From the NCBI RefSeq assembly GCF_021134715.1, contig NC_060021.1:11068501-11132500 (forward strand): a stretch of DNA of 64,000 nt, read 5' to 3'. The stretch is from Daphnia pulex. Taxonomy: Eukaryota; Arthropoda; Branchiopoda; Diplostraca; Daphniidae. A program made the position numbers and the translations under genes. Of this stretch, positions 1 to 64,000 are shown piece by piece; position 1 is the first letter of the stretch, and each line of letters opens with the position of its first letter. The notes under the pieces were generated by a model, which was not told where the DNA came from, searched no databases, and worked only from the letters and a program-made list of their open reading frames with translations.

Positions 1-799
1 GAGTTTTAGATATTGTTGTTTCATCACCTATTTGAATAAATAGAATATTGCTATGAGCGTATATATAGAACGACGCAATCGCAATGAAAAAACTTAAAAA
101 CCTGAATTAATCTTCAGATTCCTACTTATCCGATTTATTTTATTTGTTAGGATGCCCGGTCAGAAGACCAGGCTTTCGAAAAATTAGTCATATAGACTCA
201 TCAATTGCTCCCAACCACGGAAATCTTTAGTAAAAGGCGAAAGATTTATCCGGGTGTTGATTGGAAACCAGAGTACTTTTCAGAGGAAAACTTCCAAAAT
301 ATATACCGTTGCCCATCTCAAGGGAGACTAGCGAAATTTGTTCTATTTTGAGCATTCAAAACAACAATCCGTTTCAAAATACTTTTTTTTACATATAAAT
401 TTCTGTTAGAATGAAAACCGCTACACAAAGTTCACTTACCAGTTTTGAAATATTTCTCTTTAACTAATGTTAGCTGAGTAAAAAGTTAAATTTTAGGATA
501 AAAACTATGCTTTAGCATTGGGAAGGCAGTAGGAAACGCCCCAAGCATTCTAAAGGTTGGGCATGGGTTGGAAAAGGGAGAGGGACGTACACGTACGACG
601 CGTACGACCAATTTTCTTATTATCCACTTATTATTTACAGAATTTGAAAAGGATATGAAAATTGTTGTTTTTTTCAAGTTTTTCTTATGTTAGAATAAAA
701 AATTTGAAAACTGTTAAGTAATTGAAACTATTGCCATAAATTTGATCCGTCAACCTCGCGAACGAAATCAGTATTCGCTACTGCTGTGCAATAACAAAT
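1..799. other. 5' intergenic, no gene recognised
   Basis: I see no coding exon here. The stretch is AT-rich with scattered stops in all frames. The only sizeable open frame (486-677, minus) is low-complexity and has no family resemblance. The last 100-200 nt before 800 should hold the SDHC promoter and a short 5' UTR, but no clear TATA box stands out. An upstream gene ending to the left of the window cannot be excluded. Confidence 0.5.
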
Positions 800-1561
800 A
801 TGGCGCTTTTACGGTAGAAATAAAATATAAAACAATTTTTTAAAACTTTCCTAATATCTAGAACCAGTTTTTTTCTAAATATGTTTTTAATTTTGTTTTT
901 ATTAGTACCATCTTAAAAAATACTACCCAAACCCGGCTACTCACAGCAGCTCCGGTCAAATCATGGTAGATGTTTTGGTGAAGGATGATTTAACATATTT
1001 TAACGTTTCCCCTTATTAATTGCTGCAGGCAACACACTGTGTCAGCCTCTACGTTCGGAATTAAAAGCGTCGAAGCTAATCGTGCTAAACCCCTTTCAAA
1101 TGAAAATTTTGAAGATAAGAATAAGAGGTTGCAACGGCCAATTTCTCCCCATCTATCTATTTACCAATTCCAGTCTAATATGGCTTTGTCCATTACACAT
1201 CGTTTTACTGGTCTTGCACAAAATGGACTGATGTATGGTCTAGCTATTGGTAATTTCATCAATCAATCTTTACATCAATAAATATGTTTTAATATGCTTT
1301 ATTTGTAATCTGATAGGTGCCATGGTATTGCCTGCATCATTTCCACATTATTTGGGAATGTTGGAAGCTGCACACCTTCCACTTATTGTATTGGCTGGGA
1401 AGTTTCTCATTGCTTTTCCATTTTCCTATCACCTGATTAATGGAATGAGACACCTTGTGTGGGATACTGGTTTCAACCTCACAATTAAGGGAATTCAAAG
1501 CACAGGGTATGTTGTCCTTGCAGCTGCTGTTTCATTAGCATTATATTTGACATCCCTTTGA
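800..1561 (+). CDS. SDHC: Succinate dehydrogenase cytochrome b560 subunit (complex II membrane anchor)
   Basis: Membrane anchor subunit of mitochondrial complex II; with SDHD it binds heme b and ubiquinone in the inner membrane. Coding exons are 800-813, 906-965, 1029-1249 and 1317-1561, with GT/AG junctions and consistent phases, giving 179 aa. The first exon carries only four codons and two bases of the fifth. Residues 1-40 look like a mitochondrial presequence (basic, Ser/Thr-rich, no acidic cluster). The family signature SITHRFTG is at 79-86 (quinone-site Ser and Arg). The heme-ligand region with H137, N-G-x-R-H and W-D is at 137-148. Three hydrophobic segments lie at about 86-106, 114-136 and 158-178. 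The length matches animal SDHC. A consensus AATAAA follows the stop. The 3' end faces REXO2, with stop codons only about 98 nt apart. Confidence 0.95.
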
Positions 1562-1622
1562 ACACAGTACATGCAATCCAATAACTGCATTGTATTTACA
1601 GTTTGATTTGTGGGTGGGTGTG

Positions 1623-1628
1623 AATAAA
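1623..1628 (+). terminator. Polyadenylation signal of SDHC
   Basis: AATAAA lies 62 nt after the SDHC stop codon, in the gap between the convergent SDHC and REXO2 genes. Cleavage 10-30 nt downstream would end the SDHC mRNA at or just inside the last REXO2 exon on the other strand. Confidence 0.75.
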
Positions 1629-1659
1629 GGTAGTAGACTGTTACATAAATAATGTGTTT

Positions 1660-2510
1660 TCATTTGAAAATATTTGCTTTGTAGAAGCTCAGTTCCATCA
1701 GACTTTCTTTTATGTCATCCATGGCTCTATGAGTTAAGGATTTTGGGGGAGCATTTTTCAAAACATCTGGATACCACCTCCTAATTCCAGATGTATTTTG
1801 CTAATGATTTAAAAAAAAAAGTTTAAATTAATTTATTACCTTCCCAATTCCTTGATGGTTGAAACATCTATTATCCGGTAGTGCAGATGGTTTATGAGTT
1901 TGGGCATGTACTTGTACAGAAATCTTTTATCTTCACCAATGGAATTCCCAGCCAGCGGGCATTCTCCGGGGTTAGTATAACGACCAATAAAATCAACAAG
2001 CTTTTCTTGAGCTTCTTCAACACTGATATTACTATTTCTACATGCTTCTGTTAACCCAGACTGAAAGAAAGTAAGTGTTATGATTTGGATAAACAGTATT
2101 GAATGAATTATTTGAAACCTCTCCATGTGTTTTTTTACACCACTCTCCCTATATTATAAGATAGAATATATAATATAATATATAAGAATAATATAATATA
2201 ATAGATATAACCATTCCATCTAAGATGCTATCAGGTTGATTAATGATGATGTTAGGACCTTCAGCAACAATGTTCAAGTCTTGATCAGTGATAAGACAAG
2301 CAGCTTCAAGAATGTGGTCCTTGGTGTCGTCCAACCCCGTCATCTATAAAGAAAATTAGCTTATAAAAAACTAATTTTTGACTTGTTCCTTGGAAACCAA
2401 TTCACCTCTAGATCCATCCATACGATTCTGTTTCTAGCGGCTAACGCTGCGTTGGTCATTGTGCGAGCGTATATGTAACGTGAAACCAATCTCAAATTAT
2501 TTGTAAACAT
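1660..2510 (-). CDS. REXO2: Oligoribonuclease, mitochondrial (DEDDh 3'-5' exoribonuclease)
   Basis: Degrades two- to five-nucleotide RNAs left by other nucleases; animal REXO2 acts in mitochondria and cytosol. Coding exons in transcript order are 2406-2510, 2212-2343, 2119-2148, 1840-2060 and 1660-1780, giving 202 aa. The N-terminal ~28 residues are basic and hydroxylated with no acidic residue, fitting a mitochondrial presequence. Catalytic DEDDh residues are visible: D33 and E35 in WMDLEMTGLD, D133 in [10 protein letters not shown]180 and D185 in HRAMDD. The third exon is a 30-nt microexon, [10 protein letters not shown], needed to join the two flanking conserved blocks. The usual E-H-H-G-K of the family is here K-T-H-G-E, a mild divergence. 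The gene is head-to-tail with GTF2H3 and convergent with SDHC. Confidence 0.94.
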
Positions 2511-3006
2511 CCGGAAATTAACGGTACGTAATCTAAATTATTATTCTTTTGAAAACTCTTATATAGTTAACCTTGCCTTGTCTCTTTTCAAGATACCTAG
2601 CAGACGAAAAGCTATTCAAAATTTGGTGAAGTAAAGCTACATTTTCATTTTGTTAAAAATTTTCATTTTTTTTTTAAATTGTTAATTTTTTCTAAAAAAA
2701 TCGAAATTTTAAATCAGAGATAACCTAACAATCGAACTAACCTAACAATATCTCTGCCACTAAGAAAAGTATAGTTATAACAATCAGTCTTTTTAGTCTT
2801 AATTTTTTTTCTTTCTTCATAAAGAGTAGAGACTAGAGAGTATAGAGTAGAGACCAGTAGAGACTAAAGAGAAACCCAAGAAACATTGAATGGTCATGTA
2901 CAAAACAATTTCTTTTTGTATGCCACGGAAATTTACAGCAAAGTGCTAAATTGAGCTTCAGTCAGAGCTTTTTGGGCAATAATTAATTTTTCACTGTATC
3001 TTCCAT
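2511..3006. other. Intergenic between REXO2 and GTF2H3
   Basis: No coding sequence found. It should contain the REXO2 promoter/5' UTR and the GTF2H3 3' UTR. A short degenerate AGAGACTAGAGAG-like purine repeat at about 2822-2872 and poly-T/A runs at 2650-2700 are the only structure I can see. Confidence 0.5.
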
Positions 3007-4178
3007 TTATTCCATTCGAGGACGCTTCTTCGGTTTGGAGGGTACGATTGCAGGTCTATTAAGTTTGAATTCTGTGTTACATGTGGTACAAAGAATGCTG
3101 AATTTGCAGAAAACTAGAAACAAGCAATAAGTTACTGAAAGTGAAGAGTAATGATAAAAACCATTAACTTACTTGAAAGACAAACAGAGCAGACCCATCC
3201 AATATCAACTAGTTTGTGGTGGCAGAAGCAAGCTGCTCTGTAATCAACTTTTGTAGGAGGTGGCAAGACAATTTTGGATCTACAAGATGGACCTGGAAGG
3301 AAAACCCACAGCAAATACTCCAGTAATCCAACAACAGTAGGAATTCGTAAGTATTGCCCTCCAGTTATGTCACAGCCTTGTTGTAGTAATCCAGAATCAG
3401 TATCCATCATGCAACAGTCAATCACAACATTCTGTAAAAGAGAAACATTCTTACTATTTTCTTAAAAAATATTGATTTTAAAGTAAGCATATTACCTCTT
3501 TCTGAGCTGTGAAGAACACATTCATAAAGGTCATGTACTGCAAAGCACTGTCAGAACTGCCACTAACAACAAGTATGCGTGGTTTTAACTGATGACTCAA
3601 ACTAAGTTCCCTTTGAACTTTATGAATGTGGCACAGAGCACGAGCCATAGCTCCCCCTAATAATGAGTCTGATGTAGTAGAATCATGGTCAATTGAATCT
3701 TTCAAGATTAGCTCTGAAAGGCCATGACGAATATCGGAATCAACTTTTGCAAACATGTCATACTGCCCAGGTCGGTTATGGTAGGATTTAGAATTCCCAT
3801 TTTCGGAAGGGTACAAAAACTTTCTATTAAAAAAATATATAAGATGGTCATTGTCTTATGAATAAGTCTTGTAAGATAAAATTTTTTAAATCACTTACGT
3901 AGACTTGCTGTTGCAGGCAATGACTGCCAGTTTGTTGTGAGAGCCTTGCATCAAGTGGGCATTTCCAAATCCAATCAAGGCATCAAAAATTCTATTCATC
4001 ATTGTAGATCCATTATCAATTATTGCTTGACTTGCGAATTTTTTGGCAGGAGTAGCATCAATCACAATCGCCACTAACGGAGTTTCAATGCGCTCTGCAA
4101 TCACAATTTAGATATTTTAGCCACCACAATTTTTTTATAACAAATGAAATTCTACGGTTCACCTTCTTTATCTTCCAT
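3007..4178 (-). CDS. GTF2H3: TFIIH core subunit p34 (general transcription factor IIH subunit 3)
   Basis: Core TFIIH subunit (Tfb4/p34), acting in transcription initiation and nucleotide-excision repair, where it pairs with p44. Coding exons in transcript order are 4163-4178, 3899-4094, 3496-3823, 3173-3431 and 3007-3113, giving 301 aa (human about 308). The first coding exon is only 16 nt. A von Willebrand A-type fold starts at [13 protein letters not shown] (about residue 8) and runs through [13 protein letters not shown] near 150. The C-terminal third carries a Cys-rich zinc module, including CFCHHK, WVCSVC and LCTTCNTEF, and a basic tail ending KPKKRPRME. The start is the only ATG of the short first exon. 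The stop codon is embedded in an AATAAA on the coding strand. The gene is divergent from the formin. Confidence 0.95.
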
Positions 4179-5222
4179 TTTGCATGAGATTCTATTCTAT
4201 CTAATCTTTAAAAAAAAGTGGAATTAACAACTGGAAGGAAGAGAACACTACTCGATGTAAACAACAAGTTTTAATGAAGCCTCTTCTCAGTGTTTCGGTT
4301 ACAAAATTAGGCCCGGCCGGCCTGGCCGCCTGGCGGGCTTGGCGGCTGGCGCATCGCCGGCATCGCGCGTTCAGGCCACATCGCCCGCATTTATAGGTAG
4401 TTGGAAGTTGGATACCTGTTGGATGTAAAATTACATTTTGGACATGTGTAGACCTAGTGACGCAATTATTTTCATTTATGAAGACTATACCAGAAAAATG
4501 CGCGATATAGAAATATCATGAGTCTTTCATAAAGCTATAGTGGATAAAGAAAAAAGGAAACGACAATTCAAATATCCCACACCTTTATTTGAAAATGAGG
4601 AAATAGCACAACATAGTACGTAAGTGAGTTCTCCCCTCATTCTCTCCCCCCTTTCCGCTTCCTCTTTATTTATTTGCTATATTTGTCTGGCTACGGCGCG
4701 CGAGCCTAGGCAAGGTTATCTTTCATTTATCTTTCTCTCTTTGTTACTTGTATGCATGCTCTCTGATCGCCCTCTACTGGATTAAAAACCCTTCCTCTTA
4801 TATTACACAAAATCTCGTCAGTAGCGGGCGGGAAGAGCTTGCCATCAGGGCGAACTACTTAGGTCGTGTCAAACTCAGTCTCTGTATTGTGACTTGTGTG
4901 TGTCTATGTGTTAAAAAGGCTCCAGTCTCATTTCTACCTGTTGCCTCTGACAAGAATTGGCCTCCCGTACGTCGTATTGACCGACGTGACGTAAGTTTTA
5001 TTTTGTTGTTGGACTGGAATGTCATTATCATCATGTGTAGGAGACACGCCGATTTAGTAATCGTACGCTCTATCGGATGAGAAATCACACATAAAAAGCT
5101 TTCGTCTCGTTATTGGTCGTAACATTGTAATGGTTGAGAGAATGAGAACAAAAATTAGGAAGTGGAATCTGCCGACCACGTGTAATAAAATTCTTGTCTA
5201 GCCCTTATTTTCTTATTTCCAG
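4179..5222. promoter_or_regulatory. Divergent promoter region GTF2H3 / formin, with probable noncoding first exon of the formin
   Basis: About 1.1 kb separates the two opposing start codons. A GC-rich block with GGCCGG/GGCGG motifs lies at about 4310-4390, unusual for this AT-rich DNA and a candidate core promoter. A CT-rich tract at 4630-4740 precedes what looks like a noncoding formin exon ending at a strong donor GTAAGT after 4990. The matching acceptor is TTATTTCCAG ending at 5222. Transcript boundaries are inferred, not seen. Confidence 0.45.
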
Positions 5223-5276
5223 GTGATCGGGAAGGGATATTACTGTGCCCATGTACACAGGGATCCTAAGGTCGCT

Positions 5277-8200
5277 ATGGCAACCAACGACTATTGTGAG
5301 CCAGATAACGAGAGCAGCTGCAGCAGCGGCAACGGCAGTGCGCAATCGCCGAGCTGCAGTTCCACGAAGAGAGCTACGTCGGCTGACCAGTTGTCGTTGA
5401 TCACCAACAAACACACTAAAGCTCTAGCGTTGAAGAGCTTGTTTGTGGAAAAAGTTCGTGGCGTCAAAGAATTTGGACAGCGTTTGAATAAACTCGGCCG
5501 TCATCTGTCTACCTCGGATCAATCGGAGCTCGCTGCAGGTCCCCGTCTCCTTTCCATTTCGTCAATCGATCCCGACTCCGAACTGCCTCGCCTTGTTCGA
5601 ACCAACGCCTTCAAAGTGAGTTGTTACCCTAGTTACTATACTGTAAATAACACACGTCAAGAGCAAACGTCATGTTTCAATTTTGGTTTAAATTAGGCCA
5701 AACAACGAAACTCACTTACTCAATCGACTTTATCTCCAATCACTCCTCATTGCAGCAGTCCGAACCCCTCTCATCGATCTCCAGACGGACAGCAGCTAGA
5801 ATCTGACTCGGATCGTTCTAATACATCGTTTAGAACTACGTACAGTTTTGACGCATTTAGTGCGGCTCGAGTGGAGGCCAACAGCCAATCTAGCTATCCG
5901 GAACCAGTGCTGCAAGACGCGGCACTATCTGATCAACAACAAGCGTTTCCAGTTAATATTGATTTATTAGATAAACAAAGGAACGACGAAAATAATGGAT
6001 ACGGAGATGATCGTAATCCGGAAGGCACCATCGAAGCCCTTAACGTTGGCTTGTCAAACGATTTGCCCTTGTTGCTAATAAACGATCAACCTCTGACGCT
6101 CGACGATCAGTCCCGCTACGCTAAGGTAGAATTCATAAATTTTTTAAAATAATGTGACATTATTTTCTATATTGTGGACGCAGCAGGAAGATTGGAATGG
6201 AAACTTGGTTGATGACTTGAGCGACTTGGGCGACTTTGAAAGTTGCAGCTCGTCGATTCCCGAAGATAAATCGGCTAACTCTGAATTAGAGAATTCTCCG
6301 TTTTTCCGAAATCGCAGCAGCTCCGACTCCGCAGCAATGGGCAACAAAAGTAGTTCTAGTCAAAAATCCAAGGGGCGGCTTATTTCGAATCCGCGGGTTG
6401 GAACCGAAAATGGTGGAACCGAAACCGAAAAAGGACCAAACCCACCTTTCCAAAATGAGGTTCCAAACAACAGTGGTTCGTCGTCTACACTGTCGGATGA
6501 CAGGACAAGAGATCAACAAGAACAGAATTTTTCACCTCAACGATTGTCCAAAGTTATAGTTATAGGGAAGTCGTTAACATCAGAAACTCTCTATGCTGAT
6601 GTGGACGAGCCTGAAGAAGATCCGTCCAGTTACCAAGACATCGCTCATCACCACACCTGGACGTGTGATGAAAATCTGCTGATCGTTTCCGAGACATCGG
6701 ATAGCATTAATGTACCTGATCTTCCATTGGACAGCAATACCGAAACTTGCAGTTTAAGAGAAGTCTCAGAATTTGAAAATGCTGGAACTGTTTCATTGTC
6801 AAGTGGTTTTGAACAACCGACAAGTGATAATATTGAATTGGATGCTGATACTTCATCATATGCAACAGAACTGTGTTCAAGGTCAAATGAAATAGAACAG
6901 TTACAAATCAAGGACAATTTCCAGCAGTTTGACAAGAAGTTTTTTGCCAAGCATGAGAAGAGTTCCTGCGCCCAAGTAACTCCACATCAACATCTTGCTA
7001 GAGGACAGCTAAATTATCTCTCCCTCGAAGTCCCCAGTCTGTTATTCTACTACGCTGCAGCAGCAAAATATCATATTTTCAAAATATATGCTGAGAAAAA
7101 CAAGTCAGTAAGTTTGATTTTGTGGTCATTTGTTAAAACTTGTAGATTGTATGTTTAATGAAGGGCTGACAAATTTTTCCTTGTTATTTTCTAATACAGG
7201 CAAGCACTACAAAGATTGAAATTGACATGCCAGATATGATGCACCTTGGAGGACATGGAGGCTCCTCATCGGGGCATAACAATAATGGAGCTAATAGATC
7301 TTCTAATGTGCCCAACAATGGACAACCATTTACTCTTACAAGGCATAAGAAAGTGGAAATTCCAGCCACAGCAATTCTTAGTCACACTCAAAATGCCACT
7401 AGACGCGAGCCTAGTGATCTCGGAATTCCGTATCCTTCCAGTAATTATTTTTTACTTTAAATGATGTGTACTATCTAACCATTTCATAATAATATTTCTT
7501 TTTTTTTCCTCTTTCTCCATAAACTTTAGCTTCTGGAGAAAAAGAATCTAATGTGTTACGAAAGGTGGCAAGCCTTACGTATGACTTGGCCATGGAACAA
7601 AAGCAACAACTTAACTCACCAAAAATGCGTTCTTCACTTGAACGACATGATCTCAATTCCTTAGAAAATTTTGAAGGTATAAACTTATTCAATTTGATGT
7701 TAAACATTTATATCACCGGATTTGATTATAACACAGGGCAAATGCTTGTTTCAAATTTACTCTCTTCTATTGATGAGGATCATTACTTGAGGCTCCTTAT
7801 TAGCAAGCCCGATCTGAGGCTTTTGATGAGTCATTTTGTTAATTATTTATTGAATATTGGCATTGTTTGCCCTTTGGAAGATGGGCAAATGTGCGACAAA
7901 TTTATGGTTAGTCGGCCTAATTGTGCAATTTCAGACCTCCTGAATGTTTTGTATCGGAATAACTTGCATTTTTTTCTCAGATGGATCGAATGTATAGATG
8001 GGGTAGACCTGACATGAATAGTAAAGGAACTCCTCGATGTAAAGGAGAGTATTTATCCATACAAGAACATTTGGCAGCGTTCCAACAGGCACGACAAGAC
8101 CATGATGCGGAACTTCTGCGAATTCAAGCTGAATTCCGTCATAAAATCAAAGAAATGGAGGAAACGATTGCCAGTTTAACTAAAGAAGTCACTGTTCTTA

Positions 8201-11035
8201 AAAACCGGCCAACTCTTGAACCTCCACCTTACGTCCCACCTCCAAGGTTGCAACGAAAAACAAGAATTAATCATGTCAAAATTTGATGCATCATGATTTA
8301 TTGTTTTTTTTATTAAATTGTCAAATTGTTACAGTTATTCATCGACTGCTCCACCTCCACCGCCCCCTCCACCCCCATTCTCGTCTTCGGATCATTTCCG
8401 GTCCGGGGTTACCCCCGCTCCACCTCCGCCTCCGTTTCCGACATCGTTAGGGGGACAGGTACGTTCATGATAGCATTTTTTTACCGCATTGAGATTATTT
8501 TTCGCTATTATTAATCGATTCGATAGCCGCCGCCGCCGCCGCCGCCTCCTCCGCCTCCGATGATGGGAGGACCACCACCCCCACCTCCTCCACCCCCAAT
8601 GATGGGTGGACCACCTCCTCCACCTCCTCCTCCAATGATGGGTGGACCACCTCCACCACCCCCTCCTCCAATGATGGGGGGTCCACCTCCTCCTCCTCCA
8701 ATGATGGGTGGACCACCACCTCCTCCTCCAATGATGGGTGGACCACCACCCCCTCCGCCTATGGGTGGACCACCACCCCCTCCGCCTATGGGAGGACCAC
8801 CTCCTCCTCCTGGTAATTAATATAATAAAATAAATTTGATAAATTAAAAAATAATATAAAGCATTTAATAATTATTGAATATTTTTTCCCGAGAAAAAAA
8901 AAATAATATTTTTCCTTAATTTATTTTCAAACGGTCCCGGAGGTCTTGCTTCTCCTCCGTCGCTTCCAGCTCCACCTCAAGGAGGTTGGAATTTCAACAA
9001 ACCCGTTGCCCGAAAGGTAAGTCGTTATAAAACTCTTTGCCGAAAAGAATATTTAGAAACATATGATTTCTTTAGAACCCAGTTGATCCCAAGCTACCGA
9101 TGAAACCTTTATATTGGACAAGGATTTTAATACCATACCAGCCCCCGATGACTGTCACACCAAACACAGTTGACAGCAAGTAGGTTTTGTTGATCCAAAA
9201 CGTTTCAAAAACCAATCAAGCATACTTTATTACTTGTCTAGCTCGACATTGTGGGATAAGTTGGAAGAGATCGCTCCCGAAAGTTGGGATGACTTTTCTG
9301 ACCTATTTTCGCGACAGGTTGTTGTCGCGAAACCAGTGAAACCAAAAGCAGAGAGTAAACCGGTGAAACAACAAACTGTCAAAAGTGAGTAAAGAATCAG
9401 TTAAATTCTGTTGTGTTGGTATTAATATTTATGTTTACTCCATTTCAGTTTTGGACAATAAGCGGTCTCAAATGGTTGGTATTTTAATATCGAGTCGCCA
9501 CTTGGATGTCCAAGAAGTGGAAAGTGCCGTTTACAACTTAGACACCTCTGTGATTGACCTCGAGACTCTTCAAAAGATTTTCGAATTACGAGCCACGGAA
9601 GATGAATTAGCTACAATGCGCATAACTTTGGAACAACAGCCAGATGCTATCATGGACAAGCCAGAAAATTTCCTACTCGAGCTGGCCAACATACCAAGTT
9701 TTTCTGAGCGTGTAGCGTGCTTTATGTTTCAAAACAGTTTCTTTGAAATTCTCACCGCCATCTCAAATCCGCTCAATAATCTCAAAGTAAGTATTTTAAA
9801 ATCTAGTAGTGAATGTTTTTTATTCACATTTTTCCCATGCTTACTTTATTTTGGAATTTATTCTCAGCTAATATGTGACAAATTGATGACGAGTGTCGAA
9901 GTTTCTCGTGTCCTGGGTATCATTCTTGCGCTTGGAAATTATATGAACGGAGGCAATCGTCAGCGCGGACAAGCAGATGGTTTTGCTATCGATATTCTTC
10001 CAAAAATTAAAGATGTAAAAAGTAAAGACAATACGCTCACTTTAATTTTCTACGTTGTCAAAGTTTACATTCAGGTAATGTTTTACATGAGTTAAAATTT
10101 TAATAATTGTGAAATAATGGATATCGTACTGTATGTGAGATTAGAAATTCGATGAAAAGGCTGGAACGAATGATGCTCGCATGCCGCTACCAGAGCCGAC
10201 TGACTTGGATAAAGCTGGACACTTAAAATTCGAAGAGCTAGAAGCTAGTCTTAGACAGCTAAATAAAGAAATTGAAGGTACAACTTTTTTTTTATGAGGT
10301 AGCTAATTCGAATCGCAATTAAATTTATTGTTATTTTTTGCAGGTATTGAACAAAAAGCTAACCAAGTAATAGCGGCATCGGAGGAGATACATTTGGAGC
10401 CATTCAAGGAAAAAATGGAGTCTTTTTTTGTGCAAGGTTTGGATCTCATGAAATGAGTTTACAATTTTCTTGTGTTTTTAAATCTATTTTTCTTTTAGCA
10501 AAAAAGTCACTATCCGAGGAAGAAGAAAATTTGACAGAATGCAAACAAAGGTAATTATAATAGGAAGAAGTTTGACTATTAAATTGTCATTACTGGTCAT
10601 TTATTTTCTCTTGTAGATTTGAAGCCGTTTTGAAATATTTCAAATTCACACCTAAAAAAAATTCAGAGCTCGACCCAAAGGATTTCTTTGGTTTGTGGTC
10701 TACGTTTGCGTCAGATTTTAAAGATATTTGGAATCGTGAACAGCAACGTATTATCAAAGAAAAGTAAGCCTTTTTTATATTTTATTAATTTTTTTATTTA
10801 TTTTATTAACACAACAATTCATTCTTCTTTCGCGGATTCAGTTTGGATAAAGCTAAGCAAGCTGTGAAACAGAAAAAATTACAGAGTAGTTCAAGTTATG
10901 GCTATGCTAAATCGAAAACTGACGAGGGAACTTTGGTAAGTCGTCCAGTTTATTTGCTCTACTTTTAAGATATGGTCTAACAATGTTTTTGCAATTTTAC
11001 AGAAAGCAAGATTGCTTAGTCGAAAAAAGAAATAA
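5277..11035 (+). CDS. capu: Cappuccino/FMN-class formin (actin nucleator)
   Basis: Nucleates and elongates unbranched actin filaments; cappuccino-class formins work with Spire. Coding exons: 5277-5615, 5697-6125, 6184-7107, 7200-7440, 7530-7906, 7981-8246, 8335-8458, 8527-8812, 8943-9016, 9076-9179, 9242-9384, 9449-9786, 9868-10074, 10145-10277, 10344-10436, 10499-10550, 10617-10763, 10842-10935 and 11003-11035, giving 1467 aa. Residues 1 to ~640 are Ser/acid-rich and poorly conserved. A conserved region (FDYNTGQMLVSNLL through the IGIVCPL block) and a coiled coil precede FH1. FH1 (about 860-1010) has repeated polyproline-MMGG units. FH2 (about 1020-1430) starts at KPLYWTRI and contains MPLPEPTDLDKA, typical of FMN/Capu rather than Diaphanous formins. 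The tail GTLKARLLSRKKK is basic, as expected for a Spire-binding FSI motif. The start is the first in-frame ATG of the exon; an upstream coding exon is possible. Confidence 0.9.
8560..8810 (+). repeat. Tandem polyproline-MMGG repeat in formin FH1
   Basis: About eight imperfect 27-36 nt units encode six to eight prolines followed by (M)MGG. The unit is highly C-rich and its codons vary between units (CCT/CCA/CCC), so it is not a recent pure slippage array, although the last three units are nearly identical. Each polyproline run is a potential profilin-actin docking site, so unit number should affect elongation speed. The array likely varies between individuals. Confidence 0.85.
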
Positions 11036-11491
11036 TGTTTGGAATTTCACTTTTGCCTTTTCATATTTATATATAACTTCTTTTTCCACCACGACACACG
11101 TACTTTTGTCCAATACCACTATGATAAAGTTGAATTTCTCGTAATCTCGTAACACTTAGATGTCGATCAAAGGCTTGGTTTGTCCATGTTATTTATCCTC
11201 TCAAACCTTATTATACTGATATAAAGTCGATTTGCGGCTTGTCGAATTGTTAAGCATTCAAAATGAAAAATAACTTGTTAATTATGCAATAAGTCATGCA
11301 GTTAAATTCTTTCCAAATATGAGGTATCTGAGTAGTATAAATAATGCTTCAAGTACAAAAGTAAAGAATGTTAGGATGGTACTGATAAATAATAATTAAG
11401 ACAACAGTAGAAATATTTCAAATACACTTCATTAAGCTCATTCTAGAAATCAAATTTTGTATGTATTGAATCAAATTTCACAAACAATCTT
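11036..11491. other. Convergent 3' region between formin and DR1
   Basis: AT-rich with no coding sequence. It should contain the 3' UTRs of both genes. I see no perfect AATAAA on the formin strand; AATAAG at about 11289 and ATAAAT at about 11385 are variants that could serve. Confidence 0.45.
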
Positions 11492-12120
11492 CTAAGAGTA
11501 TTCTCCATCTTCTGAATTTGATGGAACATCTCCCTGTTGTTGCTGCAAGGACATTTGAGCCTCTGCTTGAAGTTGTAGCCACTGTTGCTGCTCAGCAGCA
11601 GCTTGTTCTTCTCTGGCTTTGGCAAATAATTCCTGCTGTCTATATTTTAAAAAATATGTATTAGACTAATTAAATCATAAAAAAGTGATAAAACTTACTG
11701 TCTCAATAGCTCTTCTTCTGGAATTCCCAAGTTTTCCAACCTTGTACTTTGGCGCCTCCTTTTGGCAGCAACAGCTTTACAATCTTTCAACACTGCTTCA
11801 GCATCAGTACGGTAGTCATTGAATCCAAGCCTATCTAATGCTACAACCATGTGTGTTAGATTATTTTTCCTTTCCATTACTTTACAACATTTGTAACAAT
11901 TACCTCCAAGTATATGCTCTGCATTAATAGTCTTTTTCTGTTGCTGAGTACAAATTTCATTAGCCTCTGAAGCCAAAAGGTGTATGAACTCAGAACAACA
12001 GTTAAGAATCAATTCTCTAGCTTCATTGGCAACTCGGACACTGGGAACAATCTCTTTAATCATTTTGTTCATAGCAGCTCTCGGAATGGTCAATTCTTCT
12101 TCTGGCACAGCTTCTGCCAT
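11492..12120 (-). CDS. DR1: Negative cofactor 2 beta (TBP-binding repressor DR1)
   Basis: Histone-fold protein that pairs with DRAP1 (NC2-alpha), clamps TBP on DNA and blocks TFIIA/TFIIB entry; also a subunit of ATAC acetyltransferase in animals. Coding exons in transcript order are 11904-12120, 11699-11840 and 11492-11639, giving 168 aa (human 176). The H2B-like histone fold occupies about residues 8-95, with ELTIPRAAMNKMIKE and ICTQQQKKTINAEHIL. The TBP-contact segment with KRRRQSTRLENLGIPEEELLRQQ follows, then a Gln/Ala-rich tail. The first intron is about 63 nt and remains open in one frame, so an unspliced reading would add a spurious insert after EHILG. A strong acceptor TATACAG ends 9 nt upstream of the ATG, so there is probably a noncoding 5' exon near 12.2-12.4 kb. 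Confidence 0.95.
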
Positions 12121-14140
12121 CTTTAAAGCCTGTATATCAGAAAAAAAACCTACTGTCCACAAACAGAAAACTTTATGAAGAGCAAAGGCTTTGTCAGCCA
12201 ATACTAGAAGGAAACCGTAATATTGAAAAACAAATTTATGACTCATTATATACCAGAAAATTATATACGTAGAATTAAAAGAACAGCACACACGGTAAGA
12301 GTATGATCCTAAATTCTTTCAAAGTTTTCACTAATAATTAACTTTTCTCTCGTGCAGAAGAATGCATAAACAAAGCAATACAACAAACTACACCAAACAC
12401 ACTAGATAAGAAACTAAAATGAATCGCTAAAATAACCTTTTTTTATGCGCCTCTACCAATCGTATACAGGTACTAGGTTGGGAATGTCCAGAACCTTATC
12501 CATCTGGTGGCTGCGACTAGTACTTCGTATCCGACTGATAGAATATATCAGCTTGCACCATTATCAGCTTGCACCATTAGTTAGGCAATCCAAATTCATT
12601 ATCATTATAGGCATTACGAAACAAAAACTAAAAAAGACCATTGTTTTTTCCCCGCATAATTCAGAATCAGGTCATTTTTGGTTGTAAAATTGCTGTCATC
12701 CCCCTGTGATTTCCACGCAAACCTTGAAATGATTGTCATTTTTATACTACAATTTCTACTTCATCGTCGGTCCGCGAGGAATTAGAGGAAAAGTCATTGA
12801 CAAAACCAAGAATACGCCTAGGTCGACCACGGCACCACGCAAGGAAAAGAAAAATTCCGGGTAAAATATCTAAACTTCATTCGTGTTGCTTATAGCAACT
12901 CGATCTATTGAAGGTTGTTGACAAGCAGTGTTATTGTGCGTGTTAGCTTTGTTTTTTAAATTCGAAATTCAGAGACCGAGTGTGATTCTATTTGCGCTGT
13001 TTGTAAGCAGAGCTATAGATGACAGCGTGTATGGCAGAGCTATACATCTATAACTCTGTTGTAAGCATAAAAGGCTAGATATTTTAATTTAAACCTGAAG
13101 TCCTTAATGAATAGGATATTTGTCGTTTGTAGTTTGAATATGTTTTTTGATTTTTTAAATGAAAACAAAATCACAAAAGCCCTTTGCTTGCTAACGGAGA
13201 TCAACAACTGAGAAGTTAGAAAGAATTCGGGTAATTTTCTGAACTTCGTAAAAGGGCAACGTCGCTTCCCATTCCTCACGGAAGTTCGTCTGCACTGTGC
13301 AAGTCTGCAGACTGCATTGCAGATTGGTGAGTTGGTGACGATGACATCATCTGCATATTTTTTCAAAGTTTCAATCATGGAATTGTTCGATTGTAGTGAC
13401 TAGTACGCAATAATGAGTCCGTTCACTCTAAAGTTTGTTTATATTTCTCGATTGTCTAACTTATGTTACCCACGGGTGTCCCGTTGCACCGTGGACCTTG
13501 GAATGTGGATTGTGGTCGGTGAGAAATTGACGGTGGTAAAGAAACTATTGCCTGGGGGACCGTAAGGAGTGATATTAATCGAGCAGCCCCATCAATTCCA
13601 ATAGTTGCTTGAAAATTTGGGCAAGAACGAATTTGAAAAGCCCTTTGTGCTTTGTCTGCTGCAATACAACTTGAGGCAGGTGGCTACCATGTTACAGTTG
13701 GAAAACAAGCACATAATTAAATCACCTTGCTTTTGTCGTAAAACACACTAATGATTTATTACATTTTAGGTCAAAACAAATCCTGTCTGGATCTTGACGT
13801 AGAAATTGATAGACATACTTTTCATACTGTTGTCAAAGTTGAGAAAGAAGAAGACAGACATAATCTACTCTCTGCAACACTGGCATTATATTGGCCCACT
13901 TTCACGTTGATTTACCATATTGGTCTGGTGGAGTAACCATCAGTGGGAAAGCAGTGGTCCCAAAATATTAATCCCAGTCTCCTTTACTAGCCAACGTCAT
14001 TTTCAAGTTGGGGATGGAATACCAGCACAAAACGTACGTTAATCAGCAAACGCGTAATGTAATAACGCTCAATATTAGTAGGTTGCTACAACTTTAGTCA
14101 ATATACCCAAAAATATCTCACGGACTGACGACAAAACTGA
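12121..14140. other. DR1 upstream region and unassigned sequence
   Basis: The first few hundred bases should hold the DR1 5' UTR and promoter. Beyond that I see no intact gene. From 13580 to 13747 one plus frame reads as plausible protein (including LLENLGKNEFEKP) broken by stops, then a splice-like acceptor TTTTAG near 13770 leads into another short open stretch that shifts frame at about 13900. These could be relics of coding exons; I do not recognise a family. Confidence 0.35.
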
Positions 14141-14403
14141 AATTTATGGCCTCAATCCAGGTCAACCAACTTCTGAAGCTTAGCCATTTTATGATCGTGC
14201 CCAGCCCCAAAAAATCCCCCAGTCGACGTCAACTCCAACGCAACCTGCTGCAGCCAGCACTGGAAACTCGCGAATACGAGGAACTACACAACTTTCTTCG
14301 GCAGTTGCATACCCACAAGAGCTCCTGGCCGTTCCTCAAGTCTGTGGCTGTAACGGAAGTCCACAACTTTTATAAGATCATCAAGATTACAAAGAGTTAT
14401 TAC
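14140..14403 (+). pseudogene. Bromodomain-like fragment, decayed
   Basis: The plus frame at about 14257-14402 contains EYEELHNFLRQLHTHKSSWP followed by FLK and FYKIIK. This matches the helix Z / ZA-loop start of bromodomains, where a conserved SxWPF motif is followed by a YYxxIK motif. The rest of the domain (PMDL motif, BC helices, acetyl-lysine Asn) is absent: the frame ends in a stop right after the YKIIK-like segment. Just upstream, another frame reads TDDKTEIYGLNPGQPTSEA, then a stop, then a Pro/Thr/Gln-rich stretch, suggesting frameshifts within one ancestral coding region. It could be a relic of a BPTF- or GCN5-type gene, or a single exon of an unrecognised spliced gene. Confidence 0.4.
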
Positions 14404-15850
14404 TGATGACTTGGTGAGTTTGTTGGCGACATCATCAAGATTTAGCGTTTTCATTTAACAAAAGTTGGTAAGGGTAAAGTGCTCACGCGTATAAGAGAGT
14501 GAGACACATTGCAAAAGAATTTTTTACTACTTAACGAAAGTCATCATCGTCTGTTTTTGTGCATCGCTTTGCTTGATGATGGGATCAAGCAAGTCATTGG
14601 CTTCATGGGTCGTTGCATGTCGTTGGGTCTCTTCGAATATCTTTTAAACTTTTGCGTGTATTCTTTATTATAATATTTGAAATTTGAAATTGAACATGTG
14701 TCAGCTGCAGCAGTGTTTACGAAGTATTTGTTGTTTCAATATTTTCCATTGCCTCTAGATGAAGAGGAATTTAATTCTAGTAAATAATAAAAATCGCTAA
14801 GTTATTAAAGGAAGCTGCCCATAATCATGCAATAATAATCGTTTCTTTTATTTTGTGTAGGTTCCAGACCTACAGCATTCTGTTCTTTAAGTTGGCGTGG
14901 GGAACGAGTCAGCCGAGTCTCGGTGGGGAAGTACCAGTGGTGAAGCCAGAAATGGTAACAGGTATGGGCCCGACGGGCATTGCTTTAATCCTCGTGTTTC
15001 TTTTACACTCTTAATTTCTGGAATATTTGTTTGCTTTTGTTTGATTGTGTGAAATAGAGAGGGTATACACAACATTTTGGTATGGGAAAAAAAGTGCTTT
15101 TGGCTTATTTTAGTAGAAGTTCTACATAACAAGACATTTGGTCATGTGGGGTTTGTGTTGGAATTTGTTGATTTAGTAAAATGTGTGCGGGTCATGCCTG
15201 GTGCTGCCAAACTGAAGCTTATCTTCTGCAGAATTCTCTTAAATAGAAAAACCAATGAAGCGTTTTTGGCTTTTAACCAGCATTTAACTGTGTGTAAGGC
15301 CTTTTTAGTTTGTACATGCTAAGTAATTTCTTCAATCATTCTTCATCTCATTTCTCCAATGTCAATTGCTTTTTATTAAGTTAGTTTTAAGCCTAAACCA
15401 TTTGGTATTCATTTTGATATTGGTTGTTGACTTTGTAGACCTATTCCAATCCCCAGCAACGTCAACCTGCAGAAGAAAGGGTTCACATTTGAAGGTTACG
15501 GAGATTATTTCGTAAAACGTGTCATGCAGTGGTGTAGAGGTTGGGTGATAACGGGGCGTGTTTCATCATTATCAAGCAGGTACAATAGCCGCAAGGCTTA
15601 AGAGGTTAGGATGCGAAAAAAATCGTTTAAAAGGAGAGAGAAAAGACCATGGAAATCAGTCGAATGAGCATCTCCGACACGGCAACGACCGCAGCCCACT
15701 ATTTGTCGCCAACTTCCTTTTTCATTGTATTGAACCAGTTCAAGCAGAGGTAAATATTAATTATTTTTGTCGTGAATCAATTCTATCTCGTGTCTAGTTG
15801 TTAATTTGATAAGACCAGTTTTAATTGAAAGTTTATTTTCGAATTGTTTA
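14404..15850. other. Unassigned sequence
   Basis: No recognised gene. A 53-codon open stretch without ATG starts after an acceptor-like TTTGTAG at about 15440 and includes KKGFTFEGYGDYFVKRVMQW; it ends in a stop at about 15600. It has no family resemblance that I can name. The rest is T-rich with no long frames. Confidence 0.3.
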
Positions 15851-16200
15851 TTGTTTAGTTAACTATGGCTTTATGCTGCTTTTTGGTTTTGCATCGTTGA
15901 TGGCTGTGTCCAACATTGGTGTACCGATGTCTCGTGGGTATGGCAGATAGCAAACCGCAACGCCGCTGCCTTACTACACAACAACAACATTACACACAGC
16001 ACCAGTTATTAGTGATTATTAATGTTGAAACTAATTGTTTAGTTAACCATAGCGTCGTGCTGCTGTTGGGTGTTGTATGGTTGATGGCTGGGAAGACCAC
16101 TGGTGTACCGATGTCTCCTTGGTAAGATGATATCAAACTACAACGCCGTTGCCTTACTTCACAGCAACAACTTACGTTATTACCAGTTATACGTTATTAC
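15851..16200 (+). repeat. Diverged tandem duplication (184-nt unit) carrying a signal-peptide exon
   Basis: Two copies start with TTGTTTAGTTAAC at 15851 and 16035, an offset of 184 nt. Both then share a segment encoding a hydrophobic leader, GGTGTACCGATGTCTC, and the sequence around CGCCGTTGCCTTACT. In copy 1 a frame reads FMLLFGFASLMAVS followed, after a stop, by TPLPYYTTTT. This looks like a secretory leader joined to the YYT repeats downstream. Both copies contain stops. Confidence 0.6.
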
Positions 16201-16930
16201 CAGTTACTACACCGAGGCCCTCAAGTACTACACCATCAAGGCACCGTAGTATTATGCCATAACTAACGCGGCCCCGAAGTATTACTCTGCCCCGAGTTAC
16301 ACCACCAAGGTACCGGAGTACTACACGAATAATGCTGCCCCAACCTACTACACCGAGGTTCCCAAGTACTACTCTGTCCTCAGCTACTTACTACACCGAT
16401 GACTAAAGTAGTACTATTCTTTTCCCAGCTACTACAACGAGGCTCCAGCTGATTACTAAACCAAAACGGTTGCAAACTACACCAAAGCGCCCAAGAACTA
16501 CTCTGCCCCGATCTACACAACCACAACTTAGGCGGTCAAGTATTACGCAGCCCTAACTTACTACACCTTAGAAGCTGCCTTTTCGTACTACGATGAACAG
16601 AAATATTACACTGATGCTCCAGATTGCTACACCGCAACCTATGCTATACCTAGCTACAACACCGAAGCTCCCAAGTACTACACCGAAGAAGCCGCATATT
16701 ACACAAGTCAACCACGCCCGCCGCCCCAGTTTACTTCACCGAGAAACTCAAGTATTACTCTGCTCCAAGCTACTACCAAACTAAGGCTCACAAGTACTAC
16801 ACCAGCAAGGCTCCTGAGTATTACACCACTACTTACGCTGCTACGACCTATACACCGATGTTCCATAGTAATCCTATGCCCTGAGTTCCTAAACTGCTAG
16901 AGCACCAACATATTACACCACAACCTTTCT
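15855..16930 (+). pseudogene. Broken gene for a secreted Tyr-rich YYT-repeat protein
   Basis: A long stretch of one plus frame from 16205 reads as repeats of the type (P)xYYTEAPKYYS, YYTTKAPEYYT and AAPTYYTEVP, the pattern of arthropod secreted or cuticle-type Tyr-rich proteins. It is interrupted by in-frame stops at 16247 (TAG), 16400 (TGA), 16457 (TAA) and 16529 (TAG), with frame changes near 16400 and 16710. The repeat reading resumes after each break, so these are lesions in an old coding array rather than chance similarity. A leader-peptide-like exon precedes it at 15860-15935. No intact start-to-stop frame exists. Readthrough or an assembly error would be the alternative, but the number of lesions makes that unlikely. 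Confidence 0.75.
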
Positions 16931-18720
16931 TCTTCGGTAATTTTTTGTTTTCATCCAGCTTTTCTATTGATGCTAAAGATACATTAATGATTTCACTTCA
17001 TTTTGGTTATAGTTTACGATTCCGATAGTTGCTGTTATGAGGTTTGATATTGCATCATATGTTGGTGAAAGATTTACGAGCATCAAATTTAATTCTGCCT
17101 GTTACTGGGTGTTATTCTCGTCCTTATATTCTACTTATTGAGTTTTAAAAGTTGCATTCTGCATTTTGTTCAATTGGCATTTTGTCTATACCGGTCCGAT
17201 GCTAAAATTTAAGAAGGAAGGAGGAGAAAGTTGGGGAGGGGAAGAAAAAATAATTTTCACATTTCAATTAAGCCGATTAACAAATAACATTAATTAAAAA
17301 TTCATTTACACAGTATATATTATTCAATGTCTATTTTTACTCTATAAAAAAGAAATTCATTAATGACATTTGTGAAATAATAAATATGACAAATAAAATT
17401 ATTCTGTCATTATACACCTTAATACCTCTAATCTATCAATCTTACATTTCCCTAAATTTAAACTTAATCAAAATCAACTCACCACAATCTTTCAATGTTG
17501 TCATGCAATTTTCTACAAAATAAATAACAGCAAAAAATTAGATCTGGGAAATGTAGCAATATTTTAGAGATTAACTATGACTTGAATGCTGGTACATGCG
17601 TGGTACATTAATACCACAGTTATAATTTTTTTATCCTGGACAAAAGAAGTACCTTGCAAATGCAGACCATTTAGTTTAGGGAAGACAGCTTGCATTATTG
17701 GATTGTCCATTTGATCTCTGTTTACACAAGCTCTAAGGCTGCACCTAGGTCAACTTCAGCTGAAATCTTCTGAAAACATTGAGCCAAGAATGCAATAAGA
17801 ATCATTAGCTAAATTTTATGTTATTTGAAACGGTTAAACTTACCTTGAAATCCTAATCTGAATTTGTTTTTATTTTGTAAAGTAACTTATGATGTGTAGT
17901 TGTGTACTGTGTAACTTAGGAGCAGACGAAGTTTCCCTAGGGCTTTTAGCCTAGACAACCTGTCACATTCCAATGCTGCTCTCCAATTATCAATGGCCAT
18001 TGTAACCTACAGAAAAAAGAAAGATCACAAGTAAGACAAAGTGCAGAATTACAGGAAGAATGCTAAAGGGGTGATTATTAATTTAATTAGATGTCCAGTT
18101 CCTAGAGTGAGGATCGAATGAGCCAGTTACATAATGATGTTGTCCGATAGGGTAGTGTGGAAAGAATATTTCATCTTCTCCATCATTTTTGAGATTTACT
18201 CAACATTTGCCGTTGCCTTGTAGTATGCTACGGTGAATAGAAAAGCATTCTGAATAACTGGCAGGCACTGTCCAAGCACTGTTGCCCAGGTGCTTAAACA
18301 TCTGGAATTGCTTGCAGACAAGGCACATGAACCATTATTACTGCCTTGTCTTCAGTGTAGAAGTTGGACTGGTGAAGTTGTGTGGTCGTTGAAGTGTGTA
18401 GAAGTTGGACTGGCGTCCATCATCACCTTGGAATTTCGTCTGTTGTGATGCTGCGTGGTGAAATTTGGCAGGGAGAATGTTACGTGAGTATCAAAGTTTT
18501 TTGTTACCTTTGTTTGTCAGTTCTTTAAATTGAGTGTCACCGAGCTACAGCAGACATTTTTTCATGTTTACTTTTAAACGTTTCTTCTTTCTGACGCTAG
18601 ACGGCATAGCCTTTGATCATTTTTACCTGTCAGAATCAGTTTACTTATGTTAACTTTGCACATCTCTGTAGAGATTTCTCAATGCTATTTCAAAAAAATT
18701 TTGGGTGATAACTGACAGGT
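16931..18720. other. Unassigned AT-rich sequence
   Basis: No coding region found. A short direct repeat, GTGTAGAAGTTGGACTGG, occurs at about 18356 and again at about 18396. A purine tract (GGAAGGAGGAG) lies at about 17214-17250. A spliced noncoding transcript cannot be excluded. Confidence 0.35.
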
Positions 18721-18731
18721 TTTGTTCCAGC

Positions 18732-19120
18732 AACAAAGCTCACTTGTTAGATTTTTAATAATGAGTTTTTTTTTCTACTTCCGGTTTTATCTTTTCAATC
18801 AGTAGTTCAGTAAATATTCATTCGACGTACAAAATAACCACATATTCGTGATCCTCGTCAAATTTGTGGTAAAGTTCATGTTTTGTTTTGTACGTTTTCG
18901 TACTTCCGGTTTTAAAAATTTTCCTGGACTATAGTTCAGGAAAATTCTCGATTTTGGCCAAAATCTGGATTTCGTTTAAATCACATCTAATCGACCCCAA
19001 ATTTCACGTAGATCACGAATATTTGGTTTATTTGGTCGGCAGCTCAATGGTTGAGGCGCTATCGCTTACTTCCGGTATACTTCCGGAAAATTTGCATAAA
19101 ACTAGCAAGTGAGCTTTGTT
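18732..19120. mobile_element. Foldback / MITE-like inverted-repeat element
   Basis: The ends are inverted copies: AACAAAGCTCACTTG(T/C)TAG at 18732-18750 and its reverse complement at 19102-19120. Inside, ATATTCGTGATC at about 18843 is matched inversely by GATCACGAATAT near 19012, and ACTTCCGG occurs near both ends in inverted or repeated form. The centre (18917-18946) is a 30-bp near-perfect palindrome, AATTTTCCTG...CAGGAAAATT. No transposase frame is present, so it is non-autonomous. I could not identify a clear target-site duplication. Confidence 0.55.
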
Positions 19121-22100
19121 CTCTGCACAATTCTAAAGACTCTTTGTCCAGTTTAAGCAAACAGAAATGGTCTTTTTGATTACTTTTGTGACTTTAGTGA
19201 CTATCTAAAGCCGGTCAGTTTTGGACGTGTCTAATAGATGGCGTGAAGGAATATTGTGTTGTCAGATGTTGGCTTATGGCGGCTCGTTCTCGTTGTCTAA
19301 ATCTATCTTCAGCTACAGCTAATTTCTTCGAAAGTTACAAATGAACACATTGGTTAATTCGAGTGATTTCGTTTCTAACTTGCCGGTGATGTGTTCTATT
19401 CCGTGTACATGTTGGATAACCTTAGTGTTTCTCATCAACTTACAGAAGGAAACGTAGCGTTGACTATTTTGTTCAAAATGTGCCATCGAAATGACACAGG
19501 TAACTACCAACACTAGCTTTATTACAGTATTGCTTAAACATACAATCTTCTCATCTTTATTAGGATTCATCATAATTATCTGCTGTAAGAATTGGACTTG
19601 CTATATCACCAACCCCATCACGAACCAATCTCTCATTCCATCTTCTAGGGAACCTTAGCTAACTGTTTGGTGGTTTCATGTGTAAGTTCACTTGTCATGT
19701 CACAGAACTTTCTTTGTTGCAGTCTAACATGTATTCAAAGTATTGATCTGCACTCACGTCTTTCTAATGTTATTTAGACGATTTCAACTGCAGTATACTG
19801 ATTACTGTTTAATTATTCTTTCATAGTTGTCAAGTACATTGATGACACAAATTATTAACAATGTGACTTAATTTTCTTGTTTTTTATTTACAGGTTTGAA
19901 ACTACATGGTTTCTAAATTTGCATGACAGACTTTAAGAAAAGTCATGTTGAAGAAAAAGGACTGACTCTGACTGACAGTCAACAAGCTACCTGTTGGCTG
20001 CTTCCCTTGAATCTCCCTTTTTACTTCCTTAAGCTTGATTTGAGGTATTACTCTCTGTCGCTCAAATATTGTTGAAAATTATTGCAAACTAATAAATGTT
20101 CACTCTGTCTACAGGGTAAATCTTTCGCTACTTATCATGGACGTCATCCATTGGGGATGCTATAATTCAAGAGAATGCTGTCATTCAAGACTGATAAATT
20201 GGTGTTAGATGAAACAAGTGCATATCTGGGCTCCCTCGCTAACCATTGGTCGTGTAATCACCCTGGCTGCAGTCAATTAAGGCAGTCTCCCCCTGTCTTG
20301 ATTGACAGTATGTGCGAGTTTCAAAAGCAGTTTATCACCCAAATGAGACAAAAGGAGTATGTCTGTTTGTTTTATTTGGGTATAAATTGCTTTAAAATTT
20401 GCACAGAAAAACATTTGGGTTGTACCGGAGGCTTTGTTTATTAAATTTCAACAATTTTGATGCATTTATTGGTTATTAATTAACTTAATTTATTTAAAGT
20501 TAATTCAATTAAAATTATTTTATTCATTTAAAGTTAAAGAATTCTAGTTAATAATATTTAAAAATTATTAAATAATTTTTTTTATTATTATTTAAAATTT
20601 TGTTTCAATATTTTAATTAATTGTTATTTATTTTAAATTTTGTAATAAATGTTTTGAGATTGAAAATATTTTTTTTTCATTTATTGTAACATTTAACATT
20701 ATGTAAAAATAGATTTCGATAATAAGTTTACAAGTAAAACAAAAATAGCAGGTTTGATTTTGATGCACAAACAAAAAGTTATGACCTAATCAGGGTTGAG
20801 GTGGTTTCATCATCTAGGATTACCAGTTATCAGTTATAACTTCTGTTGCAACACATCATTCTGAAAAGTAAAAAACATCAATATCTTCTGCCACATAAAG
20901 AGGATGTAACACAAAAACAGATAATTTTTTATCAACTCATATTTCATCGGCACTGCAACATCAGGATGGTACCGGAATCAGTTACTGCAAGGACTTCAGC
21001 GCAATTCAGGATAAAATCTTGAACAGAAATCAGCGTACGAAACCGCTGAACATTTTCAGAATCCTGTGAGAAAACATTTTTTAAATCAAGTCAACAGGAA
21101 CTTTAAATTTTCTAATGCAAATCACTTTCACCAAAACTTATCTAATCACTTATCGCCTGCGCGAGTTTAGAGTTGAACTTGTGACTGAACACGGTATTAT
21201 AAAAAAACAATACATTCTCAAAGTAATAGTCAGTAAAATCAGCCAAATTACCATTTCTACAAATATTCCTCCAGCTTTGTTTCAAGTCTTGCTTCAATAT
21301 TTCTGGAGAACACCAGCAGCATGGACTGCATAAAGCAGGTTGATCATCATTATCACCAAGGCAGTTACATCAGATCGTCATGAGTCCTGTTGTGAAAAGA
21401 GATATCATACATTTAAAAATAAACCTGTACCAGATATTAAAACATAATGAAGTCATGTCAAGTTTAAATTAAAATTAAGATCGAATTCGAGCAGCAGCAA
21501 ATGATTTTAATTACAAGACTAGATTGCATCAAAATTTTGTAAAAGAAATGGAATTTCATGTTCTAGTTATATTGAAAAGAAAATAACAAGCAAAAGCTGT
21601 TGAGGCAGGTAACTATTTTCACAAAAACTCTTGACTCACTACGATATTTAAATTGAAATTCCTAACTTTCCAAATTACAACCCAATATCGCAATCAAATA
21701 ACCATTGCAAGATACCAAGACGATGCATTTCTGTTCCACTTCAGGATGACACCATCAAGGTAGATAACTTCCAAAACCTGCAGCTCAATTTGACATGGAA
21801 CTCCATTTCAACAACTGGCTGCAACAAAACCACCTATGACAGTAATGAAGCTTTAAGTTTACCAAATTCTTCTAAAGATAATGAAAGAAATCTCTTACCC
21901 AAACATAAACTGCAGACCAAATAAACTCAAACTGACTTTGGAAACCTAACAAGCAAAAGAACTTTAATAAACAAATAACATTTTGAGATGTGATAAAAAT
22001 GATAAAAAAGTTAATGAAAGAACTGAAATTCTAACTCAAGCTCACATTAATAAAATGAATGATTCTTACACTTAATTGTTACAGCAGTGAGTTCATCAAA

Positions 22101-24167
22101 TTTAAAGCTAGCACTACACTCCATTGACAGCATGCAGCACTTCCCCCACCAGCACCACAGACTGCATGCAGAAGCTCTTCACAACAGCACACGGTCTTAA
22201 TGCAACAGCTCACCAAACCGTTAACCAGCTGGCCGCAACAAATCAAACGAAGTGGACTGCCTTGAAAAAGCTCAACTTCACCAATCCTTTTGAAAAAAAA
22301 AACTTAATCAATATCAATGGACGAAGTATTAAGTGACAAATAAACTATTCCTATTTCTTACCATCCAACAAATAGCCAACCAAACCTACGGGGAAAAGCC
22401 ATCCAATGACAAGAACAGATGTGTACCACAGGCAAAACCCAAAGAATGTAGGAATTAACTTTAAGTTCTCGCACTGATCTTAAAAACCTCAGCATTCAAA
22501 TTTTGATAATGAATCTACAAGTGGCAAGATGGAAATATAGTATAATATACCTAGAATTATCAAAAATCTTGTGAAAAATTTTTACATTCAGAAGCCCTAA
22601 TGAATTAAAACCTCAATTACCTTGAGGATATTTGCGAAGAACAATGTTAAAGTTGACTGATTGACTGACCACGAACACAGTAACTGACAGCACAGCATCC
22701 GTAACAAAAATGACGTCAGCGGCATAAGCTTGCCATGTTGCCAATTTGCTAAAACCAGGAACTTGCCCCCTGGTGGACACACTCTGAAGCCAATACGATT
22801 ACTAAAACAAAACAATTATCTTTTCCGTTGAATTGAAATAATTCATTTACCATTAAACAACAAATAGGCACAAGCTCCATTCCAACGCATCTCTACTGGA
22901 GAACCACTGCACCCCAAACAGGCAAACAGCCTTAGCAAAATAGCTCAATCATCAAACCGTCCATGAAAACCTATAAGCACAATGCAAATGAACATTTGTG
23001 AACCAATAACCTTGATTATGTGAAAAATAAAATTTCAAAATAAAATTTTGAATTTTCAAATTAAAACAAAAAAAAATTTAACATTAGCTTACAACTGTAA
23101 AATTAAGAAATCAAATATTTATTAGTTAAGGCAGCTATTAACTTCAAATTTACATTAGACTTGAGTAAATAAATCAATAAGCTAGCCATAGATTATCACA
23201 TCACAAAGATTTCATTTAGGATTATTAAGAAAACAGTGAATTTCAATTTCTGTTCCAACCCCATAAAATTGCAAATCTCTACAAGCTGATGAAGATCTTT
23301 TCATAAACACTGTCTTGTTTAGAAGTAGGAAATAGTTTCTTCATTTCAATCAAGTTAATATTAAAAGTTTAACTTCAATTAATTCTTAACCAAGATGCAT
23401 GGGCACAGGCTGTCACAGCCTGTGCCGCACAGCACACAAAGAATGTTGATTCATAGAAAGTCTTATTACTAAGTTAATCAACATTTTACTTTTACTGTTT
23501 TAGACGTGCAATATGCCAACATGGAGCAAGAGACATTTTTTGGGGAAAAGTACAGCAGCCGACAAGACAAGATGAATTGCCAAGTCGAAATTGAAAGCCA
23601 TGTTTACCCGTAAATTGACCAAACAAAAATTTAAATTTAATAACCTCATATAATAAAACAGGACCACAGGACTTACCATTTTTGAGCCGAAAAATGTCGG
23701 GGGAGACAGTTGCCTGTAACTGTAAGACTGAACCAAACTTTCATGGACAGCGTCTCCGATGAAAAGAATGAGAAAGGCGTTTAAGCACTAAGCAGGGAAC
23801 TGTTTGATGACCCCTCCTCTTCATCCTTCTAGAATTACCAGGGCTGAAAAAGTTCAATCCCTAAACACACTGAAATATTTAGCCACCTAGTACACGGAAG
23901 ACTGGTTTCACCGGACGGCAGGTGGCGCTATCGTTACTTTCTATCATATCAAGTTGGCCTTCGTACTACGATCATAGAAAGGCTTTCTGACACTTAGTAC
24001 TGTGTGTACAGTACGCGTACACTGTATTGAATTGGCCTTCGATTCTAGGCAGACTGAACTGTTATTAATTTTCAAATTTTGTAATCAGTTGTTTGTCTTT
24101 TTTTTTCTAGCAATTTTCAGTCTTAATAATTATTTTGAAAGCAGAGGAAATTAGCATTTGAATCAAG
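19121..24167. other. Unassigned AT-rich sequence upstream of the coiled-coil gene
   Basis: About 5 kb without a supportable gene. Open frames are short (under 90 codons) and show no family motif. An extremely AT-rich block lies at about 20440-20720. Two similar short stretches, near 21805-21830 (CAACTGGCTGCAACAAA) and 22225-22246 (CCAGCTGGCCGCAACAAA), suggest a degenerate duplication. The last ~250 nt should hold the promoter of the gene at 24168. Confidence 0.35.
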
Positions 24168-25613
24168 ATGCCACGAGATTCACCAAAAGAACTACTTCCA
24201 ACCACTTTTGACAGGCGACTACACTTTTTGGAGGTAGGCTACAAGCACAGAAACAAAATATCTTTCATAACCACTGTTTTCTGACACTTGTGAATGCTCA
24301 GAAGGAAATACTGAAAAAGGACCAACAGATAGAATCATTTCAAATATTGTGTGAGAATGGGCAGAGGGAATTAAGCCAAACTAAAATTGAATTATCTGTA
24401 GCAAAGTCTTACATCAATACTCTTCCTACTCAACAAAAAGTTGTCAAACTAAAGGTAGTTATCAAATAACTAAGACTAGTGATTTCCAGACTAGTATATT
24501 AAACTGTGATATTAAGACTATTATATTAAAGAGGATGAAATAATTTTTGTTTTTGATAGAATATTATATCTGACCTGAATGAAGAGAAGGAACAACTCAC
24601 TCATGATTTTCTTACCCTTAAAGAATTAAACTCTGATTATAATTTTAAAATATTGGCTTTACATAAAGAAGTTCAAGATAAAGATAATGCTCTTCAAAGC
24701 AAAGCAGATGAAGTGGATGCTCTCAAATACACCATCAAACTATGGGAGAATCGAAGAAAAGCTGCACAGGAAGCAGGACATGTAACGGTTGAAGATGTAG
24801 TTGCTGAGAAAATGAAGTATTCACGCATACAACAGTCTTCTTGCAAATTTTTGAAAAATAAAAATTTAATTTCTTTTGCAGGCTACAACAACAATTTCAA
24901 GATATGCTGAAAATAGCCGCTTGTCGTGAACAGTATTTTAAGGCTAGGATAGATAAGATGAAGGTACATTTCCCAACTTTATCCCAAGTTTCCACTTTCT
25001 TAAGTATTTTTTTTTAGGATCAAGTTGATAAACATAAACTTGCCTTCGATACTCAAAAAGAAAAGTGTACCTCATTACATTCGGCAGTGATTCTAAAATT
25101 AGAAAATGAATCTGAAAAAAATCGATTGGAAATAAAAAGGCTCACCGAAGCTAAAGAGCGTTTAGAAGAAGCAGTCTCTTCCTTGAATTGTAAACTAGAA
25201 GAACATAATGCTTGCGAAATTATTCGAAAGAAAACGGATGAATGTGTGAAAATCTGCATAGCGGGGATTTCAAAATGCCAGAAATGTGTCAAAAGATTGA
25301 TAGATTTCATTAACAAAGCAATATCAAAACAGTTTTTGGATCCTTCACTACTGTTCTCCACTGGCGATGGTAAAGAACACACTATATACATTTCACCAGA
25401 ATGATGTAGTTTTTCTCTTAAATTTTTTCTTTTGAATTAGATTGTTTTGAGTTCGAGTCTGAAGATGGAGAAAGTCTGAACAAACTAGCAGAAAAGCGTA
25501 TTTCGGAAATCGATGCCCTTGACAAGCTGGTGGGAAATTGTCAAAAAACTATCACTGATATTTACGTTTCCAATCTGAGTAATTCCGTGGAAAGCCAGTG
25601 CCAGGTGCAGTGA
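24168..25613 (+). CDS. Coiled-coil protein of unknown function
   Basis: I do not recognise the family. Coding exons are 24168-24233, 24302-24454, 24560-24816, 24882-24963, 25018-25369 and 25441-25613; phases agree at every junction and the product is 360 aa. Nearly the whole protein is charged, helical sequence with heptad character (for example NESEKNRLEIKRLTEAKERL in the fifth exon), with no signal peptide or membrane segment. A Cys-containing patch near residues 240-265 (CEIIRKKTDECVKICIAGIS) interrupts the coil. The acidic C-terminal part ends LVGNCQKTITDIYVSNLSNS before the final Gln/Cys-rich residues. Such architecture is common in centrosomal, ciliary and tethering proteins, but no specific role follows. 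The short introns and clean junctions argue for a real gene. Two AATAAA signals follow the stop. Confidence 0.8.
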
Positions 25614-25676
25614 CTATCAGCAATCCTGTGAAAAGGTAGAAGTATCGCCAACGAGACAAGGGATTAATGTGAATAG

Positions 25677-25740
25677 AATAAAGCCCCAATTATGTATTTT
25701 TAACTTGTATATAAGAATTAACAGAAAGAAGTGAAATAAA
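25677..25740 (+). terminator. Polyadenylation signals of the coiled-coil gene
   Basis: AATAAA occurs at 25677-25682 and again at 25735-25740, 64 and 122 nt after the stop codon. The second lies about 150 nt before the stop codon of the convergent allantoicase gene. Confidence 0.7.
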
Positions 25741-25885
25741 ACCAACTATAGTATAAATCAAATTCAACCTTTTTCAAAATGACTTCAAAATTTTGTTGAT
25801 GTCTAAACCCCGTGGCAGTGAAATTATTTGTTTTGGAAACAGTTTTGGAATAAATTCTTAATTATCAATTTTTCAAAATAGGCGA

Positions 25886-28410
<2,525 letters not shown>

Positions 28411-29508
28411 GTTGACTAAAACTATAATAGGCTCATAATATCCCTGAATCTTATTTCAGATGTCAACATAAGGCCTCTTAAAACTCACGACCGGTATGAA
28501 AGTTCTGACTGTGATCCGAAATCAGCCACGTATCTAATCTTAATGCCATATTTACAATTGAGTAGTTGAGAGTTGACATTAGCGCTCCTAACGGCAGGTA
28601 TTCAAAGGTTTCACTTCGGTTTCATCTCATCCCGTTCAAAGTTCAAACATCGTTCAAAAATAACAGAAATTCGATTGAAAATTATGACAAAGTTTCAAAC
28701 TCGACCCATTGACAACGAAGTTCCGTTCCGTTCTCACTCCGCGGGACAGCAAGTCAGCAAAATAAAGTAAGATGATGCGAAATTACTCATGACCAGGCGA
28801 AACATGATTTATGGCTTCTTCATGTTCTAGACTTGTTGAATGAAAAAAAAAAATTCCTTTGGGGTTTGGGCGAACAAATGGCAAACAGATCGCATTTTAA
28901 GAATTGGCTATTGGGCACGTTTTCGGTACATTGTCTAACGGCGAAGTATAAAAAGAACGTACGTGATAATGAACAAAAACAAGAAATCAACTTGGTTTTT
29001 GGATAGCGTTCATTATAAAATGTACACTGATTTACAGAACCTATAGCAACTATGTTAACACTCAGCAAACAATAACAAATAGGATGGCCAAATACATGAA
29101 ATCTATACCAAGAAAGAAAGACGCATCTTAAAGGTATCATGTAATAAGAAATAAAGCTTATAAATGTTTCAATGCAATCTAAAATCTTTGCGCATTCAAC
29201 AAGGAAATATTGACAATTGAAAATGCACGACCTGCTATATAGGCTTGGTGACCGGTGAATCGAGTGAATGGATTAATTCCATTACTACTCCAAGCTATAT
29301 AAGTCTGAGAGTACTTCGCTTTTTGGGACAACACTGAAAAGTTTTGAATTATAATTGGTCTGAAAAAATAAAATAAACGTAGTTTTTTTTTTAAACTCTA
29401 AGTTATATAATCATTACGAACAATAGCATTAATCCACCAAAATAATTGACGAAAAAAAAAACATTTCTTTACCATCACTTTCAATCAAACCTAAAAAAGG
29501 TGCATGAT
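28411..29508. other. Intergenic between allantoicase and CFAP57
   Basis: No coding region found. The right part is the 3' flank of CFAP57 and the left part the allantoicase promoter. Open frames at 28573-28770 and 28820-29140 show no conserved motif. Confidence 0.45.
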
Positions 29509-32500
29509 TTATGACACATTTGCTTCTTTTTCATGTATAGTAGAAATTTTTTTCCTAGTGTTCTCCAACTCACTCAGCAGAAGGTTGTTATCCTTGAATT
29601 AAAGAAAATGGAATTGAAATTCCAAATTTAGACTAAAAAGTTGAGATACTCGCTTGCACGATGAAAGAAAGAAATGCGTCGGATTCATATTTACCCGTTC
29701 TTAATAAATCCATAATAATCAACCGCGCACCTGTACACATTTACCTTTCGTAGTTTCTCCTGTTTTATCTCGCTTAGTTTAATGGTTTCGGACAACTGGT
29801 GACGAAGCGAGGCAATCGTATTCTCTAGCGACTCAACTTTTTTGAGTAAATTACACTCGCTAGATGATGGGTTCGCCGACGAAGCTGAACTACGATGGGA
29901 TGAGCTGCCGAATTGTTCCTTGTCGCAGTAGACATCGTGAATTGCCTACAATATTAAAACCAGTAAAAAAAAAAAGTGCCGAATAGAAAAAAATCTTTTT
30001 TTATTTACCGCAAAATAATCCTTCAATTGTCGAGCGTCGTGCAGGTAGCTCATTCCAACGTCGAGACAGACCAAAATTTCTTGTAGGCGACCTTGTTGAC
30101 ACTGAAACTTTTGACGTAAACTCTGTAGTTCACCTAGTTGACTTTTGGCTAACGGGAAGATTCAATTAAAATTAGAAATAATTTCATTTGCTTTCGCTAT
30201 GCAAACCTTTGCCCTGCATTTGTTCTCCGCTTCTTCTTAGCTGCTCAATTTCAGCCTGAGCTGATTTGGAACCAGTAACCACCTTATAATATTATCAACA
30301 TGATAACATGAGTTAGTTCCAATCAAATGTTTTCCATTATTTGCGATGTACCTCTTGCAATTTACAGTGAAGTTTAACGATTTCCGTTTGGCTCTCCAAA
30401 AGTTTTTTCTTTACATCCGCTAACTGCTGTTTTAATTCGATTTGCGTTTTGTCATGTTGTTGCATTTGCTGAACCAGTTTTTGCAACTTTTCATCCTTAA
30501 TGAGAAAAATGAGGCCCGTCAGCATCCCTTGCCAAATGTTATAGTTGGAATGAATTTAATCAAATACTTTTGTTTTGATAATATTATCTCTGCGTTCTAG
30601 TTCTTCTTGAAGCTCTTTTGTTTCGTGACGGACCGAAGTTAAACACGTTGTTAAGCGCGTAGCTTCAGATTGTTGACCAAGTGAATTTAGTCGAAGACTC
30701 TCCACCTCTTTCTGCAATCTAAAATAGAACCGGTCCGAGTAACCGAGTTGTTTAATTTAGCTTGAAATTCAATTAAATACCCATTGACAGATTTCTTCAG
30801 AATGGCTGTTTCTCCTCTCAACTTGAGATTGACTTGTTTTTCGGCACTCAGTTGCATCTCATGTCTTGTTTGGAAGGACTTTTGATCTGATTCAAACTTT
30901 TCCGTCGCCAACTTCAGCGCCGCTTCCAAGCCAGCCACTTTCTTTTTTAGCTGAGCCTTTTCGTCTTCAGATGTCCTAAGACTTGCATCAAATTCCTCGC
31001 GCAAGCGTGCTTCACGTTGGTTTCGTTCTACCGTTAAACGGCCTTCCATCAAATCCATTTCTCTTTGAGTGCCAATCAGAAAAACTGTAAATTTTCAATT
31101 TAATTCGTAAATCACACAGCGAAAAGATTTTATACTTGATGTGCTCGATTTTCAATTGCTCGATTGTGGATTCAAGAGATTGGTGATGGCGATACTCGGA
31201 AGCCAATTTGCTGTGATGGGCCTCTTCAAGTCGCCGTCGTTCATTATCTCCATCTAGTCGCAGTTGCATCATTTGCTGATGACTCTGCTCCACTTGCTGA
31301 GCTAACTTCTTTTCCAGTTCCTGAGTACACACAAACAGAGCGATTTAGTATTCTTAACCATTTATAATTTCATAAATAGAGTATTAAACCTGAATTTTGT
31401 CAATAGCGCGATCAAATTGATCGTTGTGTCGACTTTCGGCCGCATACGTTTTCTGGCTGCATTCCTGTTCGACAGCTTTGACCTGTAACTCGGCCTGACG
31501 TTTGACTTCTTCAAGCTGACGGATGAGATTGTCCAACTTTTTGCCGCGGTCATCCCAATCGGCGCGCAACACTAGGCATTCGAGGTTGAGCTCGCTCTCC
31601 TCTAGCCTCATCCGGCTAGAAGAGGGTAGATGCTGAGTCGCCTTGGCGTTTTCGTCACCCAGTCGCCACAAGCAAATCGAGCCATCCTCACAGCAACTCA
31701 TCAACATTTGGCCATCAAGTCCCAAAGTTGTTTCTGAAATCTACAAGAAAGAAGTTGCTTTACTTGCAGAAGCCAGACAAACTGTAAATCAATTTGCCTG
31801 TGTAATGGCTCCATATTGAGTGAAGTGTTCTTGATAATCTGAGCGACTGTTGATTGGATACTTGTAGGCTCGCAAACCTCCCATCCGTGTTCCAACGAGG
31901 ATTATTTGTTCTCGAGCCAAGTAAAAAAGGGAAGTGGCTGAAAGTTCTGCAGCACGAAGGCGACACACTACCTGTATAAATCCACAGAAAACGCGTTGTG
32001 TTATTGTTTTTATTTCACGGTAAAATAAACAAAACAATCTTGATTTTATACCTGACCATCTTCGGCGACTTCAACGACTTCGCCGTCGACAGAGGCAACA
32101 ATAAGATGGCCATTGGATAGGGCAGCCAGGTCGATTAAATTAATTCCGTTTGGTTTCACCTGCATCAGCACTTCGTGACTCGTCGAGTCCCATACGCAGA
32201 GAAGACCGTCTGCTCCGCAAGAGTAAATTCGCTGACCATCTTCACTCCAGACAATTTGATTAATCTAAATTTTTAAAAAATCGACTGTACCAATTTTACT
32301 TGGAAGAATCAAACAAATAGATATGATATTACGTCTCCTTTGTGAGCCATTAGTGGCGAAGACGTCTCGAATGTGATGAAATTGATCAGTTGCAACGTCG
32401 AACCACGAGTGACGGCTATATAATTCCCACCAGAGTTAAAGGCTAGCTTACGACACCCAGCCAAGATAACTTCGCGCACTAAATGAAAGCGGTCTACTAA

Positions 32501-34723
32501 GACGGAAAAGACCTGGAGCGAGTCAGATGTTGTGATTGCCACATAATGCCCCATTGGATGTAGGCTCGCTGAAAGTATGTCTTCATCCAGAAGTTTACTA
32601 AACTGAATCTGTTCTGCTGCCACATTCCACAAAAAGAGAAATCGATCCTGGCCCACAGACACTGCATATGGACGCCAGACAGCCGTCGACAACGACCTTA
32701 TTTCACCGCTATGCGCTAAGCTGATAATGTTCTCCATTTTGGCTGGGTCACTCTAAAATAAAATTCAAAAAAAAAAAAAAAAAACACATCAATATGAATA
32801 ATTATTACTAAAAAAAATGATAAAAACAAACCTCGGATGATGGATGGTGACTCAATTCGGCGAACCATATTTGCCCTCGCAAGGCGACAGCGATAAACTT
32901 TTTTCCGTGACGTGCTAGAGCAGTTAACGAACACCTTCCCTTATCCATAAGGCTACAGGTCGAATCATTCACGAATGAGCTACGTCCAATTTCGATGGAG
33001 ACATCCGTCGTTGAGGAAACGGCTGAATTCAGCTCGCCAGGTGATAGAACGGCAGCAGTGTTATAAACTGTTCCCTTGCTATCCCGTGCTTCACTGACAG
33101 TCAATAGACTATGTCCAGTCAAATGGCAAATTTGATTCAAACCAAGTGGGCACACAGCGCTAATCATTTGCTGTTCAGCATCTGCATCCCTTTTCGCGCT
33201 ATCCGCTCTTAAATATCGAGTGTGAAAATATGGAAATTAATGAACTGCACTGTAAATGGATCAACGAAGCAATCACCTGTCGTGATGATGAACGCGCCCA
33301 GCTCGAGGATCGTTGGCATCTAGCGGAATCTGCGTCACAATGTCTGACTCTTCAATAATCAGAATTTGTCCAGTCTTGGTACCCAAAGCCATTCGTGAAG
33401 TGGAAATCCAAGAATGGCAAGTAATAAAATGCCCAGCCAACTTAGGTTTCATTCCACTTTCCATTCCTTGATCAAATTAATCAGAAAACAACAATCAAAT
33501 CGAGAGTTAATAATGCATGCAATAAAAAAGGAAAAATACCGTCGGGAGTGAGCCGGTAGAAACGTAGCGATCCACCGTAGACCACCACCAACGAATGCAC
33601 GTCCATAGGATTGAACGATAACTATAGTTAAGAAAAAAAAAAAAAAAAAAAGAAGAATTTTTTTATTTTTGTTTATCCATTTAAAGGAATGTCATTTACG
33701 CTTTTTTTTTGTCAGCGGTCAATTCGGCGCTTCGTAATAATCGAGCACGCTATAAAAAAAAGGGGGGGCGCCTTAACCTAATAACGCGCTCTCTTTTCTC
33801 GAGCCGTTTGATCGATACTCGCGACACACAAGAGCAGCGGAATAAAGAGATGTCACCATGTCATACAAGACATCAATAGGACCAATGCTGCAGCAGTTAC
33901 CGTGGGTCTCTATTGCTCAGCCCCATGCAATGGGAAACTTGGAATAGAGAAACACGCGAGTTTCGAGTCAGTACTTATTGGCTTGTTTTGTTTTTCTACT
34001 TTTGTTTTCCTTCGGGGCGAAATTGAGCTAGAAAAAACTCCAACTCCGGGTAGTAGTGAACTGAATAAGTTTGTTATTTTGCAGTACTTGTGGGTTAATT
34101 GAAGGAAGGCTGGCCGATCCGAGGCTGATGGAAGCGAGAGTTTTGCCCGTACGCCACAGGTAGACCGTGATGGAGTAGCTGTGCTGGTGATGGGTTGTGG
34201 TGTTGGTGAGGTTTAGGGTGGAAGATAGAGGCAATTCAGTTGCATGACTGTGATCCTTTGGGGGTTGCTCAGGCAGGAGAGTGGCCAATAGTTTGCCATC
34301 GGCGGAAAATGCCAAAGCCACGGGCTCTTCGTGATGATGCGATGCGATGTGGATCGGAATGGCTTTCCGTCGGCGAGTGGGCATCATCTCGTAAACCACT
34401 AGGTTACTCTTCGGTCCTACTTCCAGAGTGGCCATCACCTGACTTGGATCGGATCGTTATTCTTGTATTATTGAAATCTTTAGATGAAAACAAGAATTCA
34501 AATAAACGTCATTTTATCCTTACGAGTCGGGGCTGAGTGCGAAAGCTGCCGTGGCCATGGTACTGTTGCGCGGAGGCAAGAACGTCTGAGTTTGATTCAT
34601 CCAGTTATACATGACGACAACTCGCCCTGATATGTAAATCATCTGATGGTTGTCCAACAGCGCCACGGATCCCGTGCAAGGGGCCAATAGCCGCAAAGGG
34701 CTGGCTGCGAACTCGAGATGCAT
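29509..34723 (-). CDS. CFAP57: Cilia- and flagella-associated protein 57 (WD40 plus coiled coil)
   Basis: Axonemal protein linked to inner dynein arm assembly in organisms with motile cilia. Coding exons in transcript order are 34524-34723, 34088-34442, 33540-33621, 33277-33466, 32832-33207, 32333-32752, 32052-32264, 31798-31971, 31390-31740, 31136-31320, 30781-31062, 30568-30718, 30352-30495, 30207-30282, 30009-30148, 29745-29945 and 29509-29592, giving 1207 aa (human about 1250). Residues 1 to ~700 form WD40 propellers (for example DRFLFLWNVAAEQ, DGLLCVWDS, EDGSICLWRLG). Residues ~720-1190 are coiled coil, with EQECSQKTYAAESRHNDQF and long Glu/Lys/Gln heptads. The intron at 31741-31797 appears to be GC-AG. 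The ATG aligns with the usual N terminus, but the exon opens upstream and a further 5' coding exon near 34862-34980 is possible. Confidence 0.88.
31741..31797 (-). other. Probable GC-AG intron in CFAP57
   Basis: The upstream exon ends in ACACAG followed by GCAAAT; the acceptor is TTCTTGTAG. No GT donor nearby keeps the frame with an intron of usable length: the next GT, after CTTCTGCAA, would leave an intron of only about 23 nt. Using GC joins GAITQ directly to ISETTLGLDG in phase 0, which matches the expected WD-repeat spacing. Confidence 0.65.
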
Positions 34724-36210
34724 TTCTGTATGAGATCCTTGTCGGACGAATGATTCACTACAAATACAAACAATACATAAACTTAACTGTGCTACATGTC
34801 ATACAGTAATCGAAATACAATTACGGCAACAATAAGAAATGATCGAAATTATTACCAGTCAATAAGACGAGTTCGATGCCATTCAGCAGAAGAGATAATA
34901 TGTGGAAGAATGAAAAGCGAAACTTCCGGTAAGGAAACTGGTTTGCTTCCGCTGCAATCGTGAAGTCCCGCAGTCGTTCAATTTCAACAGTCGACTGTCA
35001 GTTGGATTCAAGGATTATATCGTGAGTGAAACGAAACTAACGATCAAGCCGCTGGTTACCATGACACCAGATCCAGCTGTGCACGTCTAACTTGGATGGA
35101 TATGAAACAAATCCGATAGCACAGCTCAGTTACTAGATCCATTGATAAAAGGTAGGCGAAACATCGTAAAAGAGCTCGCCAAGGACGAGAAATCTTGTCA
35201 CGTGACAAGCGACACTGTCATGAACTGCGCACATATCAATAATTTCAACTTGCTGCCAGTTTAAATGCATCGATCGATCTCTACCCAACTCTGCAACTAG
35301 GATTTCGACAATGCTGCAGCATTTGTAAAGAAGGCCACTTGAAAGCAATATAAAACCTGTCATAAACCAAGGGGCGGAGACGACGGGGAGAAAATAGGGC
35401 GAAGCAGAACTTACTGTAAATAGGGGCACGAACTTCATGGGTGTGTTGGAAGTCATACGTTCACTTCAGGAGGGACTGTCATCACAGGAACATTCTTATC
35501 CTGCTCACCTGCGCAAACAAACGAGAACGTCACAAATCAAATCAAAGTTGATGCTAGAAATGGCATACCTGGAATTTGCACGCTTCACGTCTGCAAAGGC
35601 AATTTGACACTAAAAGATGACATTTTTTTTAACTGAATTGGAATTGCATTCAACCGTCAGATCCGTGTATTCTTATTTCCACATATGACAAACAAAAGAT
35701 GAAGAATCATCGTCATCTATCACTCTCTTCAGCAAAAGATAGAAAAAGATATGGGACGATTTAAATTGAAAAAAAAAAAATGGAATGAAAAACAAAATTT
35801 AATGAAAAAAAAGGAAGTGAAAATTATTTCAAAGAACGTTTACATTACAAGGTTTGTTCCCCTAACATTTGGGTTTCATCCTTGATTTTTTTTCACAAAT
35901 CTGGTGTTTATACTTTCAATTTATGGACACTTCCAAGGTGTTTCGTGTTATATCGATAACTGTGTCACCGAGGTTTGAAATAGCAACGAATGAAGAATTT
36001 TGTTTAGCTTGAAACAAATGATTTCAATTTTTTAAATTCTGAAATTTGTGTGTAAAATTCGATAAGAAAAAAAGAATTTAGAGGGGGGCCATAATAGGGA
36101 AGAAAAAGATATTGAACAATGAGAGTCGGAAAAATACTCCGCTAAGTTCCATATGTAATTGTTTTTGTTTAGTTGTTGGGTTGTGTTTTTATCTCTAATG
36201 GTACTGTCAT
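34724..36210. other. CFAP57 5' region and UBR5 3' flank
   Basis: A minus-strand open stretch at about 34862-34980, ending in a good donor and joining in phase to the first CFAP57 exon (SAEWHRTRLID...), may be a 5' exon, but I found no clean start for it. A minus-strand MTSNTPMKFVPLF at 35400-35442 ends at a GTAAGT donor but does not join in phase. The segment 35600-36210 is A/T-rich and should be the UBR5 3' UTR. Confidence 0.4.
35055..35068 (-). promoter_or_regulatory. X-box-like RFX site upstream of CFAP57
   Basis: On the minus strand the 14-mer reads GGTGTCATGGTAAC. It matches the ciliary-gene X-box GTTGCCATGG(T/C)AAC at 12 of 14 positions, with the right half-site perfect. It lies about 330 nt upstream of the CFAP57 ATG. 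RFX factors commonly drive ciliary genes through such sites; use here is inferred from position and match only. Confidence 0.4.
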
Positions 36211-39200
36211 CTAGACAAAACCAAAATTTTTAGTACGAATGGCTAGGAGAAGTTTGTTACGCAAGATCGTCCTCGAGGAGTACAGCGGAACGTAAAGTCT
36301 CGAAATGCAAGTATTCGCCGTAGGTAGATGGACATCATCGGCTGGACGAATGGTCACCGTTGGCATGGGCTGGAAACCTTCCTCGGAGGCAGGCAATGCC
36401 GGCGATCCCGTCCAAAAGTAGACTAGGTCTTGTCGCTCTTGAGTCGTCATCTTCTCGACGATAGACCAGAGCCAGCGTTTAAAGCGCAACAGACGCTCGG
36501 GCGGCTCTCCAGATTCGTCGTTGAAACTTGTATACGAAATGAGCGTCTGTACACGGATCTCGCCTGTGCCGTTCAGTAGAAGTCGCAGATCCTCGGATGT
36601 TAATCCTTCCAAGGCATTTTGAGGCAACACGTCGAAAATGCCCAAACGAATAGACTCCATGGCTTTGGCTTGCGTCCTAACCATTCGGTATTGAGCGTAA
36701 CGCCTCACATAGCTGTGAATGTTCTGAGAGGTGACTTCTATGTCTTTTCCACCAGGAATCAGCTCCACAAATCCCGATCCTTCGTCAGGGCTCAGGTCAA
36801 TGCTGAATGTCAAATCCAATCCACTAAGATCTTTTGTTTCGGCATCAACGACAAGCTGACGGAAGGATTCATAAACAACGGGATCGAAAAAGGCCAGATC
36901 ATGGAACCGGATGGGACGACCAAGGATTGCCTTGAGGACGTGACGATTCAATGCAATAGGGCACAATTCGTTCTGGAGGAGACACAGGCCCATCAGGCGA
37001 CCAACGTTACGGAATGCGTTGAGGCGCTCGGTAGAAGCTTTGCCTTGACGAGGACTGTAGAAACCTTGTTTGCCAGGGCAATAGAAGAGCGGAGCCGTAT
37101 CGTCTTCCTCGACACCATCGTCAGCGTCAGAACCGGTCGACGTTCCAGCTGTGGCGGTGGTGGGGTTTTTCCTGCTGCCAAGATTGAAGAGAAGATCCAT
37201 TTCCAAAATGGCTTCCGACGAAAGCTCTCTGCCTTGTGCTAACTGACTTTGACCTGATGTGAGAAAAACATGTAGTTAATATCACGTCTAAGACATTTAA
37301 GTTTCTTTCTCTGAATTCTTACCTAGAATGACGGCGACGGCTTCGTTGACCCTTTGTTCTAACGAGTCTTCTGACGCCAAAAGCATAAGCAATTGAGCAG
37401 GTGAGAGTTCCAAAAGCATGCCGGTAATTTTGGCAGCCAGGGTGGGTCTTAGAGCGGCCACTCGAGGATACAGTCTTTCTCCCAACTGAATTACGTGTGG
37501 TGAGAGGTGATCGTTGTTGGTGGTAGGAATTTCGCCATCGGGTTGGAAAGGACGGGCATCATAGTTCAAGGTCCGAAGACGAGCATCGCGAACTTGTGAC
37601 AGACGGGGTGGACCGTGACGTCGTGACTGATCTCCTGAGATGGAGCTGCGATTTCGACGACGTGCCTGTACAATAAATTAACTCATTAATAATCCCAAGC
37701 AAGCTGAAAATCAGATGACAAATACAATGAAGATAAACAAACAAATTATTACAATTCCTGATTGAGACTGAGAAGCTTTTGATCCAGCTCCAACTTGGGC
37801 AGCGTCCAGATTTGGCAATTTTTCTTGCGAGAGAATGGCTTCAGCAATGGCTGTATAGAAGCTGCGGGCTACTCCAGATCCTTCGCCTGGCTCGTCTTTG
37901 AACGTCACTTTAACTCTACTAACGGCCAATGGAGGTTGCGTGGCCGTTGCACGTCTGCAATGGGTGTTGTATTGCGTATTGAGTTCCTTGAATGTCTGCG
38001 TAATGAGCATTCCGCGTTCACGATCCATTTTAAACAGTGTCAAGTCACGCTGCTGCATGTTCCTCAGGCGCTCCATTTCGCGACGGAAACGAGCTTCTTT
38101 GACTGGGAATCCACCGAGCTCAGCAATGACCGATCCAGCTTCCGTTCCGACATCGTCAATAAAAACGCGACCAAACAAGTCTAATGTCAATCTCCAGCGC
38201 CCCAACAGCAAATCGCTTGAAATTAACTGGCTCACATTCGGAGTGGAATTTTTACCCATCCAAAAGCTAGAAGCGGATGGTGCCGTTTCTTCCGTTTTCT
38301 CTCTCGGTACGGTAGACGGAGTACTGCCTGCGGTACTTGTGCCTGCAGGGGCATTGTCTCTCACAGTGCCAGTCCGAACGATAACGCTCTGAGCAGTGGC
38401 AGCAGCCCGTCGGGGTGACACAATGACGCTGCTGGCCACACTTGGACTGACACGGGCTACTTCAATCACTTCAGCGAATTCCGAATCTTTCAAAGACAAA
38501 TTCTGAGGAGTTTCCTGGATGACTTCAGAAGTTGAATGAAGTGGAGGAAGTGTTGGTTGTTGTGGATTCAATGGGGTCGCCACTAGAGGGGGAACTGGAG
38601 CTTGAGCTGGATCCGTTTGTACCTCCGGTGTCCTTGTAGACAGTCCTAAACGAGTAGGTATAACTTCAAGAGGATTGGTCGAGCCAGGTGGATGATTTCC
38701 TGATGGCTGGATCGTGATGGGTTGGCGAGGAGCGCCAAAAAGTTCTTCGCGGCGAGCAGATGGTTGCAGAAGATGCGGTTGGTCCGCCAGAGGCAACGCT
38801 TCAATCATCGGTAGAGCAAACGGATCCGGCTGTGGGCATCCCAAACACAACGTCGACTCGGAGCGACGGAAGAATGGATGCTTGCGACCACTTTGCCGGA
38901 CTACAGCTTCTTCTTCGCCACCAACAGATTCAGTGTCCATGGCTCCCCCGGTTTCTTCATCCATATCAGCATTTTCGTTTTCGTCCTATAAATCCCATTT
39001 TGTAATTTTAGAAAATGTGAAAAAAAAACTACAATGAATTCATTAAGACTCAATGTTATCTTACCGGTTCGTTGAACATGTCAGCGATGTACTCTTCACC
39101 ACTACCATTATCACCGTACGGGTTGGATTCATTTCCCGACCGCATGTAATAAATAAGGGCATCGAACACATAGGCAATGTGCTTCAATGACGAGACGTCA

Positions 39201-42200
39201 ATAACGGGCAGGGTGTCGGAATGCTCGCCATTGTGAGCCCGCATAAGTGAAAGGCAGTAATTCAAAAATTCGCGCCTTCCCGTCAAGGGATCCGGCACTT
39301 CGTTGCCCCGTTCTCCGCCAGCACCACCAGCCTGTCCTCTACGGCCGTCGTAAGTTCCAGGTGCAGCTCCCGAACCAGCCAGTGCAGAGGCTGCCGAACT
39401 TGAAGATGCGGCCGTTCGAGAGGAAGGTAAAACTGAACTAGCAGTAACCATTCTAACCAAAGTAAAATGAATTAGATACTCATAAATCGGAACGGGGGGG
39501 GGGGGGAAATAAAAAAAAATCAATACCTTGACAGCGGTGTTCTTCCATACAAAGTAATATGGTTTGAAGGTGTTCCGTTCGGTGTAGAAGCGTTGGATAA
39601 AGCTACTCCAAAGCGTAGCTGAGCTTCGGTCGAGTCCATGACGTTGACCAGCCAATCCCAGACTGGCTTCAACCTGAATTCCAAAAATTGTTGCAGCTGA
39701 ATGGACTCTTGGTTGGTGATGTCCAAATTTCGCGAAAGGGTGGGAGCAAGTGCCGGATAATCCAAAAGCATCGTGAGCAGGTCTGCAATCTGACGAACGA
39801 CCAGTCCAAAAGCCCGAGCTAATCCGCTTGCTGTAGTAGCCATGGAAAAGGGTTCCGGTACCACGGGAAGTGTAGCTGTGGCGGCGGCAATTGCAGCAGC
39901 AGCCGCAGATCGGCGAAGAGAAGTAGGTTCTAAGTACATCAAATTGGTGGTTGAACCACCGACAGCGTTTCCACTACCGACGGCCCCATTGGCGCCAGCG
40001 CCACGTACGGCATTGTTCTCTCGATGGCGAATGGCCCACATCATCGATTGCGGAGCCATGCCAGAGGTACCACGGACAGGGGCAGCAGCAGTGGCGGGTA
40101 CGGCGGACGAAGGGTTATTATTGCGGCGTTCCAGTTGTTCGTCTGAGAACGCAAATTCCTCCGTATCTTGTTCGTCCGTTTCACCACCGTCCGATTCATC
40201 CTCTTCTTGACCAGTTGAATCGCCAGATTCATCATCAGAGAATAACGCCAAGGATGCCATGGCCGCATCGGAACCGGCTGTAGCTCCTGTCTGCACACTA
40301 CGTTGGACCGAATTGTTGTCCTACAAATATTCAAACAAAGTAATACAAAATTTAATGAAAAAAATCCGTTCATTGCTCAACTTTTAAACACCTACCTGAG
40401 TGTGAGTGCTCTGATTATCGTTATCATGTTCGTGCTCGTTGTCATCCGAGTCGCTTTCGGTCTCTGCTAGGAGGTCCAGCTCCATATCCGATTCACCACC
40501 AGCATTTTCTCGTCGACCAGTTCCATCACCGCCGCGACCATTGCCTTCGGCATCTTCGTGTTCTGAATTGTCCGCTTCAGCATCGCCGTCACCTTCTCCA
40601 TCGCCTTCATCACCTTCGATGGTGTCTAGTTCTTCAGACTCCATACGGCGAGTGGTGGCACGACCACCACCTGCAGCGCTGGAACCAGCACCGAGCGATC
40701 CAGTTGGTACAGAAGAGCCGTCCGCGTGTTCTTCGTCGGCTGCTCGGGGTGTTAGCGGTTGTAAGGGATCGACGGAAAAGAGTTCCTCGCTTCCATGAAT
40801 GGCGTCGGCGTTGGAAGTCACCAACGGAAATGGGACAGTTGGACGGGCGACACCTAACCGGACGGGTACGATCAGGGCATCAGCTGCTTCGCACAGTTCT
40901 TCAATGGCCAGATTAATAAGAGCCTGGAATACTCGCTTGCATTTCATCAACGGCTGTGAAGTAACACTGGCACTGGAAGCATTATTCTTCTTCTTTCCAG
41001 ACTGAGGAGCGATCTCAACGCTAAAAACGACAAAGACCCGGACGACCGAGCGCACGAATCGCCTAGCAGCAAGACGAGCTTCCTGTTGTCTCGACCACCA
41101 AGTCTTGTTCTCCATTTCAGCGATGAGCGTAGTCAAAAGGCTGTCCAGCATTTCAACCGAACATTTGACTAACATGCAGTGAGTAAATTTGTCCAATAAA
41201 GTAGTCCCACTTTGGCTTTGAAGATATGCTTGATCTTCGGCGATGGTACTGGAACCGGCAACTGTTTCCTCTTTGTAGCCAGAGAGCAACATGGCTTTAA
41301 CTGATGACCAATCATTCAAAAGTCTATCCAATGCCATTCGGGAGAATCTCGGTGGTTCTAGATCGTGTTCAGGCATATCTGGTTCCAGTTCAGATGTTAA
41401 AACTTTTCTCGAAGCGGCGATTCCAGTTGATCGGGAACGGGCGGGTCTGTACTGTCGTTGTTCAGCCGACTGACGACCGACTGTCTGTACAAGGAAAAGC
41501 AGTATGTTCTCTCCTTTACTATTGGGTATGTTCACCAGATCCGTCTCGTGGACCAAGCGGCAGAGTAATTCGAATCGAAGTTTTTGATTGCCTACAAATC
41601 AAGATATAGAGTTAATAATCAAAGACTTTAGTAGAAATAACATTGAAATGAATTACCGGCAACCAAAGCCTTGCATTTACACTTTTCCCAGCAGTCACAA
41701 TAAGCGGTGGGCGATGTGCGCTTGAGCTTGCAATCGTGACCCTTGTGACATACGCGGGCGCACTCGGTACAACAGCAAAGGGATCCCGTAAGGCCGCATG
41801 TTCGGCATTCAAAGATATCCTGATTAATGTGTTCGGCTCCGGTCCAAGTGAAGCTGCACGTGTCGTTGCTACAGAGAACATGGAGCGGTGAGTCATCCGG
41901 GCTGCAGCCATTCTTGCCCAATGGAAAAATGAAACTCTGCAACAGCTTTTTCTGAGCGTCCACTTCCGTTGTAATCTGTCGAAATAATCTAGTGGCCACA
42001 TCTAGCAAAAGTAATGCTGCGGGGTAGGCACGAACGGCAACCGCTTGCATGAACGGTGTGTGACCTTGAGCGTCACGCGCGGAAAGGAGTGTCTGTAGAT
42101 GAGGGGTCAGAGCTGGACTCTCGGTGATGGCCTTCAACGCGGCCAAGGAATTGGCACGTCGTTCAACAGGGTCGGAAACGGCAGCAGCCGCCATTTTGGA

Positions 42201-45200
42201 GGAGCCACATGCGCCGGCACTGCTCGAGCCAGCTTGATCGTCATCGCCGTGATTGGACGATTCCAAAGACATCGGTTCCGGTGGCCAATTGAGCGTCGGA
42301 ATAGAAATGTTTTCTTCGACTACGGAACTACTACTGGGAACTCCCGAATCGGCTGTGGAACTTTCCGATGGTCGAGCAACAGCAGCACGCCTCATCATCT
42401 CTCTGAGACTTACAGCCCGGGAGGAAGTGCTCAAACCCACCGGAAGGGGATCTAGAGGATCAGCGATGGAGTTGGCGACGGGTGCTACATTTCGCTCGTC
42501 TTGAACGTCCGCATCTTTGTTTGAAGTTGGTGAGCACATGGATACGCAGGCGTGGATTACGTTTCGACCACCATCACAGCGTTCGTTGACGATACTCTGG
42601 ACGCCGGAAAGGCGATAGGCTTCTGAAGACGTTTCTAAGCAGTTCATGACGTGGCGAACGCCATCGATATCGCAGGCCAGCAACTTGGGCATTAATAATT
42701 GATTTTCGGTGACGAGTACGAGTAATATGGCTTGAGTCTTCTGTCCAGGACCAACCCCTTGCAGAGAATGGGAACCGAAACCCAGGCAGCGCATTGGTGG
42801 CAAATCCAGCAAATGCGGATCACGAATAGAATCGAGACAGTCACGTGACAAAGGGTAGATTGTGCCATTTCCATCACGGAGCAGAGTCAAGGCGTCACCA
42901 TCTCCTGTATTGAAGAGTCCAATGTTTCGTCCGACGTTGAGGCCCATGAACGAGGTATAGTCCGTTGGTATATTCGATTCATACTCGGCTTTTCCCGTGC
43001 TCAGATTGTAGATTGTGTACTTGAGCTGAGAGCCAACTTTGTTGACCGTGTGAATACCTTGTCCGTCTACTGAGAAGGCTAAAATCTGTCCGGGATCGGC
43101 CAACGTCACTCGTCGCGGGAGTCTTTGGAAACAATCAGGGATCCGGATGGATGAGCCCGATTTTACCACCTAAATAGAGAAAGAGTAACATTAGATTAGG
43201 GAAATTTCGTGGATTCAAATATTCACAATCGTCACTCACCTGCAATTCGTCTTTACGCAATAAACGGCAATCTTGTAGAAGCGAAGCAGGATCTTCGCTG
43301 CCGCTATTTGCCGGCACAACTAAATCTTTAGCTTCCTTGCCGCTGTAATCCTTGTTAGACGGAAAACGAACAGCAGCGTAGGCGCCGTCCACCTTGAGGA
43401 CGCGGCCAATGGGCACATTCTTAACATCTTCGATGAAAATGACATCTTTTAACACCCATTCCTCTTCGTCGCCACGTTTGTCTTCGCTATCGCCGCGCGG
43501 AGCTGGTCTCTTGTGTTTCTTTTGTGAGCCTCCTGCTACGCTCCCCGTTTCGCTGCAAGTGCTGCTGGCTGGCGATGGAGGAGGAGGCATGTCAGGTTTT
43601 TCGACAACCGCCTCACGAGTGCTCGATGTTTTAGAGGTTTCGGCGTTGCTACTGCTGCTACTTCCACTTGCAGCATTGCCACGTTTGCTGTCACTACTAC
43701 CTCCGGGTGGAAGAGGTGGAGCTAGGCGGACCAAGGGAGGGGGTCCTGGGACGATACGGAATCGACAAGTATCAGTCCAGCTCCATGCTGAACCTTGCAG
43801 CTGACCGACTTTCGGCACACCATCGATGATTGAGAATCCAATGGCTCCAGCTTGATACATGGGACTACTTCTCATACACACCTGAAGAATAAAATCAACC
43901 ATAAGCTTTAAAAAATGATAACAAAGAAATAGCTATTTCGTTATTTACCTGTGCGCCAGTAACGATATCGGAACCGGAAGCTGAGCTGCTGTGGCTCTTC
44001 TTAGCTTTGGTTCGGTATTTGTCCCAAAGTTTACGGCGTTGGCCTGGTGGCAATACGCCCCACCAATAAATGGCTCCATTTTCTAGTCGAACAGCCGAGT
44101 AGAGTGAACAGGTGTCGAGTGAAACGATTTTTTCGCCGTGAAATTCAGAGGGGTGCTGGGCAGCATGTTCAAGTCTTGTGATACCGGGAACGTGAGCTAC
44201 AGTTTCATCTAACCAGCTGGCTACTTTTCCCGATTCCGTTACCACAGTGCACCGTATGACGGATGCCGACAGCAGTACAATTTTTTCAGCATAGAGCCCC
44301 AGTGTAAGAGCTCGTGGGTGATGAGCGTGAGGGAAATCCAGGTGACGATAAGGCTCCGCGTCAGTCCATTTCCATGAGAGGATTTGACCAGATGTACTAA
44401 GTGCGATCAACTCAGAATACATTGCAGCAATGCTGGTGAAACGGGGAGACGGACCACTAGAGCCTCGTTCAGGCCAAAATTCAAGCTCGTCTGACAGACC
44501 TAGAGGGCTCTGTGTTTGATGTGGAGTGTCTTTCTTTTTGCTGCCATCCAGGTCACGTTCGTACCAAGTGTCTCGAAGCGCTGTTTCCAGCCAACGACGT
44601 GGTCCAAGATAATGTCGATCTCGCCAACGAAACATCCCAGATTCACGATCTGCTCCTCCTGTCCCTGCTCCACTACCACCACCTCCACCTCCTGTGAGAC
44701 AGTTAATCAATTTTGCTACAATTATATTTCATAAGTTGTACCCGATTAAATAAAAAAAAAAAATGAAAAGCAGGATTGTTAATAAAAAGACAACTACCTC
44801 GATCACTGCTGCGTTCTCGTTCGCCTTCCACGCTTCTTCCACGATTATTTCCGGATGGGCGGCTGCGAATGGTTGAATAACCAAACATGTCTTCTGAGAA
44901 CATGGCGTCAGCGTCAATAATGACGGAAGGCCCTGCATGGTCAGAGTGTAGCCCTGCACCAGGATCGAGCAGAGAAATCAAGTCTTCGGGAACGTATGAA
45001 TCCTGAGAATCGTCAACGTCTTCACTCTCATCATCGTCACGTGAAAGCAAATTGTTGACAGCTTGATTGACATCCAAGTTGGTTCTCTGCAACTCGCGAA
45101 TAATAACGCTTCTGCTTTTTCCTTGCAGGACAACTTGGGCTTGTGAAACTAGTTCTTCAGGGACAAAGACAGGTCTAGAGCTAGCCATGATGACACCATG

Positions 45201-45754
45201 TCCCACTGCCCCGGAAGCCAAAAGTCCTGTTCCCCTAGATCCACTGTTGCTTGCACCCCTGAGACTGGAAGCTCTGAGCAACCTGCCTCTTTTGCAAGTC
45301 TGGCGACTAGGACCTGGGCCAGATCCCTTGCCATCTTTCCCCCGGTTTGCTTCATTTTTGCTCAGATCTAAGCGATCCGGTAAAACATTGAAGGCAAGTC
45401 TGCACACCCTTCCATCCTCCAGCAGAAACACAATATGGGAAGGTCCCACTACACACTGCTGGACAGGGGAACGTAATGCACTGGTAAAACCAGAGTTGAT
45501 GTGCCCAAAACGGTTGGTTTTATCAGCAAGTTCTTTAAGCCTGCAAAATCATAAGAAAATTTGCATTCAATATACTACATTCGTTAGAAATACGTTTTTC
45601 ATTATCCCTGTACAAAAATGGGAATCGAAAAATGGTAGGTATTGGGAAATACGAAGGTGATGTGTTGGCAACAAACTTACCGATCCAATATCACTTCTTC
45701 TGTGGTGGGTAATGATTGCACGAGAAAATGAATATTTGATGATCCCGACATCAT
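36211..45754 (-). CDS. UBR5: HECT E3 ubiquitin ligase UBR5 (hyperplastic discs)
   Basis: Large nuclear/cytosolic E3 of the N-degron and chromatin/RNA pathways (Drosophila hyd). Coding exons in transcript order are 45681-45754, 44798-45540, 43949-44691, 43240-43881, 41657-43169, 40396-41591, 39527-40320, 39065-39452, 37753-38985, 37323-37665 and 36211-37253, giving 2903 aa (human 2799). Seen in order: N terminus [19 protein letters not shown] at ~146-190 ([14 protein letters not shown]); RCC1-like propeller blades on both sides of residue 300-1100; UBR-type zinc box at ~1165-1235 ([39 protein letters not shown]); acidic Ser-rich tracts at ~1550-1640; MLLE/PABC at ~2505-2560 ([29 protein letters not shown]); HECT C-lobe with catalytic C2872 in [11 protein letters not shown], 31 residues from the end exactly as in human. 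Start taken at the first of two adjacent ATGs. Confidence 0.96.
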
Positions 45755-46534
45755 GAAGACAAAACTGATATGTAATTAAGAAACTCTCGAACAATTTTTC
45801 CTTTTTCTCATGGGTCTCTGTCTAGACCATCATGAGCAGGCTTAATAACGTCCAGCATGGAGTCTTCTCAATTCTCTCAATTTTTCTCTCTTGGAAACAG
45901 CGTTGCCACTTTGAATCCTTTGCTCGCGATTCGCTCGTGTTTTGTTCGAAATTTTCATTGTTCACAAAAATGCTCGAATTTCGAAATAATGTTAACAAAA
46001 CGTTTTGTGTTCGATTATGTAACGTTTTAATTTCGTAAATTGCAAAATCTTTTGACTAGTGAAACCATGAAACCTTTAATTCTTCAAATAAGAACAAAAT
46101 GCTATGTTATCAATTCGACTTTTAAGTTTTCTATTCCTTTTTTCTAACTCATACTTCAAGGTAGTGCACTACAAGAACCCATATAATATTGCTAAGGTTT
46201 TGGCAATCGCAATTTAAAATTACGTCATAATGCAATAAATAAATTGCAACATAATCATATTATTACACCACCTACGTCTAGTTTTCCTACTGATGGGTTG
46301 GTATGGTAACGCCACATAGTGGCAATTTTTGAATAACGAATTCAAAATTTGGTAGCTCCAGTTGGATAAATGTAAAAAACAACAAAATATAACTTGGAAT
46401 ATATGTATTAGAATAGATGTTAAATGATTTAGCAAACGAACTTGATTTTTAATATGGGAACGTGTAAGAAGAAATAAATTGGGGATTCAATCGATATGGT
46501 GATATTCCATGGATATGGGCTATTAGGCATTTTT
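45755..46534. other. UBR5 promoter and 3' flank of the RING-W2 gene
   Basis: No coding sequence. Both neighbouring genes run leftward, so this holds the UBR5 5' UTR/promoter and the 3' end of the RING gene. The middle is AT-rich without visible motifs. Confidence 0.5.
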
Positions 46535-48448
46535 TTATAATATACTTATACATTCAATATCAATAGATTCATTTAGTTTGTCTTCATGCAATGATTTTTC
46601 TGCCATGTACGACGAAATCAAATCAGAAATCAAATATGCGACAAGTTTGCTTCCCCCTTGAAAACCTGATTCGCCGGAGGATGGAGCAACGATCGATGGA
46701 TCGATAACCCATGACAAGAGGCCCTCTTCACACAGCACCTCAAAGATTTCTTGCATCAAACCTAGAGAAATCGTTCAAAATTAAATTAATATTGAATTCC
46801 GTTATCCATCGCTAGTGACCACCTTTGGGATGTTGTAGCTTAGCGACCAAAGTTTGTACAACAAATATCAGTTGCATTCCGCTGCTATCACTCTCGTCAA
46901 TGTACCGTTTTAATATTGAAGATGTCCAACGTTTCAAAATTGCATGGTTCAGTTTGCAATCTCCACTTTTATCTAGTTTAAAAAATATATAGATATTTAG
47001 ACACATTACGTAAACTATTAACATAAAATTGGGAAATTTACCTTCAATCGAATTATTTATAGCAGCAGTGGCCAATGCAAAAATCAAAGCAGAATAAAGC
47101 TCGTGTAAATCTCTATAAGGAGTTTTGCTCAAATCAACTTGTACTTCTATCCCTGCACATCAAATTTAAAAAGTGGTCCGTGAATTGTAATGTTCCGCAA
47201 CAGCAAAAGCTTACCTTCTTTACTTTCATGCAGGGCTGCAGTGAAAAGATCCCGATTTGATAACAATTCGAGAGAAACCTTGTAGACATATTGTTGCTAA
47301 TGAATAGGGAAAAAACGAAATAGGTTTAACTTGATAACTCAAGGTAGCGCAAAAGAAAAACAAAATACTTCTATCCAAATGAAGACAATTTCGTCCGATA
47401 ATAAATGTCGATTAACAAACGCCAAATACTCCTGCATTTTGTACTGAAAATCTTGAGGTTCGCCACGGATGGGCAATCGTTTCTCCCATAAACCTTCCAA
47501 TTTAAACACAGTTTGGAAGTGAATATCGCACTCGGATTTTCGGACGTTAGCCATGGCCAGTGTTTCGTTGTTTTCGAGTTGCTTCATAATGTCATCCTCG
47601 GCTCTGTGGATTGATTTCGTCAATTTCGCCAGGGAAGACTTGATATCCCTTTTGAGATGACGAGAAATCCACTCTTTTTCTCGATTCTCCATTTCAATCA
47701 TTCTAGATTCAAGCTCGATCAACAAATTGGCATAGTCTTTCTTGTCCATTTGATGTTTCTAAATCAACAATAAAAAAATAAATAAATTATTTCAAACTCA
47801 AATGAGTCTCATCTGTATAGCGCGATCTACCTGAAACCAACTGCAAACTGTTTCTGTGGCCGCTGTCAATTGATTTCTGGCGGGGGCTGGGCTATTCAAA
47901 AGCATTCTCAATTCCGAAAGAAAAGTGTCGATTTTGGAACCAAAAGGTGACTGTCCAATTTGAGTTGAGGTGGAAAATTCCTTCCTAAGATGTCCCATCA
48001 TCTCCGTTTCCACATCCTGCGCACATTCCGCCAACACAACTAAGGAAGCTTGAATATCGTTTTTGAGTTCGACAGACTGAACCACGCTGTCCTTCTCGCG
48101 AGCCTCGATATCAGCAAGTTTCATGTCTAATTCGATCAAGGATTCGACGTAATTATTGTTTGGCAAATCTTCAGAAAAGGAATGAATCTTCCTGCAGATT
48201 GGACACTTGATTTCGGTATTTTGTTTAATTTCCTGTATGTTACGCAATATACAATAAACGTTAATTTTAGAAAATTACCAAATTATTGCTATGTTTATAC
48301 TAACCGTGAGACATGATCGGCAGAACGTGTGGGCGCAAGGTAGAAACTTGGGTTCTCGATTTTCGCCATATTCCTTCAAACACATGCCGCACGTAATCAA
48401 AAAATTCGATTCAAACGATTCGCTGATGGACGACGAGTGTGACGACAT
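46535..48448 (-). CDS. RING-finger protein with coiled coil and C-terminal W2-like (eIF4G-type) domain
   Basis: Candidate E3 ubiquitin ligase not matching any family I know. Coding exons in transcript order are 48305-48448, 47831-48232, 47369-47758, 47215-47296, 47042-47152, 46823-46972 and 46535-46761; phases agree throughout and the product is 501 aa. A C3HC4 RING uses C20, C23, C38, H40, C43, C46, C58 and C61 (CGMCLKEYGEN, PCAHTFCRSC, CPIC). No B-box is seen. Residues ~75-260 contain two related helical blocks (VESLIELDMKLADIEAREKD and LLIELESRMIEMENREKEWI), suggesting an internal duplication. Residues ~353-480 resemble the W2 HEAT domain of eIF4G: ELYSALIFALATAAI, ILKRYIDESDSSGMQLIFVV, QTLVAKLQHPKGLMQEIFEV, then W and a GGSKLVAYL helix. 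The role of the fusion is unknown. The W2 assignment comes from pattern, not a search. Confidence 0.75.
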
Positions 48449-49281
48449 TTTCTCCACGTGTCAATGTAACGATCGCAAGCCCCTGGAAGTCTATAGTCGT
48501 CGCTTTCGGATGGGTTTTCACACACACTGCAACAAAATAATAATCAAGTTAAGGATTGCACGACTGCTGATTTGATTTGGGTGTCTGGGCGAGAGAACAA
48601 GGGCACGACCTAACGGCACGGAAGACGAGAGAAGAAAACGGTCAAACACTTTGTTGGGGTAATAAACAAGTCGAATTGAAAGAGAAAGAAAGAGGGAGAG
48701 GGTAAGAATCAAAGTCTTGATTGTGATTGGCTGTAGACATTAAAAGAAAACCCTTATTTGCCCCTTCCTATCTCGAGCGTTTATTTTTGTTACACGTGGA
48801 ACTTCTCCAATAAATTTAATGCCAGGGTGGAAAATATTACGCCAGGGTGGCAATAAAATAATCGCTTACACAGACGAAAGAAATTAAATGAGCAAAATTG
48901 TGGATAACTTGATAATTTTGCGAGCTCTTTTCGTGAGGAAATAATCAGTCACGAAATACAGTAGTACGATTCACGGCTGATAGGGTCGCTGGTAAGCTAA
49001 CAACGAGTCATGATAGAAATTTCAGGGTACGTCAAAACCAAGAGAGCGAACTGGCCTTAATTTTAGACGAATATCGTAACACTGCCATCTGGAATTCTGG
49101 ATGGTGAAACGTGAAATAGTGGTGCAATAACAACAAAACAAAACGAGCTCACTTTCAAGTTTCACGGTTCCACGCCGGGGACTCATTTAGCAAAGCTAAT
49201 TTCTTTGTTATTTTATAACCTTTCATAACTTATTTATTGCTGATTTTTTGTTTGCCGTTTTGAGTATCTGTAATATATAAA
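48449..49281. promoter_or_regulatory. Bidirectional intergenic region RING-W2 / RIOK3
   Basis: The two start codons face away from each other across 833 nt. A purine-rich GAAAGAGAAAGAAAGAGGG tract lies at about 48676-48700, and GCCAGGGTGG is repeated at about 48822 and 48842. Either may be promoter elements; no TATA box is obvious. Shared regulation is an inference from the head-to-head arrangement. Confidence 0.4.
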
Positions 49282-51070
49282 ATGTCTACTGCAAATACCT
49301 CGTCGCCTGTGATAGCATGGGGAGGAAAAGCTGTTGAAGACGTTGCTGGAAATGTTAGTTTCACCGACGTCATGTCGGAAGATCTAGCAAAAACTTTGCA
49401 AACAAAGTAAGTATATTTTTGATTTATAAGATGAAACAGATCTCACTTAATATCTGTGATTCTGTTGTCAACAAAGGGAAGATTTGTCTCAATGGCCCGA
49501 GTTAACGGCAGCAGGCATGGTGGACGAAGCCTCTGGTGGAACAGCAGTTCAGGAAACAGTGAGTGATGAAATGTTGGCCCAGTTGCTCCAACTTCAATTT
49601 GATCAAGAGTATGACAGAGCCTTGGGTAAAGAAGAAGCCAAATACAATGGCACCTCTAAAGGTAAAGTTTTCTGTTGTCAATTTTATTTTACTATTTTTA
49701 AAATTTCTTGAAATTCGTTTAGTGGGTGTGTCATATTCTAATTATCGCAAGATTCCCAAGGGGAGTTTTCTGGATGAAGATTCAGATTCATTTGACGATG
49801 AGGAATGGGACAAAACCCACAAAAGTTGGGACAGTTTTGAGGTAATTTGAATTTCTTCATTTGGTCTGTTGTGTGATGCTAAATTTCTGTAATTTTTCAG
49901 TCAGCTGAGAAAGAGTCTCCAACCATTCCCAAGTCGGGTTACGCTAAAATGGGAGGAGAGATCATCACGAAACACGACACTGTAATTACTGGTCGCAAGA
50001 ATGCCTGCAAAGCCATGCAACTTGAACAGCTGGAGATAGGAGACGGTGGCGGTTTCGACATGAAATTGAGCAACAAGGTGTACAACAAGCTTAAAACCTT
50101 TTCGCACCAAGAACAAAAAAGAGCTGCTCGATTGAATGACAAGCACGAGAAAGCTACGGCCACCATGGCCATCGACCCTCGCAGTCGGCTGATTCTCTTT
50201 CGCTTCGTCGACAACAATATTTTGGAACGCATCAATGGTGTCATCAGTACCGGAAAGGAGGCCGTGATTCTTCACGCCGAAGGTGGCAACAGCGAGGAGG
50301 TAATTGTTCCCCGCGAATGCGCCATCAAAGTTTTCAAGACAACTCTCAACGAGTTCAAAACACGGGACAAGTACATCGCCGAAGATTACCGTTTCAAGAA
50401 TCGATTTTCCAAGCAGAACCCTCGAAAAATCATCCACATGTGGGCGGAGAAAGAGTACCACAACCTGACGAGGATGCGTGAAGCCGGTCTGCCTTGTCCC
50501 GAGGTCGTTTTGCTGAAGAAACACATTTTGGTCATGTCTTTTATCGGCCAAGAGGGCCGACCTGCTCCCAAGCTTCGCGAAGCGATCCTGTCAACTGCAG
50601 AAGTGGATTTGGCATACACCCAGACGGTTTCGATGCTCCATAAAATGTTTAACGAATGTCACCTGGTTCACGCCGATTTGTCAGAGTACAACATCCTTTG
50701 GCACGAACAGCAGTGTTGGCTCATCGATGTGAGTCAAGCAGTGGAGCCTTCACACCCTCACGGCTTAGAGTTTCTCTACCGCGACTGCACCAATGTTTCA
50801 AATTTCTTCCAGCGATTGGGCGCCAAAGACGCAGTCTCTCCGGCCGAGCTTTTCTCATCCGTCAGCGGTTTCAGCGTCGATGGATTGGAAGCAGACGTTC
50901 TTAGTCAAATTCGCGACTACGAGCGGAACGAAGAGCATTTAACTGTCAGCCATCCCAACCAGAAGGTTTACCCGTTTGATTATTGCTGGCAAAAATCCCA
51001 AGAGGCTCGTGTCCAACAACAAAAGCTGGATTCCCAGAAAGAGGAAGACTTGTCTGAACAAGAACAGTGA
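49282..51070 (+). CDS. RIOK3: RIO-family atypical serine/threonine kinase 3
   Basis: Atypical kinase/ATPase associated with 40S ribosome maturation and innate signalling in animals. Coding exons are 49282-49406, 49477-49661, 49723-49841 and 49901-51070, giving 532 aa (human 519). The N-terminal quarter is acidic and carries the RIOK3-specific block MLAQLLQLQFDQEYDRAL. The whole kinase domain sits in one exon: P-loop STGKEAVILHA at ~259-269, ATP-contact K286 in CAIKVFK, catalytic D402 in VHADLSEYNILW, metal-binding D419 in LIDVSQAVE. The RIO loop TTLNEFKTRDKYIAEDYRF follows the lysine. The ATG is the first in the mRNA-like frame and gives MSTANTSSPVIAWGG, close to other RIOK3 N termini. The C-terminal tail is Gln/Glu-rich. 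Confidence 0.96.
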
Positions 51071-51711
51071 TCGTCCCATCCGGTCCACAAAATTATTTCA
51101 CATTGTTCCTTCTCCCCTTTTGCTGATTTTTGTAACTGTGGAAAATTTAAATATTGACTGAGAAAGTTACATCATGACACCGAAATCAGGTTTTATATAT
51201 TTCTGTTTGTTTTTTTGTCACAGGTTCGTCACAGTACGGCGCGTATTGAGTGGTGCAAGACAGTTTTGAGAGGTTTTTTTTTTGTTCTCCTTTCCAAACG
51301 GCAGGAGGTGCAAATAGAACGGGTAAATATGCAATTATTCATGTGTGTGCGCGCGTGTGTTTATATACGCAAGTATAGGCAAGGGGCACATAAAACACGT
51401 TGGGCAATCGATACAAACACACGTCATCGTGAGCTAGGGCCACCAGATATATACCGTCTGTTTTCTTTTTCCTTTTTTACCCTGTCGACCGAAAGAAACA
51501 TTTCAACATGTTACGTTGTTGAGAAAAGGGTGGTGGTGGTGGGTAGTACACACATATAATATATATTATAAGAGTCGCAATCCCATACGTAATCCTGTCA
51601 CATGCCGCCACATGGGATGCACCAGATTCTCATTTTTTGTGGAGGGGGGCCTGACTTTCCAGATGATTTGGCATGGCATGAAAGAAGTAGATCGACTTGC
51701 AAGAAAAACTG
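51071..51711. other. Convergent 3' region RIOK3 / GPCR
   Basis: No coding sequence. An alternating purine-pyrimidine tract (TGTGTGTGCGCGCGTGTGT) lies at about 51342-51361 and an AT-only ATATATAATATATATTATA run at about 51553. The region should contain both 3' UTRs. Confidence 0.5.
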
Positions 51712-54700
51712 TCAAACGAAAGCTACTTCTTCGTCACTAACTTGTTGTCGGGGATGTTGTTCGGCAGTCTGCTGGGGATCGCGGTTAATCTCTTCGGCGG
51801 CATCAGAAGTGACTTGAATAAGGATATTGCTGGGTTTGTTATTGGTAGGAATTTTCGACTTGGCGGCCGACGATTGCGGCCACGGCAGTGCCCACCATTT
51901 GCTGGGCCATCGTGGGCGAGTCGACGATGATTCGGCCGACGTAGCTTTACTTACTAAGAGAGCATTGGTCGTTACCAGAGTAGTTGATGGGCCGTGAGCA
52001 CCGCAACTGCTGATGTTGGACTGCAGACTCGGACTGCGTGTACCCCCGCGGCTGCTGGATTGAACAGAAGATCTCCGGCAAAGTTCAGAAGGGTCGGCGG
52101 CGGTGGTGGCGGCTGTTCTCTGGCGGGCAATTGTTCCGTTACCTTTTGTAGAAAAGAAAAAAAACCAACAAAATTGGTGGAAATACGTCCCGATAGACGC
52201 ACACACACAACTCTAATAATCCAAATATAATAATACCGTCAGGTATGGCCAGATAAGAGCCATTGAGAGTATTCCGAGTGGACGACGGCCTTTGTGCTGG
52301 CCGTGTGGATAAGTATCGATCGCGTTGATTGATGCAGACCGAGGCCTGGCGGCTGTGCGTGTAATTCCCGTGATGACCGTTGTCGTTGTCAACTTGGGTG
52401 AAAAACGGACTACCTGGCCGGTAGACGCAGCGGCAAAAGGTGCGCATAAATGTCCGCCTGTACTTGTCGCTAAGGGCGCAGTAGAGCAGGAAATTGCAGG
52501 CGGCGTTGACGGACACTAGACAATTGAAAATGTTGCCCAGAGCTCTCAAAACGGCTTCCTCGTTCGACTGAGGCGACGGGTCGTGAAAAATGTTGTAAAT
52601 GAGCGTCGCCGCTGTCGGCAGTTGGCACACCAAGAACATGATGACGACGGCGATCAGCGTGATGGTGATGCGGATTTCGTTGGAGGCAGCCCGTTCCTCA
52701 CGGTCCGACCTGACGATCGTCTGCCGCTGCGTCATGATCTGGCGGAGTTTCTGACTCTGACGCACCGAATGGATCAGGAACGAATTGAAGACGATGAGCA
52801 ACGTCAATGGCAGTAGCACCTGGTGGGGGGGGTCCAATCATTTTAGAATTTTAATTTGAAAGCGCGGATGGAAATATGTCAGTCAGTTATTTACGAATGA
52901 GATGCTGGTGAACCAGTAGTAAATGGTCTGGTATGTTTCGTCGTTGCCCAAGTTGCTGGGCGTGATTTCAGCTTTGGTGATGTTCGTTTCGGGATCGGTC
53001 ACTTCCAGGACGGTCCATTCGAACGGCGTCGACAGCGTGGCCGTGAAACAGATCAAATAGACTCCCACGATGACTTTTCGGGCTCGGGATTCCGTGCATA
53101 ACATCCGGCTGCGGATGGGATGGCTGACAACGATGTAGCGCTCCACCGTAAAGGTCACAATCAGCCAAACGGAAGTGTTGGCTGAAAATGCAGCGAAAAG
53201 CAATAAAAGATGATGATGATTATCATATTCCTTATGTATAGTTGAGTTTATGACTTTGTAGTAAGTATACATAGTATAGTAGGTGAACTGCCGACCCATC
53301 CGGCACATCTGTCACGCCGGCCATTTATTAACGTTCAAAATTTCATTTCGATTCGCCGCCCAACTTGTTCAGATGTACGCCGCCCGCTCTCCCTACTGAG
53401 CACACACGGATGAAACTTTGTCCGACGATTCCATGTGGCCCGGCTATTTACCCACCTACACGGCGCTCGCTGAATTCGAAATCAAACCGAAATATTCACA
53501 CCAGGATGTCATTGACTATTCAGCGATCCCATTTCATGTTGGAAGGACTACGTTGAGCTGGAAAAGCAAACCTCCAAGGGAACATGAATTTTCAGACCCT
53601 CCTCCTTCTCGTCTGTCTCTACCAGCGTGAAATAAGTCACGGGAAATATAGTACTTTGAAGTGTTCAAATATTGACTCTATACATCTAATAATAATACGA
53701 TTTCTACATCATACAGAAAAGAACCAAAGGAAAAAGAACGTTTTTAAAAAATAAACCAGACGAAACAGAGTTAACTTCCTAATCGCTTGGATATCCTATT
53801 GACTTGTATACCATTTAAGTCTATTAAATATCTATCTATTCAGGAGGTGTATAGCCTACCGGTAGCTTATTTCTCCTTTAATAGAACGAACAATAGATTT
53901 GAGATATCAGTCGGTGCTGTCGACTGAAAGATGATCGTGAAAGAAGTAGAGTAGTACTAGTCCCGTAAATAAGAAAGTGAAGGACTTACTAGCCGGTTGA
54001 CTTGTTTCCTCGAATCGGTACAAATCGACGATATGTACTTTTTTTCTACAAGGAAGGAACCGTCTTAATGGATCGACAGGAGCGAACAAGTCATCCATGA
54101 ATGTGCCAAGTTACCGGTCCATTCTCAAGTTTCCGGCTACCAAGTTCCGGCAACGGTGGATATATACGTCATCCATAATCTAAACTCTCTCAACTCTACA
54201 TCATTTCGTGCGTTAATTTCGATCAAAAACACGTGTCCATAATAGACCTGTTACGTCATTCCTCCATTCCCCTTTTCCATCAAGAAAAGTCTGCGATGAA
54301 TACACTAGAGTGCGTTTTCAAAAGCTTACAAGTACCCAAGCAACACACTCGCCATGGAAACGCTTCCAGCTAATCGTGATTATTAAGACGGGGGCGGCCG
54401 GGCTAGTAGAAACGAAATGTCGCTCAGGTTCACTTTGCAGGGCATTAATCCAAATCGGAAATGTGTTAGTAGCTACTTACTGGTTGCATCGGTGAGCCAG
54501 AGACTGTAGGGCCAGGTGTAAGCGTAGAAATTGGACAGGGCCAGGTCCTCCCTGACGTGTGGGTAATGTCGCAACGAGAGCCAAAAGACGCAGAGCAAAT
54601 AGACGAGATCAGCAATGGCTAGAGCTGTTAAATAGGCGTTGGTCGATGACCGCATCCCCCTCCGGGTCAGCACCACTGGAAATAATAATCAAACGATGAG

Positions 54701-55325
54701 GCAATTGACAATCATCAAATCTCAACCCTGCTGCACAATCCAATCATTTTCCAATCAAAAACTCACAGATTGTAACTCCGTTGCCGAAAACTCCGATGGT
54801 GGCGACGATAGGCAGCAGTACCTATGCGAGCGGGAAAGAGAGGGAATAACTTTTTTATTTAAAAAAAAAGAGATTGCGCCATGCACTTTTGAAAATTGAA
54901 TCGCTCAAATCCATCATCCTGTCATCACTCCCGACTAAAACTGGATCGCACAATCCAAGAAATGGAACCGCATTTTAAAAAACATATCCATGTCTCTTTT
55001 TTAGCTCTCTGCTTTTTTCAAATAAACGTGAATTCAACCTCTCCCGTGTATAACGAGTTATCCTTTCCACAGCAACGAACAGAGTTAAAGCGTCGTTGAG
55101 CCTAGTGGCGTGATCAATCAACTGGATTTGGCTTGTGCAACCCACGAGAAATCAAGATATCAAACTCACTCTTTGAACCCAAAATCGGGACTCGTCACGA
55201 AAGTGAACGAAGGCCGGATCGGCGGTGGTGGCGACCGATTGATTTCCATCGTCAAAATAGGTGGTGTCGTTTTGACTCAGCCACCAGGTTGTTGTCGTCG
55301 CGTTCATCAACAGTTCTTGCGCCAT
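51712..55325 (-). CDS. Rhodopsin-class G protein-coupled receptor, probable neuropeptide receptor
   Basis: Seven-helix receptor at the cell surface; ligand unknown. Coding exons in transcript order are 55170-55325, 54767-54821, 54481-54675, 52895-53181, 52237-52819 and 51712-52142, giving 568 aa. The extracellular N terminus has three N-glycosylation sites (N8, N19, N28). TM1 is VLLPIVATIGVFGNGVTI, TM2 follows NAYLTALAIADLVYLL, and TM3 ends ERY (149-151) before IVVSHPIRSR. TM6 has CQLP in place of CWxP (296-299), and TM7 has NFLLY (340-344) in place of NPxxY. These substitutions and a QSQKLRQIMTQRQ third loop resemble FMRFamide-receptor/GPR139-related peptide receptors, but a specific orthologue is not proven. 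The C-tail of ~220 residues is Ser/Thr-rich and unusually long. The 54481/53181 intron is 1.3 kb. Confidence 0.85.
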
Positions 55326-58300
55326 TTCGTCTATATCCCCACCGGCGGAATGTATAAGCTGGGTTCGATTGCGTGACGCACGACTTGTTTACACGCCACA
55401 GCACGACGACCCCCCTCTCCTCCTTGACGTATCGACTGACTCGGATCAGCGATGGATGTCGCTCTGATGCTGAGATGGCCACGTTTCACTGGGGAGACTC
55501 ATAATAATCGGCTTCTAGAATTGAATAAAGAAAGAGTCCATGAATAAAACATCAACATTGAAATTCACACAATCAGAGCTTTGGGCTCCCCACCCCAAAG
55601 GGACCCCAAAGTCATCATCAAGAAATAATAATTGAAAATGAAAATGTGTGCTGCTGGACCAGCAAGGAGACTGTTGGTTTGCCATACTATATATACACAC
55701 CTATCGCTCTTCAAGTATTGATTGGGCTCTAGCTACTCTTTGTTCTTGTAAAGTGTCGAATTCAAATCTCCCGCTCACATTATTCTCACACGTCGTAATC
55801 CCGCAGCAGCTCTCCAGCCTCTCAAACTTTCGAGCCGCTGGAAGGCATTGTTAAAGTCGGATAGGATCAAAGGTTAGCCAAGTTTCGTACTCTGTGGCAC
55901 TTTGGCGAAGCCTTGCCAATCACGGGCCATAATGAATCACGACTGACAATGAGACGCGACTTTGCCAGGTTGGGGAAAAAAGACCCCCGAAAGAAAAGCG
56001 GCCATTTCAATCTGGGCTGCTGCAGTCTTGTAATAATAATAATATAGTCTGTAGCCTGGCCCATACATAATCTATGACATGCCACTCCAAAGTGGCGCAG
56101 CAAAGGGACTCTAGGCTATACACGCACAAATATCTAGCGGCCATATGTGCTCTTCTTCTTTTACTTTTTCTTCTTCGTCTAGCCGAATACAATGCATCTA
56201 ATAACCCTTTACTTATACACACAGAAAGTCTAGAAACCCGTGGCGGGCTGCATAATATGAGTTTTTAGGGGGGGGGGGGGCGGATAGATTCTGGTAACAC
56301 GCAATAATTATTCGTGGAATGAGATAGACGATGTGGCAAGAAATGTGTGTGCATCAAAAAGAACTTGTGTAGGAAAGCTCATCATCCGGTGTGTCTGCGG
56401 TGGTAGCTATACTGCTGATGTCAAAGAGCTCACAGACTGAATGATGAAGTATAAAACTTGCAAGCTATTACATATAATAATAGCATGATACCAGTACTAT
56501 TCTGGTTTTTTAACACTAGGTTTTGGGTGTCTGCTGCACGCTATTCGCTGATTCTGCCTCTGGCTGCTATACCGAGCTGAAACTGAGTGATTGCCGGCTC
56601 ACGAAGTTCACATGGTTGCTGGGATCGAAAATTTCTTTTTTTTTTCGTTTTGATCTTATTTTAGAGTACAAGGATCAATACCGCAATAAGAGATGCTCGA
56701 TTCTAAATGCCAGAAGATTGCAATTCCAATCGAGTTGGGATTACATATTCTACGTGTGTGCATGCGGCCGGAGGGGATGGCCACCATTCACAAGTTTTCA
56801 ATGTTATGAAATATGGTGATCCGGAGCTTGAAGAGTTGCACCAGCTGCAGCAGCAGCCCATCGTCTCGTTGGCGGTCTGGGGGCTTTTGCATTCAAAGAG
56901 AAATCGATAGATGACAAGATAAATGTTGGCAAGGCGATTGCCAATATCGAAAGACTTTTGTCTGATGTGCATTTTGGGGTGATTTACGGGTAGGGCGGGA
57001 AAAGTTTGGAAAGGTTTGAACTTTTGTTTAAAAAGTTACATAAAAGGGACTCAACAGGCGCCATTAAAAGTTACCGAGGCGAAATGTTTTTTGACGTTCA
57101 ATAATATGAATCAGGCGCCAGCAGCCAATCAAATGATTTCTTGGTAGCACTCGCCCGGGCTGATGAAATGATTTGCGATCAAAAATGTGCATGGATGTAG
57201 GCGGGAGTCGAATAATATGCGACGCCGAATTTTAACTTGGTAAAGATCTGCACTGCACTTTGCTGCTAAACGAATTGATCAAAATCTAATGATGCGCATC
57301 TAGTACCTGTACCGTGATTGCCCCTTTTCAGATGTTCAATGTCGAGCATTTCAACATGACAAAGTTCATGTTTATTAAGTCAACGGACGCGGAGCCAAGT
57401 TACAGGCGACTAGGAGCGCAGCAATCAGGGGACCTAATTAGACCGACAACCAAATGGAACTAATGCGATTTCGAGATAGACGACTACTACGCCATTCTAT
57501 GGCAATAATCGCATGCGTCGCTGGCAAATTCCATTATCTTAGGTGTCGGCGAATGTAACTACCCTACTTGATTATTACGGATACACTCGTTGCAGCAACG
57601 TATAAAACGTCGAAAATAAACTTGGAACTCTCTCTACCGACACTACGAGGGCTGATAGATCTGTAGACAAGTTGATTGCAGTTGATTGATGGGCCGCTAT
57701 GTAAGCACTTTCCTGCCTCCGACGAAATTCCGGCGCTTGATGGACGTGGGGAGATTGAAAGAGAGAGATAAGAATCTAAGAAGAAATACCAGGGAAGAAT
57801 GGATAAAGCAAATACATTTTTCCATGTGACAAATGCACCGCGCCCGCATCATCCAGCGCACAATACATACTTAATGAACCTCTGCTGGACGAGACTCTTG
57901 GTAATATTTCCGTTCTTCACAATGTCGTATTATGCTGCCCTTCTTCTTCTTCTTCATCATCATCGACGCTATAATGACAATTCCCGTTGCTTTTCATCTC
58001 TCTGTGGCGGTCAAATATCTCCAGCTAGGCGGAACTTAATCGATACAGACCAACATCATCGATCTTCGCTTTTTGACGTTTCTTTACTACCAGGATCGGG
58101 ATCCGTTCCCGTCCTCTTTCTCTCTTCCGCCCCGGGAAAAACATCGTCATTTTGATTTGATGTTTTCACGAGCAATATAATACAATGCGAAATGTTGCGT
58201 AATAAAGAGCCTCTAGGCCAATGGCGGACCTTGTTTGCCTATACGCAGCAGGAGTTTTTATAGTAGTATATTATAGCCAGTGGCACTCATTCAACAATTA

Positions 58301-61300
58301 GGAAGTGAAAAGTAGTTTTTTTTTTTCTTTTTACGTTGCTGCAGCTGCTCAGCTTCTTGAACCCAGCCGTCGTCATTACCCTTTGTGTATACTGATATAC
58401 TTGTGATGCATACTACGACTATTCAACATATAGCCAAGGCTTCAATATATACACGTGCCGTAAAAAAACCCAACATTGATCCGATTTCAGTGCCCTAGAG
58501 GCATGATTATCTTTCTTGACCATCTCTCAGATTCCTGAAAATGCACGGGCCGCCAGCCAGTCCCGGACTACAACAACGAAAAATAAGAACCTCTTTTCCT
58601 CCCATGAGCCTCTGCCGTTGCCTCTCAGCAATACTGTTAATGAGGCAAGCCCTTGTTGTTGTCATCCTCGGAGCCGAAGAAAAAGTTGGTAAGCAGACAC
58701 AGCGTCAATACATAAATGAACTCCGCATTTAACTTTTTCTTTTCTCTATTCGACGCACGTTGGGTTCAATATTAAACTTCGTTTGCCATCCATCTCAACT
58801 GCTGCTAACGCATACACAGAGCTCTAACTGGTGGAGACGAATTGCGACCCGAGCAATTACCTTTCAAATTGGATGACAAAGTGCAGACATGCCATCGACA
58901 AATAAACAAGTTTACCTTGCGGCACATGAACTTTTCTTTCCAGGGAAAAAACATTACGCGGAAATGTCAAAAGGGAAACCAAAAGTTGAAAGTTGAAAGA
59001 AAAACTGGGGGTTGATATACTACTCTCTCTCGTAGCTTTTTCTACTTTCAACAAGACGGTCGCGGGAAGAGAAGATGTGAAAAAGCAAATGGAAACTGAC
59101 TGTGCTGGCGATCATCAATTCAAAGAGTCAAAGAAATGAAAATGATGATGGCGAAATGGGGCGCAGGAAATATGGCCAAATTCCTTCTTTGCAACTCAAC
59201 ATTCTCTGTAAAGGAGAATTCGTCGTTCCACCATTGTGTTGACGCGGTCAAAAGAACTCGAAAGCCAAATCGACGCGACCATGCGTTACACAACCCATTC
59301 GTTCTCGGTTTTTATGATTCTGCTGTTTGAGACGACGACGGGGGAGCGCATGTATTTAAAAGAGGAACATGTTTCACTACATACACTTGGCCAAAATCTT
59401 TGTATAGTCTCCACATAATCTGATCAGATCGCTCGTAAAAAGAAAGAAAAAGAATATCCGACGAGTTTCCCGGTTGACCTCAATGTGAAATTTCAATGCG
59501 AGCCCAAATTCATATTTACTCTAATGCCAATATCTTTAAGACCGAAAGACTAAGTGAAGAACGAGCCTAATTAATTCGGCGGTCGTAAATAATGGAAAGA
59601 AAAAAAAATGACATGGGGAAAAAGACGACCACAAATAATATGCGAAACGGTGCGTTATGCGACCGAAATAGAAACTAATAATAGTTGTGCTACCGCGCTG
59701 GGATGCGGATAAGAGACGCAAGATATGTTGGACATTTGGGGGGGTGAGGGGGGGGGGGGATTGTTTCACAATAAATCCATCCAGTGTCCAACAGTATATA
59801 TACTGCTGCTTTGTACATTCATAAGAAAGACAACACACAACGATAAAAAGATCAACGACCTGTCAGAGTTGACCCAAATCTTTGCTAGTTTACTATAGAC
59901 TCTTATTTGTTATTTTAATTTCTTTTTCTTTTTTTCGTTAGAAAACACAATTTTTTTTTTGTTCTAGAGATTTAATTAGATTCGCAAGAAGCGCAGCGGC
60001 ATCTTGTTATCAAATTAATTCCGTCTAGGACGGCAATGTCTTCATTAGGATCTTTTAATAAAAAAGGTCTCGAGAATCTTTTATTGTAGATTCTGATTAC
60101 GTGCAGACTGTCGAACAACTTTAAACCTACAGCCCCGAACGAAAGTACGTATGTACGTACAGAGGAATGTGGAATGAGACGAGGACGTGACTGGAGAGTT
60201 ATTGGCCGTTGCCTGGCACCTTATTATTATCAATGAAAGAAGGTCGAAATTAATCTGTACGCAAAGTTTGTGCTTCCTTAATTACCTTTTGGCAAGAGAG
60301 ACACACTCACCGTTCGTTCAACAACACACACGGTCGAATAACCACGATACTTTTGTGTAGTTGTTGATCGAACAAAGTCAAGAAAATGTCTGGAATACGA
60401 AAGTTTACGTTTTATGGTTGTGTCACGAGATTGCGCGTGATTAATCATCAACCATTTTGATTATCCCGCTTAGACATGCTCGACAGGCCTATAAGGCCAC
60501 TCGTTAAAATGTCAGCTCTATTTAACAAACAAGCGGGACAGGAGATGAGAAAAAAAAAATGAACGCGAGAAAAATAATGCCGAAGTAAAACAACAAATTA
60601 AAGAACGCGGTCCTGCATAATGAGCTAGTCGATTTTTTCAAGGCCTTATGATTAATACACGCAACCTTATTTTCTGGCAACACTATTCGAAATATCTGAA
60701 TCAAATACCAGTTAATCATCTTGGATGGAAAAGTGACAGTGGACAATTGCCAACACTGCCGACCCATTGTTCTCCCATAGAACAACACAGTTTCCTTTTC
60801 AATCCCCCAGCAAACATCACAAGGGAAAAAAAAAGGCTCGCAAGTCATGATTAAGTCTTGCCAGCCTTGTGTCAAAACACTCATTTAGATCCGTCTGCTC
60901 GACTGAGATAAAAACCTAAAAAGACAATATAACTCTGAGTTATGCGACGTGCAAAAAGGCAAGGTCTTCAAAGGAGCTGGGCGGAATGGCGAGGACGTAC
61001 CGCCAAATCAAAGCCCATAAAGAACAACAACAAAGAGATTTTTTCGGGATGAAAATAAAGAAAAACGAGATGTGAAGGTGTAGTAGGTCTGAGAGTGACA
61101 ACTCGCATCAGTAGTTTACCATCACATAACAACTGGAATGGAAAAAGAATGCCGAGTTGCACAGTGTGGGGAGGCGAGGTGTTGTCAGTGCGAGAAGTCG
61201 TCAAGTGTACCGGAGCAGGACGGAATGGCATTTCGACCCTCAGCAGGCGCGTCGTTCCATCCATCCCGCCAAGGGGGAAAACAAAAAACAAAAAGTTGTA

Positions 61301-64000
61301 AAAATCCGGAAGGATTCCATTTCCCTCTTTTGGGAATCCCTTTTATACTAATTCTTTACGTTCGAATGAACCTGGGAAAAAACTATTCGACTGTTAAAGA
61401 ATTGGAATCTTTTCTCATTGAATTATTCATCGGGATAAAGCTATTTTTGTTCTTATTAATAATTTTGGATACAGGAATCATTGTCTATCTTTATGCATTA
61501 CCCATTACAGGCGATACATTAATAATGACAGCGGCTGATTGGAAAGAACCAAATGATCTTATATCCGGCAAGCAAAGAAAAAGGAAATTGGCACAAAAAT
61601 CAGAAAGTTGATTGCTGATTTTTCGTCAAAGATTTCGCGTCAATAAAATAAGGCGCCTATCAAACCCAAAACGAAAGATGGAAAGAGCCTCACGTTGCGA
61701 GCCAAACACGCAAATATAACGACTGAGACGGAGACAATTTTGCCAAAGCTAAAAAAAAGGTGGAAGAGATGACAAGAAACATCATTTATCGTCGCAGTCT
61801 CGTTCGCTGTCAGGAGACGATCTATAAAAAAAAAGGACCGATAGAATTCAGTCTGCGATAACCACGGGAGCTGGCAACTTGGCAAAACGACTTGAAATCC
61901 CCCCCTTTTTTATTTTTCAAGAGTCAATTGACGCTGAAAAAAATTCGTGACTCTTGTGCGGATGAATGTTTAAGAGATTTACATCAGTCGCCAAGCATTC
62001 GATAGTCACGTTTTTTCAGCGATTGTGACTGTGTGTTATTTTGGTTAGTGAAAGAGAATTCCAGGTCGATCGACACTTGGAAAATATTTGCATTTTAGAC
62101 TCAAAAGTGAGTAGTTCGCATTTAAACGATCAAAATTGATTCTCGGAATGACTCTAGCCTGGTAGGCAAGTCATTTAATACGACTGGACAAATAAAGAAT
62201 TTCTTTGAATCTATTCCTGGACACAAACTGCATTAAAAGGGACGACACACGAGCCAGAAACAGAAAAAGTAAAATCTAAAAGTAGGACATTATTTGTTCT
62301 GCCTCACTAGAAATCCCCTTACTCAAGTTGCCGAGTGTAATCATAAAAATGTCTCGAGACACTTTAGGTGTTGACTGAAACTTTGGCATTCAAAATCCAA
62401 TAATAATTTCCCGGAATGGAATTAAACGAGGGTGAGCAAATCAAATTAAAAAATTCCGGATTTTATCCCCAAAAATTTACATTTTTTTCGGATAAAAGAG
62501 GAGGATTCACTTCCGCCATGAAAGAGTCAGATAACAACACGCAAACATTCAAAAGGAGCGCTTCCTTTTTGGCAGTTGAATCTCAATGTCACGTCCTTCA
62601 CCGATTTAATAGTGGCGTTTCTCTTCCTGTTATGTTATATTTCAGTTTTCATCCTTGATTGACCTTAAGCCATATCGATTTCATTTTTATCGGAATTTTT
62701 CAATGCCAAAAGGACGCAAAAGTCCCAAATCAAAAGAAGCACACAGTCAAATCAATAAAACAGCATTAAAAGTTTTAAATCAGTCGAGCACGGCAGCGAC
62801 TTTCAATTCAATAAATGAATGAGTAGCTTCTTCTCCTGAAATAGTAATTTTCCTTCAAGTTGAGAGTGGTGTCCCTTTCAAAATCGACAAACACACATTC
62901 AGACTTTTCTTTTTTTTTTTTGCTTTCCCCAAAAGTTTGTGCTACGCCCTAAATTGGAATGATTTGATTGGCATCCCCATCAAAAGATAAATAATCCCTT
63001 CCCTCAAGGGCCATCCAGTTTGTCCTTCCATGTGGTCCTTGAGCTGGTCAAAACAAAATAACAATCCCTGTCTATGTTATTTCATTTCGGTGTATACTCG
63101 AGTTTGACAGATAATAAAATCTATGCCTTACACACTTTCCAATTCGGGATTAGAGGAATTGAAGTGTCAACAGCACATCTTCGACTAGGTTTTTTCTTCG
63201 GACCGACAAGGCTACGTTATATTGGGAACCCGTCGTGGAAATTGGAAAAACTATGGTCAGTCCTTGGGCACAGTTTCAAGGATTGTGATTATTTGTACGA
63301 GCTTTAGTTTTACAAAAACAACAGTCCCAAGACTTTACTTGAAAATTCCACCGAGAAAAAGAAATCGAGCCTACGTAAAAACAAACCGAGTAACTCACCG
63401 ATAAGAAATAGTTTCCAATTGTGAACGACAGTATAACATCCGGATTGCAAATCAAAATGCTGTGTGCCGTGCGACAGCTAATAACCCTAGTAAAAAATAT
63501 TTTTTGGTCAAGTACGGCCGGCGATTCTTGTACAAAAACGGAATGGACTAGAAAGAAAATAGTCGTGCCACAACACACACGAATATCTTGACTCGGCCGA
63601 GTACCAAACTGATCTGAGGCGACGCCACACTGCCAACGGGACTGTAGGTTCAGATTCGCCGCCTAGAAAACGTAGCGCGTCTCGTTTTCATGGAGCGTGC
63701 CAACAAAGTCGGAAGCGCGGCCACAGCGCAAGAGCGCAATCGACCCGCCCCTTCCGTTTTCTGAATTCTTTTTAGGCATTGTTTAAAATAATTTAAAAAA
63801 ATGACAACATGGTCCAGCTTTAATTAGTATAGAGAAATGTACGCTCAATTGTTGATTAAAGCTATTCACTCAGCAATGAAAACATGGGATACGCATCAGA
63901 CCGACGACAAAAACAAAACAACGACTCGTCACGTACGTAGAAAACTCTTCCATTCACAATATTTACCAATTAGCCGACAGGACTCGATTCTCTGAAAAGT
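55326..64000. other. Long noncoding region upstream of the GPCR
   Basis: About 8.7 kb with no supportable coding exon on either strand; open frames are under 160 codons, lack family motifs and are not bounded by convincing splice sites. It may be the first intron plus promoter of the GPCR, which has its start codon in an exon with no visible 5' limit. Local features: G-runs at about 56268 and 59740-59760, TTCTTCTTCTTCATCATCATCG at about 57940, the palindromic GTACGTATGTACGTAC at about 60144, and a relatively GC-rich block at 63600-63750 that could be a promoter. I see no tRNA or other structural RNA gene. Confidence 0.4.

Follow-up and report, generated by a model that had tools for sequence, protein, structure and literature searches.

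A gene on the minus strand at positions 48448-46535 of the window (the whole 64,000-nucleotide stretch of Daphnia pulex DNA analysed, lying at C5:11068501-11132500 in an assembly whose 13 contigs total 133.2 Mb) raises the question of whether a RING finger and a W2 domain of the eIF4G kind have been joined in one protein and, if so, how such a protein might have arisen. We know of no RING-W2 protein, and none is described in the titles and abstract openings of the open-licence papers listed for such an architecture; public annotation may well contain it as a model without a name. According to PMC9467303, the carriers of W2 are few (eIF4G, eIF5, eIF2B epsilon and 5MP/BZW, while CBP80 has a related row of domains), and the W2 domains of 5MP/BZW and eIF5 belong to the same family as that of eIF4G. 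DAP5 carries W2 as well, as stated in PMC4402527.

The gene, its RING finger and its helical blocks

Spliced from the DNA, the seven exons from 48448 to 46535 yield a 501-residue product in a single open frame; shuffling the bases of the coding sequence 500 times never left it open. All six introns are GT-AG, and their phases are 0,0,0,1,1,1, the same as in the first-pass annotation. A possible poly(A) signal, ATTAAA, lies about 80 bases past the stop codon (46448..46453, minus strand; motif match only).

Exon 1 (48305..48448, minus strand, as are all parts of the gene given below) carries the start codon and the first part of a C3HC4 RING (residues 1-48), the remainder of which, to C61, begins exon 2 (47831..48232, residues 49-182). 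The zinc ligands C20, C23, C38, H40, C43, C46, C58 and C61 have the C3HC4 spacing, and five Pfam RING models match above their cut-offs (best PF13639, E 1.2e-9, 38.7 bits against a cut-off of 27.3); the RING that had been read from the letters is thus borne out. The arginine following the last cysteine (CPICR) sits at what we take to be the RING linchpin position. In a phmmer comparison of the whole protein with solved structures, the best 60 of 184 matching chains were RING proteins, the nearest among the matches listed being TRIM56 and TRIM2/3.

The RING is followed by two helical blocks, one in exon 2 (47987..48166, residues 71-130) and the other in exon 3 (47576..47749, residues 186-243). 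They align with a local score of 82, against a maximum of 49 in 1000 shuffles, so their relatedness, another early claim, also holds. AF2, run on exon 3 with an alignment of two rows (exons 3 and 2), returned a single helix over exon residues 6-74. The means of ten-residue blocks in residues 1-70 were 82-97 pLDDT; overall confidence was low (mean pLDDT 72.2, pTM 0.38), as it was for the W2-start part. A like RING followed by a long helix is also the arrangement of TRIM/RBCC ligases. In contrast to these, the RING-W2 protein contains no B-box match (Pfam, E up to 10), and a W2-derived part replaces the usual TRIM C-terminus.

When residues 1-312 were compared with the whole genome, 78 places matched (E up to 0.1); 3 of these are the RING-W2 gene itself, and many of the others cluster on contigs C7 and C8. 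The related RING gene clusters lie at C7:283-327 kb, C7:577-610 kb and C8:6321-6343 kb. Residues 6-47 and 50-130 match a gene at C7:603114 in two pieces (E 5e-16). That gene agrees with the RING-W2 gene in the codon and phase of its first intron, and contains LPNNNY and, after the RING, a stretch resembling helical block 1. This match and the shared first intron indicate that the front half of the gene derives from a multiplied RING family, in one member of which a putative helical block comes after the RING. The W2 part has no match in the six examined regions that hold RING relatives of the gene.

The C-terminal part and the W2 domain of eIF4G

For the C-terminal part, the closest comparison is with eIF4G of the same genome. 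BLASTP aligned the two with 57 identities in 167 columns, none of 1000 shuffles scored as well, and hhalign gave a probability of 99.2 while placing a 39-residue insertion in the RING-W2 protein relative to eIF4G. PDB searches with the C-terminal part as query gave E values of 0.019 to 0.14, weak taken alone, one of them matching eIF4G chains only (0.019 to 0.1); this signal did not appear among the matches listed when the whole protein was the query. The Pfam W2 model PF02020, which finds the eIF4G control at 5.4e-18, matched neither the complete protein nor either of two C-terminal fragments (E up to 10). For residues 350-480, where the first-pass annotation had expected a W2/HEAT match, the evidence is therefore divided: Pfam fails and the PDB matches are weak, whereas BLASTP and hhalign are strong and three introns are shared.

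The likeness extends from about residue 285, inside exon 3, to about residue 445 (SWV), and an additional copy of the W2 start ends exon 2. The W2 core lies in exon 6 (46823..46972, residues 377-426), from KLNHAILKRW to QTLVAKLQHPK, and both introns that bound this exon match those of eIF4G. Exon 7 (46535..46761) begins with GLMQEIFEVLCEEGLLSWV, which corresponds to W2 as far as AA-box 1, and ends with a 56-residue tail without W2 similarity and the stop codon. Core sequence, order of parts and three introns are the same as in the W2/HEAT-3 of eIF4G (the C4 and C10 copies described below; human eIF4G1, PDB 1ug3). In contrast to eIF4G, the RING-W2 protein has a RING and helical blocks and gives no match to MIF4G or MA3 (Pfam, E up to 10). 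The sequence comparisons and shared introns thus show the C-terminal part to be a diverged relative of the W2/HEAT-3 domain, like that of eIF4G rather than those of eIF5 or BZW. The W2 domain first proposed for this part is upheld in its homology to eIF4G; it begins earlier than had been stated, and the region described as its final helix has no detectable W2 similarity. The branch leading to this W2 part is long (1.5).

The genome holds several copies of eIF4G, one on contig C4, a second 3' copy on C4 and one on C10, at L037 6309-6990 and L038 ~1686-2365 (C4) and L039 7465-8229 (C10). The C4 copy has MIF4G pieces at 482996-483977, and MA3 was not found there; the second 3' copy, 5.4 kb on, has no detected MIF4G and differs at 86 of 1100 ungapped bases. 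An eIF4G-like gene on C11 (L052 9005-8400, minus strand) has a diverged W2 that, by eye, ends soon after AA-box 1; its AA-box 2 seems to be missing, and MIF4G pieces occur within 6 kb on the contig. This C11 gene was considered as a closer source of the W2 part and rejected, since the score of exon 6 is 64 with it, compared with 101 for the C10 copy and 48 for human eIF4G. A pattern scan of viral contigs matched 87 stretches and confirmed none.

Introns, the fusion joint and the apparently duplicated exons

In the C4 and C10 copies of eIF4G, the W2 introns lie after CSWIQ (phase 0), in the Gly after SIE/AIE (phase 1) and in the Gly after HPK (phase 1). The RING-W2 gene has introns at all three places in the same phases, plus one extra between exons 4 and 5, in a comparison confined to the eIF4G copies of its own genome. 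The shared places and phases argue for copying at the DNA level and not via mRNA.

Exon 3 (47369..47758, residues 183-312) combines helical block 2 with the second copy of the W2 start (47369..47452, residues 285-312), which runs from DFQYKMQEYL to FIWIE and aligns to the C4 eIF4G exon ending CSWIQ with a score of 40, reached by none of 2000 shuffles. The first copy (47831..47878) ends exon 2 with VCSWFQ, flush with the phase-0 intron as is CSWIQ in eIF4G, and scores 41 against the same C4 exon, again with no shuffle of 2000 as good. Among 3400 open 16-codon tails that precede a GT in the window, compared in register, the tail of exon 2 comes first (41, the next scoring 23) and that of exon 3 third (13). 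Over their whole length, exons 2 and 3 align with a global score of 57, compared with a maximum of 16 in 2000 shuffles.

The next part of W2 appears in exon 4 (47215..47296, residues 313-339), which begins QQYV and, like its eIF4G counterpart, has phases 0 to 1. Exon 5 (47042..47152), ending YSALIFALATAAINNSIE, has phases 1 to 1 and forms an in-frame cassette that could be a second copy of this part or an insertion. Against the corresponding eIF4G exon, the score of exon 5 was reached by none of 2000 shuffles and that of exon 4, the weaker of the two, by 7 of 2000. In direct comparison, neither the two tails (exons 2 and 3; 608 of 2000 shuffles as good) nor exons 4 and 5 (158 of 2000) show significant similarity to each other, so that exons 4 and 5 do not stand out as direct copies. 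The duplication of W2 pieces is thus read from their common likeness to eIF4G; on this comparison, exons 2 and 3 look duplicated, and exons 4 and 5 do so less surely. Four of the seven exon skips tested keep the frame (exon 3; exon 5; exons 3 and 5; exon 2), whereas skipping exon 4, exons 4 and 5, or exons 3, 4 and 5 breaks it. Without exons 3 and 5, the exon order is that of eIF4G. The duplicated in-frame exons lead to specific isoform predictions.

Since both exon 2 and exon 3 contain a helical block together with a W2 start, the joint between the two ancestral parts lies inside an exon, which makes two separate transcripts very unlikely; we infer that all seven exons belong to a single one. 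For the same reason, we rejected the reading in which an adjacent RING gene and W2 gene have been wrongly joined: block and W2 start share one frame in both exons and the phases agree throughout, leaving that reading almost no credence. There is good support for a single protein in which exon shuffling has fused RING, coiled coil and W2. A gene of the multiplied RING/helical-block family would have contributed its 5' part and an eIF4G copy its final four exons, the two being joined at the DNA level with introns retained. Duplication of the exon that holds the joint would then have produced exons 2 and 3, and duplication of the next W2 exon possibly exons 4 and 5. The transfer of a W2 copy to a RING protein, intron positions included, may be a route by which a ligase gains a new aiming part.

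Constraint, AA-boxes and possible functions

Compared with the C10 copy of eIF4G, codon positions 1, 2 and 3 of the W2 part differ at 44, 33 and 69 of 119 codons, and compared with the C4 copy at 39, 33 and 62 of 119. The shared fourfold sites differ at 10 of 17 (C10) and 12 of 21 (C4), and the residue is kept in 57 of the 119 codons aligned with the C10 copy. This pattern fits constraint, which could stem largely from eIF4G and not from the RING-W2 gene; a 501-codon open frame at such divergence is the better argument for a gene in use.

At AA-box 1 of the W2 part, EEGLLSW (EEGFESW in eIF4G) is kept, and the six residues that precede it in eIF4G are absent. The last 56 residues were rejected as a W2 tail carrying AA-box 2, being no closer to three eIF4G tails than shuffled sequence is: 1766 (C10), 1348 (C4) and 1841 (human) of 2000 shuffles scored as well. 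The primary structure paper is said to be Bellsolell 2006.

Taken as a whole, the explanation that we favour, and hold to be probable on balance, is an exon-shuffled gene encoding a RING ligase aimed by an eIF4G-derived W2 module. Ligase activity is predicted from the RING, which would recruit an E2; the long helices would form a dimer, like the coiled coils of other RING proteins, and the C-terminal W2-derived part would dock a target, at a first guess a partner of the eIF4G W2 core or of translation complexes. In cells, eIF4E, eIF4A and eIF4G are lowered by an engineered peptide that connects the ligase CBL with eIF4E (PMC12774438), which suggests that a ligase brought to the eIF4E/eIF4G complex can act on translation. 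The RING-W2 protein is a candidate through which ubiquitin could control translation initiation in a model crustacean. That it is a natural chimera of ubiquitin ligase and eIF4G that reaches complexes of kinases or of translation initiation, and that alternative use of the duplicated exons (2/3 and 4/5) yields isoforms with different W2 starts, we put forward tentatively, as a more specific and rather doubtful proposal. RNF219 has to our knowledge no W2 and differs in acting with another complex. It is likewise a RING protein tied to mRNA machinery, being described in PMC8660800 as a RING ligase and cofactor of CCR4-NOT.

Other functions can be imagined for the same fusion. BZW/5MP, which are W2 proteins, act as mimics of eIF5, and the coiled coil might similarly gather W2 modules that compete for eIF4G partners, with little or no catalysis by the RING. 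Such a decoy would suit the retained W2 core, the W2-start parts in two copies and the two long helical blocks. We consider it unlikely, since all eight ligands of a TRIM-like RING are kept, suggesting a RING in use, and since AA-box 2, to which reports assign partner binding in eIF4G and DAP5, is unrecognisable. The kinase-directed proposal of the first-pass annotation, a RING ligase whose target is MNK (Lk6-type) kinase or complexes of eIF4G, draws on the eIF4G origin of the W2 part and on the effect of the CBL peptide. It draws also on reports that the AA-boxes of W2 are what eIF4G and DAP5 use to bind MNK (PMC4402527 and PMC9977666), and on Aplysia eIF4G, in which the matching C-terminal stretch was deleted to stop MNK binding (PMC3760813). 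The shortened AA-box 1 and the unrecognisable AA-box 2 weaken this idea: the origin of the domain speaks for it, whereas the boxes reported to bind MNK are not preserved, and we regard it as decidedly unlikely.

The W2 part may instead be drifting in a lineage-specific chimera, that is, a RING/coiled-coil protein with a C-terminal extension that has no role of its own. Its long branch, the loss of the W2 tail, the lack of W2 in the six examined regions with RING relatives and the shortened W2 of the C11 gene would all agree with drift. Residues kept in nearly half of the aligned codons while most shared fourfold sites differ, and a frame and splice sites intact across all exons, argue against it, and we allow it only a small chance. 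The explanation that we favour remains that of a RING ligase with an eIF4G-derived aiming part.

The neighbours of the gene are a UBR5/EDD-type ligase downstream on the same strand (window 43895-45548; PF11547, E 3e-26) and, head-to-head on the opposite strand, a RIO kinase (window 49282 onwards; PF01163, E 1.4e-65). The likely start of the latter, read by eye at 49282, lies about 0.83 kb from that of the RING-W2 gene, and the two genes possibly have a promoter in common.
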